Positions 1 through 64,000 of a stretch of 64,000 nt of DNA are shown here, one piece after another. The stretch lies in assembly GCF_003752365.1 (NCBI RefSeq), contig NZ_RJUO01000004.1, positions 1 through 64,000 of the forward strand, given 5' to 3'. The first letter of the stretch is position 1; every line of letters begins with the position of its first letter. The translations under genes and the position numbers were made by a program. A model generated the notes under the pieces. It had not been told where the DNA came from, searched no databases, and saw only the letters and a list, made by a program, of their open reading frames with translations. The stretch is from Frondihabitans sp. PhB188. GTDB taxonomy: Bacteria; Actinomycetota; Actinomycetes; Actinomycetales; Microbacteriaceae.

Positions 1-96
1 GCCGCCAAGCTCCTGAACTCCACGTTCAAGACCGACGCCGTCAAGCCCGGACTCCTCGTCGGCACCGCCACCATCGCCGCCCAGATCGCCGAGTAA
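1..96 (+). CDS. C-terminal end of an unidentified protein (5' truncated by the window)
   Basis: An open frame enters from the left edge and ends at TAA (94-96), giving 31 residues that end in GLLVGTATIAAQIAE. A rho-independent-type hairpin follows 17 bases later, which supports a true gene end here. The fragment is too short to assign a family. Confidence 0.7.
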   Translation, partial: AAKLLNSTFKTDAVKPGLLVGTATIAAQIAE

Positions 97-113
97 TCTC
101 ACGCATCACCCCG

Positions 114-146
114 AACGGCCCGTCGCACTTCGTGCGGCGGGCCGTT
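114..146 (+). terminator. Intrinsic terminator hairpin
   Basis: Arms AACGGCCCGTCGCAC and GTGCGGCGGGCCGTT pair over 15 positions with one G-T wobble around a TTC loop, just after the stop codon at 96. There is no long T tract, as is usual in high-GC actinobacteria. Confidence 0.75.
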
Positions 147-183
147 CTGCGTGCCCGACGCGCCGGCCTCGCCGCGCGTTCGC

Positions 184-300
184 AAGGATCGGCAGGGTAG
201 ACGTCCTTGTGGGGCGCGCACCAGCTGGCCGATCTCCTTGCCAGCCGTGCACTCCGCGCCCCTTCTCCTCGCGAGCGCACACCCCGTCCTTCCCGAAGGA
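184..300. repeat. Intergenic repeat, copy A
   Basis: This stretch aligns without gaps to 10662-10778 over 117 bases (84 matches counted by eye, about 72%). A shorter third copy lies at 9865-9934. Shared blocks are AGGATCG, CGTCCT, CTCCT, TCCTCGCG.GCGCAC and CCGTCC. The first block can fold with CGTCCT into a short hairpin. It lies between the terminator at 114-146 and the end of lepB, and I see no coding potential conserved between copies. It could be a small mobile repeat or a structured RNA. Confidence 0.6.
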
Positions 301-318
301 ACAAGGCGCGGCAGCGGG

Positions 319-1050
319 CTAGTGGAGCTTCGCGTCGCGCACGCGATCGAAGACGTCGGGATAGTCGCTCAGCGCCGACCAGTGCTTCTGCGGCCACGTG
401 ATCACGAACGCGCGGCCGACGACGTCGCTGATCGGGACGTACGGGGAGACGTCCTTGCGGGCGTTGTGGTACTCCGAGTCGGCCGAGTCGTACCGGTTGT
501 CGCCCATCACCCAGAGCATGCCGGGCGGAACCGTCACCGAGAAGTCGTTCGGCGACGCCTTCGTCTGGTTGGCGGCGATGGTGATGTAGGGCTCCTTGAT
601 CGGGACGCCGTTCACCTGGAGCTCGCCCGACGCGTTGCAGCAGGACACCGTGTCGCCGGGCAGGCCGATGACGCGCTTGATGAGGTGGTCGTCGCTGTCG
701 TGCGTGCCGAGTCCGACCGCGGTGAGCGCCGACTGGATCGCCTCGACGGCCGCCGGCTGCGGCGCCGTCGCCGGAATCGCGTCGCTGTCGAGCCACCCGC
801 CCGGGTCGGTGAAGACCACAACGTCGCCGCGGTTCAGCGCCGCGACCTTGGGCACGAACTCGTTGACCAGAATGCGGTCGCCGATCTGCAGCGTCGACTC
901 CATCGATCCCGACGGGATGTAGAACGAGCGGACGACGAAGGTCTTCACCACGAAGGAGATGAGCAGGGCGCACGCCAGGATGATGACGATGTCGCGGACG
1001 AACCTGAGGGCGCCGTGGCGCGGTCGGACGGGTGCGGTCTGTGTGCTCAT
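319..1050 (-). CDS. lepB: Signal peptidase I
   Basis: A 243-residue type I signal peptidase that would remove signal peptides from secreted proteins on the outer face of the membrane. One N-terminal membrane segment covers about residues 20-40. The catalytic serine lies in SGSM (Ser49), the general-base lysine in HLIKRVIGLPGD (Lys125), and the GDNR box follows near the C-terminus. Actinobacteria often have an extended loop between the Ser and Lys boxes, as here (residues about 85-120). The downstream neighbour on the same strand is only repeat A, and the upstream neighbour is a small membrane protein gene ending 27 bases away. Confidence 0.95.
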   Translation of the reverse strand: MSTQTAPVRPRHGALRFVRDIVIILACALLISFVVKTFVVRSFYIPSGSMESTLQIGDRILVNEFVPKVAALNRGDVVVFTDPGGWLDSDAIPATAPQPAAVEAIQSALTAVGLGTHDSDDHLIKRVIGLPGDTVSCCNASGELQVNGVPIKEPYITIAANQTKASPNDFSVTVPPGMLWVMGDNRYDSADSEYHNARKDVSPYVPISDVVGRAFVITWPQKHWSALSDYPDVFDRVRDAKLH

Positions 1051-1077
1051 GCCGTGCTCCCCCCGCTCGCCGAGCGC

Positions 1078-1527
1078 CTAATGCGCCGGACCGAGCATGA
1101 CGGCGAGCAGCGTCGCCGCGCCGCCCACGATGAAGAAGAGGGTTCCGAGCTGCATCGTGCGGGTCTTGTTGCGGTCGGCGATCGGCACCGAGACCTCGAG
1201 GATCGGGCAGCCCGACCAGCCGATCATGCCGATGCTGAGGGCGACGAGCACGGAGCCGATCCACCAGAGCGCCGCGAGGCCGGAGTGCAGGAGGGCGGGG
1301 CGCCAGCCGGAGGAGAGCAGAAGGCCGAGGCTGAGGGCGACCGTGCCTGTCGAGACGCCGAACCAGGCAGTCCCCGTCCACATGATGCGTTCGAGGTTGT
1401 TCTCTGGGGTCATCATCTCGTGGGTCACTGGCTTATCTTGCTCCGACCGAGTCGACAATTCCAATCGACGGAGCGTGTCGATCACTCGTGGTTCGTTGCG
1501 AACCTGCCTGTTCTGCGGTTTACTCAT
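1078..1527 (-). CDS. Small integral membrane protein, unknown function
   Basis: About 149 residues with a polar N-terminal third and three likely membrane segments (around WTGTAWFGVSTGTVALSLGL, the ALWWIGSVLVALSIGMIGW stretch, and LGTLFFIVGGAATLLAVML). I do not recognise the family. The frame is open upstream to a GTG at 1557; I prefer ATG at 1527, but an ATG pair 33-34 codons further in is also possible. It lies 27 bases upstream of lepB on the same strand, so the two may be cotranscribed. Confidence 0.6.
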   Translation of the reverse strand: MSKPQNRQVRNEPRVIDTLRRLELSTRSEQDKPVTHEMMTPENNLERIMWTGTAWFGVSTGTVALSLGLLLSSGWRPALLHSGLAALWWIGSVLVALSIGMIGWSGCPILEVSVPIADRNKTRTMQLGTLFFIVGGAATLLAVMLGPAH

Positions 1528-1698
1528 CACGACCACTTTGAGATGAGAGACTCTCACACCCTCTAGACCACACCGCCACCACGGATCAGACTTCTCCCCC
1601 GGCCTTCATCGGCCTTTCCCCAAGACGGCAGCGGCGACGGGCTGCCCTACCAGCGCGTCGCCTCCCGACCGGGTTCTTCCCGGGCCGGACACCTGCCG

Positions 1699-1742
1699 AA
1701 CCCGGGGCGCCGCTCTCTTAGCAGGGGCGGCGACCCCGGGTT
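1699..1742 (-). terminator. Intrinsic terminator for the YbjQ-domain cluster
   Basis: AACCCGGGG pairs perfectly with CCCCGGGTT. The arms continue inward as CGCCGC and GCGGCG, with a single bulged base. It lies 30 bases beyond the stop codon of the minus-strand gene ending at 1772. Confidence 0.75.
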
Positions 1743-1771
1743 TCCTCTGCTCCGAAGCGGACTCCGAGCGG

Positions 1772-2560
1772 CTAGAGGCCGATGGCCGGCGGCGCGAACC
1801 TGTCGCTCAAGAAGCGCCCGTTCGTCTCGAGGGCCCCGGCGTCGTCGGCGAGAGCTGCGTCGCGCAGCCCGCTCACGGCCTCCTCGAGCACGCCGAGCTG
1901 ATCGAGCAGCTCCTGCGCCGGGGTGGCACCGCTCCGGAGCACGTGCGTGGCGGCCCAGTCGCCGGGGAGCGCGAGGTACGCGCGCAGGGTGTCCGGCAGG
2001 TAGGTCGTCGCTGCGCGGGTGAGCAGGAACTCGGGCTCCGCCCGTCCAGCCACGCGAGGCAGCGTGTCGCGGAGCATCGCACTGATGCGGGCCACCCGCT
2101 CACCGGCCTCGGCCGGCACCCGGCGCGCCACCCGCGCCGGCAGCGCCGCCAGCCCGGCGTCGAGTGCGGCCTCGTCGACGACGATGTCGTCGCCCGCACC
2201 GGCCAGCCCGAGAGCCCTGAGGGCCTGCGCCGCGGTCGCGGAATCTCCGGCCGACGCGGCCACGCTCACCGATACCTGCTCGGCTAGCGCCGCGAGCCAC
2301 TCGCCGAGCGGCGGCTGACGGCGCGAGATGACGACGCCGCCGCTGACGCGGGCGGCCTCGCACGCGACGCGGTCGCCCCGCTCGACCCGCGCGGTGAGGC
2401 GGACCCCGTCGCCGAGGAAGGCGAGCGACGACACCGAGCCCGGACGGCCGGCGAGGCGGTCGGCCATGCTCCGCGAGCGCTCGACCTCGACGGCGGAGTC
2501 GCCGACGGCCCTCGGGAGCTCTGTCGCCAGCCGTTCCAGCAGGTCGTGGGCCTCGGTCAC
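1772..2560 (-). CDS. Uncharacterised protein, last gene of the YbjQ-domain cluster
   Basis: 262 residues starting VTEAHDLLERLATELP. GTG at 2560 is chosen because it overlaps the stop of the upstream gene as GTGA. The sequence is mostly helical and rich in Ala, Arg and Leu, with no signal peptide or clear membrane segment. I do not recognise a domain. The start-stop coupling to two YbjQ-domain genes suggests that the three proteins work together. A strong hairpin follows at 1699-1742. Confidence 0.75.
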   Translation of the reverse strand: MTEAHDLLERLATELPRAVGDSAVEVERSRSMADRLAGRPGSVSSLAFLGDGVRLTARVERGDRVACEAARVSGGVVISRRQPPLGEWLAALAEQVSVSVAASAGDSATAAQALRALGLAGAGDDIVVDEAALDAGLAALPARVARRVPAEAGERVARISAMLRDTLPRVAGRAEPEFLLTRAATTYLPDTLRAYLALPGDWAATHVLRSGATPAQELLDQLGVLEEAVSGLRDAALADDAGALETNGRFLSDRFAPPAIGL

Positions 2561-3375
2561 CGCGGGGCGTCCGTCAGCGGGAGCACCAGGCTGGGCGTCG
2601 CGATGACGTGGTCGTCGCGCAGCGATCGCACGGCGGTGCCGATCGCGAAGAACTCGGTGGTGTGACCGCCCCAGCGGTGCGGCAGCGAGAGCAGCTGGAC
2701 GCCGACGATGCCCTCGGCGTCGAGCACCTCGGCCTCGGTCTGCATGCGCCCCATGGCCAGCTCGCGCGCGTCGTAGAGCGCCTCGGTGTACTGCGGGATC
2801 TCGACGTTCGAGCCCACGGTCGAGAGCGACGCCATCATGCCGCGGTGGGCGATGTGATAGACGCAGGTGCCCATGACGAGGCCCTGCGGGGCGTACCCGG
2901 CCTGGATCAGCGTCCAGAAGTCCTGGCCCGAGAGATCGGAGGTGAAGGGCAGGCCGCGGTTGTTCCGCCAGGCACCCGTCGGGGGTGCCTCGTCGGCGAT
3001 GACGGCGGTGCCGATGGCGACGAACTCGGCGAGGTCGTTGCCGTACTCCTTGAACTCGATCTCGAGCCGCACGCCGACGATCCCGTCGGCCCCGAGGGCG
3101 TCGGCCTCGGCCTCCATCCGGGTCATGGCGAGGTCGCGGGCGTGGTACATCGCCTCGGAGAGCTTGTCGAGCTCCATGTTCTTCGACCACTTCGCGATCT
3201 GCAGACCCACGTGGTAGACGCTCGACCCCAGCACCAGGCCGACGGGACGGAACCCGGCCTGCTTCACGAGCAGGAACTCGTTGACGCTCAGGTCGGAGGT
3301 GAACAGGTGCTTCTTGCCGTCGGCCAGGCGGGCTCGCGCGTCGGGGGGAAGCGAGACGTTCGAGAGGTCGCTCAT
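2557..3375 (-). CDS. Protein with two YbjQ-like (DUF74, heavy-metal-binding fold) domains
   Basis: 272 residues containing two related units. Both have the pattern LFTSDLS or FTSDLS, then QAG, then GLV.G, VYH, AMYHARDLAM or ALYDARELAM, then a GADGIVGV-type motif and E(F)VAIGTAV. These match the YbjQ/DUF74 family of small pentameric barrel proteins, whose biochemical role is not established. ATG at 3375 has a good GAAGGAG site and overlaps the upstream stop (ATGA). The tandem arrangement points to internal duplication. Confidence 0.8.
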   Translation of the reverse strand: MSDLSNVSLPPDARARLADGKKHLFTSDLSVNEFLLVKQAGFRPVGLVLGSSVYHVGLQIAKWSKNMELDKLSEAMYHARDLAMTRMEAEADALGADGIVGVRLEIEFKEYGNDLAEFVAIGTAVIADEAPPTGAWRNNRGLPFTSDLSGQDFWTLIQAGYAPQGLVMGTCVYHIAHRGMMASLSTVGSNVEIPQYTEALYDARELAMGRMQTEAEVLDAEGIVGVQLLSLPHRWGGHTTEFFAIGTAVRSLRDDHVIATPSLVLPLTDAPR

Positions 3376-4349
3376 CGTCGACTCCTTCGGGTGGGTGGGT
3401 CGGTCAGGGGGAGCACGTTGAGGATCCGGCCGGTGCCGGGCTTGTCCTTGCCGCGGAAGGCGTGCATCGGACCAGGCGCGAGAACAGTGCCGACGAAGAA
3501 CGCCTCCGCGTGGAAGTCCTTCTCGCCGCCGCACTCGGTCTCGAACTCGTGCATCTCGGAGCGGTCGACGACGAGGTCGGAGCCGCCCATCGACTCGGCG
3601 CGCTTCGACATCAGCGAGCGGGCCTCGCCGCGGGCGGCCTGCTGCACGGCCGACAATCCCTCGATCTCGGTGTTGCCCCAGCTGAGACGCTGCGAGCGCA
3701 GCAGGGAGTCCTCGTGCTTCGTCGCGACCGACAGCCCCAGGACGATGCCGCGGGGGACGAGCGACGAGAGGATCGCCGCCGCGGTGTCTTCGGGCGACAG
3801 CACGCTCGACCAGACACGGGTGCCGTGCGCCGATGCGCTGACCAGCGAGCCGTCAGCGGAGCGGACCGCGGTTCCTGCCGCCGTGAACTCCCAGATCTGG
3901 CCTTCGAGGCGAGCCCGCTTGATGGTGACCCCCACGACCCCTTCGGCTCCGAGTGCGGCCGCCTCGGTGAGCATGCGGTTCAGCGCGCCCTGCCAGGCGG
4001 CCTCGAACGCCTTCACGTACGGCCCGAAGCCGCTGTAGCGGTTCGTGTTGCGGCCCGACGTGAAGACGGGGGTCTCGCGGTACTGGGTGAAGCCGGCGAT
4101 ACCGGCGTTCAGGAAGACGCCGTTCGGCTGCGTGGTCGCGTAGCCCAGGCCGTAGACGCCGCACTGGCCGCCGGTCCAGCCCAGGTTCATCACCAGGCAG
4201 CCGAAGACCTCGCCGACGGGGGCGAGTCCGGCGCTGCGGAGCGCGGCGGCCGCCGGGGCCGAGAGGAGCGAGCCGGACGTACCGCTGGCGCGCTGGCGCT
4301 CGATGCGCTCGTGCGCTGCCGGGGGGAGTCCGCCCGTCCATGGGGTCAC
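3372..4349 (-). CDS. Second two-unit YbjQ-like (DUF74) protein
   Basis: About 325 residues. The first unit (about residues 30-170) carries GLAPVGEVFGCLVMNLG, ALGAEGVVGVTIK and EFTAAGTAV. The second (about 185-310) carries LVPRGIVLGLSVA, ARGEARSLM, GGSDLVVD and EAFFVGTVL. It is the first gene of the three-gene cluster and overlaps the next by ATGA. I chose GTG at 4349, preceded by GGA with seven-base spacing, over a TTG at 4361 that lacks a site. The second unit has diverged more from the family pattern than the others. Confidence 0.75.
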   Translation of the reverse strand: MTPWTGGLPPAAHERIERQRASGTSGSLLSAPAAAALRSAGLAPVGEVFGCLVMNLGWTGGQCGVYGLGYATTQPNGVFLNAGIAGFTQYRETPVFTSGRNTNRYSGFGPYVKAFEAAWQGALNRMLTEAAALGAEGVVGVTIKRARLEGQIWEFTAAGTAVRSADGSLVSASAHGTRVWSSVLSPEDTAAAILSSLVPRGIVLGLSVATKHEDSLLRSQRLSWGNTEIEGLSAVQQAARGEARSLMSKRAESMGGSDLVVDRSEMHEFETECGGEKDFHAEAFFVGTVLAPGPMHAFRGKDKPGTGRILNVLPLTDPPTRRSRR

Positions 4350-4423
4350 TCGCTCATCCAAGCACCCGGTGGGCCCCGGGGCTGGGATTCATGCAGAGTG
4401 CGCAGGAACCAGGGTCGGTCGCC

Positions 4424-5080
4424 CTACGAGGCCGCTCGCGCCGGCAGGTGGTGCAGCGCCTCCGTCGCGAGCTCGGCCGCGATGGCGTCCCCGGCGCCGA
4501 GCGCCTCTTTCAGCTTCGTGAACTCGCGCGTGCTGGCTTCGACCCCGAGGATCTCGACGATGTTGGGCAGCCGCAGCTGATAGGCGAGGCCGTCCTCGAC
4601 GCTGCGGGTGACGCGGATGAGCGGCGGGTTGCCGCAGTTCACGACGAACACGTCGAACAGCTCGACCGCGTGGCCGTTGAGCGCGGCGCCGTCGCCGGCC
4701 TTCACGTCGCGCAGGCAGTCGTCGATCGAGGCCTTCGCCTGGGCCACCGCGTCGGCGGGCATGCGGCCGACCGCGAGCCGGACCACTCCGCCGAACAGGA
4801 CGCCCAGGGTCTGCAGCGAGTCGACCGCCGCGTCGGGGTCGGGGATCGCGACGCGCGTATAGCGGTTGGGCTCCATCTCGATGAGGCCAGCGTGCGCGAG
4901 ATCGGCGAGGGCTTCGCGGATGGGCGTGCGGGAGACGCCGAGCCACTTGAGGAGGTCGTCGTCGCTGAGACGCTCGCCGGCTTCGAGGGTTCCGTCGAGG
5001 ATCGCGGCGCGGATCTGCTGCCGGACCCGGTCGCGGAGAAGCTCGCGCTCCTGCGACGGCCCACCTGGGGGGACTGGCAT
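4424..5080 (-). CDS. GntR-family transcriptional regulator (FadR/FCD-like)
   Basis: 218 residues. The N-terminal winged helix (about residues 10-75) has the typical LRDRVRQQIRAAILDGTLEAGERL and SRTPIREALADLAHAGLIE motifs (quoted in part). The all-helical C-terminal half resembles FCD-type ligand-binding domains that sense small organic acids or sugars. ATG at 5080 follows AAGGTG with good spacing; in-frame GTG codons at 5098 and 5089 are less likely. It is followed on the left by the first YbjQ-like gene (3372-4349) after about 74 bases. Target unknown. Confidence 0.88.
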   Translation of the reverse strand: MPVPPGGPSQERELLRDRVRQQIRAAILDGTLEAGERLSDDDLLKWLGVSRTPIREALADLAHAGLIEMEPNRYTRVAIPDPDAAVDSLQTLGVLFGGVVRLAVGRMPADAVAQAKASIDDCLRDVKAGDGAALNGHAVELFDVFVVNCGNPPLIRVTRSVEDGLAYQLRLPNIVEILGVEASTREFTKLKEALGAGDAIAAELATEALHHLPARAAS

Positions 5081-5172
5081 GTTCTTCACCTTTCTCACAC
5101 GATATGCGAGACGCTAACAGGTGGGATGCCGATCGGTTCGCAAGCCGGGCTGTGTCGTCGCGGGCTGTCCGT

Positions 5173-6213
5173 TCACTCCAGTCGCAAATCGGGAGGCGGG
5201 GCAGTCGACTCGCGCACGATCAGCCGCGTCGCCAGCTCGACTCGCGTCGCGCTGCGCGAGGCCGACGCCCCGTTCGAGCGCTGCCGGATCTCGTCGAGCA
5301 GGATCCTCAGGGCAGTCGCACCCATCCCGGCGGTGAGCTGCTGCACGGTCGTCATCGGCGGGCTCGCCCACTGCGCCTCCGGGAGGTCGTCGAAGCCGAC
5401 GACGCTGAGGTCGTCCGGAATGCGCAGACCGAGCTCGGCGGCCGCGTCGTAGATCCCGAACGCCATGCTCTCCGAGCACGCGAACAGGGCTGTCGGCCGA
5501 TCGGCGTCGGCCAGCATCGGGAGCGCCGCGCGACGGCCGTCGATCCGCGACCACTCGCTGTGGGCGACCCATCGGTCGGGGACTCCGCGCCCCGCATGCC
5601 GGAGCGCGGTGCGGAAGCCGTCGACGCGGGCGTCGTTGAACAGGGTCCCGTGAGCTCCGTCGATGATGCCGAGGCGCATATGGCCGAGCGAGACGAGGTG
5701 CTCACCGGCCGATCGGCCGCCCTCCCAGTTGGTCGCGCCGACGCTCGCGATGTCGTCGGGCGGCCGGACGACCGGGTCGACGAGCACGACCGGCACGGAT
5801 GCCGCCGTGAGCCCGGCCAGCTGCATCGCCGTCGGCCCGACCCCGACGATGACGGCACCCTCCGAGCGGCGACGCAGCAAGCGGGTCACCCACTCGTCGC
5901 GATCGCGGGCCACCGTGATGACGATCCCGATGCCGGCCTCGGCGGCGGCGGCCTCCACCCCTCCGAGCGCTCGGGCTGCCCACGAGTTGTCGACGGCCGT
6001 CAGGACGAGGTCGACCAGGGCGGGCACCGCGGTGGCGGCCGTCGGCCGAGCGCTCGCCCGTGCCCGGTAGCCGGTCGCAGCCACGGCCTTCAGGACGCGC
6101 TCCCGGGTCGTGGCCGAGACGTCTGTGCCGCCGCGAAGCACCTTCGAGACCGTCGGAATGCTGGTGCCCGCCAAGACGGCGACCTCCTGGAGGGTCGGTC
6201 GGATCGCGGGCAT
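5173..6213 (-). CDS. LacI-family transcriptional regulator
   Basis: 346 residues. The N-terminal helix-turn-helix reads TLQEVAVLAGTSIPTVSKVL (residues 7-26), followed by a periplasmic-binding-protein-like sugar-sensing domain ending in PPMTTVQQ and ELATRLIVREST. It is transcribed away from the sugar-binding lipoprotein gene at 6381. The 167-bp gap holds two copies of a TTGCGCAA palindrome, one just upstream of this start, so it likely represses both itself and the lipoprotein gene. Confidence 0.93.
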   Translation of the reverse strand: MPAIRPTLQEVAVLAGTSIPTVSKVLRGGTDVSATTRERVLKAVAATGYRARASARPTAATAVPALVDLVLTAVDNSWAARALGGVEAAAAEAGIGIVITVARDRDEWVTRLLRRRSEGAVIVGVGPTAMQLAGLTAASVPVVLVDPVVRPPDDIASVGATNWEGGRSAGEHLVSLGHMRLGIIDGAHGTLFNDARVDGFRTALRHAGRGVPDRWVAHSEWSRIDGRRAALPMLADADRPTALFACSESMAFGIYDAAAELGLRIPDDLSVVGFDDLPEAQWASPPMTTVQQLTAGMGATALRILLDEIRQRSNGASASRSATRVELATRLIVRESTAPPPDLRLE

Positions 6214-6239
6214 GGGATCACGGTAGTGATGTCATGTAA

Positions 6240-6249
6240 TTTGCGCAAA
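6240..6249. promoter_or_regulatory. Putative LacI operator O1
   Basis: TTTGCGCAAA is a perfect palindrome 27 bases upstream of the LacI-type start at 6213. The centre-to-centre distance to O2 (6316-6325) is 76 bp, about seven helical turns, which fits DNA looping between two dimers. Confidence 0.7.
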
Positions 6250-6259
6250 CTAATTTGTC

Positions 6260-6288
6260 TTGCACCCCAACAAAGCCTGGTGCATACT
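6260..6288 (+). promoter_or_regulatory. Sigma-70-type promoter of the sugar-binding lipoprotein gene
   Basis: TTGCAC (6260-6265) and CATACT (6283-6288) are separated by 17 bases. The predicted start near 6295 lies between operators O1 and O2, so repressor bound at both would enclose the promoter. Confidence 0.6.
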
Positions 6289-6315
6289 CTCGGCAAGCGC
6301 GAGTTCGGTGACGAT

Positions 6316-6325
6316 ATTGCGCAAA
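6316..6325. promoter_or_regulatory. Putative LacI operator O2
   Basis: ATTGCGCAAA contains the same TTGCGCAA core as O1 and is followed by CTC. It lies about 20-30 bases downstream of the predicted transcription start, a typical position for a LacI-family roadblock operator. Confidence 0.7.
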
Positions 6326-6380
6326 CTCACCGTTCAAAGAAGAACAAGTCGCGGGCACCACCGCGACAGGAGGAAAGTCG

Positions 6381-7685
6381 ATGACGACAACGAAGACAGC
6401 GGTCTCGCGCCGCGGATTCCTGGGGCTGATCGGAAGCGCGGCAGCCGTGACCACACTGGCGGCCTGCTCCGGCGGCGGCGGCGGCGGGGCGTCCGGAGCC
6501 ATGAAGTTCTGGAACATGCCCTGGGGCGGCCCGGCGTTCAACCCGCTCGACAAGACCATCACGCTCGACTACAAGCCGAAGTCGGGTCTGCCGACTCCGA
6601 CCTATCAGGCCATCCAGTGGGCCAACTTCACCCAGACCTTCGCGTCGGCGATGGCCTCGAAGACCGGTCCGGCCGTGAGCTCGGGCGGCGGCACGCAGGC
6701 CTTCCAGTTCGACAAGCAGGGCTTCATCGCCCACGCGGACGACCTCCTCGACAGCTGGAAGTCGAACGGCCTCTTCGACGACTTCCTGCCCGGGCTCCTC
6801 GACACCATGAAGACGCCGAACGGCTACGTCGCCATCCCCTACAACCTCGACATGCGGGTGCTCTGGTACAACAAGAAGCTGCTCGACAAGGCCGACGCCG
6901 AGGTTCCCACCGACTGGCAGTCCTACCTCGACACGGCGGCGGCCCTGAAGAAGATCGGCGTCTACGGCTTCGCCGCGAACGGCAACACCAGCGGCGGCAA
7001 CGCCTTCCAGATGATCACGGGCTTCATGATCAACAACGGCGGCGGCATCTTCGACGAGGACGGCAAGCCGAACCTGGTCACTCCCGCCAACGTCGGCGCG
7101 CTCGAGTTCATCGAGGAGAACATCCGCAAGGGCTACGTCGACCCGGGTGCCATCAGCTACACGGCGACGAACTCGAACTCCCAGTGGAAGGCCGAGAAGT
7201 TCGGCATGGGCATCGACGTGCCCGGACTGGCGGCGAACGTCGGCGGAAGCCAGGCGGCCGACCTCCTCGTCATGGACCCGATCGAGAGCGACGGCGGCAC
7301 GAAGGGCGCTCTGTACTTCCCGAACAACATCATGATGTACACGAACACCCCGAGCCAGAAGGGCTCGGAGGAGTTCCTGACCTACTACTACAAGAACATG
7401 GCGCAGCTCTGGACCAAGAAGACCGGCATCGGCCTTCCCGTGCTCAAGTCGATCGCCGAGACGCCCGAGTTCAAGTCCGACCCGAACCAGGTGAAGATCG
7501 TGAACGACTGGCAGCCGGTCTCGAAGACCTGGGCGGCGCCGGGCGGCTCCGCCCTCTTCGCGAACGTCAGCTACGTCGACAGCACGACGCCGATGTCGGA
7601 GTTCGGCCAGGACGTCCTGTCGGGCAAGTCGCCCAAGGCCTCGCTGAGCGCCCTCCAGACGAAGCTGGCATCGCAGATCAAGTAG
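6381..7685 (+). CDS. Extracellular sugar-binding lipoprotein of an ABC importer (Tat-exported)
   Basis: 434 residues. The N-terminus carries a twin-arginine signal (SRRGFLG) followed by a lipobox, LAAC, and a Gly-rich linker, so the mature protein is tethered outside the membrane. The rest matches family 1 sugar-binding proteins, with the phrases YVAIPYNLDMRVLWYNKKLL and ALKKIGVYGFA near the expected places. A GGAGGAAAG site precedes ATG. No permease or ATPase gene is adjacent: the next gene is a MarR regulator on the opposite strand. It must therefore use membrane components encoded elsewhere. Regulation by the divergent LacI protein is likely. Confidence 0.92.
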   Translation: MTTTKTAVSRRGFLGLIGSAAAVTTLAACSGGGGGGASGAMKFWNMPWGGPAFNPLDKTITLDYKPKSGLPTPTYQAIQWANFTQTFASAMASKTGPAVSSGGGTQAFQFDKQGFIAHADDLLDSWKSNGLFDDFLPGLLDTMKTPNGYVAIPYNLDMRVLWYNKKLLDKADAEVPTDWQSYLDTAAALKKIGVYGFAANGNTSGGNAFQMITGFMINNGGGIFDEDGKPNLVTPANVGALEFIEENIRKGYVDPGAISYTATNSNSQWKAEKFGMGIDVPGLAANVGGSQAADLLVMDPIESDGGTKGALYFPNNIMMYTNTPSQKGSEEFLTYYYKNMAQLWTKKTGIGLPVLKSIAETPEFKSDPNQVKIVNDWQPVSKTWAAPGGSALFANVSYVDSTTPMSEFGQDVLSGKSPKASLSALQTKLASQIK

Positions 7686-7697
7686 CTCGAAGCCGAC

Positions 7698-8237
7698 TCA
7701 GTCGACCTGGCGCCTCGCCTGGTTCGCCCGGCGCCGCACGGATCGCGGCGGCGCCAGGGCGAGCTGGGCGCCCACGTCGCCGACGACGCTCTCGAGCACG
7801 GACAGCTGGGCGTCGTCGATGCGGTCGAGCAGCAGGTGCCGCACGAGTGCCGTGTGCTGAGGCAGGAACTCCGCGATCCGATCGCGGCCGACCTCGGTGA
7901 CGCGGACTTCGACCGAGCGCTCATCCCGCGTTGATGCCCGGCGCTCGACCATGCCCGCCGCCTCGAGCTTGTCGACCTGGTACGTGATGCCGCTGCGCGA
8001 CGTCACGAGCCCGTCGGCGATCTCGGTCATGCTCAGAACCCCGGCCGGCGCGGCGAGCAGCCGCTGCAGGATCCCGAACTGCACGATCGTGATCCCGGCG
8101 ATGTCGCGCACCTGCTCGTCGAGGAGCGCCCGGACCGAGTCGACGGTCTCGACGAGCCCGAGCCAGACGCCGATCTCGCGGTGAGAGAGGGGTGCCGTGT
8201 GCTCGGAGAGCTCGTCGAACGAATCGGGAATGGTCAC
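7698..8237 (-). CDS. MarR-family transcriptional regulator
   Basis: 179 residues with the MarR winged-helix core: QFGILQRLLAAPAGVLSMTE, then SRSGITYQVDKLEAAGMVER and a DERSVEVRVTEVGR wing. The basic C-terminal tail (RRRANQARRQVD) is unusual. It is divergent from the oxidoreductase gene at 8309 with a 71-bp gap containing a TTCGAA-centred imperfect palindrome (about 8251-8266), a likely binding site for this protein. Confidence 0.92.
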   Translation of the reverse strand: MTIPDSFDELSEHTAPLSHREIGVWLGLVETVDSVRALLDEQVRDIAGITIVQFGILQRLLAAPAGVLSMTEIADGLVTSRSGITYQVDKLEAAGMVERRASTRDERSVEVRVTEVGRDRIAEFLPQHTALVRHLLLDRIDDAQLSVLESVVGDVGAQLALAPPRSVRRRANQARRQVD

Positions 8238-8308
8238 GCAGTGCCTCAGGTTGTTTCGAATTAGAAGCAGATGTTCACAGGAACACCGCTCGTCCTAAGG
8301 AGATTCTC

Positions 8309-9205
8309 ATGCAAGCAGTGCAGTTCCGAGCCTATGGCAGCCCCGATGTCCTCGACGTGGTCGACACCTCCGAGCCGGTCGCGCCCGCCGGGGGCGTCCT
8401 GATCCGAGTGATCGCGTCCGGCGTGAACGGCCTCGATGCCATCCTCCGCCAGGGGTTCATGGCCGAGCAGATGCCCGTCGAGTTCCCGGCCGGGGTCGGT
8501 CTCGAGGCATCGGGCGAGGTGCTGGCGGTCGGCGAGGGCGTCACCGGCACGGCCGTGGGCGACGTCGTGTTCGGGTTCGGGGCGGCGACCGCCGCCGAGA
8601 AGGCCGTGCTGGTGACGTGGGCGGCAGTTCCTGCGACCGTGGATCCGATCGAGGCCGGCGGCTGGGCCGTCGCGATCGAGACGGCCGGGCGGGTCCTGAC
8701 CCTGCTCGCCCCGGCCGAGGGATCGACCGTCTTGGTGAGCGGCGCCTCGGGCGGCGTCGGCACCGCGCTCGTGCAGCTCGCGGTCGCCCGCGGTCTGCGC
8801 GTGATCGGGACGGCGAGCGAGGCGAACCAGGAGCGCGTCACGGCGCTCGGCGCCACGGCCGTCGTCTACGGCGACGGCCTCGCCGACCGCGTTCGCGCGA
8901 CTGCGCCCGAAGGCGTCTCAGCCGCGTTCGACCTGGCCGGGTCGGGGATCGTCCCTGAGCTGATCGAGATCGTCGGCGACGCGTCGCACGTCATCTCGAT
9001 CGCCGACTTCAGCGCCCCGGAGCACGGCGCCCGCGTCTCGACGTCGCAGACCGAGGCCGACCCGGCCGCCTCGTTCGCCGAGGCGATCGCCATCGACGGG
9101 TTCGGGATCCCCGTGGCGGCCACGTTCCCGCTGGCCCGGGCGGGCGAGGCGCAGGAACTCGTCGCCGGCAAGCACAGCGGCGGCAAGGTGCTCCTCGTCC
9201 CCTAG
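8309..9205 (+). CDS. NADP-dependent quinone oxidoreductase-like enzyme (zinc-independent MDR family)
   Basis: 298 residues. The N-terminal GroES-like part has VIASGVNGLDAILRQG and GVGLEASGEVLAVG; the Rossmann part has VLVSGASGGVGTALVQLA for NADP binding. Zinc-ligand cysteines are absent, as in quinone oxidoreductases. ATG at 8309 follows TAAGGAG with good spacing; upstream in-frame codons overlap the divergent regulator and are rejected. Control by the divergent MarR protein is probable, possibly in response to electrophiles or quinones; this is an inference. Confidence 0.9.
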   Translation: MQAVQFRAYGSPDVLDVVDTSEPVAPAGGVLIRVIASGVNGLDAILRQGFMAEQMPVEFPAGVGLEASGEVLAVGEGVTGTAVGDVVFGFGAATAAEKAVLVTWAAVPATVDPIEAGGWAVAIETAGRVLTLLAPAEGSTVLVSGASGGVGTALVQLAVARGLRVIGTASEANQERVTALGATAVVYGDGLADRVRATAPEGVSAAFDLAGSGIVPELIEIVGDASHVISIADFSAPEHGARVSTSQTEADPAASFAEAIAIDGFGIPVAATFPLARAGEAQELVAGKHSGGKVLLVP

Positions 9206-9319
9206 CGGACCCGCGCCGACCGCTTGGCTCTCGTCGATCGACCGCGCTAACCTGGGTGAATGCTGAGGGGCGGCGGCGCCGTCGCCCCTCCCTCACGCCA
9301 CGATCACGAAGGAACATCG

Positions 9320-9790
9320 ATGTCGACTCCTCCCGCCTACCCCACGCCCGCAAAGCAGCAGAACGAGCCGCCCCGCGACCAGCCGTACTACGGCGCTTCG
9401 CCGGTTGCGGCGGTCAAGCGCTTCTTCCAGAAGTACGCCACCTTCTCGGGTCGGGCGAGTCGTTCCGAGTTCTGGTGGTGGATCCTCGCGAACTTCGTCG
9501 TGACCCTGATCCTCAGCAGCATCTGGGGTGCGAGCCACCCGATGGACATGACGACGACCACTTTCAACTTCACCACGTTCGCACAGCAGAGCTCCGACCC
9601 GCTGTCGGGCGTCTGGGGTCTCATCACCCTCGTGCCGAACCTCGCGATCTCGTGGCGACGACTGCACGACACCAACCGCAGCGGCCTGTGGATCCTGATC
9701 AACCTGATCCCGATCGTGGGGTGGATCATCTATATCGTGTTCGTGGCGTCCGGCCCGAAGCCCGAGGGTGCTCGCTTCGACAAGCGCTGA
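9320..9790 (+). CDS. DUF805 family membrane protein
   Basis: 156 residues. A Pro/Gln-rich N-terminus is followed by KYATFSGRASRSEFWWW, a membrane segment, and then the family hallmark WRRLHDTNRSGLW before a final hydrophobic segment. ATG at 9320 has a GAAGGAA site; a TAACCT -10 element at 9248-9253 would give a leader of about 60 bases. DUF805 proteins are common small membrane proteins of unknown function. Confidence 0.9.
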   Translation: MSTPPAYPTPAKQQNEPPRDQPYYGASPVAAVKRFFQKYATFSGRASRSEFWWWILANFVVTLILSSIWGASHPMDMTTTTFNFTTFAQQSSDPLSGVWGLITLVPNLAISWRRLHDTNRSGLWILINLIPIVGWIIYIVFVASGPKPEGARFDKR

Positions 9791-9817
9791 CGGCTGATCG
9801 CCCGTCCCTGACGAAGG

Positions 9818-9865
9818 AAGGCGGCGCGGGTGCTCCCTGTGGGGGATGCACTCCGCGCCGCCTTT
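9818..9865 (+). terminator. Intrinsic terminator after the DUF805 gene
   Basis: AAGGCGGCGCGG (9818-9829) pairs perfectly with CCGCGCCGCCTT (9853-9864), and the inner bases GTGC and GCAC extend the stem. It is followed by TTCC and starts 28 bases after the stop codon. Confidence 0.85.
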
Positions 9866-9934
9866 CCTCGTGGGGCGTGCAGATTCGAGTCGGGATCCTC
9901 GTGAGGAGCCGCGGCGTCCTTATCTGAGGACGCC
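9865..9934. repeat. Intergenic repeat, shortened copy C
   Basis: CCTCGTGGGGCGTGCA (9865-9880) matches the corresponding block of copies A and B. The last 40 bases (9895-9934) match 10742-10781 of copy B at about 29 of 40 positions. The middle of the repeat is missing. The 3' end forms a perfect hairpin, GGCGTCCT-TATCTG-AGGACGCC (9913-9934), which could also terminate the minus-strand gene ending at 9945. Confidence 0.5.
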
Positions 9935-9944
9935 GAAGGCCGCT

Positions 9945-10178
9945 CTACGGGGCGCTGTCGAGGTCGATCTCGTCGCCCTCGAGGTCGTTCTCGGCGTACT
10001 CGGGCTCACCCTCGGTCGGCGCACCGCCCGTCGGGCCGTCGTTGCCCTCGCCGACGCCCGGCTCGACCGTCTCGCCGGCCACGGCGTCGTTGGTCGTGAT
10101 GGCGTTGGCGGCCTCGAACTCGGCCTCCGGGTCGCTTGCGTCGGTGAAGGGCTCGTCGGCGGACGGCGCGTCGCTCAT
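9945..10178 (-). CDS. Small acidic protein, unknown function
   Basis: 77 residues, very rich in Asp, Glu, Gly and Pro and lacking hydrophobic segments, so probably disordered. Its ATG shares one base with the stop of the SnoaL-like gene (TGATG), which supports coupled translation. No family recognised. Confidence 0.65.
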   Translation of the reverse strand: MSDAPSADEPFTDASDPEAEFEAANAITTNDAVAGETVEPGVGEGNDGPTGGAPTEGEPEYAENDLEGDEIDLDSAP

Positions 10179-10591
10179 CAGGAGTCCAGCCCGAGCTGCT
10201 TCTGCAGGCCGGCCTCGTCGGTGGCGCCCCAGCGCTCGACGATCAGGCCCTCGTCGTTGAACTTGGCGACCTGAATGCCGCGCACGGTGAACGACTTGCC
10301 CGTCGGCTCGGCTCCCTGGAACGGACCGGTGTGCGTGCCGTGGATCGTGAAGACCGCCGTGACCTGCTCGTCGTCGGCCACGAGCGTCTCGACCGAGAGG
10401 TCGAGGTCGGGGAACGCCTCCAGGAACGACGACCAGAACTCCTGAATGCCCGCCAGGCCGGCCGACGCGTCGGGAGCCGGGTCGTGGTCGACGACGTCCG
10501 CGTGGAACGCCTCGCCGAGTCGCGATACCTCGCGAGCGGTGATGATGTCGCCGAGCTTCTGCTGGGTTGCGATGTTGGTTTCCTTAGCCAT
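10178..10591 (-). CDS. SnoaL-like / ester cyclase-type protein (NTF2-like fold)
   Basis: 137 residues with the pattern of small SnoaL-like polyketide-cyclase relatives: HADVVDHDPAP, a FPDLDLSVETLVADDEQV strand pair, FTIHGTHTGPFQG and a GLIVERWGATD C-terminus. Such proteins act as stand-alone cyclases, isomerases or ligand-binding proteins; the substrate cannot be read here. It is the first gene of a pair with the small acidic protein. Confidence 0.85.
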   Translation of the reverse strand: MAKETNIATQQKLGDIITAREVSRLGEAFHADVVDHDPAPDASAGLAGIQEFWSSFLEAFPDLDLSVETLVADDEQVTAVFTIHGTHTGPFQGAEPTGKSFTVRGIQVAKFNDEGLIVERWGATDEAGLQKQLGLDS

Positions 10592-10661
10592 GGGCCCGGT
10601 CTACTCCGGCCGCGTCCCTTCCACTCAGCAGACGGGGGACAGCCGAGAGATGCAGGTACAC

Positions 10662-10778
10662 GAGGATCGCCGGGGCAGGCGTCCTCGTGGCGGGCGCAGG
10701 AACGCGCAGAACTCCTCGTCGGCCCCACATATCGCGCCCGATATCCTCGCGGGCGCACGCGCCGTCCGTGCCGGAGGA
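10662..10778. repeat. Intergenic repeat, copy B
   Basis: Ungapped match to copy A (184-300) over 117 bases. In this copy AGGATCGCC pairs with GGCGTCCT around GGGGCA. The block GGCGTCCTC near the start can also pair at long range with GAGGACGCC near the end. It occupies most of the gap between the divergent genes at 10591 and 10830. Confidence 0.6.
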
Positions 10779-10829
10779 CGCCGCCTGAATAAGGTGGGAG
10801 TGCACACGCGCCCCGACCCGGAAGAGACC

Positions 10830-11318
10830 ATGGACGACCCTCAGGCCACCGAGACCGATCGCGAGTTCCTGCGCGCGACAATCGCCGTCGCGACGCGCTC
10901 GCGCGAGCACGGCAACCACCCGTTCGGCGCCGTGCTCGTCGACGACCAGGGCCGCGTCGTGCTCGAGGCCGAGAACGGCGTCACCACCGAGCACGACATG
11001 CTCTCGCACGCCGAGGTCACCCTGGCGCGCCAAGCGTGGCGGCTCTTTGGCGCCGAGCGGCTCGCGGGCTACTCGCTCTACACGAGCGCCGAGCCGTGCG
11101 CCATGTGCTCGGGCGCGATCTACTGGTCGGGGATCGGCCGCGTCGTCTACGCCCTCGCCGAGCGCTCGCTGCTCGGCCTCACCGGCGACGACCCCGAGAA
11201 CCCGACGATGTCGGTCGACTCGCGCGTGGTCCTGAACGGCGGCCAGCGCGCCATCGAGGTCGTCGGCCCGGCCCTCGAAGACGAGGCCGCCGCGCCTCAC
11301 GCCGGCTTCTGGAACTAG
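10830..11318 (+). CDS. Nucleoside deaminase of the cytidine-deaminase fold (TadA/guanine deaminase-like)
   Basis: 162 residues. The zinc site is visible as HAE (in LSHAEVTLARQA, with Glu as proton shuttle) and PCAMCSGA. An HPFGAVLVDDQG strand precedes it. The C-terminus (APHAGFWN) resembles free-base or nucleoside deaminases more than the tRNA-editing TadA. ATG at 10830 follows GGAAGAG. The gene ends in a 4-base overlap with the convergent monooxygenase gene. Confidence 0.88.
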   Translation: MDDPQATETDREFLRATIAVATRSREHGNHPFGAVLVDDQGRVVLEAENGVTTEHDMLSHAEVTLARQAWRLFGAERLAGYSLYTSAEPCAMCSGAIYWSGIGRVVYALAERSLLGLTGDDPENPTMSVDSRVVLNGGQRAIEVVGPALEDEAAAPHAGFWN

Positions 11319-13657
11319 GCGCCCAAGAACTCCTCGACCACGTCGGCGAACTCGTCGGGCCTCTCGATCTGCGGCATGTGGCCGGTCTTCGCGAACACGT
11401 GGGTCGTCGCGTGCGGGAGGGCGGCCCGGGCCGCCGCCAGGTGCGAGAACGGCAGCACGTGGTCGTGGTCGCCCCACACGACGAGGGTCGGGATCGCGAG
11501 CGGGCGGAGCTCGCTCAGCAGAGCCTCGCGCCACTCGTCTCTGACCCCGCCGAAGGTGCCGAGATCCTGCGCCAGGTCTCGGAGGGTGCGTGTGTGCGAG
11601 GGCAGCTGCGCGAGGGCGAACGCATGGTCGACGCGCTCGGGTGTCGCGAGCGACTTGCGGTAGAACACCGACTCGACCGTCTGCTGCGAGGTGGCGCGGC
11701 TCGGCCTCGTCAGGAGCGCGCCGATCGGCGGCACCGAGACCAGCCGCAGCGCGAGCGCCACCTCCGACCCGAAGCCGGCGCTGTCGGCCAGCACCAGCTC
11801 TGACACGCGCGTCGGATGGGCCACGGCGAAGGTCATCGCCACGGCACCGCCGAGCGAGTTGCCGAGCACCGGCACTGCGCCGGCGACGCCCACGGCGTCC
11901 AGGAAGGCGGGCAGGATCGCGGCCAGCGTCGAGAGGGTCGACCGCCCGGGCCGCCGCGCCGAGTACCCGAACCCGGGCAGGTCGAGGCTGTAGACCGTGT
12001 GCCGCTCGGCGAGCAGCTCGTGCTGCTCGGTCCAGTCGTCGAGGCTCTGGCCGATGCCGTGCAGCAGGAGCACCGGCGACCCGGCTCCGGTGACGCGGTA
12101 CCGGAGCCGAGTTCCTGCGACCGTGATGAACGCGGTGCCCGGCAGCGCCAGTGGGTCGTCCTCGCGAGGAGAGACGGCTTCGCCCCGCCGGCCGAAGCGC
12201 ACGTGGTCGCCGGTGCGCCCGACGCGGAGGAGCCCGTAGTCGCGCACGTAGTTCTGGTGGAGGCGCCACGGGGAGCTCGCACCCTGCTTGGGCATCTGGT
12301 CGATGCCGCGCAGCACGTAGCCGGCCTGCAGGTCGATCAGCGACCCGACCTCGCCGCTCGCCACCGAGTCAGGAGCGTCGGGCGCGACCCAGTCGTGACC
12401 GCCGCGGTCGAGCCGGCGGAGGAGCCGGACGACGTACTCGGCGACCAGGTCGGCCTTGAGCGTCCAGGACGCGTTGGTGTAGCCGATGGTCAGGGAGAAG
12501 TTCGGCACGCCGTCGAGCATCATGCCCTTGTAGGTGAGGCGCTTCGAGTAGTCGACCGCCTCGCCGTCGACCGTCATGGCCATGCCGCCCATGATGAGCA
12601 GGTTGAGCCCGGTGGCCGTGACGATCACGTCGGCGTCGAGCTCGGCGCCTGATGCGAGCGCGATCCCCGAGGGCGTGATCGTGCGGATGCGGTCGGTGAC
12701 GATGTCGGCGGTGCCGGCGCTGATGGCGCGGTAGAGGTCGCCGTCGGGGATCGCGCAGAGCCGCTGGTCCCAGGGCTCGTAAGTCGGCGCGAGGTGGGTG
12801 TCGACGGCGAAGCCAGCCGGGAGCTTCGCGACGGCCGACGAGCGCAGGATCGCCTTCATCTTGTCGGGCCGGCGCCGGCTCAGCTGGTACGTGAGCATCG
12901 AGAAGCCGATGTTCTTGAGGCGCACGGCGTCGTAGGCGAGCTTCGCCGGGAGTCGTCCGCGGAGACGGTCGGCCAGATGGTCGCGCGACGGCACCGGCGA
13001 GATGTAGGTCGGCGAGCGCTGCAGCATCGTGACGTGCTCGGCCGCCTTCGCCATGCTCGGCACGAGCGTGACGGCGGTGGCGCCGCTGCCGACGATGACC
13101 ACGCGCTTGCCCTCGTAGTCGAGGTCGGCGGGCCAGTGCTGCGGATGCACGATCGGCCCGGCGAAGGTCTCCGCGCCGGGGATCGCCGGCGAGTAGCCCT
13201 CGTCGTACCGGTAGTAGCCCGAGCAGACGGAGAGGAAGGAGCACGTCACGGTGACCGTCTCGTCGCCGAGAGCGGCCTCGCCGTCGCCGGTGACGCGGGC
13301 CGTGATGGTCCACTGAGCCTCGGCACTCGACCAGTCGGCGCTGACGACGCGGTGGTGGAGGCGGATTCGGTCGGCGAGCCCCTCGTCGCTGACGGTGTCG
13401 CGGATGTAGTCGCGGATCGAGTCGCCGTCGGCGATCGCCTTCGCGTCGGTCCACGGCCGGAACGAGTAGCCGAGCGTGTACATGTCGGAGTCGGAGCGGA
13501 CACCGGGGTACCGGAAGAGGTCCCACGTGCCCCCGACGGCCCCGCGCGACTCGAGCACCAGGAACGACTTTCCCGGCAGGCTGCGCTTCAGTCGGCTGGC
13601 CGCGCCGATTCCGCTGAGGCCTGCGCCCACGATCACCACATCCACGTGCTCTGTCAT
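11315..13657 (-). CDS. ethA: EthA-like Baeyer-Villiger monooxygenase fused to an alpha/beta hydrolase
   Basis: 780 residues in two enzymes. Residues 1 to about 500 strongly resemble mycobacterial EthA: FAD motif GAGLSG (11-16), GGTWDLFRYPGVRSDSDMYT, the Baeyer-Villiger fingerprint FAGPIVHPQHWP (165-176), NADP motif GSGATA (190-195), and NASWTLKADLV. EthA homologues normally end here. About residues 505-780 add an alpha/beta hydrolase with LLLHGIGQSLDDW, nucleophile GNSLGG (Ser near 600), acid in WGDHDHV and histidine in KTGHMPQIE. The first half would turn a ketone into an ester and the second half could hydrolyse it. It is divergent from an EthR-like repressor gene, as in Mycobacterium. Confidence 0.92.
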   Translation of the reverse strand: MTEHVDVVIVGAGLSGIGAASRLKRSLPGKSFLVLESRGAVGGTWDLFRYPGVRSDSDMYTLGYSFRPWTDAKAIADGDSIRDYIRDTVSDEGLADRIRLHHRVVSADWSSAEAQWTITARVTGDGEAALGDETVTVTCSFLSVCSGYYRYDEGYSPAIPGAETFAGPIVHPQHWPADLDYEGKRVVIVGSGATAVTLVPSMAKAAEHVTMLQRSPTYISPVPSRDHLADRLRGRLPAKLAYDAVRLKNIGFSMLTYQLSRRRPDKMKAILRSSAVAKLPAGFAVDTHLAPTYEPWDQRLCAIPDGDLYRAISAGTADIVTDRIRTITPSGIALASGAELDADVIVTATGLNLLIMGGMAMTVDGEAVDYSKRLTYKGMMLDGVPNFSLTIGYTNASWTLKADLVAEYVVRLLRRLDRGGHDWVAPDAPDSVASGEVGSLIDLQAGYVLRGIDQMPKQGASSPWRLHQNYVRDYGLLRVGRTGDHVRFGRRGEAVSPREDDPLALPGTAFITVAGTRLRYRVTGAGSPVLLLHGIGQSLDDWTEQHELLAERHTVYSLDLPGFGYSARRPGRSTLSTLAAILPAFLDAVGVAGAVPVLGNSLGGAVAMTFAVAHPTRVSELVLADSAGFGSEVALALRLVSVPPIGALLTRPSRATSQQTVESVFYRKSLATPERVDHAFALAQLPSHTRTLRDLAQDLGTFGGVRDEWREALLSELRPLAIPTLVVWGDHDHVLPFSHLAAARAALPHATTHVFAKTGHMPQIERPDEFADVVEEFLGA

Positions 13658-13668
13658 GTCCTGACGGT

Positions 13669-13704
13669 ATCAACACCGTGTCGACTTAATCAACACACTG
13701 TCGA
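13669..13704. promoter_or_regulatory. Putative EthR-type operator repeats
   Basis: The 69-bp ethA-ethR gap holds two 16-bp direct repeats, ATCAACACCGTGTCGA (13669-13684) and ATCAACACACTGTCGA (13689-13704), spaced 20 bp. Each is itself a near-palindrome of TCAACAC and GTGTCGA type. EthR of M. tuberculosis binds several dimers to a long operator in the same position, so this arrangement fits cooperative repression of both genes. Confidence 0.65.
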
Positions 13705-13726
13705 GAAAGGTGGCTAGAGTGGCGGC

Positions 13727-14356
13727 ATGCCTGCACGTGGACGCCGCACCACCCGCCCCTCGGGCGACGAGCGCCAGTCGGCGATCCTGTCGACGACCGA
13801 GCACATCCTGGCCGAGGGGTCGTTCGACGACATCTCGATCGAAGACATCGCCGCAGGCGCAGGCATCTCGCGGCCCACGTTCTACTTCTACTTCGCGTCG
13901 AAAGACGAGGTACTCCTCGCCCTTCTCGACCGGGTGATCACCGAGGTCGAGCACCGCGTCCAGTCGCTGAGCCGCGACTTCGAAGCCGACCCCGCCGGCT
14001 CCTGGCAGCGGTCGATCGGGGCGTTCGTCGAGGTGTTCTCGGAGCACCGCGCCGTCGCCGCGGCGACCACGACCGCCCGCCTGCGCAACGCCGAGGTCCA
14101 GACCCTCTGGTCGCGCTCGCTCCAGTCCTGGGCCGACTACTCGACAGACGTCATCACGCAGGAACTCGCCCGAGGCGCGGCGATCCCCGGCCCGTCGGCG
14201 AGCGACCTCTCCATCGCCCTCAACCTCATGAACGAGCGCGTGCTGTCCGCGACCTTCGGCGGCGACACCCCGTCGATCACGGAGGCCGATGCCGTCTCGA
14301 CCCTCTCGACCATCTGGATCCGCAGCATCTACGGGTCCGACCTCCCCCTCCACTGA
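13727..14356 (+). CDS. ethR: EthR-like TetR-family repressor
   Basis: 209 residues. The N-terminal half closely follows mycobacterial EthR: RGRRTTRPSGDERQSAIL, GAGISRPTFYFYF.SK and VLLALLDRVI, then ALNLMNERVL and IWIRSIYG near the end. EthR is a TetR-family repressor of ethA with a long hydrophobic ligand pocket. A TAGAGT -10 element (13715-13720) ends six bases before ATG, suggesting a leaderless transcript. The dehydrogenase gene follows after 11 bases. Confidence 0.9.
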   Translation: MPARGRRTTRPSGDERQSAILSTTEHILAEGSFDDISIEDIAAGAGISRPTFYFYFASKDEVLLALLDRVITEVEHRVQSLSRDFEADPAGSWQRSIGAFVEVFSEHRAVAAATTTARLRNAEVQTLWSRSLQSWADYSTDVITQELARGAAIPGPSASDLSIALNLMNERVLSATFGGDTPSITEADAVSTLSTIWIRSIYGSDLPLH

Positions 14357-14367
14357 AAGGACCACCC

Positions 14368-15225
14368 GTGCCCTCCATCTCCACCGTCACCGTTCTCGGA
14401 ACCGGCGTGCTCGGTTCGCAGATCGCGTTCCAGGCTGCCTTCCACGGCTTCCCCGTCACCGCGTACGACGTCAGCGACGACGCCCTCGCGGCGGCCCGGA
14501 CCCGGTTCGACGGGCTCGCCGCCCGGTACCAGGCCGATCCCGTCGTCGGGGCGAGCGCCGAGCAGACGGCGGCGGCGCTCGAGCGCCTGACGCTCACCAC
14601 CGACCTCGCTGCGGCGGCGGCCGACGCCGACCTCGTGATCGAGGCGGTGCCCGAGAGCCTGGACGTGAAGCGGTCGGTGTACTCCGAGCTCGCCGCCTCG
14701 GCTCCGGAGAGGACGATCTTCGCCACCAACTCGTCGACCCTCCTGCCCAGCGACCTCAAGGAGTACACGGGTCGGCCGGACCGCTTCCTCGCGCTCCACT
14801 ACGCGAACGAGGTCTGGCGGTACAACACGGCCGAGGTGATGGGGACGGCCGAGACCGACCCCGCCGTGTTCGAGGCCGTCGTCGACTTCGCGTCGCGGAG
14901 CGGGATGGTGCCGATCGAGATCAAGAAGGAGAAGGCGGGCTACCTGCTCAACTCCCTGCTGGTGCCGTTCCTCAACGCGGCGGCCGGCCTGCTGGTGGGC
15001 GGCTATGCCGAGCCCGAGATGATCGACAAGACGTGGCGCATCGCGACCGGCTCGCCGTCCGGGCCGTTCCAGATCTACGACGTCATCGGCCTGACGACCC
15101 CCTACAACATCGCCGCGGCCAACCCCGACCCGGGATCGCAGGCGTTCGCCGCGTACCTGAAAGAGAACTACATCGACAAGGGCAAGCTCGGCGTGGCCAC
15201 GGGCGAGGGCTTCTACAGGTATTGA
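14368..15225 (+). CDS. 3-hydroxyacyl-CoA dehydrogenase (NAD-binding, short form)
   Basis: 285 residues. The Rossmann motif GTGVLGSQIA opens the protein, DLVIEAVPESLDVK and FATNSSTLLPSDL follow, and a C-terminal helical domain ends with GVATGEGFYRY. This is the layout of 3-hydroxybutyryl-CoA/3-hydroxyacyl-CoA dehydrogenases, which oxidise 3-hydroxyacyl-CoA with NAD. The active-site histidine is probably the one in FLALHYAN; the usual HFFNP-like box is replaced by LHYANEVWR, so a non-standard substrate is likely. GTG start follows GAAAGGA. Its position behind ethR ties it to the same pathway. Confidence 0.87.
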   Translation: MPSISTVTVLGTGVLGSQIAFQAAFHGFPVTAYDVSDDALAAARTRFDGLAARYQADPVVGASAEQTAAALERLTLTTDLAAAAADADLVIEAVPESLDVKRSVYSELAASAPERTIFATNSSTLLPSDLKEYTGRPDRFLALHYANEVWRYNTAEVMGTAETDPAVFEAVVDFASRSGMVPIEIKKEKAGYLLNSLLVPFLNAAAGLLVGGYAEPEMIDKTWRIATGSPSGPFQIYDVIGLTTPYNIAAANPDPGSQAFAAYLKENYIDKGKLGVATGEGFYRY

Positions 15226-15283
15226 TGCCGCGGCGAGAGCCACGGATGTGGGACGACCTCGGCGGCCCCGGACACTCCTTAGT

Positions 15284-15862
15284 GTGAGTGACTCCGACGA
15301 GACCGAGACAGCCCTGTGGGATCGCGCCCTGCGTGACGACGGCGACGCCTTCGGGTCGCTCTTCGACCGTCACCAGGACCGCGTCTACCGCCGCGCCCTC
15401 GGCCTCGTCGAGAACGCCCACGACGCCGAAGACATCGTCGGCGCCGCGTTCTTCGAGCTGTGGCGGAAGCGCCGCGCAGTGCGGATCGTCGACGGCTCGA
15501 TCCTGCCCTGGCTCCTGGTCACCACGGTGAATCTGGCCCGCAACTCGCAGCGGTCGCACTTCCGGCACCAGCGCCTGCTCCGCAGCATGCCGCGCGTCGA
15601 GCCGACCGTCGAGCTCGACGCGGGCGCCGTCGAGGCCTCGCGGCGCCTGGCCGAGTCGCTTCGTCGGCTGTCGCCGACCGACGCCGCGCTCTTCGTGCTC
15701 GCGAGCCTCGACGAGCTGCCGCTGGCCGAGGCCGCCGCAGCCGTCGGGCTCAAGCCGTCGACCGCTCGGATGCGACTGCAGCGCGCCCGCACCCGCGTGC
15801 GCGCCGATCTCCACGATCTGAACCCCGCCATCCACCTCACCGCCGAAGGACACCGCTCATGA
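15284..15862 (+). CDS. ECF-type RNA polymerase sigma factor
   Basis: 192 residues. Region 2 is visible as DGDAFGSLFDRHQDRVYRRA and DAEDIVGAAFFELWRKR; region 4 as LSPTDAALFVLASLDELPLA and KPSTARMRLQRARTRVR. It would direct RNA polymerase to a small regulon. GTG at 15284 is my choice, although another GTG 12 codons upstream is possible. The next gene overlaps by ATGA and is likely its membrane regulator or main target. Confidence 0.9.
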   Translation: MSDSDETETALWDRALRDDGDAFGSLFDRHQDRVYRRALGLVENAHDAEDIVGAAFFELWRKRRAVRIVDGSILPWLLVTTVNLARNSQRSHFRHQRLLRSMPRVEPTVELDAGAVEASRRLAESLRRLSPTDAALFVLASLDELPLAEAAAAVGLKPSTARMRLQRARTRVRADLHDLNPAIHLTAEGHRS

Positions 15863-16656
15863 CCGCGCCTCAGCTCGACACCGACTTCGCCCGGGCCATC
15901 CGCACCGAGCTCACCGCCATCGGCACGAAGGGCAGCCGCCTCCAGCGTCGCCAGCGCACGGCGCGCACCGTGGCCTGGAGCCTCGGCGCCCTCGCCCTCG
16001 CCGGTGCCACGACTGGCGCGGCCGTGGCCATCGCGAACCAGCCGGGCTCGACGACAGTGACCGCCATCGGCACATCCGTGACCGTCACGCACACGGGCAC
16101 CGGCACCATCGATCTCGGCGCTGTCCCCGACAGGGCCGGCGTCGTCGTCATCGACCTCACCTGCGACAACGGCGTCGGCCAGGCCTTCGTCGAGACGACA
16201 CCCGGTGACGACGGAAACCCCACCGCGCAGGGGATCGACTGCAGGAACGCCGACCACCCGATGCACGTCAGCGACGGCCTGCTGCCCGCCGACGGCTCGA
16301 CCTCCATCACCGTGAAGGCCGAGCCCGAGACCACCTGGACAGCCACCGCCCGCTACGCCACCTCGACGACCAGCCCGTGGGGCGTCAACGCGAACGGCCA
16401 GACGTACGGCACGCCGAACGGCCACGGCTACCCCGACCTCGTTCCTCTGCGCGCCGACAACGGGAAGCTCGGCTACGCCCTCGCCACAGAGGCCTGGCAG
16501 CTGACCCCGGCATCCGAGAAGCTGACGTCGATCACGGTCTACGAGAAAGACGGCACGACGGTGATCGGCACGAGCAGGGTCGAGCACGCCACCGAGATCC
16601 CGGTCGACCCGAGTCTCATCCCGTACGGCGTGGCCACCGAACCCACCGGCAAGTAG
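15859..16656 (+). CDS. Single-pass membrane protein coupled to the ECF sigma factor
   Basis: 265 residues. A cytoplasmic N-terminus of about 45 residues with a basic stretch (KGSRLQRRQR) is followed by one membrane segment (WSLGALALAGATTGAAVAIA). A beta-rich exported domain with repeated Thr/Gly follows. The short cytoplasmic part lacks a zinc anti-sigma HxxxCxxC motif. The ATGA overlap with the sigma gene suggests a regulator or sensor, but it could be an effector. Confidence 0.72.
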   Translation: MTAPQLDTDFARAIRTELTAIGTKGSRLQRRQRTARTVAWSLGALALAGATTGAAVAIANQPGSTTVTAIGTSVTVTHTGTGTIDLGAVPDRAGVVVIDLTCDNGVGQAFVETTPGDDGNPTAQGIDCRNADHPMHVSDGLLPADGSTSITVKAEPETTWTATARYATSTTSPWGVNANGQTYGTPNGHGYPDLVPLRADNGKLGYALATEAWQLTPASEKLTSITVYEKDGTTVIGTSRVEHATEIPVDPSLIPYGVATEPTGK

Positions 16657-16687
16657 GCACCGGCCCACCCGCGCCCTAGGGTCAGGT

Positions 16688-17854
16688 ATGACCCGCACCG
16701 ATTCCGCACCCGAGCTGCTCCGCCTCGGCATCCTGGCCACGTCGCGCAAACCCGACGAACGTCGCCTGCCGATCCACCCGGCCCACCTCGAGCGGATCGA
16801 CGCCGACCTTCGCGCGAACATGACGCTCGAGCGCGGCTACGGCAGCCGGTTCGGCATCGACGATGCCGAGATCGAGCCCCTCGTCGGCCGCATGGCGGAT
16901 CGCGCTGAGGTCATCGCGGGCACTGTCGTCGTCCTGCTCCCGAAGCCCCAGGCGCAGGATCTCGCCGACCTCCGCGACGGCCAGGTGCTCTGGGGCTGGC
17001 CCCACTGCGTCCAGGACCGCGCCCTCACCCAGCTCGCCATCGACAAGGGCCTCACCCTCATCGCCTGGGAGGCCATGAACCACTGGCAGGCCGACGGCGG
17101 CTTCGGGCTCCACGTCTTCCACAAGAACAACGAGCTCGCCGGCTACTGCTCCGTGCTGCACGCGCTCCAGCTCTGCGGCTCGACCGGCGACTACGGGCGC
17201 CGCCTCAGCGCCGTCGTCATCGGCTTCGGAGCAACTGCCCGCGGCGCCGTCACGGCGCTGAACGCCCACGGCATCCACGATGTCCGCGTGCTCACCCACC
17301 GCGACACGGCGGCGGTCGGCTCGCCCATCCCGTCCGTCGACATCATCCAGTTCGAGCACAACCCCGAGGCCCCCTACGAGAGCACGGTCCACTCCGAGCA
17401 CGGGCCGGTCAAGCTCGCCCCCTATCTCGCCGCCAACGACATCGTCGTGAACTGCACGCTGCAGGATCCGAACGCCCCGCTGACCTACCTCCGCGTCGCC
17501 GACCTCGGCGCCTTCCGGCCCGGCAGCCTCATCGTCGACGTCTCGATCGACGAGGGCATGGGCTTCGACTGGGCGCGCACGACCACCTTCGCCGACCCGA
17601 TGATCACCGTCGGCGGCACCACCAACTACTACGCCGTCGACCACAGCCCCTCGCTCCTCTGGAACTCCTCGACCTGGGAGATCAGCGAGGCCCTGATGCC
17701 GTTCCTCCGCACTGTCATGGAGGGTCCGGCGTCGTGGTCGGGATCGGAGACCATCCGGCGGGCGATCGAGATCGATGCGGGTCACGTCCGCAACGAGGCG
17801 ATCCTGGAGTTCCAGGGCCGGTCGGCCGAGTTCCCGTACGAGCCGCTGGCCTGA
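16688..17854 (+). CDS. Alanine dehydrogenase/PNT-family enzyme, possible N5-(carboxyethyl)ornithine synthase
   Basis: 388 residues. The N-terminal half matches AlaDH/PNT proteins (RKPDERRLPIHPAHLERI, LERGYGSRFGIDD). The NAD(P) domain carries VVIGFGATARGAVTALNAHG. ETIRRAIEI and DAGHVRNEAI lie near the C-terminus. The closest described activity for this branch is N5-(1-carboxyethyl)ornithine synthase, which joins pyruvate to ornithine, but alanine dehydrogenase or a saccharopine-type reductase remain possible. TAGGGT (16677-16682) lies five bases before ATG, suggesting a leaderless transcript. Confidence 0.75.
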   Translation: MTRTDSAPELLRLGILATSRKPDERRLPIHPAHLERIDADLRANMTLERGYGSRFGIDDAEIEPLVGRMADRAEVIAGTVVVLLPKPQAQDLADLRDGQVLWGWPHCVQDRALTQLAIDKGLTLIAWEAMNHWQADGGFGLHVFHKNNELAGYCSVLHALQLCGSTGDYGRRLSAVVIGFGATARGAVTALNAHGIHDVRVLTHRDTAAVGSPIPSVDIIQFEHNPEAPYESTVHSEHGPVKLAPYLAANDIVVNCTLQDPNAPLTYLRVADLGAFRPGSLIVDVSIDEGMGFDWARTTTFADPMITVGGTTNYYAVDHSPSLLWNSSTWEISEALMPFLRTVMEGPASWSGSETIRRAIEIDAGHVRNEAILEFQGRSAEFPYEPLA

Positions 17855-17884
17855 TCGCTCTGCCGGAGGGTGTTGGCTGTCGTC

Positions 17885-18274
17885 ATGCCCTCGCTCTCCG
17901 GAATCGACCACATCGCCCTCACCGTCCGCGACCTCGACGCAAGCGCCGCCTTCTACCGGCGCCTCTTCGGGTTCGAGCCGATCGGAGAGCTCGAGGGCGA
18001 GGGGCTGAACCGCCGCCTGTTCCGGCTCCCGTCGGGCACGAACGTAGGCCTCACCCAGCACGAGCGCGGAACGACGGGCGACTTCAGCCCCTTCACGCCG
18101 GGACTCGACCACCTGGGATTCGGCGTCGACGGCCTCGCCGAGCTGACCGCCTGGGCCGAGCACCTCGACTCCCAGGGCATCGCGCACTCCGGTCTCGTCG
18201 AGGCCCCCTACGGAACAGCGCTCAGCGTCAAGGATCCCGACGGCGTCGCCCTCGAGTTCTTCGTCGGCGCCTGA
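17885..18274 (+). CDS. VOC (glyoxalase/dioxygenase superfamily) protein
   Basis: 129 residues with one complete VOC unit pair: GIDHIALTVRDLDASAAFYRRLFGFEP in the first half, and DHLGFGVDGLAELTAWAEHL plus VKDPDGVALEFF in the second (given in part). Metal ligands are likely His in DHIAL, His in LDHLGF and Glu in LEFF. Substrate unknown. An in-frame GTG lies five codons upstream, and the GGAGGG site fits neither start perfectly. Confidence 0.85.
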   Translation: MPSLSGIDHIALTVRDLDASAAFYRRLFGFEPIGELEGEGLNRRLFRLPSGTNVGLTQHERGTTGDFSPFTPGLDHLGFGVDGLAELTAWAEHLDSQGIAHSGLVEAPYGTALSVKDPDGVALEFFVGA

Positions 18275-18302
18275 CCGCGGCGCGCCCGGGGCGCCGCGAG
18301 GG

Positions 18303-18458
18303 CTACCGGGGGCGCCAGTCGGAGCGCAGCAGGCCCATCAGCACGATGTCCTCGTAGCGTCCGCGCAACCACGCGTGCTCGAGCAGCTGCTCCATGGCGG
18401 CCGTCGCCTCCGTCGCGGTCGAGCGCGACCTGCCGTGCACTCCGGCTAACCGTTTCAC
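18303..18458 (-). pseudogene. Remnant of a GNAT acetyltransferase C-terminus
   Basis: The minus strand reads about 51 residues ending [20 protein letters not shown] followed by [10 protein letters not shown] and a stop. This resembles the C-terminal end of GNAT N-acetyltransferases, which often finish with a Y.D.VLMGLLR.EW pattern. The acetyl-CoA-binding core is absent, so the piece looks like a leftover of a deleted gene. Its upstream end runs into the inverted repeat at 18445-18504. Confidence 0.5.
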
Positions 18459-18504
18459 GCACCGCTAACCGTCTGTTCGGTAAGTCTTGCGTGAAACGGT
18501 TAGC
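18445..18504. repeat. Perfect 17-bp inverted repeat upstream of the YnfA gene
   Basis: GCTAACCGTTTCACGCA (18445-18461) is the exact reverse complement of 18488-18504. The 26-base spacer contains a third partial copy, CCGCTAACCGT (18462-18472). The arrangement could be an operator array, a cruciform or a footprint of a deletion. It lies 47 bases before the YnfA start. Confidence 0.7.
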
Positions 18505-18550
18505 GCGCCCGGGGCGCAGGAACTGCCGCGGATCCTGCGAAGATCGGCCC

Positions 18551-18895
18551 ATGACCGTCGTGCGCATCGCCGTCCTGTTCGTGTTCGCCGCCATCGCCGA
18601 GATCGGCGGCGCCTGGCTCGTCTGGCAGGCCGTGCGCGAAGGGAAGTCGTGGTGGTGGGCCGGCCTCGGCGTCATCGCGCTCGGCACCTACGGTCTCATC
18701 GCGACGCTGCAGCCGAGCGCGGAGTTCGGCCGCATCATGGCCGCGTACGGCGGCGTGTTCGTCGCCGGATCGCTGGCGTGGGCGGTGATCGCCGACAAGT
18801 TCCAGCCGGATCGCTGGGACATCGTGGGCGCGATGATCTGCCTCGCCGGAGTGGCCGTGATCATGTTCGCCCCGCATGCGCGGTCGGCGGCGTGA
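18551..18895 (+). CDS. YnfA/UPF0060 family small membrane protein
   Basis: 114 residues with four membrane segments and the family signatures [22 protein letters not shown] and [21 protein letters not shown]0060/YnfA proteins are four-helix membrane proteins related in size to small multidrug exporters; the transport role in this organism is inferred. ATG chosen at 18551 because the frame upstream passes through the inverted repeat. Confidence 0.9.
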
Positions 18896-18951
18896 CGGCC
18901 GGCGAGCCGCGACGCCGCGATGGGACGACGCCGCGATGCGAGGATGGACGA

Positions 18952-19521
18952 GTGAGCAGCCCCCGACGTCCGGACGTGACCACGCTCGAGCTGGTCGGCG
19001 GGCCCGAGGCGGTCACCGTCGCGCTCCACGAGTACGACGAGCGCTGGCCCGCCCTGTACGCCGAGCACGAGCGCCGGATCCGCGAGGCTCTCGCCGCGAC
19101 AGACGCCGTCGTCGAGCACATCGGCTCCACCTCGGTGCCGGGTCTCGCGGCGAAGCCGATCGTCGACGTCGTCATCGCGGTCGACGACATCACCGCCGAG
19201 GAGGACTACCTCGAGCCGCTCCTCGCCACCGGCTACGTGCTGCGCGTGCGCGAGCCGGGCCACCGCCTGGTGCGCACCGCGGCCCGCGACGTCCACGTGC
19301 ACGTCTACGAGCGAGGCGCCCCGCCCATCGCGGCGTACCTGCTGCTGCGCGACCACCTGCGCCGCGACGCCGACGACCGCGCCCTCTACGAGCGCACCAA
19401 GCGAGCGCTTCTCGACCGGGCGTGGAGCGACATGAACGACTACGCCGACGCGAAGACCGAGGTCATCGAGGCGATCAAGGAGCGGGCGCGGCGTCGAGAT
19501 GCCGGTCGGGGTCGCGGCTAG
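18952..19521 (+). CDS. GrpB family protein (UPF0157, nucleotidyltransferase fold)
   Basis: 189 residues. The core EHIGSTSVPGLAAKPIVDVV is diagnostic of GrpB/UPF0157 proteins, with GS and DV as the nucleotidyltransferase-like site. RDVHVHVYERGA and ERTKRALLDRAW complete the pattern. Many members are fused to dephospho-CoA kinase; this one stands alone. GTG start at 18952 follows GAGGATGG. Function not established. Confidence 0.88.
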   Translation: MSSPRRPDVTTLELVGGPEAVTVALHEYDERWPALYAEHERRIREALAATDAVVEHIGSTSVPGLAAKPIVDVVIAVDDITAEEDYLEPLLATGYVLRVREPGHRLVRTAARDVHVHVYERGAPPIAAYLLLRDHLRRDADDRALYERTKRALLDRAWSDMNDYADAKTEVIEAIKERARRRDAGRGRG

Positions 19522-19590
19522 ACCGACCGAACCGATCGGTTCCGTGCCAGTCTGGAGGTTCGGGTCAAACCACCGAGGAAAGCGTCTGCC

Positions 19591-19779
19591 ATGGACGGCT
19601 ACGCCATCTGCAAGGATCGCCGCGACAACTTCGAGCAGATCACTCGGCACGCTGAGACGCACGCGCACCTCATCCGGCTCCTGGAGGAGTGCGCCCCCCT
19701 GGGGTCGATGGTGGTCGGGATCGTCCTGAGCTACGGCTCGCAGATCCAGCCGCGAGCGCCGCTCGAACTCATCACCTGA
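19591..19779 (+). CDS. Small hypothetical protein
   Basis: 62 residues, starting MDGYAICKDRRDNFEQITRH. A GAGGAAAG site lies nine bases before ATG and codon third positions are GC-rich, which supports expression. No recognisable domain; one short hydrophobic stretch (GSMVVGIVLSYG) near the end. Confidence 0.5.
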   Translation: MDGYAICKDRRDNFEQITRHAETHAHLIRLLEECAPLGSMVVGIVLSYGSQIQPRAPLELIT

Positions 19780-19785
19780 CGCTGA

Positions 19786-20061
19786 TCAGGCGCTGACGCC
19801 CACCTCGATGACAGCGAAGTCGCCGTCGATGAACTGCTGGTACGACAGGTCGAGAGTGCAGGCGGTCGTGCTGGTCACGGCCGGCTGGACGTGACGGAGA
19901 TCGCCGAAGCGGTCAGGGCGCCTCTTCGGGTACGTCGCCTGGTGGAACGCGGGGATGTCGCGGTGCGACTCGTAGAGGCTCGTCGGCTGTGCGGGTGCGG
20001 GTGCGGGTGCAGTGCCGAGCGCCGAAGCCGGCACGGCAGTCAGGGAAATGGTGTCGGTCAT
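19786..20061 (-). CDS. Small hypothetical protein
   Basis: 91 residues with an Ala/Pro-rich N-terminus and a polar C-terminal half (QQFIDGDFAVIEVGVSA). No known domain. It ends six bases from the small plus-strand gene ending at 19779, so the two are convergent. Confidence 0.5.
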   Translation of the reverse strand: MTDTISLTAVPASALGTAPAPAPAQPTSLYESHRDIPAFHQATYPKRRPDRFGDLRHVQPAVTSTTACTLDLSYQQFIDGDFAVIEVGVSA

Positions 20062-20270
20062 GCGACCTCGGTCTCGGGCGGCGTAGGCCCGGTGTCGATC
20101 GGGGTCTCCACTCGACGCGGAACCCGAGATCCGGGCGAATCGTGCGTCGTGCAGGAGGGATCATTCATCCCGATGACCCCAGTCAACCGAGGTGATGCGG
20201 ATGTGTCCAACCAGGGGGTCGGGGCATTGACGGCGGTCGCGCGGACGACTATCGCTCACGCGGCGTCATA

Positions 20271-20325
20271 TGTACCCCATCCTGTACCCCGCCCGGCAGA
20301 AGTGCGACGATTTGTAAAGGGGTAC
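20271..20325. promoter_or_regulatory. Repeated TGTACCCC motif upstream of the glycosyltransferase gene
   Basis: TGTACCCC occurs at 20271-20278 and 20283-20290 (12-bp phase), and the inverted form GGGGTAC occurs at 20319-20325. The gap 20062-20359 has no gene. The array is a plausible binding site for a regulator of the glycosyltransferase at 20360; no candidate protein is identified. Confidence 0.5.
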
Positions 20326-20359
20326 GCGCGCCCAGGGAGAGGCGCATAGAAAGAATCCC

Positions 20360-21181
20360 GTGCCCCTTCCGCTCGACGCCGTCACCGTTCCCGGCGAACT
20401 CTCCGACGCCTCTACCGCGGCCCAGGTGCTGTCTCTCTCGGTGGTGATCCCGGTGAAGAACGACGCGCGGCTGCTCGAGAGCTGCTTGGCCTCCCTCGCG
20501 CGGCAGGAGCGGGCACTCGGCTTCCAGCTGATCGTCGTGGACAACGGCTCGACGGACAGCAGCGCGGCCGTTGCGAAGCGAGCGGGCGCCACGGTCCTGT
20601 TCGAAGCGAGGCCGAGCATCGCGGCGGCGAGCGAGACCGGCTACGACCACGCGCGCGGCGACATCATCGCGCGCATCGACGCCGACACGGTCCTTCCGGT
20701 CGACTGGGTTCGAAACCTCCTCGACGCCTTCCAAGGTGCTCCCCGCGTCGACGCCGTGACCGGCCCGGCGGGCTTCCTGGACGGCCCGCGGCTTCTCCGA
20801 CGCCCCGCCGCCGTCGCCTATCTCGGCGCCTACTTCGTCCTGGGCGCCCTGGCCCTGACGCACGTTCCCGTCTTCGGGTCGAACTTCGCTATGCGCCGCT
20901 CCGCCTGGGAGTCGGTGCGCAACCAGATCCACCTGTCGCCCGACCTGCACGACGACTTCGACCTCTCGTTCCATCTCGGCGAGCGCCATCGGATCCGCTT
21001 CGCACCGCGCGTGCGTGTCGGCATCTCGATGAGGCCGTTGATCGATGGCGCAGGATGGCGGCGGGTGCAACGAGGCTTCCGCTCCGTCGCGATCCACTGG
21101 CCGCACGACCTGCCGTGGCGACGACTCGCCCGCGGCTGGCGTCTCAGGCGCGAGGCGTCGCGTCAGCGGCCGGCCGGATGA
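20360..21181 (+). CDS. Family 2 glycosyltransferase
   Basis: 273 residues, GT-A fold. The nucleotide-binding start SVVIPVKNDARLLESCLASL, VVDNGSTDSS, and the metal-binding ARIDADT are clear. A hydrophobic stretch (about residues 150-175) and a basic C-terminus suggest membrane association. It probably transfers a sugar to a lipid-linked or cell-surface acceptor. GTG start. The 3' end overlaps the convergent MFS gene by 38 bases. Confidence 0.88.
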   Translation: MPLPLDAVTVPGELSDASTAAQVLSLSVVIPVKNDARLLESCLASLARQERALGFQLIVVDNGSTDSSAAVAKRAGATVLFEARPSIAAASETGYDHARGDIIARIDADTVLPVDWVRNLLDAFQGAPRVDAVTGPAGFLDGPRLLRRPAAVAYLGAYFVLGALALTHVPVFGSNFAMRRSAWESVRNQIHLSPDLHDDFDLSFHLGERHRIRFAPRVRVGISMRPLIDGAGWRRVQRGFRSVAIHWPHDLPWRRLARGWRLRREASRQRPAG

Positions 21182-22499
21182 ACCCCGCTCCGATCGCGGC
21201 TGCCAGGATGACCGCGCCGGCCACGACGAAACTGGTCTGCATGCCGCTCACGAAGTGAGTGCGGTCGGCGATGAGCACGCCGAAGACCGCTATGGCGACC
21301 GCCCCTCCGACCTGCCGGAAGGTGTTGAACACGGCACTGGCGGTACCCGACCGCTCGGCCGGGACGCTGGCCAGGACCACCGAGGTGACGGGCGGCATGG
21401 CGACCGACCCGCCCGCTCCCGTGAAGATCGAGCCGACCAGCACGCCCCAGGGGGCGCCGAGGGGCGCCGTCGCGATGAGCACGACGAGGCCGACGACCAT
21501 CGTGAGGAGCCCGGAGACCACCGGCACCCGCGCGCCGAAGCGGTTCGCCAGAGTGCCGCTGACGATGTTCCCGGCGACCGCGAACGCGGCCGAGGGCAGG
21601 AAGACCAGACCCGCGAGCAGCGGCGACAGCCCGAGGTGCTGCTGCAGGTAGAGGCTGTTCACGAACACCGTGCCGAAGTTGCCGACCATGAAGGCGAACC
21701 CGACCACCAGCGCGATCCGCATGCCCCTCGGCCTGAGGAGCGGCAGCGGCATCATCGGGTGCCTCACCCGGGATTGAACGCGCAGGAACGCCGCCACCCC
21801 CGCCGCACCCACCGCGAACGCGACCACGACCACCGGCGCCCCGAACCCGATGGCGCCGCCCTCGATGAGTCCGAACACGAGGCCGCCCAGAGCCAGAAGC
21901 GCCGCCACCTGCCCCGCCCACTCTAACGGCGCCGGTCGGGCCTCCGAGGGGGCGACCGCCCGCAGCAGGAGCAGCATGACGGCGCACACCGGCAGGTTGA
22001 TCGCGAAGACGAGGCGCCAGTCGAGCGTGGTGAGGGCGCCGCCGAGGACGGGGCCGACCGCGCCGGCGACCGCGCCGCCGACGGCCCAGATCCCGAGGGC
22101 ACGGGCGCGTTCCTGCGCCCCGGGGTAGGCCTCGCGGATGAGCGCCATCGACGCGGGCAGCATCACGGCGGCGGCTGCGCCCTGGACAGCCCGCGCGGCG
22201 ATCAGGACGCCCAGGCTGGGAGCGACCGCGCACGCCACGGACGCCACCAGGAAGCCCGCGATGCCGACGCCGAAGGCGCGCTTGGCGCCGATCCGGTCGG
22301 ACAGGTTGCCGGCGAACAGCAGGAGCGACGCGAAGAGGAGCGTGTACGCGTCGATGACCCACTGCAGCCCCGACGTGCTGCCGCCGAACTCGCGGCCGAT
22401 CCGGGTCAGCGCGACGTTCACGATCAGGATGTCGAGCGTGATCAGGAAGAAGCCGAGAGACGCCAGGAGGAGGGTTCGGCGCGCGCGAGTGGTCGTCAT
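21144..22499 (-). CDS. MFS drug:proton antiporter, DHA2 (14-helix) type
   Basis: 451 residues beginning MTTTRARRTLLLASLGFFLI. The DHA2 motifs are present: LDILIVNVALTRIGREFG, SDRIGAKRAFGVGI for motif A, and the motif C GPVLGGALTT. Fourteen membrane segments fit the length. It is divergent from the HTH regulator gene at 22600 with a 100-bp gap, the usual arrangement of an exporter with its own regulator. Substrate unknown. Confidence 0.92.
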   Translation of the reverse strand: MTTTRARRTLLLASLGFFLITLDILIVNVALTRIGREFGGSTSGLQWVIDAYTLLFASLLLFAGNLSDRIGAKRAFGVGIAGFLVASVACAVAPSLGVLIAARAVQGAAAAVMLPASMALIREAYPGAQERARALGIWAVGGAVAGAVGPVLGGALTTLDWRLVFAINLPVCAVMLLLLRAVAPSEARPAPLEWAGQVAALLALGGLVFGLIEGGAIGFGAPVVVVAFAVGAAGVAAFLRVQSRVRHPMMPLPLLRPRGMRIALVVGFAFMVGNFGTVFVNSLYLQQHLGLSPLLAGLVFLPSAAFAVAGNIVSGTLANRFGARVPVVSGLLTMVVGLVVLIATAPLGAPWGVLVGSIFTGAGGSVAMPPVTSVVLASVPAERSGTASAVFNTFRQVGGAVAIAVFGVLIADRTHFVSGMQTSFVVAGAVILAAAIGAGFIRPAADATPRA

Positions 22500-22599
22500 G
22501 GCTCGAGCCTGCCGTTCTGGCCCGGGCGCAGGAAGGTACTGGCGAGAGGTGTACCAGCAGGGCATTCCACGGCGGGCCCCGCGGCCGTAGGTTCGCCTC

Positions 22600-23517
22600 A
22601 TGAGCAATTCGGACGAGGTGCGCGAGTTCCTGAGCAGCAGGCGGGGCAGGATCAAGCCCGACCAGGTCGACCTGCCCGCCGGCGGCAACCGGCGCGTTCC
22701 GGGGCTCCGCCGCGTCGAGGTCGCGCAGCTCGCCGGCGTGAGCGTCGAGTACTACTCGCGCCTCGAGCGCGGGACCCTGGCCGGCGCCTCCGACGGCGTG
22801 CTGCACGCCCTCGCTCAGGCGCTGCTGCTGGACGACGCCGAGCGGGAGCACCTGTTCGACCTCGCTCGCGCCGCGAACGCGTCGCCGATCCCGAGTCGGC
22901 GGCGAGCCGCGCGCACCGAGTCGGTGCGGCCCGGGCTGCAGCTGATCCTCGATGCCATCACCGGCGGGCCGGCATTCGTGCGCAACGGCCGCCTCGACAT
23001 CCTCGCCTCGAACGCGCTCGGCAAGGCCGTCTACTCCGACCTCTATGCCAGCCCCGAGGCGACCCTGCCGGGCAAGCCCCTGAACCTCGCGCGGTTCTGC
23101 TTCCTCGACCTCGATCGCGCCGAGCGGTTCTACCCCGACTGGGCGAAGGCGGCCGACCAGACGGTCGCGATCCTGCGGACCGAGGCCGGGCGCGACCCCT
23201 ACGACAGAGACCTGCAGGACCTCATCGGCGAGCTCTCGACCAGGAGCGAGCAGTTCAGGACCCGGTGGGGTGCTCACGAGGTGCGCCGGCACGCCACGGG
23301 AGCCAAGAACTTCCACCACCCCGAGGTGGGCGCGCTCGACATGATCTTCGAGGGCACCGACCTGATCGCCGACCCCGGCCTGAGTCTGCTCATCTACACC
23401 GCCGAGCCCTCAAGCCCGACCGCCGAGCGGCTTGCCCTCCTGGCGTCGTGGGCCGCGACTCCGGCCGGCGCCACGGCCGCCCACTCGGCAGCCGACCTCA
23501 CGAAGGAGAACGACTGA
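22600..23517 (+). CDS. HTH transcriptional regulator with MmyB-like ligand-binding domain
   Basis: 305 residues. The N-terminal Xre-type HTH reads VPGLRRVEVAQLAGVSVEYY, then SRLERG (about residues 30-60). The C-terminal part, FVRNGRLDILASNALGKAVY and LLIYTAEPSSPT, matches MmyB-like domains that bind fatty-acid-type ligands. TAGGTT (22588-22593) is six bases before ATG, so the transcript is probably leaderless. Coupled to the cupin gene by a TGATG overlap; likely regulates the divergent MFS gene and its own operon. Confidence 0.9.
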   Translation: MSNSDEVREFLSSRRGRIKPDQVDLPAGGNRRVPGLRRVEVAQLAGVSVEYYSRLERGTLAGASDGVLHALAQALLLDDAEREHLFDLARAANASPIPSRRRAARTESVRPGLQLILDAITGGPAFVRNGRLDILASNALGKAVYSDLYASPEATLPGKPLNLARFCFLDLDRAERFYPDWAKAADQTVAILRTEAGRDPYDRDLQDLIGELSTRSEQFRTRWGAHEVRRHATGAKNFHHPEVGALDMIFEGTDLIADPGLSLLIYTAEPSSPTAERLALLASWAATPAGATAAHSAADLTKEND

Positions 23518-23924
23518 TGCAACGACTTCCCAAGAAGCCCACCGCCAAGAACCCCCCCGCCAACTTCACCGGCGACGTCTGGGTCGACTCGATCCTGACC
23601 CCGCAGGCCGACGGGCAGCGGGCCAGCGCCGCCAAGGTCCGCTTCTCTCCGGGCGCGCACACCAACTGGCACTCGCACGCGCTCGGCCAGACCCTCTACG
23701 TGACCGAGGGGCTCGGCCTCGTGCAGAACCGCGGCGGCGAGATCCTCGAGATCCGTCCCGGCGACACGATCTACACGCCCCCGGGCGAGGAGCACTGGCA
23801 CGGCGCGACCCCCGACGACTTCATGGAGCACATCGCGCTCATGGACATCCCCGACGACCCGGCGACGGCCACGACGTGGCTCGAGCCCGTGACCGACGCG
23901 GAGTACCCGGGGAGCGCCCGGTGA
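23517..23924 (+). CDS. Cupin-domain protein
   Basis: 135 residues with the double-stranded beta-helix motifs: FSPGAHTNWHSHALGQTLYV for cupin box 1 (metal ligands His, His, Gln) and PGDTIYTPPGEEHWHGA for box 2. Small cupins of this type often partner carboxymuconolactone decarboxylase-like proteins, as here. It overlaps the next gene by GTGA. Substrate unknown; a role in detoxifying oxidised or aromatic compounds is an inference. Confidence 0.92.
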   Translation: MQRLPKKPTAKNPPANFTGDVWVDSILTPQADGQRASAAKVRFSPGAHTNWHSHALGQTLYVTEGLGLVQNRGGEILEIRPGDTIYTPPGEEHWHGATPDDFMEHIALMDIPDDPATATTWLEPVTDAEYPGSAR

Positions 23925-24670
23925 GCGCGGCCGAGGAGCAGGCCGCGCTCTTCCCCGGCGGCGGCCCGTCGCCGCTCAGCACGACCGATCCGGAGTTCTG
24001 GGCGTTCTACGCCGACTTCGCCTTCGACCAGACGCTCGCGCACAGCTCGCTCGACCGTCGCGACCGGCTGGTGTATCAGCTCGCCGCGACCATCGCCGTC
24101 GGCGCCGTGTCGGAGTACCGCGTGCTGCTGGGTGCGGCCCTGACCATCGGCGTGACGCCGGTCCAGGTCAAGGAGCTCACGTACCAGGCCGTCGCCTACG
24201 TCGGCATCGCCCGGGTCGTCGACTTCCTGTTCGCGACCAACGACGAGTTCGCCGCACGAGGTATCGCCGTGCCGCTCGAGGGGCAGTCGACCACCACGCC
24301 CGAGACGCGGGCCGCCGTCGGCCGCGCGAAGCAGGAGGAGATCGTCGGGGCCGAGCCGGTCGCCGGCATGTACGCGAGTGCTCCGGACGACGCGGTGCAC
24401 TTCCAGCAGTTCCTGTCGTCCAACTGCTTCGGCGACTACTACACGCGGACCGGCTTCGACGTGAGGCAGCGCGAGCTCATCACCTTCGCCCTGCTCGTCG
24501 CCCTCGGCGGCGCCGACAACCAGGTGCGCGGTCACGTCTCCGCGAACCTCCGCGTCGGCAACACGCGCGCCGACCTGCTCGACGTGCTGACCGTGCTGGT
24601 CGCCTACGTCGGCTACCCCCGGACCCTCAACGGCCTGGCGCAGGTGAACGAGGCGGCGCCTGCGTCCTGA
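23921..24670 (+). CDS. Carboxymuconolactone decarboxylase-family protein with two CMD units
   Basis: 249 residues. Unit 1 (about 45-110): RRDRLVYQLAATIAVGAVSEYRV and TPVQVKELTYQAVAYVG (given in part). Unit 2 (about 165-240): QRELITFALLVALGGADNQVRGH and DLLDVLTVLVAYVGYPR. Neither unit shows the CxxC pair of AhpD-type peroxidases, so a peroxidase role is unlikely. GTG start overlaps the cupin stop. It is the last gene of the regulator-cupin-CMD operon. Confidence 0.9.
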   Translation: MSAAEEQAALFPGGGPSPLSTTDPEFWAFYADFAFDQTLAHSSLDRRDRLVYQLAATIAVGAVSEYRVLLGAALTIGVTPVQVKELTYQAVAYVGIARVVDFLFATNDEFAARGIAVPLEGQSTTTPETRAAVGRAKQEEIVGAEPVAGMYASAPDDAVHFQQFLSSNCFGDYYTRTGFDVRQRELITFALLVALGGADNQVRGHVSANLRVGNTRADLLDVLTVLVAYVGYPRTLNGLAQVNEAAPAS

Positions 24671-24727
24671 CACGGGCCGGGAGGCGTCGCGGAGGATGCT
24701 CAGAAGGGCGCGTGTACCGTCACGCGC

Positions 24728-25054
24728 ATGGACGACAGCACTCCAGCCCCCGACAGCGCTGCCTCAGAACTGGGCCTGGCGGTCAACGCCGAGGCATCGG
24801 CCGCCCTCTCGCAGGATCCCGCCCTGGTCGACGCTGCCGAAGAGAACCTGCGCGACACGGTCGACAGCCTCGTCGACGAGCCCCTCACCGACAGGCAGCA
24901 GGACGTCGTGGAGTCGCTCGCGTCCGCGAGCGGCTCGATCACGGCGGGTCTCTCCGGTGCCCTGGCGGCGCAGCAGGACCGCCCCGTCGAGGAGGTCCTC
25001 GGCGCCACGGCCCGCGTCCTCCTCGCGCGGCAGGCGCAGGCCGAAGACGACTGA
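24728..25054 (+). CDS. Small acidic hypothetical protein
   Basis: 108 residues, predicted helical and acidic, with no cysteine and no membrane segment. It includes PLTDRQQDVVESLASASGSI and ends QAEDD. TACCGT (24715-24720) ends seven bases before ATG, which fits a leaderless transcript. Convergent with recQ. No family recognised. Confidence 0.6.
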   Translation: MDDSTPAPDSAASELGLAVNAEASAALSQDPALVDAAEENLRDTVDSLVDEPLTDRQQDVVESLASASGSITAGLSGALAAQQDRPVEEVLGATARVLLARQAQAEDD

Positions 25055-25095
25055 CGCCCACCCGCAGAGCTCGTCCGCCGCATAGCCGCGGTCGA

Positions 25096-26754
25096 TCAGG
25101 CGCTGACCAGCAGCGCCCGGTCGAGGACCTCGTCCGTGGCCAGGACCTTGTAGCCCTCCTCGTCGAAGAAGACGGTCATCCGATCCCCGTCGTGGCTCAT
25201 GACCGTGCCCTCGCCCCAGGCCTCGTGCCGCACGTGCGAGTCGACGGGAAAGGCTCGTTCGCCGGAACTGGTCGCAGCGTCATCGACCCGGGGTCCGTCG
25301 GCCTCGCGCGCGCACCCGTCGCAGTTGCCGCACCGCTCGGGCGAGTCCTCGCCGAAGTACCCGAGCAGGGTGTGGCGACGGCATCCGGGCTGCTCCGCGT
25401 AGTTCCGCATCATGTCCTGGCGGGTCTTCTCGACCCGTTCGCGGGTCTTCGCCACGTGCCTGGCCGAATCAGCGGCCTCGGCCGCTTCGAGACCCTTGCG
25501 AACCACGAACCCGCGCTTCTTCTCGATGATCGTCTCCGCCTCGAGGAGGAGGTCGATGAGGCGCGTCACCGTCTGCCGCGTGTGGCTCAGCTGCTCGGCG
25601 ACCGCGGTGCGCGTGACCGGCCGGCCTGCCGCCTGGATGGTCGTGAAGACGGCTCGGAGATGCGACCGACGAGGCAGACCGGAGGCGAAGAAGCTTCGCA
25701 GGGCGAGGTCTTCCGGGCGGTAGTGGAGGGTGGCCGATGCGGGCTCGCCGTCTCGGCCGGCCCGCCCGATCTCCTGGTAGTAGCTCTCCAGGGAGTCGGG
25801 GACGTCGGCGTGGATCACGGCTCGGATGTCCGGCTTGTCGATGCCCATCCCGAACGCGCTCGTGGCGACGACGAGGCCGACGTCGCCCGCGTGGAAGCGC
25901 TCGTGCACCTGACCGCGTTCCGCCGAGCTCTGACCGCCGTGGTACGCGACTACGGTCAGGTCAGGTCGCCGCTTCGAGAGGGCGTCGGCGTAGTACCCGG
26001 TCTCCTTCCGGGTCGCCACGTAGACGATCGCCGGAGTGGCTGCATTCGTCGCATCCTCGACGACGGCGTCGCGCTTCTGCTGGTCGTCTTCGTGCCGGGT
26101 CACCGCGAGGCTGAGATTGGGCCGATCGAAGCCGTGGCTGAGAACGAGGGGATCCCGAAGTCGAAGCCTCTCGACGATCTCGTCGCGGATCGGGCCGGAG
26201 CCGGTCGCCGTCAGCGCCAGGACGGGAGGCCGGCCGAGGTCCGCCACGATCTGCCCCAGGTGGAGGTAGTCGGGCCGGAAGTCGTGGCCCCAGGACGAGA
26301 CGCAGTGAGCCTCGTCGACGACGAGCAGCCCGACGCCGCTCGCGGCCAGCCTCGCCACCGTCTCCGGGCTCGCGAGCTGCTCGGGCGCGAGGAAGACGTA
26401 GGTGATCTCGCCGGCCTCCAGGCGCTCCCAGCCCTCGGCGTTCTCGCTGTCGGTGTGACTGGAGTTGATGGCGATCGCCGCCGGCGCCTCCGGGTGCCCG
26501 ACGAGCCCCGCGACCTGGTCGGCCTGCAGCGCGATCAGGGGCGAGACGACGACGACCGGCTTCCCGAGGACGGCGCCGGCGACCTGGTAGATGGCCGACT
26601 TCCCGAAGCCGGTCGGCATCAGTGCCAGCACATCGCGTTCGGCCAGGACGGCTTCGATGGCCTCGAGCTGCGCCGGGTGCAGCTCGTCCCAGCCGAAGAC
26701 GGATGCGGCTGTCTTATCGATGGTCGTCCGGTCGGTCGATGTCGTCGTGCTCAC
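25096..26754 (-). CDS. recQ: RecQ-family ATP-dependent DNA helicase
   Basis: 552 residues. Helicase motifs are present in order: ALMPTGFGKSAIYQV (Walker A), VVVSPLIALQADQV, LLVVDEAHCVSSWGHDFRPD (DEAH), ALTATG, and the second-domain YVATRKETGYYA and QEIGRAGRDG. The zinc ligands CRRHTLLGYFGE to CGNCDGC follow. It has no HRDC domain; instead a C-terminal segment of about 70 residues (VRHEAWGEGTVMSHDGD) looks like the DUF3553-type barrel seen in some actinobacterial RecQ proteins. GTG start. Confidence 0.95.
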   Translation of the reverse strand: MSTTTSTDRTTIDKTAASVFGWDELHPAQLEAIEAVLAERDVLALMPTGFGKSAIYQVAGAVLGKPVVVVSPLIALQADQVAGLVGHPEAPAAIAINSSHTDSENAEGWERLEAGEITYVFLAPEQLASPETVARLAASGVGLLVVDEAHCVSSWGHDFRPDYLHLGQIVADLGRPPVLALTATGSGPIRDEIVERLRLRDPLVLSHGFDRPNLSLAVTRHEDDQQKRDAVVEDATNAATPAIVYVATRKETGYYADALSKRRPDLTVVAYHGGQSSAERGQVHERFHAGDVGLVVATSAFGMGIDKPDIRAVIHADVPDSLESYYQEIGRAGRDGEPASATLHYRPEDLALRSFFASGLPRRSHLRAVFTTIQAAGRPVTRTAVAEQLSHTRQTVTRLIDLLLEAETIIEKKRGFVVRKGLEAAEAADSARHVAKTRERVEKTRQDMMRNYAEQPGCRRHTLLGYFGEDSPERCGNCDGCAREADGPRVDDAATSSGERAFPVDSHVRHEAWGEGTVMSHDGDRMTVFFDEEGYKVLATDEVLDRALLVSA

Positions 26755-26973
26755 TGCGTGTCCTTCGAATGGTGGACTCTCAGTTCACGAGTCCGGCGTG
26801 GGACACGCCCGACACTGTCAGTCGATGCGCGGGCGTGTACCCCCGGAATACGACGACGCGCCACTACTCCCCCGGCGCCGTGCCGGTTACCTCCTCGAGC
26901 CGCTTCGAGACGTCGATGCTGGAGCCCGAGCGACCTGGATGTACCCCCAGCGAGAACGGCCTAGCGTCAGCCG

Positions 26974-26997
26974 AGGTCGAGGGATCTCCCTCGACCT
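26974..26997. promoter_or_regulatory. Hairpin in the leader of the CsbD gene
   Basis: AGGTCGAGGGA and TCCCTCGACCT form a perfect inverted repeat with a two-base centre, 23 bases before the CsbD start. The gap 26755-27020 otherwise shows two GTAC-CCCC motifs (about 26836 and 26941) and no gene. The hairpin may stabilise the leader or be a binding site. Confidence 0.5.
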
Positions 26998-27020
26998 AGG
27001 TGTCGAGCAGAGGAATCATG

Positions 27021-27227
27021 ATGTCGCTTGGAGACAAGGCAAAGGATCTGACCCAGAAGGCAGCCGGTCACGCCGAGGAGTTCGTCGGCAAGAAGACCGA
27101 CGACGCCGAGCTGACCGCCCAGGGCAAGAAAGACCAGCACATGGGCGAGGCCCGCAAGAACGTCGAGGACTCGAAAGACGAAGCCCGCGACACGACAGAC
27201 GACACGGAGGGTGCGGGCCGGGTCTGA
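27021..27227 (+). CDS. CsbD family stress protein
   Basis: 68 residues: MSLGDKAKDLTQKAAGHAEE, then KTDDAELTAQGKKDQ and a highly charged tail. This matches CsbD/YjbJ-like proteins, abundant hydrophilic stress proteins of unknown mechanism. The second ATG (27021) has the better spacing to AGAGGA. Confidence 0.88.
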   Translation: MSLGDKAKDLTQKAAGHAEEFVGKKTDDAELTAQGKKDQHMGEARKNVEDSKDEARDTTDDTEGAGRV

Positions 27228-27303
27228 CCCCGCCTCACCTCACACCCGGGCGCAGGCCCAGCACATCGCCGAGGTGCTTCTCGGCCACGACAGAGAGATG
27301 CAA

Positions 27304-27660
27304 ATGGCACACGGAGTAGCAACAGTCTGGGTTCCGGTCACCGACATGAAGAGGGCGGTCGCCTTCTATCGCGACACTCTCGGACTCGACGTCAAGAGCG
27401 AGAGCGACGACTGGTCGGAGCTCGACGCCGGAGGGCTCATGATCGGCCTGAACGGACGCGAGGACGCCAGCGTCTCGTCCTCGGGCGGAGCAGTCATCAC
27501 CTTCCAGCCCGACGGGACCATCGAAGACGAGTTGGCCGAGATCGCGTCTCGGGGCGCGGACATCCAGGGCGAGATCAGCGACCACGAGTGGGGTCGCATC
27601 GTCCCGTTCAAGGACTCCGAGGGCAACGACCTGCAGTTCTACACGCCGCCGCAGGGCTGA
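27304..27660 (+). CDS. VOC (glyoxalase/bleomycin-resistance fold) protein
   Basis: 118 residues: VWVPVTDMKRAVAFYRDTLG and IVPFKDSEGNDLQFY are the two halves of the VOC pattern. The N-terminal metal ligand is Val or Trp rather than His, so the metal site may be incomplete. ATG at 27304 has the better spacing to AGAGAG; another ATG lies two codons upstream. Confidence 0.85.
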   Translation: MAHGVATVWVPVTDMKRAVAFYRDTLGLDVKSESDDWSELDAGGLMIGLNGREDASVSSSGGAVITFQPDGTIEDELAEIASRGADIQGEISDHEWGRIVPFKDSEGNDLQFYTPPQG

Positions 27661-27670
27661 CGGCCTCGCA

Positions 27671-27700
27671 GGTGGTCGTCCTCAGCTGAGGACGACCACC
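27671..27700. terminator. Bidirectional terminator, perfect 30-bp palindrome
   Basis: GGTGGTCGTCCTCAG followed directly by its exact reverse complement. It lies between the convergent VOC and heliorhodopsin-like genes and overlaps the last codons and stop of the latter. Confidence 0.8.
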
Positions 27701-28320
27701 CACGCGACCACCGACAGACCCACGACGCGCAACCAGAGGGCGGCCGCGCCGGCTCCGCGCCACACCGCCGCGAACTCCGCGACAGCGACAGCGAGCGCCA
27801 CGAGCGTGACGAGCACGACGCCGCCTCCGACAGGGCTGCCGACGATCATCGACCCCACCTGCTGGAACGCGACGATCCCCCACGGAACGATCCCGACGGC
27901 TGAGCCGAAGCCGAGGGCGTGACGCGGGCCGCGGCCCTGGAACATCCCGAAGAGCACCCCGCCCGATGCCAGCGCGTAGATGCCGACGAGTGCGCCGACG
28001 TCTTCGACGCCGTTGAGCAGTGCGACCACGAAGACGACGATCGGCCACGTCAGAAGAGGATCGATCCACGCGCCCAGGCGCCGTGGCACGAAGCGCCCGA
28101 CCGCGAGCAGGGCGACCACGACCCCGAGCGCCACCCCGATATCGACGTGCGCGATCAGGTGCCGGGAGGCTCCCCCGAACGCCGCGGTCACCGGGCGGAG
28201 CGCAGGATCCCGGCCCCCCGCCACCACGACCAGCAGGGCGACCGCCTCCACGGCGAGCAGCACGCCCGCCCACCGTCGCCCGCCCACCGGCCCGGCCGCG
28301 ACTCCACGCCCAGCGCTCAT
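27682..28320 (-). CDS. Heliorhodopsin-like seven-helix membrane protein lacking the retinal lysine
   Basis: 212 residues, seven likely membrane segments. The match to heliorhodopsins runs along the chain. Helix 1 is RWAGVLLAVEAVALLVVVAG, followed by PALRPVT (48C12 has RIAGV and ALPMT). Helix 3 has AWID (RWVE) and GVEDVGALVGI. Helix 4 has LFGMFQ. Helix 5 has FGSAVGIVPW, nearly the family hallmark FG..AGIVPW. Helix 7 reads RVVGLSVVAW where 48C12 has SLVAKSALAW, so the Schiff-base lysine position is Leu202. The counter-ion glutamate position is Asp87, and the two conserved histidines of helices 1 and 2 are also missing. It should not bind retinal covalently. 48C12 residues are recalled from memory. 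Confidence 0.72.
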   Translation of the reverse strand: MSAGRGVAAGPVGGRRWAGVLLAVEAVALLVVVAGGRDPALRPVTAAFGGASRHLIAHVDIGVALGVVVALLAVGRFVPRRLGAWIDPLLTWPIVVFVVALLNGVEDVGALVGIYALASGGVLFGMFQGRGPRHALGFGSAVGIVPWGIVAFQQVGSMIVGSPVGGGVVLVTLVALAVAVAEFAAVWRGAGAAALWLRVVGLSVVAWVVVLS

Positions 28321-28387
28321 GTGCGTCAGGCTACGCTCCGCGAGCGGTCGGGCGGCCGGGCGGTCCAGCAGCCCAGCGGTTCAGCCG

Positions 28388-30931
28388 TCACAAGCCGAGA
28401 GCGGCGCGCAGGAACGGCGCGGTCCGGCTGGACGGGTGGTCGGCCACCTGCTCGGGCGTGCCCTGAGCCATCACCCGACCGCCCGCGTCACCGGCGTCCG
28501 GGCCGAGGTCGATCACCCAGTCGGCCTGGGCGACGATTCGCATGTCGTGCTCGACGATGATGACCGTGTTGCCGCCGTCGACGAGGTCGTGCAGGTGCCC
28601 GATCAGCCGGTCGGAGTCGGCGGGGTGCAGGCCCGACGTGGGCTCGTCGAGAAGGTAGAGGGTGTCGCCGCGCTGTCCTCGGCGCAGCTCAGTCGCGAGC
28701 TTGACCCGCTGGGCCTCCCCGCCCGAGAGCTCCGTCGCCGACTGTCCCAGCGACACGTAGCCGAGGCCGACGTCGAGGAGGGCGTCGACGTGGCGTGCCA
28801 CCTCGGCGTCGGCGCCGAAGAACTCCTTGGCGCGGCTGACGCTCATGGCGAGCACGTCGGCGATGGTGCTGCCGTCGAGCTCGATCTCGAGCGTCTCCGG
28901 GTTGTAGCGCGTGCCGCCGCAGGCGCTGCACAGCGCGTGGACGGTCGGCAGGAAGAGCAGCTCGACCTCCATCGTGCCTTCGCCCTTGCAGACGGGGCAT
29001 CGCCCGGCCGGCAGGTTGAACGAGAAGCGGCTGGCGGCGTACCGGCGGCGACGGGCCTCGGGCGTGGCCGCGAAGCGGGCCCGGATGCGGTCGAAGAGCC
29101 CCGTGTACGTCGCGACGTTCGACCGCGGCGTCCGGCCGATGGGCTTCTGGCTCACCTGGACGACGCGGCGCAGGCGTCCCTCGGGGCCGACCGCGCGCCC
29201 TGAGGTGACGTCCGGGACCGAGGCGAGGAGGGGATCCTGCGCGGCCCCTGCCGGCTCGTCGGCGTCGAGGGACTCCTCGTCGACGTCGGCGCCCAGGCTG
29301 CCTCTCAGCAGGTCGGGGACGGCATGGGTCACCAGCGTCGACTTGCCCGAGCCCGACACCCCGGTGACGGCGGTGAGGGCACCCAGCGGGAAGCTCACCG
29401 ACACGTCTCGCAGGTTGTTCCGGGTCACGTCGAAGAGCTCGAGCCGGTCGTCGCCCGATCGGCGCTCACGGACGGAGGCCGACCCCGGCTCGCCGAAGAG
29501 GTACGCGCGGGTGACGGACTCCTCCACCTCGCGCAGCCCCTCCAGCGGGCCGGAGTAGAGCACCTCTCCGCCCGCGGTCCCGGCACCGGGGCCGATGTCG
29601 ACGATCCAGTCCGCCTGGCGGATCACGTCGAGGGAGTGCTCGACGAAGAACACGGTGTTGCCGGAGTCCTTCAGGGCATGCAGGATCCGGGAGAGCGACT
29701 CGGTGTCAGCCGGATGCAGCCCGGCTGACGGCTCGTCGAGCACGAACACGACTCCGAACAGACGCGACAGCACCTGGGTCGCCAGCCGCATCCTCTGCAG
29801 CTCGCCCGACGACAGCGTCGGCGTCGTGCGGTCGAGCGAGAGGTAGCCGAGACCGAGGTCGATGATCGGCGAGAGCCGGGCGAGCAGGTCGCCGGCCAGC
29901 CGCTGGGCCGCGAGCCGCTTCTCGGGAGCGATCGGAGGCGCGGACGACCAGTCGGGAAGCAGAACCTGCCTCATCAGCTCGGCGATGGCGTTCAACGGCA
30001 TCGCCGCCACCTGGGTGATGTCGTGACCCTCGACCGTGACGGCCAGGGCGTCGGGCTTCAGCCGCCTGCCGTGGCAGGTCGGGCAGACGACGCTCACCAT
30101 GAACTCGGCGGCCCGCTCCCGCATGCGCGCGCTCTTCGAGTTCGCGAACGTGTCGAGGACGTACTTCCTCACACCCAGGAACGTGCCGTAATAGGAGTGC
30201 GGGGCCTTCGCCGCGACCGCCTTGCGCACCTGCGCGGGCGAGAGGTCGCGGTAGATCGGCACCTGCGGGGAGTCCTCCGTGTACAGAGCCCAGTCCCGCT
30301 GCTCGCGTGGCAGGTCTCGCCACGGCACGTCGATGTCGTAGCCGAGGGAGACGAGGCTGTCGCGCAGCTGCTTGCCGTGCCACGCCGAGGGCCACGCGGC
30401 GAGCGCGCGATCGCGGATCGTCAGCGTGTCGTCGGGAACCATGAGCTCCTCGGGCACGTCGTAGACGCGGCCCAGACCGTGGCAGGTCGGGCAGGCGCCC
30501 TGCACGGTGTTCATCGAGAAGTCCTCGGCCAGCAGCAGCGGGGCACCGGGCGGGTAGGTTCCGACCCGCGAGAAGAACATGCGAAGCACATTCGCCAGGG
30601 TCGTCGCGCTCCCGACCGTCGACCGAGCCGTGCCGCCGGTCCGCTGCTGCGGGAGGGCGACCGCAGGCGGCAACCCGTCGATGCGGTCGACATCGGGGGC
30701 GCCGACCTGGTCGATCAGACGGCGCGCGTACGGGGCGACGGACTCGAAGAAGCGCCGCTGCGCCTCGGCGTACAGGGTGCCGAAGGCCAGGGAGCTCTTT
30801 CCCGATCCCGAGACGCCGGTGAAGGCCACCAGCGCATCGCGGGGGATGTCGACGTCGACGTCGCGGAGGTTGTGCTCGCGTGCGCCGCGCACTGCGACCA
30901 CGTCGAGTCGATTGCGGTCATCAGTCGTCAC
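28388..30931 (-). CDS. UvrA2-like ABC ATPase (excinuclease A paralogue)
   Basis: 847 residues with two ABC ATPase halves. Half 1: TGVSGSGKSSLAFGTLYAEA, zinc motif CPTCHGLG, LSSGELQRMRLA, FVLDEPSAGLHP. Half 2: TGVSGSGKSTL, CPVCKGEGTMEVE with CSACGG, LSGGEAQRVKLATEL, YLLDEPTSGLHP. It is about 100 residues shorter than housekeeping UvrA (~950), mainly because the UvrB-binding region is reduced, as in class II UvrA proteins linked to drug resistance and repair. No uvrB or uvrC nearby. Confidence 0.92.
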   Translation of the reverse strand: MTTDDRNRLDVVAVRGAREHNLRDVDVDIPRDALVAFTGVSGSGKSSLAFGTLYAEAQRRFFESVAPYARRLIDQVGAPDVDRIDGLPPAVALPQQRTGGTARSTVGSATTLANVLRMFFSRVGTYPPGAPLLLAEDFSMNTVQGACPTCHGLGRVYDVPEELMVPDDTLTIRDRALAAWPSAWHGKQLRDSLVSLGYDIDVPWRDLPREQRDWALYTEDSPQVPIYRDLSPAQVRKAVAAKAPHSYYGTFLGVRKYVLDTFANSKSARMRERAAEFMVSVVCPTCHGRRLKPDALAVTVEGHDITQVAAMPLNAIAELMRQVLLPDWSSAPPIAPEKRLAAQRLAGDLLARLSPIIDLGLGYLSLDRTTPTLSSGELQRMRLATQVLSRLFGVVFVLDEPSAGLHPADTESLSRILHALKDSGNTVFFVEHSLDVIRQADWIVDIGPGAGTAGGEVLYSGPLEGLREVEESVTRAYLFGEPGSASVRERRSGDDRLELFDVTRNNLRDVSVSFPLGALTAVTGVSGSGKSTLVTHAVPDLLRGSLGADVDEESLDADEPAGAAQDPLLASVPDVTSGRAVGPEGRLRRVVQVSQKPIGRTPRSNVATYTGLFDRIRARFAATPEARRRRYAASRFSFNLPAGRCPVCKGEGTMEVELLFLPTVHALCSACGGTRYNPETLEIELDGSTIADVLAMSVSRAKEFFGADAEVARHVDALLDVGLGYVSLGQSATELSGGEAQRVKLATELRRGQRGDTLYLLDEPTSGLHPADSDRLIGHLHDLVDGGNTVIIVEHDMRIVAQADWVIDLGPDAGDAGGRVMAQGTPEQVADHPSSRTAPFLRAALGL

Positions 30932-31044
30932 AGACCCACCCTAGGGTCGCGCACCCGTCGGCGCCCGTGTGCCGACCGGGTGACAAACCTGCTCCTCGCC
31001 CGGAGCCGCGGAGCGTAGCGTCCGAGACAAATCGAGAGGGAATG

Positions 31045-31944
31045 ATGACTGACCAATACACGATGCAGGACCCGACGAAGATGTACGCCGACCGGACCCC
31101 CGACGAGCAGTACCTCCCGGGCGCCGGCACCGACGAAGAGCTCGCCCAGAACGTCCCGGCCGACCACGGCGAGGACTCCTACCGCGGCTCGGGTCGCCTG
31201 CAGGGCCGGAAGGCGTTGATCACCGGAGGCGACTCCGGCATCGGCGCCGCCGTGGCCATCGCCTACGCACGCGAGGGCGCTGATGTCGCGATCGTGTACC
31301 TGCCCGAAGAGCAGGAGGACGCCGACCGGATCCTGCAGCTGATCCGCGACGCCGGGCAGAAGGGCGTCGGCATCGCCGGCGACCTCAAGGACGCAGAGTT
31401 CGCCCGCGAGACGGTGGCGACCACGGTGCGCGAGCTCGGCGGCCTCGACATCGTCGTCAACAACGCCGGCAAGCAGCAGCACGTCGAGGACATCGTCGAC
31501 CTCACCGACGAGGAGTTCGACGAGACCTTCAAGACCAACGCCTACGCGACGTTCTGGATCACCAAGGCGGCGGTCCCGCACCTCGCCCCGGGGTCCGCGA
31601 TCATCAACACGACGTCGATCCAGGCCTACGCCCCGTCGCCCCACCTGGTGCACTACGCGGCCACCAAGGCGACCGTCAACAACCTCGCCAAGGGCCTCGC
31701 GGCGCAGCTCGCACCCAAGGGCATCCGAGTGAACGCGGTCGCACCGGGCCCGATCTGGACCCCGCTGCAGCCCGCCGGCGGCCAGCCCTCCGACGCCCTG
31801 CCCGAGGCCGGTGAGCAGACCTACCTCGGCCGCTGGGGTCAGCCCGCCGAGCTCGCGCCCGCGTACGTCTTCCTCGCCAGCGGCGAGTCGTCGTACGTGG
31901 TCGGCGAGACGCTCCACGTCGACGGGGGCATGCCCACCCCGTAG
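31045..31944 (+). CDS. Short-chain dehydrogenase (YhdG/glucose-ribitol dehydrogenase type)
   Basis: 299 residues. A family-typical N-terminal extension of about 45 residues (MTDQYTMQDP onward) precedes KALITGGDSGIGAAVAIAYA, the NNAG box, the catalytic Ser-Tyr-Lys (TSIQAYAPSPHLVHYAATKA) and GRWGQPAELAPAYVFLAS. Such proteins are often stress-induced in Gram-positive bacteria; substrate not defined. ATG at 31045 is six bases from GAGAGGGA. Confidence 0.93.
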   Translation: MTDQYTMQDPTKMYADRTPDEQYLPGAGTDEELAQNVPADHGEDSYRGSGRLQGRKALITGGDSGIGAAVAIAYAREGADVAIVYLPEEQEDADRILQLIRDAGQKGVGIAGDLKDAEFARETVATTVRELGGLDIVVNNAGKQQHVEDIVDLTDEEFDETFKTNAYATFWITKAAVPHLAPGSAIINTTSIQAYAPSPHLVHYAATKATVNNLAKGLAAQLAPKGIRVNAVAPGPIWTPLQPAGGQPSDALPEAGEQTYLGRWGQPAELAPAYVFLASGESSYVVGETLHVDGGMPTP

Positions 31945-31952
31945 CGGGTGCG

Positions 31953-31988
31953 CGAGCGGCACGTCGGAATACCTCCGCGTGCCGCTCG
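31953..31988 (+). terminator. Intrinsic terminator after the SDR gene
   Basis: CGAGCGGCACG (31953-31963) pairs perfectly with CGTGCCGCTCG (31978-31988) around a 14-base loop, starting eight bases after the SDR stop. It also lies just upstream of the next start at 32000. Confidence 0.75.
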
Positions 31989-31999
31989 TTGGGCTTCAC

Positions 32000-33088
32000 A
32001 TGTCGGAAATCACCACACGAACCGCCCTCGTCGTCGGCGCCTCGGGGATCACGGGCTCCGCGCTCGTCTCCCAGCTCGTCGCTGACGGCTGGCAGGTCCT
32101 CTCCCTCTCGCGCAGCGCGAAGTCGGCGCCGGGCATCCGGGGCATAGCCGCCGACCTCCTCGACCCGGTGAGCCTCGCGGCCGCCCTCGCCGACGAGATG
32201 CCGACCCACGTCTTCTTCACCGCGTGGCAGCGGCGCGAGACCGAGGCCGAGAACATCGCCGTCAACAGCGCGATGGTCCGCGACCTCCTCACCGCGCTGG
32301 ACCACGCGCCGCTCGAGCACGTCGCCCTCGTGACCGGGCTCAAGCACTACCTCGGGCCGTTCGAGGCGTACGCCGCGGGCGAGATGCCCGACACCCCCTT
32401 CCACGAGGACGAACCCCGTCTCGACACTCCGAACTTCTACTACGCGCAAGAAGACGAGCTGTTCGCCGCCGCCGAGAAGCAGGGCTTCACCTGGTCGGTG
32501 CACCGCTCCCACACGGTCATCGGCCACGCCGTCGGCAACGCCATGAACATGGGCCTCACCATCGCCGTCCAGGCCGCGATCGTCAACGAGCTCGGTCTCG
32601 ACTTCGTCTTCCCCGGCAGCGAGGCGCAGTGGAACAGCCTCACCGACATGACCGACGCGGGTGTCCTCGCCGACCAGATGGTGTGGGCCGCCACCGATCC
32701 CGCCGGCGCCGACGAGGCGTTCAACATCGTCAACGGCGACGTCTTCCGGTGGCGCTGGATGTGGCCGCGCCTCGCCGCCCACCTCGGCGTGCCGGCCGAG
32801 CGCGTCGTCGGTTTCGCCGACGCGCCTCGTCCCCTGGAGCAGCAGATGCAGGATCACGAGTCCGTCTGGCCGCGCATCGCCCAGAAGCACGGCCTCGTCG
32901 AGCCCGACGTCAGCCGACTCGCCTCCTGGTGGCACACCGACGCCGACCTCGGCCGCGAGATGGAGGTCGTCACCGACATGGGCAAGAGCCGCGAGGCGGG
33001 GTTCCTCGTCTTCACGAGGACCGAGCGGTCGTTCGCCGAGCTGTTCGACCGCTATCGAGCCGACCGGATCATCCCGCCGGTTCTGTAG
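32000..33088 (+). CDS. PRISE-type NAD(P)-dependent enone reductase (SDR superfamily)
   Basis: 362 residues. The Rossmann start is ALVVGASGITGSALVSQL. The middle matches progesterone 5-beta-reductase/iridoid synthase-like proteins: HVFFTAWQRRETEAENIAVN, VTGLKHYLGPF, then FYYAQEDELF and WSVHRSHTVIGHA. In that family the active-site Tyr and Lys are separated differently from classical SDRs; Lys in GLKHY and Tyr in FYYAQED are the candidates. These enzymes reduce activated C=C bonds. Native substrate unknown. Confidence 0.88.
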   Translation: MSEITTRTALVVGASGITGSALVSQLVADGWQVLSLSRSAKSAPGIRGIAADLLDPVSLAAALADEMPTHVFFTAWQRRETEAENIAVNSAMVRDLLTALDHAPLEHVALVTGLKHYLGPFEAYAAGEMPDTPFHEDEPRLDTPNFYYAQEDELFAAAEKQGFTWSVHRSHTVIGHAVGNAMNMGLTIAVQAAIVNELGLDFVFPGSEAQWNSLTDMTDAGVLADQMVWAATDPAGADEAFNIVNGDVFRWRWMWPRLAAHLGVPAERVVGFADAPRPLEQQMQDHESVWPRIAQKHGLVEPDVSRLASWWHTDADLGREMEVVTDMGKSREAGFLVFTRTERSFAELFDRYRADRIIPPVL

Positions 33089-33174
33089 CGATCGCGCCGA
33101 CGGGCTCGCATTGCCTCGAGGGCGGCGGCCCGTCAGACTCGGTGCATCGACGTCCGTCCCCGTCTGGAGTGCTC

Positions 33175-33591
33175 ATGGCTGACAAGCCGACTGTCCTGTT
33201 CGTCTGCGTGCACAACGCCGGCCGGTCGCAGATGGCCGCCGGGTTCATGACGAGCCTCTCCGGCGGACGGGTCGCAGTCCTGTCGGGCGGCTCGGAACCG
33301 GGCGACCGGATCAATCCGGTGGCGGTGGTGGCCATGGCCGAGGAGGGCATCGACATCACGGGCACCGTGCCCCGGCTGCTGACGACGGATCAGGTCCGGG
33401 AGTCCGATGTCGTCATCACCATGGGCTGCGGCGACGCATGCCCGATCTTCCCCGGCAAGCGCTACGACGACTGGGAGCTCGTCGACCCCGCCGGAAAGGG
33501 CATCGACGACGTCCGGCCCATCCGCGACGACATCAAGGGCCGCGTCGAGGCTCTGCTGGCGGAGCTGCTGCCGGCGGCCGCGGGGGCGTAG
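33175..33591 (+). CDS. arsC: ArsC-like arsenate reductase / low-molecular-weight phosphatase fold
   Basis: 138 residues. The phosphate-binding loop reads CVHNAGRSQMAAGFM near the N-terminus, and CGDACPIFPGKRYDDWELVDPAGKG carries a second Cys pair (quoted in part). This fits thioredoxin- or mycothiol-linked arsenate reductases of the LMW phosphatase fold. No arsR, arsB or acr3 gene is adjacent, so its part in arsenate resistance is inferred from the sequence alone. Confidence 0.88.
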   Translation: MADKPTVLFVCVHNAGRSQMAAGFMTSLSGGRVAVLSGGSEPGDRINPVAVVAMAEEGIDITGTVPRLLTTDQVRESDVVITMGCGDACPIFPGKRYDDWELVDPAGKGIDDVRPIRDDIKGRVEALLAELLPAAAGA

Positions 33592-33763
33592 AGACGGAGT
33601 GCTCGGATCGGCGAGCCAGTTCCTGCGCCCGGTATCGCAGGCCCCGGAGCAGAGAGAACCGCACCTGAACTGGGGCTGACCGGGGCCTGGCGCGGCCCTA
33701 GGATGAGCACACGCCGGCCCGATTGCGGGGTCTGCACTCTTTTCGCTCCCGGGGGAACACCGT

Positions 33764-35503
33764 ATGTCCGCACCACGCCCGCGCCGTCGCGCGCTCACTC
33801 TCACTCTCGCTGCGGCGACAGCCACCGGCCTCGTGCTGGCGGGCGTCGTTCCCGCGATGGCAGACACGGCGGCCCCTGCCGCGCCCGTCACGTCGACCGC
33901 GGCGATGCCCAGCCCGCTCGGCACCGTCGGCCAGGCGGCCCCGCACTCTCGCTCGGCCCGATCGGCGGCACCCGGAGCGAGCTCTCGCCTGCTCACCCCG
34001 TCGACTGTGGTCGGCACGCACCCGGGCGACCAGGTCGACCCCGTCACGATCAACACCCCGAGCAATCGCGACCAGGCTGTCGCGGGCGACGGGTCGGTCG
34101 CGGGAGACACCCTCTACGGCTACGGGTACATCGCCTCGCAAGACAGGAACGTGCTCGAGCAGTGGACCGATCAGGGCTGGGAGCGCCTCCCGGTCACCCT
34201 GACCGGCTCGGTCTATCAGCCCGTCGGGTTCGGCGGCGACCTCTACTTCATGACGTGGAAGGCCGCATCCTCCGGCCTCGGCACGTCGACGCTGTGGCAC
34301 AAGAGCGGCGACGACTACATGGCGGTGAAGTCGTTCAAGGGCTTCACGAACCTGTCGGTCGCGGGTACGCGCCTGTCGCTGCTCGTCGACACCAAGGCGA
34401 AGACGACTGCTTACACCTACGACGGCTCGAAGCTGGCGGGCGGGACCGCGTCGACGACGAAGCACATCCTGGGCTTTATCGCGCTCGGCAGCACGCGCTT
34501 CCTCTGGATCGGCGGCAGCGGCTGGAACGCGGCCATCTACCGGGTCGACGCGAAGGCGATCACCCGCGTCGTGTCGTCGCCGTGGGCCATCGCCGGCACC
34601 GTCTGGAAGGGCGCCGTGTACTTCGGCGGCGCCACCAGCACCAGCACCGGCATCTACAAGTTCACCGGCACGAGCATCGTGAAGGCGACCTCGGTCGAGC
34701 TGGCCGCGAACTTCGACTACACGTACTGGATCCCGACGGTGGGCGTCTACGACGGAGACCTCTACTTCACGGCCGACTACCTCGACGAAGAGACCTACCT
34801 CTACCAGTACGACGGATCGACGGTCACCCAGATCACCACGATGTCTCACCCGGGCATGTGGTTCTACGACTTCACCGAGTTCGACGGCAAGCTGTTCTAC
34901 GGCGGGGGCGACGGCAAGCACCGGTACACCTGGTACTTCGACCGCGACGCGGCCCCGACGGGAGCGGTCGCAGGAACGACCCCGACCCTGTCCGGCACGG
35001 CCACCGTGGGGCACCGCCTCACCTCCGAGGCCGGCGCCTGGACTCCGACCGCGACGCTCGTCTACCGCTGGTTCCGCCACGGAGCGACGGGCACCTCCCC
35101 GATCGACGGCGCGACCGGCAGCTCGTACGTGCTGACCGGGGCCGACCGCGGCGCGACCGTCACGGTCTCGATCGAGGGCTCGGGGCAGGGGTATGAGACG
35201 ACGACCCTGGAGAGCGCGGCGTCCGACACCGTCGCGACCGGGACCATCACCCTGGCTCCGGTCATCTCCGGGACGATGAAGGCGGGGACCACCCTGACGG
35301 CGCTGCCGCACCTCACCCCGACGACTGCCACGAGGGCGTACCGCTGGTACCGCGACGGCAAGCCGCTCGCGGGCGCGAGCACGAAGACGTACAAGGTCAC
35401 GTCAGGCGACGTCGGGCACAAGCTCCAGGTCGCCGTTCACGCGACCGCGACCGGCTACACGGACGCCTCGGCCACATCGGCGGCGCGCACGGCGAAGCGC
35501 TAG
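33764..35503 (+). CDS. Secreted protein with propeller-like region and two Ig-like repeats
   Basis: 579 residues. A Sec signal peptide (RRRALTLTLAAATATGLVLA, cleavage near MADTA) is followed by about 280 residues of repeated short strands with aromatic-Gly turns (DGDLYFTADYL, FDGKLFYGGGD), suggesting a beta-propeller. Two C-terminal repeats of about 85 residues each contain YRWFRHG or YRWYRDG, like Ig-like domains on bacterial surface proteins. A GGGGGAA site precedes ATG. Function unknown; no sorting signal. Confidence 0.8.
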   Translation: MSAPRPRRRALTLTLAAATATGLVLAGVVPAMADTAAPAAPVTSTAAMPSPLGTVGQAAPHSRSARSAAPGASSRLLTPSTVVGTHPGDQVDPVTINTPSNRDQAVAGDGSVAGDTLYGYGYIASQDRNVLEQWTDQGWERLPVTLTGSVYQPVGFGGDLYFMTWKAASSGLGTSTLWHKSGDDYMAVKSFKGFTNLSVAGTRLSLLVDTKAKTTAYTYDGSKLAGGTASTTKHILGFIALGSTRFLWIGGSGWNAAIYRVDAKAITRVVSSPWAIAGTVWKGAVYFGGATSTSTGIYKFTGTSIVKATSVELAANFDYTYWIPTVGVYDGDLYFTADYLDEETYLYQYDGSTVTQITTMSHPGMWFYDFTEFDGKLFYGGGDGKHRYTWYFDRDAAPTGAVAGTTPTLSGTATVGHRLTSEAGAWTPTATLVYRWFRHGATGTSPIDGATGSSYVLTGADRGATVTVSIEGSGQGYETTTLESAASDTVATGTITLAPVISGTMKAGTTLTALPHLTPTTATRAYRWYRDGKPLAGASTKTYKVTSGDVGHKLQVAVHATATGYTDASATSAARTAKR

Positions 35504-35523
35504 CGCCCGCGCGCCGCGAACTG

Positions 35524-35538
35524 GGGGCACGACGCCCC
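35524..35538 (+). terminator. Short terminator-like hairpin
   Basis: GGGGC-ACGAC-GCCCC followed by AAAA, 20 bases after the stop of the secreted protein gene. The AAAA can also act as the loop of an alternative CCCC-AAAA-GGGG stem. Weak but correctly placed. Confidence 0.4.
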
Positions 35539-35604
35539 AAAAGGGGTTCGTGCGGCGACGAGACGCGACCTTTACGGTTAACCAACTTGACCGGGAGGCT
35601 CGCC

Positions 35605-36912
35605 TTGAACGTGACGGGCCCTGCGCTCCGCAGACGAATCGGCGTGCTCTCCACCTCCGTCATCTCGCGATGGCCGCGGGCCGGCGTCGCGGATTCGGGC
35701 CGGATCGTGAGCGCCGGAATGCGTCGCTTCGACCGGCTCTTCGACCTCATCGTCGGCGGCTTCGGGATCCTCTACGCGCTGCAGACCGCCGACTCGCTGG
35801 TCGCCGGACTCCCCTCCCTGTCGAACCCGCTCGGAGTCGCCATCATCGTGCTGGTGTGCATCGGCGTCGCCGCCGGTGTCGGTCCTCTCGTCGCTCCCGC
35901 GCACGCCGCGCGCGTCTTCCTCGTCGGGGCGGCGGTCTACGGAGTCGCCCTCCTGCTGTGGGCGCATACGGTGACGCCGCCTGTCCCGGTGAATCCGATG
36001 CCCTGGCTGATCGCCGTGTGGCCGGTCGGCGCCGCCTATCTCGCGCGGGGATCGCGGACCCTCTTCGTGCCGATCGTGATCGCGACCGCCGTCAGCGCTG
36101 TGGCCAGCGTCGCCCTGCGGTTCCGCGGCGACGTGGCTGCGCCCGACGTCGCCGTCGACAGCCTCTTCATGACGGGGCTCGCGCTCGTGCTGGTCCTCCT
36201 CCTCGGAACCGTCCGGCACCGCGTCGTGGCCGCCGCGCTGGCGCAGCAGTGCTCGGTCGACAGCTTCGCCGCCGCGCAGCTCGAGGAAGCGACCGAGCAG
36301 GAGCGCAAGCGGACGGACGCGCTGCTGCACGACGCCGTGCTGACGACGTTCCTCTCGGCTGCCTCGGCCGACGACGACGACGCAGAAGAACTCGCCTCGC
36401 GGATGGCGGCGAACTCCCTGCGCGTGCTCCTGCATGTCAATGCCGTCGGCCGCAGCGAAGACGCCGTGCCCTTCGGGCAGATCGTCGCCGACCACCGCGA
36501 CCAGCTCGGCGCCTGGCTGAGCCGCTTCGATCACGACCTCGCCGCGGTGGAGGTCGTGATGCTCCCCGAGAACGTCGCCCGGGCCCTCGTCGACATGCTC
36601 GCGCACTCGCTGGCGAACAGCGTCCAGCACGCCGAGGGAGCCACCCGTCGAACCGTTCGAGCCCACCAGCTCGGGTCGGACGGCATCCGCATCGTGATCG
36701 AGGACGACGGGTGCGGCTTCGACCCCGAGGCACTCGGACAGCGGGGCAGCGGGGGTGGCAGCGAGTCGTCCCGCGCGCTCCGCGCGCTGGAGGGACGGGT
36801 CGATATCGATACCGCTGCGGAGACCGGTACCCGCATCGTCCTCAGCTGGGGGTCCGTCGCCATCGTCGGCACGGAGCTCCTCGTCGAACAGGAAGACCGG
36901 GCACGGCCGTGA
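35605..36912 (+). CDS. Membrane sensor histidine kinase-like protein (HATPase domain)
   Basis: About 435 residues. Six or so membrane segments (residues about 40-210) are followed by a coiled region with ERKRTDALLHDAVLTTFLSA, which resembles the HisKA_3 phosphoacceptor box (His in LLHD). An ATPase domain follows with N-box DMLAHSLANSVQHAEG and G1 box EDDGCGFD. TTG at 35605 is chosen because GGGAGG ends six bases before it; GTG at 35611 is the alternative. It overlaps the next gene by GTGA. No response regulator gene is adjacent. Confidence 0.82.
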   Translation: MNVTGPALRRRIGVLSTSVISRWPRAGVADSGRIVSAGMRRFDRLFDLIVGGFGILYALQTADSLVAGLPSLSNPLGVAIIVLVCIGVAAGVGPLVAPAHAARVFLVGAAVYGVALLLWAHTVTPPVPVNPMPWLIAVWPVGAAYLARGSRTLFVPIVIATAVSAVASVALRFRGDVAAPDVAVDSLFMTGLALVLVLLLGTVRHRVVAAALAQQCSVDSFAAAQLEEATEQERKRTDALLHDAVLTTFLSAASADDDDAEELASRMAANSLRVLLHVNAVGRSEDAVPFGQIVADHRDQLGAWLSRFDHDLAAVEVVMLPENVARALVDMLAHSLANSVQHAEGATRRTVRAHQLGSDGIRIVIEDDGCGFDPEALGQRGSGGGSESSRALRALEGRVDIDTAAETGTRIVLSWGSVAIVGTELLVEQEDRARP

Positions 36913-37928
36913 TCAATGTCCCCCGCTGGCTGACGCTCGGCCTGACGCTGAGCTTCGCGCTCTTCGCGGTCGTCTTCGCTCTCGTCGTCCTCGTCTCGAG
37001 GCCGGAGACGACTTCGACGGCGGCGGGGCTGGCTCTCTTCACGGCCGCTGTCGTGGCCTGCCTCGGCATACCGCCGGCCGTCGTTCCGTCCCTCCGCCGG
37101 GCGGGCTTCATCGCGATCGTCGGGCTGGCGCTTCCCGTTCTCGGCAGTGCCGCCCTCGACCCCGACACGGACTCGTTCTCGAACGGCGCCTGGTACGTCA
37201 GCGCCGTGGTCTGCCTGGTGGTGCAGCTGCTGCTGCATCGCCGGCAGCGACTCGCCTGGCTGGTCCTCGCCGGCCTCGTCGTGGAGACGATCATCTGGGC
37301 CGGACCCTGGGGCCTCCTGCGCTTCGGCATCCTCGCCACGATCCTGATGATCGCGGTCGTCACCGCCTCGGCCTGGGCGATCGGCGTGACCGGCACCGAG
37401 ATCTCCCGGCACGCCGAATCCGAGCGCCAGGCAGCGACCTGGCGTGCCGCACAGGATGCCTTCCACTCCGAGCACCGGGTCCGCCTCGGCAACACCGCGC
37501 TGGTCGCCGCGCCCATGCTCCGGACCATCACCGAGCAGCGAGGCCGGCTGACCGCGGCAGACCGTGCGGAATGCCGGCTGCTCGAGCAGACCATCCGCGA
37601 CGAGATCCGCGGGCGGCAGCTCCTCACTCGCACGATCCGGGAGCAGGTCATGCTCCACCGACGACGCGGTGCGGTCGTCCAGGTCAACGACGACGGCGGC
37701 CTCGACGGAGTCGACCCCGGCGATCTCGATCGCCTGCTCGCCCAGCTGGCCGGCGCGATCACCGGCTTGACCTCCGACCGCATCATCATCCGCACGGCGC
37801 CGATCGACTCCCCCACCGCCATCACCGTCGCTGCCATGTCGGTCGACCCGGTGGCCGCGGCGCTCGGTCTCGACGACGACGACGACCAGATCGACCTGTG
37901 GCTCGAGCTGCCGCGGGTCGCGCGCTGA
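36909..37928 (+). CDS. Membrane protein with a degenerate kinase-like cytoplasmic part
   Basis: 339 residues with about six membrane segments (residues 10-170). A coiled cytoplasmic region follows (SRHAESERQAATWRAAQDAF) and then about 150 residues ending in a Asp-rich stretch (LGLDDDDDQIDLW). The phosphoacceptor region has FHSEHRVRLGNTAL in place of a kinase box and I see no ATP-binding N-box. It looks like a non-catalytic partner of the kinase encoded immediately upstream (GTGA overlap). Confidence 0.7.
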   Translation: MINVPRWLTLGLTLSFALFAVVFALVVLVSRPETTSTAAGLALFTAAVVACLGIPPAVVPSLRRAGFIAIVGLALPVLGSAALDPDTDSFSNGAWYVSAVVCLVVQLLLHRRQRLAWLVLAGLVVETIIWAGPWGLLRFGILATILMIAVVTASAWAIGVTGTEISRHAESERQAATWRAAQDAFHSEHRVRLGNTALVAAPMLRTITEQRGRLTAADRAECRLLEQTIRDEIRGRQLLTRTIREQVMLHRRRGAVVQVNDDGGLDGVDPGDLDRLLAQLAGAITGLTSDRIIIRTAPIDSPTAITVAAMSVDPVAAALGLDDDDDQIDLWLELPRVAR

Positions 37929-37946
37929 CCGACCAGGGCGACGACA

Positions 37947-37967
37947 GGCCGGTCACGACGGCCGGCC
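37947..37967. terminator. Hairpin between convergent genes
   Basis: GGCCGG and CCGGCC pair around a nine-base loop in the 45-bp gap between the sensor partner gene and the convergent MFS gene. Short stem, plausible shared terminator. Confidence 0.4.
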
Positions 37968-37973
37968 CGCCGC

Positions 37974-39377
37974 TCAGGCGCGCTGCCTCGTGCGCCGCAG
38001 GTCGACCAGACCCAGCGTGAGCGCCGCCCCCGAGACGATCAGGGCGAGGCCGAGCGCGTCGGCGAAGGTTGCGACGTGGGGTGCCGGCACGCCCTCGGTG
38101 CGCGAGACGACGGCCGAGCCGAGCAGGGCGACGAAGACCGTCCCGAGGATGGTCTGACCGGTGGCCGACCCGATCCTCTGCGCGGTCTGCAGCACGCCGC
38201 CCGCAGCACCGCCCATGCGCGGATCGACGTCCATGAGGCTGAGCGTCTGGTTCGGCGTGACGATGGCGCCGCCGGCGATCCCGAGCACGAACAGGGGCAG
38301 GGCGAGGCGCAGGATCACCGTGGCCGGGTCGGTCAGGTCGGGCCGGCTCTGGACGACGACGCCGATCACGATCGTGCCGGCGAAGAACACCGACACCGCG
38401 CCCACGACTAGGGGCCGTCCGATGCGAGGGACGAGCCGGCCGGCGACGGGAGCCCCGAGGACGGAGCCGAGCGCCAGGGCCGAGACGCCGAGGCCGGATT
38501 GCAGGGCCGTGAATCCGAGGCCGTTCTGGTAGTAGAGCGACAGGATGAGCGGGATGCCGGTGTTGCTGCAGAAGAACACCACCGCGAAGGCGACACCGGT
38601 CACGAAGGTCGGAACGCTGAAGAGCTTCAGGTTGAGCAGCGGTGACGCCGTCTCGTGCGTGAGCCGCGACTCGCGGCGGACGAAGAGGGCGAGGAAGCCC
38701 GCCGCGGGCGCGAAGAAGACGAGCACCCATCCGCTGTGCAGCTCGTTGACCTCGACGATCGGAAACAGCACGCAGAAGAGCGCTGCGCCGAGGAGGACCG
38801 CGCCGGCGATGTCGAGTCGGCCCGACGCGTCTTTGCTCGGCTCGAGCTTCGGCACCCACCGACGCGCGAGGATCACCGCGACGATGCCGATCGGCACGTT
38901 GATGAAGAACACGAGACGCCAGCCGAAGGCCGGGCCGCCGAGAGCGATCAGGAGCCCGCCGAGCACGGGACCGAGGGCCGTGCCCACGCCGACCGTGAGC
39001 CCGAGACCGCCGAACGCCCGGCCGCGCTCGGACTTCGGGAACGCGTTCTGGATGTAGCCGGACACCTGCGGCCCGATGATGCCGCCGAAGAGCCCCTGGA
39101 CCACCCGGGCCGCGATGAGAACGATCGGCACGGGGGCGAGGCCGACGGCGGCGCTCGCGAGCACGAAGCCCGAGACGCCGATGATGAAGATCCTGCGCCT
39201 CCCCCGAGTGTCTCCGAGTCGCCCGCCGATGACGGGCATGAGGCCGAACGCGAGGATGTACCCGCTGACGATCCACTGGAGCTCCGCTGCGCCGGCGCCC
39301 GTCGAGCGTCCGATCGACGGGAGCGCCACGTTCGTGACGCTCACGTCGAGGAGCGCCGCGAACTGCCCCATGAGCAT
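37974..39377 (-). CDS. MFS transporter, DHA2 family, with uncertain start
   Basis: 467 residues from the first standard start (ATG at 39377). Motifs: DVSVTNVALPSIGRSTGA, GGRLGDTRGRRRIFIIGV (motif A), GPVLGGLLIALGG (motif C), and fourteen helices. This ATG falls inside the first membrane helix. The frame stays open upstream for 26 codons, back to the TAG of the ABC1 kinase gene, and those codons read like a normal MFS N-terminus (DLDPRRWRALFV). No ATG, GTG or TTG occurs there. Either a rare start codon is used or the original start was lost. Confidence 0.85.
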   Translation of the reverse strand: MLMGQFAALLDVSVTNVALPSIGRSTGAGAAELQWIVSGYILAFGLMPVIGGRLGDTRGRRRIFIIGVSGFVLASAAVGLAPVPIVLIAARVVQGLFGGIIGPQVSGYIQNAFPKSERGRAFGGLGLTVGVGTALGPVLGGLLIALGGPAFGWRLVFFINVPIGIVAVILARRWVPKLEPSKDASGRLDIAGAVLLGAALFCVLFPIVEVNELHSGWVLVFFAPAAGFLALFVRRESRLTHETASPLLNLKLFSVPTFVTGVAFAVVFFCSNTGIPLILSLYYQNGLGFTALQSGLGVSALALGSVLGAPVAGRLVPRIGRPLVVGAVSVFFAGTIVIGVVVQSRPDLTDPATVILRLALPLFVLGIAGGAIVTPNQTLSLMDVDPRMGGAAGGVLQTAQRIGSATGQTILGTVFVALLGSAVVSRTEGVPAPHVATFADALGLALIVSGAALTLGLVDLRRTRQRA

Positions 39378-39455
39378 GACGAACAGGGCCCGCCAGCGCC
39401 GGGGATCGAGGTCCTGGCGCGGGGACGGATCGCGTGCCGTGTTCGAGACCGTGAG

Positions 39456-41171
39456 CTATCGTCTCCGCAGCGTGACGACGAGATGCAGCAGGGGCACCGC
39501 GGCCGCCGCCATGAGGATCGAGCCGAGCACCTCGTCCGTCGAGCGCAGGAAGACGCCGCCCACGAGGAGCGCCGCGAAGACGATCGCCGACCCGAGCCGG
39601 CTGACAGAGCGCTCGACGGCCCCGAGGCGCCGGTCGATCTCGGGAGTCCGGACGGCGAGCTGGCCGCGCTCGAGGCGGGTGGCGAGCTCGTCCATCCTCC
39701 GCGGAAGCCGGGCGACCGTGGCGCCGTAGGCCAGCGCCTGCTGAGGAAGGTCGCGCAGGGCGTCCCGGCCGTTGGAGCTCAGGATGGTGCGCGCGAAGGG
39801 GTCGACGGCATCCCACATGTTGAAGTCGCGATCGAGGGCGCTCGTCACTCCCGACACCAGCGAGATGGTGCGGATCAGGAGGAGGAAGCTCTCGGGCAGC
39901 TGGAAGGGGAGGCCGCGGATGGTCTCGCCGAACTGCCGGCCGAACGCCTCCAGCTCGCGCGGGTCGATGGTCTGGAGCTCGGCGATCCCCAGGCCGCCGA
40001 AACGGTCGAACAGCGCCGACATGGCGCGTTCCAGCTCATCGGTGTCGGCCGTCGACAGCAGCACGCCGAGCTCGCCCAGCGAGGCGACCAGCGCCCGGCT
40101 GTCGCGTCCGACGGCGGCGAGGATGAAGTTGCGGAGTCCGGCGCGGAGCGGGTCGGAGATCTCGCCCATCATGCCGAAGTCGACGTAGCTCAAGTGCCAC
40201 CTCACCCCGTCGCCGGTGTCGGATCCGTCGACGACCGGGGTGACGAAGATGTTGCCCGGGTGGGGGTCGGCGTGGAAGAACCCGGAGACGAAGATCTGCT
40301 GGAACGTGACGCGAGCCAGCTCGTTGGCCACGACCGCAGGATCGATGCCCGCCCTCTCGAGACCCTCGACGTCCGTGATCTTGATCGCGGTGACGTCCGA
40401 GAGCGTCAGAGCCCGGAGCGAGCTGCGCTCCCACACCACCACCGGCGCCTCGACCAGGGGGTCGGCGGCGAAATCCCGGGTGAAGCGCTCGGCGTTGCCG
40501 GCCTCGTGCAGGTAGTTGATCTCTTCGAGGCTCGTCGCCGCGAACTCCTCGACGAGCGCGGGTGCGTCGGCGCGCTTCGACACGAGGCTCACGTGCGAGA
40601 GCCAGCGGCCGATGCGGCGCAGCGCTGCCAGATCGACGGCGACGATCTCGTCGATTCCGGGTCGCTGGATCTTGACGATGACGTCTGCGAAACCCAGATC
40701 GGCGGCGAGCGCGGGCGACAGGCGCGCCCGGTGCGCCTGGCCGAGGGATGCCGCGGCGATGGGCGTCGGGTCGAAGAAGGCGTAGGCCGACTCGAGCGGC
40801 ATGCCCAGCTCGGCGACGGTCTGCTCGCGGATCCTGTCGAAGGGCTCTGCGGCCACTTCGTCTTGCAATCCCTCGAGTTCGCTCGTGACCTCCGGCGGAA
40901 GGATGTCGAGTCGCGCCGAGAGGAACTGCCCGACCTTGATCATCAGACCGCCGAGGTCGACCGCGAGCACTCGGAACCTTCGGGCGAGGAACTGCAGCCG
41001 GGCGGTTCGGCCGCGAGCGGAGAATCGGCGGAGGCCGATGCGCGGGAGGAAGAGCTCGTACCACCAGGCCTGCGCCAGGAAGATCCACGCGAACCGCACG
41101 ATCCTGCGGTAGCGCGCCCGCGAGGCGCGACTGGTCTGCGGCGCGGAGGGCGTGCCGCTGGCTTGCGGCAT
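39456..41171 (-). CDS. ABC1/UbiB/AarF-family atypical kinase
   Basis: 571 residues. The family's KxGQ motif (MIKVGQFLSARLDILP) lies near residue 78. It is followed by the Ala-rich AAASLGQAHRA loop, the ATP lysine in DVIVKIQRPG, the catalytic FFHADPHPGNIFV and metal-binding VDFGMMGE. Two C-terminal membrane segments (residues about 510-565) anchor it. Family members bind ATP and support isoprenoid-lipid metabolism; the role here is unknown. PadR lies three bases upstream and MFS downstream. Confidence 0.9.
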   Translation of the reverse strand: MPQASGTPSAPQTSRASRARYRRIVRFAWIFLAQAWWYELFLPRIGLRRFSARGRTARLQFLARRFRVLAVDLGGLMIKVGQFLSARLDILPPEVTSELEGLQDEVAAEPFDRIREQTVAELGMPLESAYAFFDPTPIAAASLGQAHRARLSPALAADLGFADVIVKIQRPGIDEIVAVDLAALRRIGRWLSHVSLVSKRADAPALVEEFAATSLEEINYLHEAGNAERFTRDFAADPLVEAPVVVWERSSLRALTLSDVTAIKITDVEGLERAGIDPAVVANELARVTFQQIFVSGFFHADPHPGNIFVTPVVDGSDTGDGVRWHLSYVDFGMMGEISDPLRAGLRNFILAAVGRDSRALVASLGELGVLLSTADTDELERAMSALFDRFGGLGIAELQTIDPRELEAFGRQFGETIRGLPFQLPESFLLLIRTISLVSGVTSALDRDFNMWDAVDPFARTILSSNGRDALRDLPQQALAYGATVARLPRRMDELATRLERGQLAVRTPEIDRRLGAVERSVSRLGSAIVFAALLVGGVFLRSTDEVLGSILMAAAAVPLLHLVVTLRRR

Positions 41172-41174
41172 GCC

Positions 41175-41729
41175 CTACTCCTCGGCGAGGATCGCGTAGA
41201 GCTTGCGGCGCGCCTCGTCGACGACGGCGATCGCCCGCTCGGACTGGCCGGGATCGCCGGTCTGCGCGACCTGGGTCATCACCTGGGCCAGTCGCGCACC
41301 CGACTTCGTCAGGGCGAGAGCTCCGTGCAGACCCTGCCCCGCCGGCTGCTGCGGCTCGCTCGTCGGCTCAGAGCGGGCGGATGCGACGGATTCGGCCGCG
41401 GCGCGGCGCCCCGCATCGGTCAGAGCGTAGATCTTGCGCTCTCCGACCTGCGCGGCCGAGATCAGGCCCTCGTCGACCAGCACCTGCAGGGCCGGGTAGA
41501 CGGCTCCGGGGGTCGGCTTCCACGCTCCGTCCGAGCGGGCCTCGACGGCTCGGATGATCTGGTAGCCGTGCATCGGCTCGTCGCTGAGTTCGAGCAGGAT
41601 CGCTGCGCGGATGTCGCCGCCGTCTGCGGCTTCCGGGCTCCCGACCGTCGTCGAGGGAGAGCCGAATGCCTGACGGAGACCGTCGACGGCGCCCCGCAGA
41701 TCGAAACCGGGTGAGGACGACGAGCTCAT
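41175..41729 (-). CDS. PadR-family transcriptional regulator
   Basis: 184 residues. The winged helix spans about residues 40-115 with AAILLELSDEPMHGYQIIRA, KPTPGAVYPALQVLVDEGLI and GERKIYALTDAGRR. The Ser/Pro-rich N-terminus is atypical, and the C-terminal part is helical (dimerisation). ATG at 41729 follows AAGGGAC. A palindrome-like site, CTGTCACACAGGACAG on the minus strand (about 41777-41792), is a candidate autoregulatory operator. Confidence 0.9.
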   Translation of the reverse strand: MSSSSSPGFDLRGAVDGLRQAFGSPSTTVGSPEAADGGDIRAAILLELSDEPMHGYQIIRAVEARSDGAWKPTPGAVYPALQVLVDEGLISAAQVGERKIYALTDAGRRAAAESVASARSEPTSEPQQPAGQGLHGALALTKSGARLAQVMTQVAQTGDPGQSERAIAVVDEARRKLYAILAEE

Positions 41730-41839
41730 AGCAGGGTGTCCCTTCAGGACGTAAGCCGAACCTTGACGATACATCGCTGTCCTGTGTGACAGGCAGTGCT
41801 CGACCTCCCCCGCTCGGCCTCTGCGCCGCGCCCCTCCGG

Positions 41840-43054
41840 TCACTCCGAGGGCGCGACGCCGAGCTGGCGCACCAGCCTCGGGATCTGCTCCCTGAACGGG
41901 AAGAACCCGCGCGACGCATGCGGCCACGCCAGGCTGTCCCACCGACGGCGGACGCTGACGAGGGCGACCCCTTCGGAGGCGAGGACGGGACGCAGCTTCT
42001 CGAGCCTCTCGTGGACGGGGCCCATCGGTGCCGTCGGGACGACCACGGTGTCGAGCTGCTCGGACTCCGCCCAGCGCAGGACGGTGGAGGGCCGCGTGTC
42101 GGCGAGGAGCTGCGCCGGGCGGCCGCCGGCATCGAGTGTGCGGGCTGCGGCGTCGTCGAGCGCCGTCGCCGTGAACGCCGCCACGGCCTCCGACGCCTCG
42201 AACGGAGATCGCTCTCCCGAGTCGGCGACGGCGGCGGTCGCCACCAGCCGGTCGGCGAGCCCGGGCTGCTCGGCGAGCAGGCTGCCGGCCTCGAGGTCCT
42301 CCTCGTGCAGCAGCAGGCCGACGCGATCGCCGAGCTGTCCCACGACGTCGTCCGGCTCGATCGCCACCCGGGGCGGGAGGGGGTCTTCGGAGAGCGCCCG
42401 GGCCTCGCCGGCGAGTCCGGCAGGCGAGAACCGCCCCTCCGTGTACTTAGCGATGTTGGAGGCCGAAGCGAGGTAGGTCTTGCCCGTGGTCTGGAGGCCG
42501 GCGACCCAGCGCCACGACAGCGTGTTCGACGCCGCATCCCCGTCGAGCAGGTGCCGGTAGAAGAAGTCGGCGCCGAGCTGCCAAGGCAGGCCGAGGGTGA
42601 AGATCCAGATGCTGGCGAACCACATCCGCGTGTGGTTGTGCAGGTAGCCGGTGTCGATGAGCTCGTGCACCCAGGCGTCCATCGCGTCGATGCCGGTCCG
42701 CCCGGCCACGGCGTCGAGATAGGCCTGCGGGAGATCGCCGATCGCGAACTCGCCCACGTCGCGGCGGTAGCGACGCCACACCTCGGGGTTCTGCTCCAGC
42801 CAGCCCTTCCAGTAGGTGCGCCAGAACACCTCCTGCACGAACTTCTCGGCGCCGCGGAGGCTGTGCCGGTCGAGGACGGCGGCGACGACCTCGTGCTCGG
42901 TCACCAGGCGATGGCGCACGTAGGGCGACAGCTCCGAGACGTTGTCCCTCGACACTCCGAGGTCGTGGTTGCGGTCGCGGGCGTAGTCGGAGCCCGCGCG
43001 GGGGACGAACTCGTCGAGCGCGTCGAGGCCGGCGGATCGGGTGGGGATGAACAC
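41840..43054 (-). CDS. Photolyase/cryptochrome-like flavoprotein with rearranged domains
   Basis: 404 residues. The protein begins directly with the FAD-binding half of photolyases: SPYVRHRLVTEHEVV, EKFVQEVFWRTYWKGWLE, TGYLHNHTRMWFASIWIFTL and DGDAASNTLSWRWVAGLQTT (residues about 42-210). The usual N-terminal alpha/beta (antenna) domain is absent. Residues about 235-404 instead hold an alternating alpha/beta region (VGLLLHEEDL, LRWAESEQLDTVVVPTAP, SVRRRWDSLAWPHA) that resembles that missing domain moved to the C-terminus. It may repair UV damage or sense blue light. GTG start at 43054; start uncertain. Confidence 0.8.
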   Translation of the reverse strand: MFIPTRSAGLDALDEFVPRAGSDYARDRNHDLGVSRDNVSELSPYVRHRLVTEHEVVAAVLDRHSLRGAEKFVQEVFWRTYWKGWLEQNPEVWRRYRRDVGEFAIGDLPQAYLDAVAGRTGIDAMDAWVHELIDTGYLHNHTRMWFASIWIFTLGLPWQLGADFFYRHLLDGDAASNTLSWRWVAGLQTTGKTYLASASNIAKYTEGRFSPAGLAGEARALSEDPLPPRVAIEPDDVVGQLGDRVGLLLHEEDLEAGSLLAEQPGLADRLVATAAVADSGERSPFEASEAVAAFTATALDDAAARTLDAGGRPAQLLADTRPSTVLRWAESEQLDTVVVPTAPMGPVHERLEKLRPVLASEGVALVSVRRRWDSLAWPHASRGFFPFREQIPRLVRQLGVAPSE

Positions 43055-43123
43055 TCTCCCATCGTGCGCCCCGCGGAGCCGCGAAGGCTGACAGGGGTGC
43101 GCATCCGGCGAGCGCGGGTGGCG

Positions 43124-45025
43124 CTAGCTCGGGCTCAGTGCCTCCTCGTCCGCCGCGCCGTTCTTCTGCACCGCGAACTGGGTCCGGTGGAGCTCCTCGT
43201 ACCGGCCGCCCGCGGCCAGCAGCTCTTCGTGCGTGCCGCGCTCCACGATCGAGCCGTCCTCCACCACGAGGATCATGTCCGCGCTCCGGATCGTGGAGAG
43301 GCGGTGAGCGATCACCATGGCGGTCCGCCCTTCGAGCGCCTCGCTGAGCGCCGCCTGCACGGCGGCCTCCGACGTCGAGTCCAGGGCCGCCGTCGCCTCG
43401 TCGAGGATGACGACCCGCGGCTGGGCGAGCAGGAGTCTCGCGATCGTCATCCGCTGACGCTCGCCCCCGGAGAGCCGGTAGCCGCGCTCCCCCACCACGG
43501 TGTCGAGCTGGTCGGGCAGCGAGCGGATGAGCGGCTCGAGCCGTGCGCGGCGCACGGCGTCCCACACCTCGTCGTCGGTCGCGTCCGGACGCGCCAAGCG
43601 GAGGTTCGAGAGGATGGTCTCGTGGAACAGGTGGCCGTCCTGCGTCACCATGCCCAGAGTGTGCCGCATGGACGCCAACGTGACGTCGCGGACATCCGTT
43701 CCCGACAGGCGCACCGCACCGCTGTCGACGTCGTAGAGGCGCGAGAGAAGTTGCGCGATCGTCGACTTGCCGGCGCCGGACGTCCCGACGAGGGCGACCG
43801 TCTGCCCCGGCTCGATCCGGAAGGACACGCCGTGCAGCACCTCGTCGCCGCCGCGGGTGTCGAGAGTCGAGACCTCCTCCAGGGAGGCGAGCGACACCTT
43901 GTCCGCTGACGGATAGGCGAAGCGGACGTCGTCGAACTCGACGGAGACCGGGCCTTCGGGCAAGACGGCGGCGTCGGGCTTCTCCTGGATGAGCGGTTCG
44001 AGGTCGAGCACCTCGAAGACCCGCTCGAAGCTGACCACCGCGCTCATGATCTCGACTCGGGCGCTCGCGAGGCCGGTCAGCGGAACGTAGAGGCGGGTGA
44101 GGAGGAGCGCCAGAGTGACCACGTCGCCGGTGTTCAGCTGGCCGCCGAGTGCGAGGAAGCCGCCGAGGCCGTACACGAGCGCGAGAGCGAGAGCGGAGAC
44201 GAGCGTCAGGGCGGTCACGAAGACGAACTGCAGCATCGCGGCGCGCACCCCGATGTCGCGCACGCGGGCGGCGCGCACGCGGAACTCCTCGGCCTCCTCG
44301 TCGGGCCGGCCGAACAGCTTGACGAGGGTGGCGCCCGGCGCCGAGAAGCGCTCGGTCATCTGCGTGCTCATGGCGGCGTTGTGGTCGGCGGCCTCGCGAC
44401 GCAGCGCCGCGAGACGACTGCCCATCCGGCGCGCGGGCACGAGGAAGATGGGCAGCATGACGATGGCGAGGACCGTCACGAGCCACGACGTGCTGAGCAT
44501 GACGATCAGGGTGAGGATCAGCGCCACGGAGTTCGTGACCACGCCGGACAGCGTGCCGCTGAAGGCCTGCTGCGCCCCGATCACGTCGTTGTTGAGGCGG
44601 CTCACGAGGGCGCCCGTCCGTGTGCGCGTGAAGAACGCGATCGGCATCTTCTGCACGTGGTTGAAGACCGCGGTGCGGAGGTCGAGGATGACGCCCTCGC
44701 CGATGCGCGCCGAGTACCAGCGCGTCACAAGCGACACGCCGGCGTCGGCCACGGCCACCGCGGCGATGCCGATCGCGAGCCAGGCGATCGTGGCGATCGC
44801 GCCGTCGGCCACGATGACGTCGACGACCCTGCCGGCCAGCACCGGCGTCGCGACCGCGAGGAACGCTCCGACGACGGAGAGGAGGACGAAGACGATCAGC
44901 TTGGCCCGGTAGGGCACCGAGAACGTCAGGATCCGACGCACGGACGCACGCGAGATGCCGTGCTTGCCGTCTCGGGCGGACGAGATCTTGTAGAGCGAGC
45001 TCCAGGCCGCGGACTCCATGCTCAT
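43124..45025 (-). CDS. ABC transporter, fused membrane and ATPase domains (exporter half-transporter)
   Basis: 633 residues. Six membrane segments span residues about 35-340, including FNHVQKMPIAFFTRTRTGAL in the coupling region. The ATPase has Walker A GTSGAGKST, signature LSGGERQRM, Walker B VVILDEATAALDS and switch IAHRLSTIRSADM. An insertion of about 15 residues (KVSLASLEEVSTLDTRGGDE) lies between the first strand and Walker A. It should work as a homodimer; substrate unknown. ATG at 45025 has a GGAAGGAA site. Confidence 0.93.
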   Translation of the reverse strand: MSMESAAWSSLYKISSARDGKHGISRASVRRILTFSVPYRAKLIVFVLLSVVGAFLAVATPVLAGRVVDVIVADGAIATIAWLAIGIAAVAVADAGVSLVTRWYSARIGEGVILDLRTAVFNHVQKMPIAFFTRTRTGALVSRLNNDVIGAQQAFSGTLSGVVTNSVALILTLIVMLSTSWLVTVLAIVMLPIFLVPARRMGSRLAALRREAADHNAAMSTQMTERFSAPGATLVKLFGRPDEEAEEFRVRAARVRDIGVRAAMLQFVFVTALTLVSALALALVYGLGGFLALGGQLNTGDVVTLALLLTRLYVPLTGLASARVEIMSAVVSFERVFEVLDLEPLIQEKPDAAVLPEGPVSVEFDDVRFAYPSADKVSLASLEEVSTLDTRGGDEVLHGVSFRIEPGQTVALVGTSGAGKSTIAQLLSRLYDVDSGAVRLSGTDVRDVTLASMRHTLGMVTQDGHLFHETILSNLRLARPDATDDEVWDAVRRARLEPLIRSLPDQLDTVVGERGYRLSGGERQRMTIARLLLAQPRVVILDEATAALDSTSEAAVQAALSEALEGRTAMVIAHRLSTIRSADMILVVEDGSIVERGTHEELLAAGGRYEELHRTQFAVQKNGAADEEALSPS

Positions 45026-45134
45026 TGCGGTTCCTTCCGTCGACCCCCGGCGCAGCCTGGTCGGTGGACGGGGCGGTGGCGCAGCCGGGAGCAGGCCGAG
45101 ACTAACCCACTGCGCGCCCTGCGAGACTTGTCGC

Positions 45135-46151
45135 ATGCCCGTCCACGGTTCCCCGCTCCAGCGTCTCGGCTTTCTCACGATCGGCTCGTTCGACCCCGCG
45201 GCCCCGGCCGGCGGCCACGAGGACACGCTGCGGGTGATCGAGCGCGGCGAGCAGCTCGGCCTCGACAGCGCCTGGCTGCGCCACCGGCACCTGCAGCCGG
45301 GCATCTCGTCGCCGGTCGCGATCATGGCGGCGGCGTCTCAGCGGACGAGCCGCATCGAGCTCGGCACGGCAGTCACTCCGATCGGAGCGGAGAACCCGTT
45401 CCGCCTCGCCGAAGACCTGGGCACCGTCGATGTGCTGCTGGGTGGGCGCCTCAACCCCGGCTTCTCGGCGGGGACCCCGATGAACTTCGACCTCTACCGC
45501 GACGCGATCTACCCCGACACCGCTGAGCAGGAGGACCTCGGCTACGACCGCCTGATCCGCCTGCGCAACCTGGTGCGGGGCGACGCCGTCAGCGAGGCCG
45601 GCCGACGCGGCATCGAGGAGTTCAGCGGCATCGTGCAGCCCCACTCCCCCGGCCTCGTCGACCGCCTCTGGTGCGGCGTCGGCAGCACCCGCTCGGCCGT
45701 GTGGGCGGGCGAGAACGGCTTCCACCTGCTCGCCTCGAGCGTGACCCGCGCCGAGCACGGCACGGACTTCGCCGTCAACCAGCGCACCCAGATCGACGCG
45801 TACCGTGACGCCCACCCGAAAGGCGCGGCCGCCCGCGTCTCGCAGGGTCTCGTCGTCGTGCCCACCGACTCGGCGACGCCGGAGCAGCGCGCCCGCTACG
45901 CGACTTACGCCGAATCGCGGGCCGGCCGCGTCGGCGTTCCCCAGGGCCCCGGCAAGCTGCTGTTCGCGGCAGACCTCGTCGGCACCTCTGCCGAGATCGC
46001 CGACACGCTGCACGCCGACCCCGCCTACCAGGCCGTCGACGAGGTCGCGTTCGCACTGCCCTTCGCGCTCGAGCCCGACGACTACGCGCAGATCCTGACC
46101 GATCTCGCAGAGCACCTCGGCCCAGAGCTCGGCTGGGCGCCGTCCGCCTGA
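45135..46151 (+). CDS. LLM-class (luciferase-like) flavin-dependent oxidoreductase
   Basis: 338 residues, TIM-barrel pattern: LGFLTIGSFDP, ERGEQLGLDSAWLRHRHLQP, TSRIELGTAVTPIGAENPFR, VDVLLGGRLNPGFSAG and a C-terminal DEVAFALPFALEPDDYAQIL. These enzymes use FMN or F420. Divergent from the ABC transporter gene with a 109-bp gap. A GAGACT -10-like element lies six bases before ATG. Confidence 0.9.
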   Translation: MPVHGSPLQRLGFLTIGSFDPAAPAGGHEDTLRVIERGEQLGLDSAWLRHRHLQPGISSPVAIMAAASQRTSRIELGTAVTPIGAENPFRLAEDLGTVDVLLGGRLNPGFSAGTPMNFDLYRDAIYPDTAEQEDLGYDRLIRLRNLVRGDAVSEAGRRGIEEFSGIVQPHSPGLVDRLWCGVGSTRSAVWAGENGFHLLASSVTRAEHGTDFAVNQRTQIDAYRDAHPKGAAARVSQGLVVVPTDSATPEQRARYATYAESRAGRVGVPQGPGKLLFAADLVGTSAEIADTLHADPAYQAVDEVAFALPFALEPDDYAQILTDLAEHLGPELGWAPSA

Positions 46152-46197
46152 GCCGGTTCACTCGTCGTCACGGGCTCACAGTCTCAAGCGTGGCTTC

Positions 46198-46239
46198 ATC
46201 AACCGTCTGGTTGATAAATTCATAGAGACTTGATAACTT
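46198..46239 (+). promoter_or_regulatory. Promoter with overlapping operator upstream of the GH3 gene
   Basis: -35 TTGATA (46211-46216) and -10 TAACTT (46234-46239) have a 17-base spacer. The inverted repeat ATCAACC-GTCT-GGTTGAT (46198-46215) overlaps the -35 box, so a bound protein would block initiation. Predicted leader about 145 bases. A second TTGATA lies at 46230-46235. The gap 46152-46391 shows no credible gene. Confidence 0.6.
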
Positions 46240-46391
46240 TGCCGTGCCCCGAACGGGGGTGATCGCGTTCTCCCGCGATCGGGCCTCTGACTCTTGCCGC
46301 TGATCGATCACCGGCACTGAGGCCCCACCGGCTACGGCCGCGGTGTCGCACATTCCCGGGCGACATAAGAACTTCCCGAAAGGCCTCTTCC

Positions 46392-49172
46392 TTGGCTAAC
46401 GAAAAAAGGCGGAGGTCGCTTCTGGCGGCCACCGCGACAACCTGCGCGCTGGTGCTCATCGGCACCTTCGGAGGCGCTGGCGCCGTACAGGCCGCTCCTG
46501 CCCACACCCCCGGGCATGTCGCCCCGGGTCGAGCCGCCAATGCGGAGAAGGCCGAGGAGGCCATCCGCGACGGCTCGGGCCGCATCACCGAGGTGGCTCC
46601 GGTCGACGGCACCTGGATGAACCGCAAGCTCTCCGCCGACAAGCGGGCAGACCTCCTCATGGGCCAGATGACTCTCGAGGAGAAGGTGTCGAGGCTGCAC
46701 GGCGACTTCAGCGGTGAGACTGCCTTCTACATCGCTCCTCTCGCGCGCCTCGGCATCCCCGCCCTGCTCCTCACCGATGCGGGCTCGGGCGTCCGCGTGA
46801 CGAACTCGGCCACGAACGACGGAAAGGCGACGGCGCTTCCGGCGCCGATCGCACTCGGCGCGACCTGGGACACCGCCATGGCGAGCCAGTACGGCGACGT
46901 CCTCGGCAAGGAGGTCCGTGCAACCGGCCAGAACGGCCTCCTCGGACCGACCGGCGACCTCGTCCGGGATCCTCGCTGGGGACGCCAGTTCGAGGCCCTC
47001 GGCGAAGACCCGGCCCTCGCCTCCGCGCTGCTCGGGCCGGAGATCAAGGCCGTGCAGTCTCACGACGTGGTCGCGACCATCAAGCACCCCGCCGTCTACA
47101 ACGAGGAGACCAGTCGTCTCAACGGCGGCAACGTCACCGTCAGCGAGCGTGCGCTCCGCGAGACGTACCTCGCACCGATCGAGGCTTCGATCAAGGCCGG
47201 CGTCGGCTCGGCCATGTGCTCCTTCAACAAGGTCAACACGGTCTACGCCTGCGAGAACTCCGAGGTCTTCGACATCCTCAAGAAGAGCTACGGCTTCAAA
47301 GGCTTCATCCAGACGGACTACGGCGCCGCTCACAGCACCGTCGCCGCCGCGAACTCCGGCCTCGACGTCGAGTTCCCCGCCGCCGGCTACTTCGGGCAGC
47401 CCCTCATCGACGCCGTGAACAACGGCCAGGTGTCGCGTGCCACCGTCGATGACAAGGTGCACCGAGTCCTTCGCACGATGTTCGCCATGGGCGCTTTCGA
47501 CCGCCCCATCGGCACCAGCCCGCTGACCGTGAGCGCCGACCGCGCCGCGGCCGCGAACATCGCCGAGAAGTCCGCCGTTCTCCTGAAGAACAGCGCGGCG
47601 ACAGGTGCTGCGTCCCGTGCAGCCGTCCTGCCCCTCGATCCTGCGAAGACGAAGTCGGTTGCCGTGATCGGCGCCGACGCCGACGCCCTCGCCACGGGCG
47701 GCGGCAGCTCGGTCGTGAAGCCGACCGCGTCGGTGACCCCTCTCGCCGGCATCAAGAAGCGTCTCGGGTCCTCCGCGGCCGTCTCGTTCACGCCGGGAAC
47801 CGACCCGGTGGGCCCGGCTCACTCCCTGAGCGGCGCCGCCGTTCCGTCGTCCGTGATGGCGACGTCGTCCGATCCGACGACCACCGGCCTCACCGCCGAG
47901 TACTGGTTCAACCAGGACCGGTCGGGCACCCCGGATGTCACCCGCACCGACAAGCAGGTCGCGCTCAGCGCCGGGTTCCTCGCCATTCCCGGGCTGTACG
48001 GATCCTCGGTCCCCGCCGTTCCGGGCTATAACTTCGGCGGTCCGCTCTCGGCGCGCTGGTCGGGAACCATCACGGCACCGGCCGACGGCGCCTACGCCCT
48101 GTCGCTGACCGGTTTCGGCAGTTCGAGCCTGTACCTCGACGGACAGCAGATCATCGACGGGTCGAACCCGCACGCGGTCCGCACCGACACGGGAGCCACC
48201 CTGCGCCTGGTCAAGGGCGAGTCGCATGACCTCCGCGTCGAGTACAGCAACAACGCCTCCGACCCCGACCAGGAGAGCTCCGCCGACCTCGTCATGACCT
48301 GGACTCACCCGTCTCAGATCGTGGTTCCGGCAGTCGCCGAGGCCGTCGCCGCCGCCAAGAAGGCGTCCGTCGCGGTCGTCTTCGCTCGCGACTACGTCGG
48401 CGAGGGTCGCGACAAGAAGACCCTGACTCTGGCGAACGAGCAGGACGCTCTCATCTCAGCCGTGACGAAGGCGAACCCCCGCACCGTCGTGGTCCTGACG
48501 ACGAGCGGATCGGTGAACATGCCGTGGCTCGGTTCCGTTCCGTCGGTCCTCGAGGCGTGGTACGGCGGACAGGAGCAGGGCACCGCAATAGCTCGCGTCC
48601 TGTTCGGCGACGTCAACCCGTCGGGCAAGCTGCCGGTCACGTTCGCCAAGAACGACGTGTCGACGCCCACCTCGGCACCGGCATCGTTCCCCGGCATCGA
48701 CCGCACGGCGACGGTCGATGGAGTCAACATCGGCTACCAGGCCTACCGCGCTGCCAAGATCTCCCCGCAGTTCGCGTTCGGCTCCGGTCTCAGCTACACG
48801 AAGTTCAGCTACAGCAAGTTCGCGGTCAAGGCCTCCACGAAGACCGTCACCCGCGGAGCACCCGCATCGGTCACAGCGACGGTCCGAGTGACGAACACCG
48901 GCGCCCGATCCGGCACCGAGACCGCGCAGATGTACGTCGGCACCCTGCCCTCGAAGAGGGTCGCGACATCACCGCAGAAACTGGCCGGCTTCACCAAGGT
49001 CACTCTGCGTGCGGGACAGTCCAAGACCGTCACCGTGAAGCTCAGCGCGCGAGCGTTCGCCTACTGGAACTCGTCGAAGGACGTCTGGGCCACTCCCACC
49101 GGCAAGGTCACCGTGAGCGTCGGATCGTCGTCCGCCGACATCCGGCAGAAGGCAGTCGCCGTCCTCCGGTAG
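46392..49172 (+). CDS. Secreted GH3 beta-glucosidase with PA14 and FnIII-like domains
   Basis: 926 residues. Sec signal peptide: KRRRSLLAATATTCALVLIG, cleavage near VQAAPA. GH3 N-domain (about 80-360) with TLEEKVSRL, GPTGDLVRDPRWGRQFEALG, ATIKHPAVYNEE and nucleophile Asp in GFIQTDYGAAHS. GH3 C-domain is interrupted by a PA14 domain (about 500-635: LTAEYWFNQDRSG, GAYALSLTGFGSSSLYLDGQ). The FnIII-like end reads FGSGLSYTKFSYS onward. Loss of the usual SDW for TDY at the nucleophile is mild. TTG start after GAAAGG. It should cleave beta-linked glucosides outside the cell. Confidence 0.93.
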   Translation: MANEKRRRSLLAATATTCALVLIGTFGGAGAVQAAPAHTPGHVAPGRAANAEKAEEAIRDGSGRITEVAPVDGTWMNRKLSADKRADLLMGQMTLEEKVSRLHGDFSGETAFYIAPLARLGIPALLLTDAGSGVRVTNSATNDGKATALPAPIALGATWDTAMASQYGDVLGKEVRATGQNGLLGPTGDLVRDPRWGRQFEALGEDPALASALLGPEIKAVQSHDVVATIKHPAVYNEETSRLNGGNVTVSERALRETYLAPIEASIKAGVGSAMCSFNKVNTVYACENSEVFDILKKSYGFKGFIQTDYGAAHSTVAAANSGLDVEFPAAGYFGQPLIDAVNNGQVSRATVDDKVHRVLRTMFAMGAFDRPIGTSPLTVSADRAAAANIAEKSAVLLKNSAATGAASRAAVLPLDPAKTKSVAVIGADADALATGGGSSVVKPTASVTPLAGIKKRLGSSAAVSFTPGTDPVGPAHSLSGAAVPSSVMATSSDPTTTGLTAEYWFNQDRSGTPDVTRTDKQVALSAGFLAIPGLYGSSVPAVPGYNFGGPLSARWSGTITAPADGAYALSLTGFGSSSLYLDGQQIIDGSNPHAVRTDTGATLRLVKGESHDLRVEYSNNASDPDQESSADLVMTWTHPSQIVVPAVAEAVAAAKKASVAVVFARDYVGEGRDKKTLTLANEQDALISAVTKANPRTVVVLTTSGSVNMPWLGSVPSVLEAWYGGQEQGTAIARVLFGDVNPSGKLPVTFAKNDVSTPTSAPASFPGIDRTATVDGVNIGYQAYRAAKISPQFAFGSGLSYTKFSYSKFAVKASTKTVTRGAPASVTATVRVTNTGARSGTETAQMYVGTLPSKRVATSPQKLAGFTKVTLRAGQSKTVTVKLSARAFAYWNSSKDVWATPTGKVTVSVGSSSADIRQKAVAVLR

Positions 49173-49216
49173 ACGCGATCTCGAATAGCCGCTGAGGCAT
49201 AGCGCCCCAGGGCGAG

Positions 49217-49250
49217 AACGGTCACCTCCTAGACTCAGGGGGTGACCGTT
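49217..49250. promoter_or_regulatory. Inverted repeat at the start of the TetR gene
   Basis: AACGGTCACC (49217-49226) and GGTGACCGTT (49241-49250) are exact reverse complements, 14 bases apart. The right arm includes the GTG start at 49242, and TAGACT (49230-49235) between the arms can act as -10. This could be the repressor's own operator, or it could help terminate the GH3 transcript. Confidence 0.6.
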
Positions 49251-49892
49251 TCGCGTCCCGGCGCTACCGGACATCGAAGCGGTCCGCCGACCAATCGCCG
49301 GGGTGCTCAGACCCGTGCGGTCATCCTGGCTGCTGCCGGGGAGCTTTTCGGCTCCCAGGGCTTCTTCGGCACGAGCGTCCGTGAGATCGCTGCCGGCGCA
49401 GGGGTGAACCATGCAACCCTCCTCCACCACTTCGCATCCAAGGAGCTCCTCCTCGAGGCCGTCCTGGACGAACGGGAACAGCAGGTGTACCGCCTCGTCG
49501 GTCCGGTCGATCCTCGTCCCGACTTCCGGGCGTTCTACCGCCGCCTGACTCAGCACAACGAGTCCGTGCCCGGCCTGATCGCCCTTTTCGCCCGCACCTC
49601 GGTGGATGCGACGAATGCCAATCACCCGCTGCACGAGCAGTTCCAGACCCGGTACGACCGGGTCGTCCGCACGATGACGATCGAGTTCGAACGGCTGGAG
49701 ACACTCGGGCTCCTCCGACCGGGAATCGAGCCAGCGAAAGCGGCACGCACCCTGATTGCCACCCAGGACGGCGCCCAGATCCAGTGGCTCTTCGACCCCG
49801 AGGGCGTCGACATCAACGACATCATCCAGAGGCTGCTCGACACGCTGCTCACAGATCCGCCCGCCGAGCCGGAGACGGCGTCGGCCCCCTAG
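49242..49892 (+). CDS. TetR-family transcriptional regulator
   Basis: 216 residues. The HTH reads ELFGSQGFFGTSVREIAAGA, then GVNHATLLHHFASKELLLEAVL (residues about 30-75, in part). The C-terminal domain is helical. It follows the GH3 gene by 69 bases and has its own promoter-like TAGACT six bases upstream, so it may be leaderless. Likely a local regulator of the GH3 gene or of itself. Confidence 0.92.
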   Translation: MTVSRPGATGHRSGPPTNRRGAQTRAVILAAAGELFGSQGFFGTSVREIAAGAGVNHATLLHHFASKELLLEAVLDEREQQVYRLVGPVDPRPDFRAFYRRLTQHNESVPGLIALFARTSVDATNANHPLHEQFQTRYDRVVRTMTIEFERLETLGLLRPGIEPAKAARTLIATQDGAQIQWLFDPEGVDINDIIQRLLDTLLTDPPAEPETASAP

Positions 49893-50145
49893 CGATTTCG
49901 GCCAGGTGTTCGCGGCTGCGGGGCCCGAAGGGGAGCAAGAGTCGGCGGGCCGCCACCGATCGGGGTACTTACGGGTTGCAATCTGAGAGTTCTCTGATGT
50001 GATCTCGACAAGCCGCCCGACCAGGCGTAGCTTCTGATCCACACCGGACCAACCATCCGGCCTTCGAGTCTTACCAGCTCGCTCGCTCGCTCGCCGTCGT
50101 TCATCGATGGCAGACGACCTCAGTCAACCGATGAAGGTGATTGCC

Positions 50146-51204
50146 GTGGATCAGACGGATGCTCGCACCCGACTCCACCTGGCGCGCCTTCTTCTCCTCT
50201 CGGGCCTCGTCGCTCTCGCCTTCATCGCCATCGGCTTCCTCTCGTCCAGCCAGGCCCACGCCGAGACGGCACCCCCGTCGGGTGGCCTGCTCGGCGGTGC
50301 CACGTCGGCCGTCGGCAAGACGGTCTCGGGTGTGACCGGTGCTGTCGACAAGCCCGTCGCGTCCGTCGGCTCGACCGCGGGAGCCGCTGTCAAGGCGGTC
50401 ACCGGCTCTGTCGCGAAGGCGACCGCCCCCGTTCAGCCCGTGCACCAGGTGGTCGTGAAGGCCACCCCGGTCGTGACGAAGCCTGTCCAGGCCGTGTCGA
50501 CCGTCACCGCATCGAAGCCCGTCGGCACCGTCGTCACTCCGGTCGCGCAGACCGTCGACAAGGTCGTCGCGGCCGTCCCGGTGGTCGCACCCGTCGTCCA
50601 CGCTGTCGCGGGCACCACCCCCGTCGAGACCGTGACCACCCCGGTCAGCTCCGGCGTCGACGACGTCGTGTCGACAGTCGGCGAGAGCGTCTCGACGGTC
50701 GGCGACGGTGTCGCCGAAGGGACGGACGGCGGCTCGACCGGAACGCCGGCACTGCCCGTTCCGACCATTCCCGGGTCCGACATCCCGACCCCTGCCGCCC
50801 ACGGCTCCGTCGCTGTCGTGCCGGCAACCGACGGCTCGGCTGCCATCTCCCTCGCTTCTTCCGACAAGGTCGCCGCCAGCCTCGAGGCCGCTGAACAGGG
50901 CGTCTCGCACACTTCCGGCTTCCTCGTCGCCCCTGCCGAGACCAGCGCCACCACCTCGGCTTCCGCTGCCGAACCGGTCACTCCGGCCCGCTCGCCCCTG
51001 GCACCCGAGGCCCCGGCACCGGCGGCCCCCGCAGCCACGTCGAGCGCATCGGCCGCCCAGGGCAGCAACGGCAACGGCAGCTCCCCCGCCGCGACCGACG
51101 GTTCGGGATTCTCGATCCTCCTCGCCGCCGGCCTGGCCGCGCCGAGCACGTCTTCCGAGATCCCCTCGGACCCCACGTACGACTTCGACACCTCACCCGA
51201 CTGA
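50146..51204 (+). CDS. Secreted Val/Pro/Ala-rich low-complexity protein
   Basis: 352 residues from GTG at 50146, six bases after AAGGTG; an ATG 13 codons upstream lacks a site. Signal peptide with basic start and ARLLLLSGLVALAFIAIGFL, cleaved near QAHAET. The mature part has imperfect repeats of the type VGKTVSGVTGAVDKPVASV and V..PVVAPVVHAV, then a Ser/Ala/Pro-rich tail. No wall anchor. It precedes the chaplin-like gene by 132 bases and may act with it at the cell surface. Family not recognised. Confidence 0.72.
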   Translation: MDQTDARTRLHLARLLLLSGLVALAFIAIGFLSSSQAHAETAPPSGGLLGGATSAVGKTVSGVTGAVDKPVASVGSTAGAAVKAVTGSVAKATAPVQPVHQVVVKATPVVTKPVQAVSTVTASKPVGTVVTPVAQTVDKVVAAVPVVAPVVHAVAGTTPVETVTTPVSSGVDDVVSTVGESVSTVGDGVAEGTDGGSTGTPALPVPTIPGSDIPTPAAHGSVAVVPATDGSAAISLASSDKVAASLEAAEQGVSHTSGFLVAPAETSATTSASAAEPVTPARSPLAPEAPAPAAPAATSSASAAQGSNGNGSSPAATDGSGFSILLAAGLAAPSTSSEIPSDPTYDFDTSPD

Positions 51205-51336
51205 CGGTCCGCTCCCTGCCCCTCTCGGAGGCAGATACGCGACCACCGCTGCTCCGGACGCACCCCGTCAGAACAGCAACCGCACATCCCGACTCCGGGA
51301 TGGCGGACCATCAGTCAAATTTGTGGAGTCATCATC

Positions 51337-53166
51337 ATGAACAAGTACGTCTCGCGCGGACTCATCGGAGTCTGCTTCGTCGGAGGCCTCTGGGCCTGCG
51401 GCACGGTCGCCGCCAACGCGGCCACCACCACCGGTTCCGACGGCGTGGCCTCCGGCACCCAGGTGCTCGGCACAGTCACCGCCCCGGTCACCGCATCGGG
51501 CAACGCCCTCAGCATCGTCGGCCACTCGACCAGCACGCCTCCGGCCGCGACGGCTCCGGCCGCTCACACGGCACCGGTAGCACCCGCCGCATCGGCACCT
51601 GCCGCACCCGCCGCTTCGGCGCCCACCACGACCGGCGTCGGCGGCCTCCTCTCCGGCACCCAGGGCATCGTGTCGGTCGCCGTTCCCGTTCACGTCAGCG
51701 GAAACGCGGTGAGCGTCGCAGGGCATTCGACCAGCGCAGGATCCACGGCCACCGCCCCGGCACCCGCCGCCCCGGCCGCCTCGCCCTCGACCACCCCCGC
51801 CTCTGGCACGGCGCACTCCGGCAGCACCACCTCCGGTGCCGACTCGGTCGCCTCCGGCACGCAGGTCGCCCCCGACGTCGCCGCTCCGGTGACCGTCAGC
51901 GGCAACGCCATCTCCGTCCTCGGCGACTCGCACAGCGCGGGCTCGACCTCGGCGCCCACGACCGGCACTGCGCCGGCCGAGGGGACCGGCAGCACGACGA
52001 CCGGCGCTGACAGCGTCCTCGGGGGCACGCAGGCGCTCATCGGGCTGGACGTGCCGATCACGGTCGCCGGCAACAGCGTCTCCGTCCTCGGCGACTCGAG
52101 CAGCACCGGCTCGACCACCGGTACCGGCACCACGACCGGTACGACTCCCACCGCCGGCTCCGGCAGCACCACCACCGGTGACGACGGCATCGCCTCGGGC
52201 ACTCAGATCGCCCCCGACGTCACCGCCCCGGTGACGGTCGGCGGCAATGCCATCTCGGTCCTCGGCGACGCCACCACGGCCGGAACCACCACCGGCACCG
52301 GAACCGGCACGACGACGGGAACCGGCTCCTCGGCCGGTACCGGCTCGACCACCACCGGTGACGACAGTGTCGCCGGCGGGACGCAGATCGCCCCCGTGAT
52401 CACGGCCCCGGCGACCCTCGGCGGCAACGCCATCTCGGTCCTCGGCGACGCCACCACGACCGGAACCACCACCGGCACGGCTCCTGCCACCGGAACGAGC
52501 TCGACCGGCAACAGCACCACGGGTGACGACGGGATCCTCGGCGGCACCCAAGTGATCCCGGTCGTGACCGCACCGGTCACCGCGGGCGGAAACGCCGTCA
52601 GCGTCATCGGCGACACGACCAGCACCGGCACCACGACCGGCGCCACCGGTACGGGCTCGACCGGCGGAGCCGGCAACACGACCACCGGTGACGGCGGCAT
52701 CCTCGGCGGCACCCAGATCGTGCCGGTCATCACCGCCCCGATCGACCTCGGCGGCAACGCCGTCACCGTCATCGGCGGCTCCACCACCACGCCGACCACG
52801 GGAACCGACCCGTCCACGCCCGTCACCCCGGTGACGCCCACGGACCCCGCCACCCCGGGCACCCCGGTCACCCCGACGGCCCCGGCCACACCGGGCAACC
52901 CGACCACCCCGGGCGACACCGGCTCGACGACCACTCCCATTGTCGTCGCCTCGACCGCTGACGGTTCAGTCGCCAGCACCGGTACCGTGACGGCCGCCGC
53001 CCTCGGTGGCAGCACGGTCCTCGCCTCGGGCGTCACCCCGGCGGCAGCCGGATCGCTCGCCTACACGGGGAGCAACACCCTCCCTCTCGTGGGTGGCGCA
53101 CTCGCGCTGCTGCTCGCCGGTCTCGCGCTGGCGCTGGTCACCCGTCGCAAGGCGGCCCGCCTGTAA
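51337..53166 (+). CDS. Wall-anchored protein with eight chaplin-like repeats
   Basis: 609 residues. Signal peptide with RGLIGVCFVGGLWACGTVAA, cleaved near ANAAT. Eight units of about 36 residues share the pattern G..SV.SGTQ....V.APVTV.GNAISVLGDS and are joined by Thr/Gly/Ser- or Ala/Pro-rich linkers of varying length. The unit resembles the chaplin domain of Streptomyces (SGN...VPV...GN.V.VVG) but has no cysteines. A Pro/Thr-rich stalk (PVTPVTPTDPATPG) leads to LAYTGSN, a hydrophobic segment and RRKAARL, a class E-type sortase signal. It probably forms an amyloid-like or hydrophobic surface layer; this is inferred. Confidence 0.82.
   Translation: MNKYVSRGLIGVCFVGGLWACGTVAANAATTTGSDGVASGTQVLGTVTAPVTASGNALSIVGHSTSTPPAATAPAAHTAPVAPAASAPAAPAASAPTTTGVGGLLSGTQGIVSVAVPVHVSGNAVSVAGHSTSAGSTATAPAPAAPAASPSTTPASGTAHSGSTTSGADSVASGTQVAPDVAAPVTVSGNAISVLGDSHSAGSTSAPTTGTAPAEGTGSTTTGADSVLGGTQALIGLDVPITVAGNSVSVLGDSSSTGSTTGTGTTTGTTPTAGSGSTTTGDDGIASGTQIAPDVTAPVTVGGNAISVLGDATTAGTTTGTGTGTTTGTGSSAGTGSTTTGDDSVAGGTQIAPVITAPATLGGNAISVLGDATTTGTTTGTAPATGTSSTGNSTTGDDGILGGTQVIPVVTAPVTAGGNAVSVIGDTTSTGTTTGATGTGSTGGAGNTTTGDGGILGGTQIVPVITAPIDLGGNAVTVIGGSTTTPTTGTDPSTPVTPVTPTDPATPGTPVTPTAPATPGNPTTPGDTGSTTTPIVVASTADGSVASTGTVTAAALGGSTVLASGVTPAAAGSLAYTGSNTLPLVGGALALLLAGLALALVTRRKAARL
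51421..52782 (+). repeat. Degenerate tandem repeats encoding the chaplin-like units
   Basis: Eight coding repeats. The later units (five to eight) are most alike at DNA level, sharing blocks such as GGCAACGCCATCTCGGTCCT and ACCACCACCGG, which suggests recent expansion of the 3' half. Confidence 0.75.
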
Positions 53167-53173
53167 CACCACC

Positions 53174-53218
53174 GGGGCATGCGCCGTGGGCCGGATCAGG
53201 GCCCACGGCGCATGCCCC
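53174..53218 (+). terminator. Strong intrinsic terminator after the chaplin-like gene
   Basis: GGGGCATGCGCCGTGGGCC pairs with its exact complement across the loop GATCAG, starting seven bases after the stop codon. It isolates the chaplin-like gene from the downstream operon. Confidence 0.9.
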
Positions 53219-53285
53219 TGCCTGCGAGCGGCCGTCTCTGGTTCTCCCTCTTCCGTCTTCTCGGCATTTTCCCTAGACTCGATAC

Positions 53286-53305
53286 AGGTAATTTGTTTGT
53301 TACCT
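53286..53305. promoter_or_regulatory. Palindromic operator in an AT-rich promoter region
   Basis: AGGTAATTTGTTTGTTACCT has six-base arms AGGTAA and TTACCT with an eight-base centre, in an AT-rich island (about 53270-53320) that stands out from its surroundings. It lies 45 bases before the first hydrolase-like gene and probably controls that operon. Confidence 0.6.
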
Positions 53306-53350
53306 TTACTAATTCGATGCGCCAAGGCGACGAGACGAAGCAGGGTTGCT

Positions 53351-54709
53351 ATGAGCTCTCCCACATCCGACGACACGACAGCAGCCGCCGAGGCGCGCGC
53401 TGTGCCGGCCTTCTCCCTGAGCCGCCGAGGGCTTCTCGGAGGGGCAGCGGCGGGTGCCGCGTCTCTCGCGGTACTCGCCTCGGCCCGGCCCGCGTCGGCC
53501 GCGCCGCTCCTGTCCGCCACGAAGGATCCGAGAGCAGAAAGGGCGAGACCGGCGAGCGCCCTCTCCTCGCAGCAGAATGCCTTCCTGTTCCTCGACGCGC
53601 GGTTAGACGAGTACGGCGGCGGAACACAGCTCCGCCTCCCCCGCAGCTACGCCGGGGGGTTCTTCACCACGCCCACCTTCGACTTCGTGTCGTCGTTCGC
53701 GTACGACGATGCGCTGGTCATCCTGGCCTACCTCGCTCGGGGCCTTCGCCGCGACGTCACGCGCGCAACGCTCCTCGGCGATGCCCTCCTGTACCTGCAG
53801 GCGAACGACCCTCTGGCCGACGGTCGCACCCGGGCGTCCTACCAGCCCGACAACTTCCCGGTCGCGTCACCTCCGCGCCCGCTCGACATCGGGTCGCCGG
53901 CCGCGTTCACCGGAAATCAGGCGTGGGTCGGCATGGCGTTCGCTCACCTCTACAAGGCCACCCGGTCTCGACGATTCCTCGCCGGTGCCCTTCGTCTCGG
54001 CCAGTGGATTCGAGAGAACGCCCTCGACGTCACCCGCGCGCCCTTCGGCTTCACCGGGGGTCGAGACGCCGACGACAACCCGTTGACCTTCAAAGCCACC
54101 GAGCACAACATCGACGTCGCCGCCTTCTTCACCCAGCTCGCGCAGTTGACCGGTGACCGCACCTGGGGCAAGGACGCCCGCGTGGCCCTGTCGTTCATCG
54201 CGGCAATGCAAGACGGCACCGACTCCCACCTGTGGACGGGCACCAACCCCGACGGGGTCACGACGAACTACTACCCCATTCCCGAAGACGTCCAGAGCTG
54301 GGCGTACCTGGCGACCCGAGACCGCCGCTACGCGCCCTCCCTCACCTGGGTGACCGACAATCTCACGGCGACAGACGGGCCCTACACCGGCCCGTCTTTC
54401 AGCAACACCGACACGAGCAAGGTGTGGTTCGAGGGCACAGGCCAGCTCGCTCTGGCCCTTCGCACACGGAACGCCCCCGGTGACGCGGCCCGAGTGCACC
54501 AGCTCCTGAAGACGCTTCGCACCGCTCAACGGGAGCAGCCCAACGGAGACGGGAGAGGCATCGTCGCCGCCTCCAGCGACGGCCTCGACACCGGGTTCGG
54601 CGACCTGTACTACTCGAGCCTGCACACCGGCGCAACCGCTTGGTATCTCCTCGCCCTCACGGGCTCCAACCCGTTCCGGTTCAGCCGATGGAACGGACTG
54701 GCCCGATGA
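53351..54709 (+). CDS. Tat-exported alpha/alpha-toroid (six-hairpin) hydrolase-like protein, copy 1
   Basis: 452 residues. Twin-arginine signal SRRGLLGGAAAGAASLAVLA, cleaved near ASAAP. The body has repeated helix pairs, with LPRSYAGGFF, FVSSFAYDDALVILAYLARG, SYQPDNF, NQAWVGMAFAHLYKAT, FKATEHNIDVAAFFTQLAQL and EDVQSWAYLA (conserved acidic residues in YDD, EHNID and EDVQ). This resembles six-hairpin glycosidase-like folds; the substrate cannot be told. The next gene is a close paralogue that overlaps it by ATGA. Confidence 0.8.
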   Translation: MSSPTSDDTTAAAEARAVPAFSLSRRGLLGGAAAGAASLAVLASARPASAAPLLSATKDPRAERARPASALSSQQNAFLFLDARLDEYGGGTQLRLPRSYAGGFFTTPTFDFVSSFAYDDALVILAYLARGLRRDVTRATLLGDALLYLQANDPLADGRTRASYQPDNFPVASPPRPLDIGSPAAFTGNQAWVGMAFAHLYKATRSRRFLAGALRLGQWIRENALDVTRAPFGFTGGRDADDNPLTFKATEHNIDVAAFFTQLAQLTGDRTWGKDARVALSFIAAMQDGTDSHLWTGTNPDGVTTNYYPIPEDVQSWAYLATRDRRYAPSLTWVTDNLTATDGPYTGPSFSNTDTSKVWFEGTGQLALALRTRNAPGDAARVHQLLKTLRTAQREQPNGDGRGIVAASSDGLDTGFGDLYYSSLHTGATAWYLLALTGSNPFRFSRWNGLAR

Positions 54710-55947
54710 GCTACGCCGACGGCCTCTCCCGCCGGGGCTTTCTCATGGGATCAGCGACCCTTGCCGGGGCGGCGCTGACGACCTCCCTGCTGCACGCGTC
54801 TCCCGCTCATGCGGCCGCAGCCGCAGCGCCGTCGGCGACGTCGATCGCCAACGGATACGCCTTCCTGCAGAGCAGGTTCAACCAGTACGGTTCCGGCTCG
54901 ACTCTGCGCGTGCCGCAGAGCTACACGGGCGGCATCGAAGGCGCGAACGGGTTCGTCTCGAGCTTCGCGTACGACGACGCGATCGTGATCCTGGCATGGC
55001 TCGCCAGCGGCACCGCGGCGAACATCCAGCTGGCGACGGTCCTCGGCGACAGCCTCCTCTACGCGCAAGACCACGACCCTCTCGGCGACGGGCGAACTCG
55101 CGCCTCGTACCAGCCGAACCCGTTCATCACCTCGTCCGGCGCTCCCTACATCGGCTCGGCCGCAGCGAACACCGGCAACCAGGCCTGGGTGGGGATCGCC
55201 TTGGCCCGGCTGTCGAAGGTCACGGGGCAGACGCGGTTCCTGCAGGGTGCCCTGACACTCGGCAACTGGATTCAGACCCACACCTGGGACGCCGCCAAGT
55301 CACCCAACGGCTACACCGGCGGCCGCGACGCCAGCAACACCGCATTGACCTACAAGGCCACCGAGCACAACATCGACATCGGCGCGTTCTTCACCATGCT
55401 CGCGACCCTCACCGGCGCCGCCGTCTGGACCACCCGCGCCACCGCCGCCTTCGCCTTCGTCGCCGCGATGAAAGACACTGCGACCGGACACCTGTGGACG
55501 GGCACCAACACCGACGGCACCAGCATCAACCGCACCCCGATACCCGGAGACATCCAGAACTGGGCCTACCTCGCCACGGCGAGCTCGAACTACTCCCCCG
55601 CAGTCACCTGGGTCAACAACACCCTCACCACTACCGACGCCGGCCTCACCGGAAGCAGCTACAGCGACGCCGACACGACCAAGGTATGGCTCGAAGGCAC
55701 GGCGCACCTGGCTCTCGCCGTGCGAGCCCGGGGAGCCACCGGCGACCCCGCTCTCTACAGCAAGCTCATGACTACGATCCAGACTGCCCAAGCCACCGCT
55801 CCCACGGGCGACGGCCTCGGAATCGTCGCCGCCTCGAGCAACGGCCTCATCACGGGGTTCGGTGACACCTACAACGCGACCCTGCACCTCGGGGCCACCG
55901 CCTGGTATCTCCTGGCCGCCCAGGGCGCTAACCCGCTCCGCCTCTGA
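54706..55947 (+). CDS. Tat-exported alpha/alpha-toroid hydrolase-like protein, copy 2
   Basis: 413 residues. Tat signal SRRGFLMGSATLAGAALTTS, cleaved near AHAAA. Every landmark of copy 1 is repeated: VSSFAYDDAIVILAWLASG, LGDGRTRASYQPNPF, NQAWVGIALARLSKVTG, TYKATEHNIDIGAFFTMLAT, GDIQNWAYLAT and TKVWLEGTAHLALAVRA. The pair arose by tandem duplication and is translated together; the proteins probably act on related polymers. An in-frame ATG six codons upstream is an alternative start. Confidence 0.8.
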   Translation: MSYADGLSRRGFLMGSATLAGAALTTSLLHASPAHAAAAAAPSATSIANGYAFLQSRFNQYGSGSTLRVPQSYTGGIEGANGFVSSFAYDDAIVILAWLASGTAANIQLATVLGDSLLYAQDHDPLGDGRTRASYQPNPFITSSGAPYIGSAAANTGNQAWVGIALARLSKVTGQTRFLQGALTLGNWIQTHTWDAAKSPNGYTGGRDASNTALTYKATEHNIDIGAFFTMLATLTGAAVWTTRATAAFAFVAAMKDTATGHLWTGTNTDGTSINRTPIPGDIQNWAYLATASSNYSPAVTWVNNTLTTTDAGLTGSSYSDADTTKVWLEGTAHLALAVRARGATGDPALYSKLMTTIQTAQATAPTGDGLGIVAASSNGLITGFGDTYNATLHLGATAWYLLAAQGANPLRL

Positions 55948-56061
55948 CACCCCGATGGAGCGCAGGATCCCGGCGCCTCGTCCGCACGCACCACCCTTCG
56001 GCGCCCCCCTCACTGGCGTCGGCAGCACCACCTCACGACTGAGTAGCCTGCCCATCGATGG

Positions 56062-56502
56062 TCATCGAGCGGCTCTCCGCCAAGCGACGATCATGCCGGG
56101 CAGCCTGGTCAGCACGACGACTCCCGCCGCGAAGCAGAAGGTGACGACGTAGGGGCTCGGCGACGGGGCCCTCATGGTCGCGGCAATGGAGGGTTCCAGC
56201 GCCACGAGGGGCACGTACACAAGCGCACTGATCAACCCCCGAAGCCACGAGAGGCTCTGGGCACAGAAGATCGCGTCGACAGCCCAGAACCCCAGGAAGA
56301 CGATCAGCCACCCCACGACGATCGCCAGGATGAGTCCACCGCCGACAGTCGAATGGCTGATCAGGTAGGCCGCGAGGGCGACGGGCCAGAGCCCGAGAAT
56401 GCCCAGAGCGCCCGCGATGAGAGCCTGCGGCAGGGCGGAGAGTGCGCTTCTCCGGAACGGTGTCCGTTGGGAATCGACGGACGGCTCCGGGGACGAGCTC
56501 AC
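56062..56502 (-). CDS. Four-helix membrane protein, unknown function
   Basis: 146 residues with four hydrophobic segments (for example GLILAIVVGWLIVFLGFWAV). GTG start overlaps the stop of the Tdi1-domain gene upstream (GTGA), so the two are coupled. No family recognised. Confidence 0.65.
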   Translation of the reverse strand: MSSSPEPSVDSQRTPFRRSALSALPQALIAGALGILGLWPVALAAYLISHSTVGGGLILAIVVGWLIVFLGFWAVDAIFCAQSLSWLRGLISALVYVPLVALEPSIAATMRAPSPSPYVVTFCFAAGVVVLTRLPGMIVAWRRAAR

Positions 56503-57065
56503 GAGAGGGGACCCATCATGTGCGTGATGATCATCAGGTGCTCGCGAGTCTTCACCCGGTCCAGGTGCTGCACGTCTTTCGGGCCCCCGAGGGCCAGCAG
56601 CGGAACGTGGCCGAAGATCGTGTCGGCGTCGACGGGGGCGAGTTTCGCCACGGCGTCACGGTACAGAGGCTGATCCAACCTCGTATCGAGAAACGTCTCA
56701 TCAGCGAGCCAGCGCGGAAGAAGGGAGAACTTGCTCGAGACGAGCTCGTGGGTTCCCTGGCGAAAGTTCAGGAGGCCGAACGACTGCTCGGCGGTGTCCC
56801 AGATGATGACGTCACCGAATGCACTCTGGAAGATCGGCACCGCAGTCGCGATCCCTGTGTAGGAGGACGAGATCACGACCGAGCAGTCATAGGGGTCGAC
56901 GACCCTGATCAGCCCGTCAGCGAGGGTTCCGGTTCCTGCCTGCCAGAGAGCGACAACCTCCGGCGGCACCCGTGAGGAGAATCCCTCGATGACCGCCTTG
57001 GGCACACTACCCGTCTTCACGAATCCCTCGAACGGGGAATCGACCTGCTTCTTGCGACCGAACAC
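56499..57065 (-). CDS. GAD-like/DUF1851 (Tdi1 C-terminal type) protein
   Basis: 188 residues. PEVVALWQAGTGTLADGLIR near residue 35 and the acidic stretch WDTAEQSFGLLNFRQGTHEL match proteins with GAD-like and DUF1851 domains. The ending FGHVPLLALGGPKDVQHL resembles T6SS immunity protein Tdi1 C-termini. In actinobacteria such genes are usually stand-alone and no toxin gene is adjacent. It is coupled to a four-helix membrane protein. Confidence 0.75.
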   Translation of the reverse strand: MFGRKKQVDSPFEGFVKTGSVPKAVIEGFSSRVPPEVVALWQAGTGTLADGLIRVVDPYDCSVVISSSYTGIATAVPIFQSAFGDVIIWDTAEQSFGLLNFRQGTHELVSSKFSLLPRWLADETFLDTRLDQPLYRDAVAKLAPVDADTIFGHVPLLALGGPKDVQHLDRVKTREHLMIITHMMGPLS

Positions 57066-57324
57066 ATGTCCTCCTTCTCATATCAGAGGGGCACGTGTTG
57101 GTCCCCCCGGGGATGGAACGAGGCCGCTGACTCACTAGCGCCGCTGAGACCGTGACCCCCACCCCAAGAGCCACACTGCAGTCTGCTTACCAGCTTGTCC
57201 GGTTTCCTGACTATGTCAAAGTTGTCCGGCCCCGCCCGAAAGAACTAAGTTGACGCCGACTGACGTCGCTTGTCTGTGCCCACAACCGAGAGGCCTTCTG
57301 TGCGTAAGAGCTGGGAGGGTTAGC
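57066..57324. other. Junction region with fragmentary IS ends
   Basis: No gene is credible here. TTGTCCGG occurs twice, about 24 bases apart (near 57197 and 57221), on either side of TTTCCTGACTATGTCAAAG, like the multiple terminal repeats of some IS families. GC content begins to fall. This is the left boundary of the acquired region. Confidence 0.4.
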
Positions 57325-57483
57325 GTCGTCTACGACGTCAGCGGTCTTGAGCCAGCGTTACAGGCACGACTCCGAGATCCCGATGTCTCTCGCGATTGGG
57401 CTGATCGGGGATTCGCCCCGCCGAGCGACTGCGACGACGTCGCGACGGAACTCCAATGGGAATGCTTTGGGCACGTTGACCAT
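57325..57483 (-). pseudogene. 5' fragment of an IS3-family orfA (older element, copy 1)
   Basis: Minus strand from ATG at 57483 reads MVNVPKAFPLEFRRDVVAVA, then RRGESPISPIARDIGISESCL, an in-frame TAA, and RWLKTADVVDD. This is the HTH of an IS3-type orfA, interrupted by a stop and truncated. The same leader and start occur at 63606-63787. Confidence 0.75.
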
Positions 57484-57585
57484 CCTTCCGTGAGAAGCGA
57501 AATCCTCACAGCGCAGGTGACGTGCCCCACGGATTGGTTACCCGCAATGGTCTGAGAATCGGGCTTGTCCTGAGAGGCTTCACGC

Positions 57586-57882
57586 ATGCCGAGACCCTTC
57601 CCTGTCGAGTTCCGGAGGAGAGCCGTCGCGCTCGTCCGGGCCGGCAAACCGATCACTACCGCTGCTGTCGAGTTGGGCGTGAGCGCGGCCGCCATCCATA
57701 ACTGGGTCAGGCAAGACCAGATCGACCGGGGCGAGCGTCCCGGGATTACCACGCCGGAGAGCATCGAGTTGGCGAAAGCGAGGAAACGGATCCGGCAGCT
57801 CGAGGAGGAAGTCGCGATCCTCAAGAAAGCCTCGAAGCTGTTCGGAGAGGACCGGCCGCACCCAAAAGAGTTCACCCGGTGA
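57586..57882 (+). CDS. IS3-family transposase OrfA
   Basis: 98 residues: HTH EFRRRAVALVRAGKPITTAA and SAAAIHNWVRQDQ, followed by a leucine-zipper-like coil (KARKRIRQLEEEVAILKKAS). The stop overlaps the orfB GTG start (GTGA), and orfB lies in the -1 frame. CCAAAAG shortly before the stop is a possible slippage site for an OrfAB fusion. Confidence 0.92.
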   Translation: MPRPFPVEFRRRAVALVRAGKPITTAAVELGVSAAAIHNWVRQDQIDRGERPGITTPESIELAKARKRIRQLEEEVAILKKASKLFGEDRPHPKEFTR

Positions 57883-58739
57883 TCGACGCCCTCGTGGCTG
57901 ACGGTCATCGGGCGAAGCTCTGCTGCCGGCTCCTCCAAGTCAGCAGCCCCGGTTATTACAAGTACAGAGCCCGTCCGATCTCGGCGACACAGATGCGCCG
58001 CCAATGGCTCACCGGGCTGATCCGAGAAGTCCACACGGCCTCACGGCAGACCTATGGGTCCCGCCGCGTCCACGCCGAACTCACTCTTGGCATGGGCGTC
58101 AGAGTCAGCGAGCGGCTCGTGGCGTTGCTCATGTCGCAGGCGAACATCGTTGGATTGCCGGGCCCAGCGAAGGTCAAACGGCTCCACGGCGTCGCCACCG
58201 CTGATGATCTCGTGCACCGCAAGTTCCATCGGCTGGCGCCGAACGAACTCTGGGTCACGGACATCACGGAGCATCCGACGCGAGAAGGGAAGGTCTACTG
58301 CTGCGCCGTGATGGACACGTTCTCGCGGAAGATCGTCGGCTGGTCGATCGACTCCGCCCAAGACACGCACCTCGTGGTCAATGCCCTCGACATGGCCATC
58401 AAGGCCCGCAAACCCGGTGCCGGCGGGATCGTTCACGCCGACCATGGCACGCAGTTCACCTCGTGGGCGTTCACGAACAAGATCAGGGCCGCGGGGCTGA
58501 TGCCCTCGTTCGGCACGATCGGCGACTGCTACGACAACTCGATGATGGAGTCCTTCTGGTCGAGCATGCAGATCGAGCTGCTGAACCGGAAGAAGTGGCG
58601 CACCCGGGTGGACCTTGCGAACGCCATGTTCGAGTACATCGAGATCTTCTACAACCGCCAGAGACGCCACTCGAAACTCGGATACATCACGCCGATCGAG
58701 CACGAGCTACGCTTCGACAAAACCTTTATCACCGCCTGA
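57879..58739 (+). CDS. IS3-family transposase OrfB (DDE integrase core)
   Basis: 286 residues. Helical N-terminal part with RQTYGSRRVHAELTLG, then the rve core: first Asp in ELWVTDITEHPT, second in GIVHADHGTQFTS, Glu in SMMESFWSSMQIELL, followed by YNRQRRHSKLGYITP. No interruption, so likely functional when fused to or working with OrfA. Confidence 0.93.
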   Translation: MIDALVADGHRAKLCCRLLQVSSPGYYKYRARPISATQMRRQWLTGLIREVHTASRQTYGSRRVHAELTLGMGVRVSERLVALLMSQANIVGLPGPAKVKRLHGVATADDLVHRKFHRLAPNELWVTDITEHPTREGKVYCCAVMDTFSRKIVGWSIDSAQDTHLVVNALDMAIKARKPGAGGIVHADHGTQFTSWAFTNKIRAAGLMPSFGTIGDCYDNSMMESFWSSMQIELLNRKKWRTRVDLANAMFEYIEIFYNRQRRHSKLGYITPIEHELRFDKTFITA

Positions 58740-58807
58740 TCTTCAGACCGGCTCGGGTAACCAAGCCATAGGGCACGTCAAGGGTCAACCAAACCGACAG
58801 CAGTCCC

Positions 58808-59345
58808 GACTTCACGTATGTGCCCGTCTGGTCAGGGTTCGTCTACGTCGCGTTTGCGATTGACCTCTACTCGAGAGCGATCGTCGGGTGGGAGGCGTCG
58901 ACGGTGAAAGACACCGCGTTCGTCGAAGCTTGCTTGAAGATGGCGCTGTGGCGGCGCGACCAACCGCAACGTCGAGCCCGGAATGATCCATCACAGCGAC
59001 GCGGGCAGCCAATACACGTCCATCCGCTTCACCGAGACCGTCGCCCTCGAAGGCCTCGTCGCGTCGATCGGATCGGTCGGTGATGCCTATGACAATGCCG
59101 CGGCCAAGACCGTGATGGGGCTGTTTAAGAACGAGGCCATCCGCACCGGCTCCTTGTTCCGCGTCGGCCCGATTAAGACCCTGGCCTACGTCGAGTAGAT
59201 CACGTTCAACTGGGTCACCTGGTACAACAACGAACGCCTGCACTCGTACCTCGGGAACGCCACGCCCGAGGAATACGAGGCCAGCTCCTGCGCTGGCCGA
59301 ACCGGCCCGTCAGCCGACGACGCCGCCGACAAACCGGCGGCATAA
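58808..59345 (+). pseudogene. 3' part of an IS3-family orfB, frameshifted and with an in-frame stop
   Basis: Frame 1 reads DFTYVPVWSGFVYVAFAIDL and IVGWEASTVKDTAFVEA. It then shifts by one base near 58963 to a frame reading GMIHHSDAGSQYTSIRF and GDAYDNAAAKTVMGLFKNEA. A TAG at 59197 replaces an expected Trp before ITFNWVTWYNNERLHSYLG. The 5' half, with the first helical part, is missing. It abuts the end of another IS fragment (CAGTCCC at 58801-58807). Confidence 0.85.
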
Positions 59346-59408
59346 AAACCGGGACGGTTCATCATGACGTGGAGCTACCCGGGACAATGCTTGCGTGACA
59401 ATGGACGC

Positions 59409-59564
59409 ATGACGGCCCAAGACGACAATCCAGCGGGTAACCAAGGAGATACCGTCCACACTCCGGCTAATCCGGACGGCAAGGAGACGATCGCAGAGAT
59501 CGCCATGAGCGTGGCTGCGAAGAGCCATGATCTCAACGCTCGACTGAGACAGGGCGACGAGTAA
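59409..59564 (+). CDS. Short hydrophilic ORF, doubtful
   Basis: 51 residues from ATG 59409 (MTAQDDNPAGNQGDTVHTPA), ending LNARLRQGDE. No good ribosome-binding site and no recognisable family. The gap 59346-59747 holds nothing else I can identify. Confidence 0.3.
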   Translation: MTAQDDNPAGNQGDTVHTPANPDGKETIAEIAMSVAAKSHDLNARLRQGDE

Positions 59565-59747
59565 ACATCTGCCTCCACCCGGCCATACTTCCCTGATCGG
59601 CAGGGGATGCGGAGTCCGAGCGGCCGCAGAGGTCCTCCAAATGCCAGCATGCGCGATCCTGGATCTGTGGCGTGGACCCCATTGAGTCTGGTGGGGCTTC
59701 GCGCGCTTCGGCATTAGAGATACAGGCCCTGATAGCCCGGCATGTCC

Positions 59748-60785
59748 TCAGTTAGTGGCAGAGTCGTCGTACTCAAGCGACTCGATGGTCACCTCGTGTT
59801 CGACGTTCGGGTCGGTCGCCGGTTCGAGAGCGATCGTGATCGTGAACTGACCTTCAACTTCGGAATCGACGTGACCTTCGAGTTCATGCATGTCAGCGTC
59901 GATCTCGACCCACGAAGCCGCGTACTCACTTCGGTAGATCCCGGACAGTGTCGCGGTCATAGATCCATCGTCGTACTCGATGGCCAAGGAGTTGGGCTTC
60001 ACGTGGCGAAGGCCCGACACGGCGAAGGGTTCCTGGTTCTCGTGCTTCCCTCGACCATCGTCCTCCACTCGGCCATCGAAGTCTTCCAACACTGCATCCA
60101 TGGCCTCGCCCAAAGTCTGGATGAGGTCGACGTCGAACATGGTTTTGGCGATTTGGACACCAAAGCGCGAGCTGGCGTCTAGGCGAACAGCTACCTCATC
60201 TAGATATCCGAAACGGGCAATATCAGGGACTGCGCCCATGTCGGATACGAGCGGCAAATATTCGACTGTCGTGAAGTCGTCGCTTTGCGCGCGTGCAACG
60301 TGGAAGAGACGTTCGGCCAGCAGCCCCGCGTATTCTTGCGTGACCTCTCGGGTTACCTGGGTGTCATCCGCCGCGAGGAACTGCAGAAGCTGACTTTCCA
60401 GGCCCGACGCGGCAAACCACCGTTTGATTTTCCGGGTGACGGTGGGGGCTAGTTTCTGTGCCGTTTTAAGCCCACGACTGGTTGCGCCTGTCAGGACTGT
60501 GTTGCCCTTTCGCTGGTTGCACCGCGCAGCCGCCGCGTGGATTGGCGCCAGATTGGCAACGGCGTCGAGCTGAAACGTGTCGGGCAGTTCGAGATCGTGA
60601 AGCTCCTCTGGTGAAGCCGTCTTTGGAACGATGTGATCAATTTCGGCATCGCCCGATGTGGGAAGGGCTTCGTTGCACCACCAACACGTCTTCTCCCAGA
60701 CCTCCCATAAGGCTAATCTCAGGAGGTTCCGCTTGCTCTTGTCCGAGGTGTAGGAGATTGTCTGGTGCTGAGGTGAGGCAGGCAT
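59748..60785 (-). CDS. HNH endonuclease-domain protein
   Basis: 345 residues. The HNH zinc-finger nuclease lies at about 25-105: TCWWCNEAL (Cys pair), EIDHIVPKTA (catalytic His), NLAPIHAAAARCNQRKGN. The C-terminal 230 residues have no family I recognise and end very acidic. GC and codon use are lower than in the chromosomal genes. ATG at 60785 is preferred over TTG at 60791. A perfect hairpin lies just upstream. It sits among IS debris near a PIN and an ImmA-type gene, so a defence or mobile-element role is likely. Confidence 0.8.
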   Translation of the reverse strand: MPASPQHQTISYTSDKSKRNLLRLALWEVWEKTCWWCNEALPTSGDAEIDHIVPKTASPEELHDLELPDTFQLDAVANLAPIHAAAARCNQRKGNTVLTGATSRGLKTAQKLAPTVTRKIKRWFAASGLESQLLQFLAADDTQVTREVTQEYAGLLAERLFHVARAQSDDFTTVEYLPLVSDMGAVPDIARFGYLDEVAVRLDASSRFGVQIAKTMFDVDLIQTLGEAMDAVLEDFDGRVEDDGRGKHENQEPFAVSGLRHVKPNSLAIEYDDGSMTATLSGIYRSEYAASWVEIDADMHELEGHVDSEVEGQFTITIALEPATDPNVEHEVTIESLEYDDSATN

Positions 60786-60792
60786 CCACAAA

Positions 60793-60813
60793 GCCTATTG
60801 GGGTGCAATAGGC
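60793..60813. promoter_or_regulatory. Perfect hairpin immediately before the HNH gene
   Basis: GCCTATTG-GGGTG-CAATAGGC, eight-bp arms, ending seven bases before the ATG at 60785 on the minus strand. It could hide the ribosome-binding site or act as an operator. The two stems are AT-richer than the flanks. Confidence 0.6.
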
Positions 60814-60890
60814 GTCGCGGGTCGGGGAGACGCACGTAGCTCTAGTGCCAACGAGGCGGCGGTGAACACGCCCCGATGACGCGGAGGCGT

Positions 60891-61442
60891 CTATGCGAAG
60901 TCGGCATGCCGAGCGCACAACATCGTGCGCCCGCAGTCGGCGACACGGTCGTGTGCCTCATCGACTTCTGACCGCGTGATGAAGCCCTCGCCTGCGGCAT
61001 CAAACAGCAAGTGGCAGAAGTCCTTCACGCGCGACGTGCCCAGCTCTGGGCGCTTGGCGGCGAAGTTGTAAGCACGGCGGTCGTCGGTGACGAGGTATGC
61101 GCTTGTGTGGATGGCAGCGCTCATGCACTGCGCCTCGCCCAGATTCTTGTCGTCATCGTCGTCAAGGGAATTCATCAGCGTCTGCAGGCGGAAGGTGAGC
61201 CCGAGGTCGTAATCCGGTGCCGCAGCTCCAAGCCAAGCGAAATCGAGAACGGGTTGACACCAAGCCCGCGACTTGAGCATCGCTGCGCCGTCTTCTACTT
61301 CACCTCTCACGTGCTCGGTCCATCGAGGAGCAGGCCGGTGCCCGTGGAGATCTGGCAGGAGATGAAGCCGGCCGGAAGCCGCTGCGTGCTGGAGGCTGAC
61401 CGCGTCGTAAATGACCGGCATGTCGGACGGAAGGACAGTCAT
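60891..61442 (-). CDS. PIN-like domain protein (putative ribonuclease)
   Basis: 183 residues with a PIN-like acidic pattern: Asp in VIYDAVSLQHAA, Glu in EHVRGEVEDG, the LGEAQCMSAAI helix, and the acidic pair in YLVTDDRRAYNFA. PIN proteins are usually toxins that cut RNA. Its ATG lies three bases after the stop of the XRE-ImmA gene, suggesting a coupled pair in which that protein restrains it. A start at residue 8 (MPVIYDA) is also possible. Confidence 0.72.
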   Translation of the reverse strand: MTVLPSDMPVIYDAVSLQHAAASGRLHLLPDLHGHRPAPRWTEHVRGEVEDGAAMLKSRAWCQPVLDFAWLGAAAPDYDLGLTFRLQTLMNSLDDDDDKNLGEAQCMSAAIHTSAYLVTDDRRAYNFAAKRPELGTSRVKDFCHLLFDAAGEGFITRSEVDEAHDRVADCGRTMLCARHADFA

Positions 61443-61445
61443 GAT

Positions 61446-62645
61446 CTACGCCGGCGTCGCCTCGTACGTCTCGTTTCTCGCATCTACGGTTACAGGTTCC
61501 GGCAGGATGGGCGGCATGTCCGACGAATCGACTTCGAGGGTTGCCCCGTAGAGGTCCTCGACGCTTTCCTCGGGAACACCCAGGAGACTTGCCACGGGAG
61601 CGGCTCCGACTGCGCCGTTCTGGAATGCACCGATGAGGGCACCCAGTAGGCGGCCAGGCAGAACGCTGCGCTCAGCAAGAGTCTCCGTGCGCGCATAGAA
61701 GCGCTTCTGGAGTTCCTCGTCTCCGAGGCGATTCGCGAAGCCGCTGACGCTCCCGGAGAGGACAAAGTCACGGCCTTCCGCGTTCGTACGGCCAAGATTG
61801 TGCAGGCGGAAGGTAGCTGTTTCGCGCGACACGTCACAGTCGAGCATCAAGCGAGCGACTGCATGAATGAGTGATCGGCTCGATGCGTTGATAGCTTCGT
61901 CGACCTTCTCCGGAGGTAAAAGGAATGCGGCCGCGAAGGCGTTTACAAACCTTTCCTCAACGCTGGAGGCGCGGAAGTTGGTGTCGCTTGTCACGGCGAC
62001 TCCGCCCTGAATAAGGACGTGTCCTAGTTCGTGCGCCAACGTGAAGAGTGCGCGGGCACGAATCTGATTGGCATTGACGGCGATGAGTCGCAGGCGGGGG
62101 TCTGTGATCGCACCCCCTAGGACTGCGTCGTCGAACCGTTCCAAGAGGACATCGATGCCGAGCCTGTCGGAAATCGCGCGCGCAAGAACGTTGAATCGGG
62201 ATGCGCCGTCAATGTCCACGCCCAGTTGATTCCGCGCCCAGGCCGCCAAGGCCGCAGACGACGCAACGTAATTGCGGAAGTCGACCGGCGGCTTGCTCTT
62301 CCAGTCCGGCACACTCTGCAAGGAGGGGGCGTCATCAATAGCCGTGACGAGTCGAGCCAGGCTGCGCAACCGTGCCACGAGGGGACTCGTCTGCGCGCGA
62401 GTCTCCTCCGCCGTCCGTGCTGCAACTGAGACCTCCGCAGCCAACGATTGCGGTTCGAGCAAAGCGAGTGGTGACAAGCCAAGGGCTTTGGCTATCGCAA
62501 CGATCTCCTGAGCCTTCACAGCCCTGTTACCCGACTCGATCTGCGACATTGCGCTGCGGGAGATGCCGATGGTCGACGCCAAGACCTGGGATTCCATCCT
62601 GGCGGCCTCACGAGCAGACCGAATCAGGGCGCCAACATTCTCCAC
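61446..62645 (-). CDS. XRE-family HTH protein with ImmA/IrrE-type metallopeptidase domain
   Basis: 399 residues. N-terminal Xre HTH (LIRSAREAARMESQVLASTI and GISRSAMSQIESGNRAV, residues 6-45). The peptidase domain carries the zinc motif LFTLAHELGHVLI (about 200) and the downstream EERFVNAFAAAFLLP (Glu ligand). The C-terminal ~130 residues are helical. This layout (COG2856 with HTH) is common in mobile elements and toxin-antitoxin loci. GTG start has no ribosome site, but TTAAGC lies about 7 bases upstream, so a leaderless transcript is likely. GAAA(A)TC repeats (about 62665-62680) may be its operator. Confidence 0.88.
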   Translation of the reverse strand: MENVGALIRSAREAARMESQVLASTIGISRSAMSQIESGNRAVKAQEIVAIAKALGLSPLALLEPQSLAAEVSVAARTAEETRAQTSPLVARLRSLARLVTAIDDAPSLQSVPDWKSKPPVDFRNYVASSAALAAWARNQLGVDIDGASRFNVLARAISDRLGIDVLLERFDDAVLGGAITDPRLRLIAVNANQIRARALFTLAHELGHVLIQGGVAVTSDTNFRASSVEERFVNAFAAAFLLPPEKVDEAINASSRSLIHAVARLMLDCDVSRETATFRLHNLGRTNAEGRDFVLSGSVSGFANRLGDEELQKRFYARTETLAERSVLPGRLLGALIGAFQNGAVGAAPVASLLGVPEESVEDLYGATLEVDSSDMPPILPEPVTVDARNETYEATPA

Positions 62646-63605
62646 AAACTGAGCTTAACAGTGATTTCGATTTTCAAAAACCCCCCAGACGTGTACAGTC
62701 CTCCACCTCACGGCGCCGCACTAATCCGACCTGAGATATGGATTTCAGTAACTGCCAGCCGAGGGCCTCAATCCGAACGAGGCAATGGGCAAGGACGCGC
62801 ACAACTCCCGAGAGACACGCCGACTTCGCGTTGAGTGGTCACCTTGGAGCCGTAGTGACGCCGCGAGATGCACGGATCCTGTCGGGGTGATTTACCCGGT
62901 GGCCGCCCCGCGCATTCAACCCGGCTGCATGAAGAGCGCGTTGCGACTGTCAATCGACCTCAATCGCCGCAATGTTTTGGCCAAGCTAGGTGAGAATCGT
63001 CCGTTCATAGAGATACGTCACAGCTTTCTATCAGCCTCCAAGACGGGCGGCAAACCTTCCCTCGCGTTCGTTGCTCGCTCCACGCCTCTTCACGACGTAA
63101 TTTGGGCAGAAACCAAAAATCGGGCCTAAACCCCAAATCTCACCAAATCTGAGAGCGGTTCGCAAAAACAAGGCCCCTCGCCCACACGACAGCTGACAAT
63201 CGCCAGACTAATTGTCCGAGGCAGCCCTTATTTTCCGGGGGTGTTCACGCTTTTTGTCGGACGGATTTTGATGCCTTTTTGTCCCGTTCCGCAGCTGCAT
63301 TCGCCAACCTAATCTAAGCTCCAACAGCAGTCGACAGCCCGTCGATCTGAATCACCGTGGCGTGCGGATTATCCATCGACTGCCGATTCGTCGACGAACG
63401 CCTCTTCCGCGGGGCGCATGCCTGTGACTTCTCGGCCTAAATGGCAAATTCTCAATCTCGATGGCTGAGCCACGCCATTGATCTGGACTGCTGATTTAGC
63501 GTGGGTCCCGCCATGATGTCTAGAGCGAATGGGCGCAAGCTCGTTTCCGGAATGCCGAATAATCTGGCGGAGGCTAAGCGCGTGAAGAACGCAACTCGGC
63601 TCTGA
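62646..63605. other. Gene-poor, lower-GC spacer
   Basis: Apart from the promoter region of the XRE-ImmA gene I find no convincing gene. Open frames such as 62785-63129 (+) lack ribosome sites, codon bias and recognisable residues. T-rich stretches (TTTTTGTCGGACGG and TTTTTGTCCCG, about 63250-63290) are repeated about 30 bases apart. Likely decayed mobile DNA. Confidence 0.5.
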
Positions 63606-63728
63606 TCAGGTTGCCGAGAAGCCTCCGAGGTCTCTCGCGATCCGGCCGATCGGGGCTTCGCCCCGGCGAGCGACCGCAACGACGTCACGGCGGAACTTCA
63701 ATAGGAATGCATTGGGCACGCGAGCCAT
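63606..63728 (-). pseudogene. 5' fragment of an IS3-family orfA (older element, copy 2)
   Basis: Minus strand from ATG at 63728: MARVPNAFLLKFRRDVVAVA, then RRGEAPIGRIARDLGGFSAT and a stop. The first 34 codons match copy 1 at 57325-57483; after RDLG the similarity ends, so the element is truncated. The leader (63729-63787) also matches copy 1 and ends in the same 19 bases, CCAAACCGACAGCAGTCCC, marking the element's terminus. Confidence 0.72.
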
Positions 63729-63890
63729 CCTTCCGTCAGTACCGAAACCCGCACAGCGCAGAAGCCATCCAAACCGACAGCAGTCCCAAGCGGCCCGAAA
63801 CCTGAACCCCACGCCATTACTATTTATGCTCGGGCAAGGTTGGGAGGATTGCCCGTCATGTAACCAGAAAAGTATTGGGGGGCAGACCGT

Positions 63891-63935
63891 ATGAATATTG
63901 GATGTGTTTTGCAAAATACGCAGGTTGCGTTATGA
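63891..63935 (+). CDS. Possible leader peptide
   Basis: Fourteen codons, MNIGCVLQNTQVAL, preceded by a strong GGGGGG site with eight-base spacing. Its TGA overlaps the ATG of the next frame (ATGA). It may be a translated leader that couples to the downstream gene. Confidence 0.35.
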   Translation: MNIGCVLQNTQVAL

Positions 63936-64000
63936 GGCGGCTGCGCTATCCGGTAAATGAGCGATTCGCAGAGGCTTGGGCGCATCAAGTAGGCGTGGGC
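63932..64000 (+). CDS. Start of a gene running off the window
   Basis: ATG at 63932 opens a frame (MRRLRYPVNERFAEAWAHQV) that stays open to the last base. Coupled to the short upstream frame by ATGA. Too short to identify; lower GC than the chromosome. Confidence 0.4.
   Translation, partial: MRRLRYPVNERFAEAWAHQVGVG

Follow-up and report, generated by a model that had tools for sequence, protein, structure and literature searches.

A lysine-less branch of heliorhodopsin relatives in the Microbacteriaceae and its member in Frondihabitans sp. PhB188

The stretch of 64,000 nucleotides of Frondihabitans sp. PhB188 analysed here (the window; positions 1 to 64,000 of contig NZ_RJUO01000004.1) carries on its minus strand, at 27682..28320, a gene for a lysine-less seven-helix membrane protein of 212 aa, recognized by its open reading frame and by profile and fold matches. 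The protein very probably belongs to a branch nested within the heliorhodopsins (HeRs) that lacks the retinal lysine and the greater part of the Schiff-base cavity, possesses invariant residues of its own, retains the HeR fold according to prediction and evolves under purifying selection. The open reading frame is intact from ATG to stop, and there is no lysine anywhere in the chain. The original prediction, that a family member had lost covalent retinal binding and was nevertheless kept as an intact gene, is borne out by the nested lysine-less clade, its invariant residues and the purifying selection on it. Judged by its sequence, the window protein has almost certainly lost covalent retinal binding, and it would thus be light-blind, being without a retinal Schiff base.

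In a broad survey, seven helices and a conserved lysine in TM7 were taken to define a bona fide rhodopsin (PMC9601134), a criterion that would discard lysine-less HeRs, while the NCBI HeR model would give at least one of them (L087) the name heliorhodopsin. Lysine-less type-1 rhodopsins are already known (PMC10308929). No report of a lysine-less HeR clade was found in a literature coverage that was without most subscription papers, and priority is unproven. If the present reading is true, type-3 rhodopsins would here have given rise to a receptor lineage free of retinal, the first of its kind, in cells many of which still use retinal elsewhere. Such a clade offers a test of the reuse of a photoreceptor scaffold and, standing beside a lysine-bearing intermediate, would allow light-dependent and light-independent HeR function to be separated, an open question in the field.

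Relation to the heliorhodopsins

Searched alone, the window protein matched PF18761 at E 3e-5 with 23.9 bits (cut-off 26.7), over residues 85-184 only, and NF038020 HeR with 26.7 bits (cut-off 100); both curated HeR cut-offs were thus missed, and single-sequence phmmer reached 48C12 at E 0.013. PF18761 was the only family found in a Pfam scan up to E 1, the type-1 family PF01036 being absent, and no other gene in the genome matched PF18761. With a profile of 28 lysine-less proteins, which includes the window protein itself, 48C12 was found at E 7.5e-39 nearly over its full length (profile 6-243 of 247) and TaHeR at E 3.2e-24, the sole non-HeR entry up to E 1 being 7ue2 (E 0.16). The resemblance to HeRs falls short of the curated thresholds for the single sequence, whose match to PF18761 has a low E-value but a score below the cut-off, and is strong with the profile of relatives. 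Common descent with the HeRs becomes secure only when this profile, the tree and the fold prediction are taken into account.

The scores of other lysine-less members fall on both sides of these thresholds: L172 passes PF18761 with 41.3 bits, whereas against NF038020 L087 passes with 110.8 bits and L211 fails with 29.8. A lysine-bearing intermediate, L208, reached 183.9 bits with PF18761 (slightly different ends). L087 (6989-7771), the same protein as L180 of Frigoribacterium sp. CG_9.8, lies over the NCBI equivalog cut-off for 'heliorhodopsin HeR', and public annotation probably calls this lysine-less protein a photoreceptor.

Predicted structure and topology

The model of the window protein (pLDDT 89.7, pTM 0.84) consists of a helix at residues 12-35, strands at 41-47 and 53-60 and then six helices, which makes seven helices in all and, in the A-B loop, a hairpin. 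A Foldseek comparison with the PDB gave ten matches at E<=0.001, all of them HeRs, with a best TMq of 0.81 against 48C12; matches to the type-1 rhodopsin fold appeared only at E 0.064 and above. For a divergent member (L199) a weaker model was obtained (pLDDT 80.1, pTM 0.72); at E<=0.001 it matched six PDB entries, every one of them the 48C12 HeR. A fold of different topology, which would have spoken against HeR kinship, was not seen in these predictions. Assuming that the N-terminus is inside, the inner loops of the window protein hold five basic and no acidic residues and the outer loops three basic and four acidic, or 8/0 and 3/4 when four residues are added on each side, a pattern compatible with the N-in orientation. 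In the window protein the B-C and F-G loops are shortened relative to those of HeRs.

Distribution of the lysine-less proteins

When 150 genomes of the same family were searched with the window protein, matches were obtained in 28, and ten of these were combined into a profile (A1) that matched in 84 of 398 family genomes and in 26 of 396 order genomes, two of these 26 lying within the family. The two A1 searches yielded 123 proteins, of which 31 were without the lysine, 91 had it and one was a fragment. All 31 come from the family of the window, the Microbacteriaceae, while the order proteins from outside it have the lysine in 24 of 24 cases; within the family the lysine-less proteins are patchy (31/398 genomes). 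Across the phylum, PF18761 matched in 109 of 396 genomes, and the lysine was present in 89 of the 90 matches that were read (30/30 and 59/60), a count that is no census outside the family, as PF18761 would miss many lysine-less proteins. The exception (L291, G909 contig C52) is a decayed piece of 45 residues from outside the family, with Glu at the lysine position.

A second profile (A2), whose patterns derive from lysine-less motifs, gave 48 loci in a scan of named genomes, of which 19 repeat proteins from the genome searches. They are found in Frondihabitans, Curtobacterium, Subtercola, Frigoribacterium, Cryobacterium, Salinibacterium, Agromyces, Microcella, Amnibacterium, Microbacterium, Labedella and Yonghaparkia, and in less well placed MAGs. 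The lysine position is occupied by another residue in 45 of the 48; L208 has Lys there, and L188 and L201 are not long enough for a decision. The 31 proteins and 25 new ones make up 56 lysine-less rows, with one pair above 92% identity; twelve named genera or more are represented, and all rows come from Microbacteriaceae or unplaced actinobacterial MAGs. The suggested survey of actinobacterial relatives at position 202 has thus revealed a loss common to 56 proteins, the window protein being no one-off.

Scanning the named-genome contigs with the window sequence alone gave no confirmed relative, the viral contigs held none when searched with A2 and with one HeR, and plasmids gave no match; a search of the viral contigs with a further profile (A3) found two HeRs, both with the lysine. 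The contig of L196 bears the title Acidobacteria bacterium G2_29 (a MAG), probably wrongly, since its lysine-less gene matches the Amnibacterium loci L198 and L215, as do two genes next to it. Two copies, L217 of Cryobacterium breve ERMR7:08 and L188 of Salinibacterium xinjiangense, look frame-shifted or truncated in these assemblies.

Phylogeny and the order of events

In a tree of 64 rows calculated without the lysine column, one branch (100/100) parts 33 lysine-bearing from 31 lysine-less proteins. On addition of phylum HeRs and of the named loci (90 rows), L208 and L217 came to lie between the lysine-less rows and the HeRs of Microbacteriaceae. A 92-row tree rooted on the archaeal TaHeR joined the lysine-less rows, L208 and L217 in one clade (100/99), with six Microbacteriaceae HeRs as its sister (100/89); within it L208 and L217 branch first, and 53 lysine-less rows form a clade beside them (100/96). 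G108, G150 and G066a have long branches and an unsure position. On the simplest count, these sequences would imply that the lysine was lost once along the stem leading to the family and a second time in the frame-shifted-looking L217.

L208 (7968-8735, Cryobacterium algoritolerans MDT1-3) is a lysine-bearing HeR and a natural intermediate. Of the eight residues of the lysine-less signature described below it has six (N, Y, G, A, T, L), and both His, the Arg, the Glu, the Ser and the Lys of the HeR cavity are still present. Because signature and lysine occur together in this protein, most of the signature predates the loss of the lysine.

Changes at the retinal site and the new signature

Residues were compared in an alignment of 63 lysine-bearing and 56 lysine-less rows, L208, L217 and two fragments being excluded from both sets. 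In the window protein the retinal lysine is Leu202 (27715-27717, within the codons at 27712..27720, minus strand, placed by alignment columns, with coordinates counted from 28320, where the ORF starts). Asp87 (28060..28062, minus) stands at the counter-ion position, which is Glu in all 63 lysine-bearing rows, and Leu22 and Arg76 at the positions of the two conserved histidines (48C12 H23 and H80/82). The Leu in place of the lysine, the Asp counter-ion and the absence of the two histidines had been proposed by eye, and the alignment confirms each of them. The remaining escape, another alignment that places a lysine at the Schiff-base position, is closed to a protein without any lysine.

The same cavity positions have changed over much of the branch. 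The His corresponding to 48C12 H23 falls from 61/63 lysine-bearing to 10/56 lysine-less rows, the H80/82 His from 61/63 to 3/56, the Ser at S237 from 63/63 to 16/56 and the helix-D Asn from 63/63 to 0/56. The Glu counter-ion, invariant in the lysine-bearing set, is retained in 35 of 56 rows, with Glu or Asp in 46, and the Arg and Glu of the cavity cap, each 63/63 before, in 33 and 26 of 56. No lysine-less row retains both His, the Glu and the Ser together. Met113 and Asn136 (L218 numbering), which we take to line the retinal pocket, are invariant in the 63 lysine-bearing rows and present in none of the 56. A bond between a Ser and an Asn reportedly joins HeR helices 3 and 4; presuming that its columns are rightly assigned, the Ser is lost in 45 and the Asn in all 56 of the lysine-less rows. 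For TaHeR Glu-108, Arg-105/Glu-227, His-23 and His-82, the roles assumed here are those given in PMC9385722.

In place of the lost residues the branch has a signature of eight, which in the window protein are Asn103, Tyr115, Ala116, Gly148, Ala151, Gln154, Thr172 and Leu176 (residues 103-176, 27793..28014, minus). Asn103, Gly148, Thr172 and Leu176 occur together in 56/56 lysine-less rows and in 0/63 lysine-bearing ones, and all eight in 51/56 versus 0/63; taken singly, some are found among the lysine-bearing rows as well (Asn103 in 11%, Ala116 in 35%, Ala151 in 33%). From the secondary structure of the model and the assumed N-in topology, the signature would be placed in the outer half of helices C-F and the lost cavity residues in the inner half.

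Several charged residues vary together. In the subclade of the window, an Asp counter-ion goes with an Arg at the 48C12 Ser237 position in 11/11 rows, in the window protein Arg198, one helix turn before Leu202 (27727-27729, minus, from alignment columns); among the 56 lysine-less rows this Arg is absent outside the subclade, so that the association comes from one clade only. Over the 53 lysine-less tree rows, an Arg at the helix-B His (the Arg76 position) is present in 35 of 44 rows with the acid and in 0 of 9 without it, and in 50 of 53 the Arg and the acid of the cap are either both retained or both missing. Placed on the tree, the acid/Arg pair offers four independent contrasts, of which on average 3.4 go in the same direction and none in the opposite (median p 0.25), and the cap pair five, in the same direction or with no change; neither result is significant. 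Correlated ion pairs are hence suggestive only at the level of these alignments, and since 10 of the 56 lysine-less rows have no counter-ion acid, an ion pair there would not be general.

Selection

Nei-Gojobori dN/dS ranged from 0.17 to 0.54 (median 0.29) in 15 lysine-less pairs and from 0.02 to 0.24 (median about 0.06) in ten lysine-bearing pairs, all hand-chosen and compared by a method that is crude for DNA so rich in GC. Because L217 looks broken, the L208-L217 pair, the sixteenth, was left out. By this sequence measure the lysine-less branch is under purifying selection, and its evolution, faster than that of the lysine-bearing pairs compared, fits relaxed constraint too.

Rhodopsins and retinal enzymes in the same genomes

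A match to a type-1 rhodopsin is present in 26 of 31 lysine-less genomes, in 42 of all 53 genomes with only lysine-bearing HeRs (21 of 30 chosen ones) and, among the roughly 314 family genomes that lack a HeR match, in 46. The type-1 search covered 396 genomes and the HeR profile search 398; two of the 114 genomes in the former match only below the family cut-off, and because the genomes are related, the p value of the comparison should be treated with caution. Blh-type retinal enzymes were matched in 20/31 lysine-less versus 4/30 chosen lysine-only genomes. A lysine-bearing HeR accompanies the lysine-less one in 10 of the 31, and in the other 21 none was found. The genome of the window has a type-1 rhodopsin of 304 aa on another contig (L249, 7264-8178, G000 contig C6), with a helix-G lysine seen by eye and no NCBIfam name at E<=1e-5; PF15461 had no match in this genome, while other genomes were matched in one such search.

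The idea that the lysine was lost for want of retinal was rejected for the group on account of the Blh-type and type-1 matches in 20 and 26 of its 31 genomes, although the genome of the window has no PF15461 match and five of the 31 have no type-1 rhodopsin. In G389 (contig C1, 1091034-1091605) the type-1 match is in two pieces, possibly a broken gene; this genome keeps both a lysine-bearing and a lysine-less HeR.

Genomic neighbourhood

The window gene is flanked by UvrA-like and glyoxalase-fold genes. The former (28388..30931, minus, 847 aa) ends 67 bp before the start of the lysine-less gene, so that the two are possibly on one transcript; its protein carries UvrA_DNA-bind (PF17755), passes TIGR00630 with 853.8 bits (cut-off 729.8) and misses NF001503 UvrA with 870.6 (cut-off 1147). 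Among 69 contexts of ±8 kb, the UvrA-like protein matched in the window alone, and no such gene turned up beside the other lysine-less genes examined. No consensus promoters or terminators were found around the window gene, which carries little weight in such GC-rich DNA.

Homologues of genes that adjoin the lysine-less gene in sister loci lie 7-14 kb away in the window. A photolyase-type FAD-binding protein (41840..43054, minus; PF03441, partial), 13.5 kb from the lysine-less gene, is 84% identical to one encoded 3 bp upstream of it in Curtobacterium sp. Leaf261, and a histidine-kinase-like ATPase protein (35611..36912, plus; HATPase_c PF02518) is 70% identical to one encoded 150 bp downstream of it in Frondihabitans sp. 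Leaf304. This arrangement hints at an older neighbourhood that was later rearranged.

No gene is common to all lysine-less neighbourhoods when neighbours are clustered with codon-position filtering in place of a real gene caller (the unfiltered version was swamped by shadow ORFs), and since the neighbours differ between genera, no pathway is indicated. In Curtobacterium, each of the eight lysine-less genes has a photolyase-family gene no more than 2.8 kb upstream on its own strand, which is a photolyase-related DPRP gene in seven and, in the eighth, a FAD_binding_7 photolyase-type gene at a distance of 3 bp. L208 has a photolyase-family gene 3.5 kb away on the opposite strand. Two photolyase queries matched within 8 kb in 9 of 60 contexts, that of L208 among them, versus 0 of 9 contexts of lysine-bearing HeRs. 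A DUF2256/DUF3253 gene is found directly upstream in two early-branching members, L095 (G066) and L208.

Comparison with known systems

With the HeRs (type-3; PF18761, NF038020; 48C12, TaHeR) the lysine-less group shares descent, a predicted seven-helix fold with A-B hairpin, a charge pattern compatible with N-in and the Pro-Trp of helix E. It differs from them in the absence of the retinal lysine, the loss, for the most part, of the counter-ion, the cavity His, the Ser and the Arg/Glu, the invariant residues of its own and, for the window protein, the shorter B-C and F-G loops. Like Rh-noK and the FArhodopsins, its members are rhodopsin homologues kept after loss of the helix-G lysine; however, both of these are type-1 proteins (PMC10308929). 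Rh-noK comes from marine betaproteobacteria, where its gene stands in tandem with one for a rhodopsin, and the flotillin-associated FArhodopsins come from aquatic (freshwater) bacteria, with a flotillin gene alongside, while the present group derives from type-3 and has no fixed neighbour. For Rh-noK, reconstitution of the lysine has been described (PMC10308929). The window locus lacks the tandem functional rhodopsin gene of Rh-noK. HeRs that regulate other proteins have been described for glutamine synthetase (AbHeR, PMC9529153), photolyase (TfHeR, PMC9769723) and an ABC transporter (OcHeR, PMC11109279). They share the ancestral scaffold with the lysine-less group, and photolyase-family genes recur near the Curtobacterium members; these regulators differ in that they bind retinal and respond to light.

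Possible function

The branch probably does its job without any need for light. Taken together, the retention of the predicted fold, ion pairs that are either preserved or substituted and the newly invariant residues point to a folded, selected protein whose input site would have moved. In the subclade of the window, Arg198 in helix G may replace the charge of the protonated Schiff base and face Asp87 in helix C, while in most other members the helix-B Arg might pair with the retained Glu instead; with an ion pair fixed in this way, the bundle would stay in a dark-like state and no longer be switched by light. The working site may have shifted into the outer half of helices C-F (Asn103, Tyr115, Gly148, Ala151, Gln154, Thr172, Leu176) and may receive its input there from a molecule that is small or apolar, or from a second subunit in the membrane. 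That the site moved in this way and that the protein is a light-independent membrane sensor or regulator is proposed tentatively, at a little under an even chance. The stepwise course, in which the outer-half site would have arisen while the lysine was present (the state of L208), followed by a single loss of the lysine and the replacement of the Schiff-base charge by an Arg-acid pair to give a light-independent receptor, is likewise possible, if somewhat more apt to be wrong than right.

Other readings of the same data have to be set against this one. The protein might have kept a dark activity of HeRs and bind a partner constitutively, modulating a cytoplasmic enzyme such as photolyase or another repair protein without light. 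AbHeR is described as altering the kinetics of glutamine synthetase in the dark, with Km going from 27.05 to 12.75 mM (PMC9529153), and as it acts on its partner in the dark, the idea keeps some plausibility. It further agrees with the binding of photolyase by TfHeR (PMC9769723), with the photolyase-family genes near all eight Curtobacterium members and L208, and with the photolyase-type and UvrA-like genes of the window at 13.5 kb and 67 bp. The photolyase matches are nevertheless confined to 9 of 60 contexts, the neighbours of other groups differ, and in Curtobacterium seven of the eight loci show one and the same gene pair, in what is largely a single inherited neighbourhood. The newly conserved residues would moreover sit in the outer membrane half and not in cytoplasmic loops, and the B-C loop is short, as is the F-G loop, in which we presume K227 of TfHeR to lie. 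Photolyase binding by TfHeR requires the charged loop residues R162 and K227 (PMC9769723), and a constitutive partner-binding regulator is on balance unlikely, if by no means negligible. It is distinctly unlikely that the protein is a light-blind subunit which tunes a retinal-binding rhodopsin, HeR or type-1, in a mixed oligomer, as proposed for Rh-noK (PMC10308929). This precedent and the presence of type-1 rhodopsins, lysine-bearing HeRs and Blh-type enzymes in the same genomes favour it, but the type-1 rhodopsin of the window genome is on another contig, potential HeR or type-1 partners are missing from 21 and five of the 31 genomes, respectively, and the co-occurrence is similar in lysine-only genomes and may just mark sunlit habitats in genomes that are not independent.

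A pocket that still holds retinal or a carotenoid non-covalently would suit the many genomes with retinal-enzyme or type-1 matches and the preserved predicted fold; the disappearance of Met113 and Asn136 from all 56 rows means a change beyond the lysine and makes such a binder quite improbable. A decaying relic under weak constraint, already disfavoured, would explain the raised median dN/dS, the two broken-looking copies and the patchy presence in the family, yet all 15 pairs stay below 0.55, four residues are invariant in 56 diverged rows and the proteins are spread over many genera, so that this outcome must be rated very improbable. As to the protein being no HeR relative at all, or its helix G being misaligned, the single-sequence scores under the curated cut-offs gave that view its footing; it is refuted by the profile match to 48C12, the HeR-only fold matches, the strong PF18761 score of L208 and a chain in which there is no lysine to misalign, and its chance is practically nil.

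Other features of the window

Between 56000 and 64000 the GC content of the window drops from about 0.70 to 0.60-0.62. Judged by eye, this part contains an ORF pair like an IS3-type transposase (57586-58739) and an ORF like an XRE-type regulator (61446-62645), and it is possibly a mobile island.
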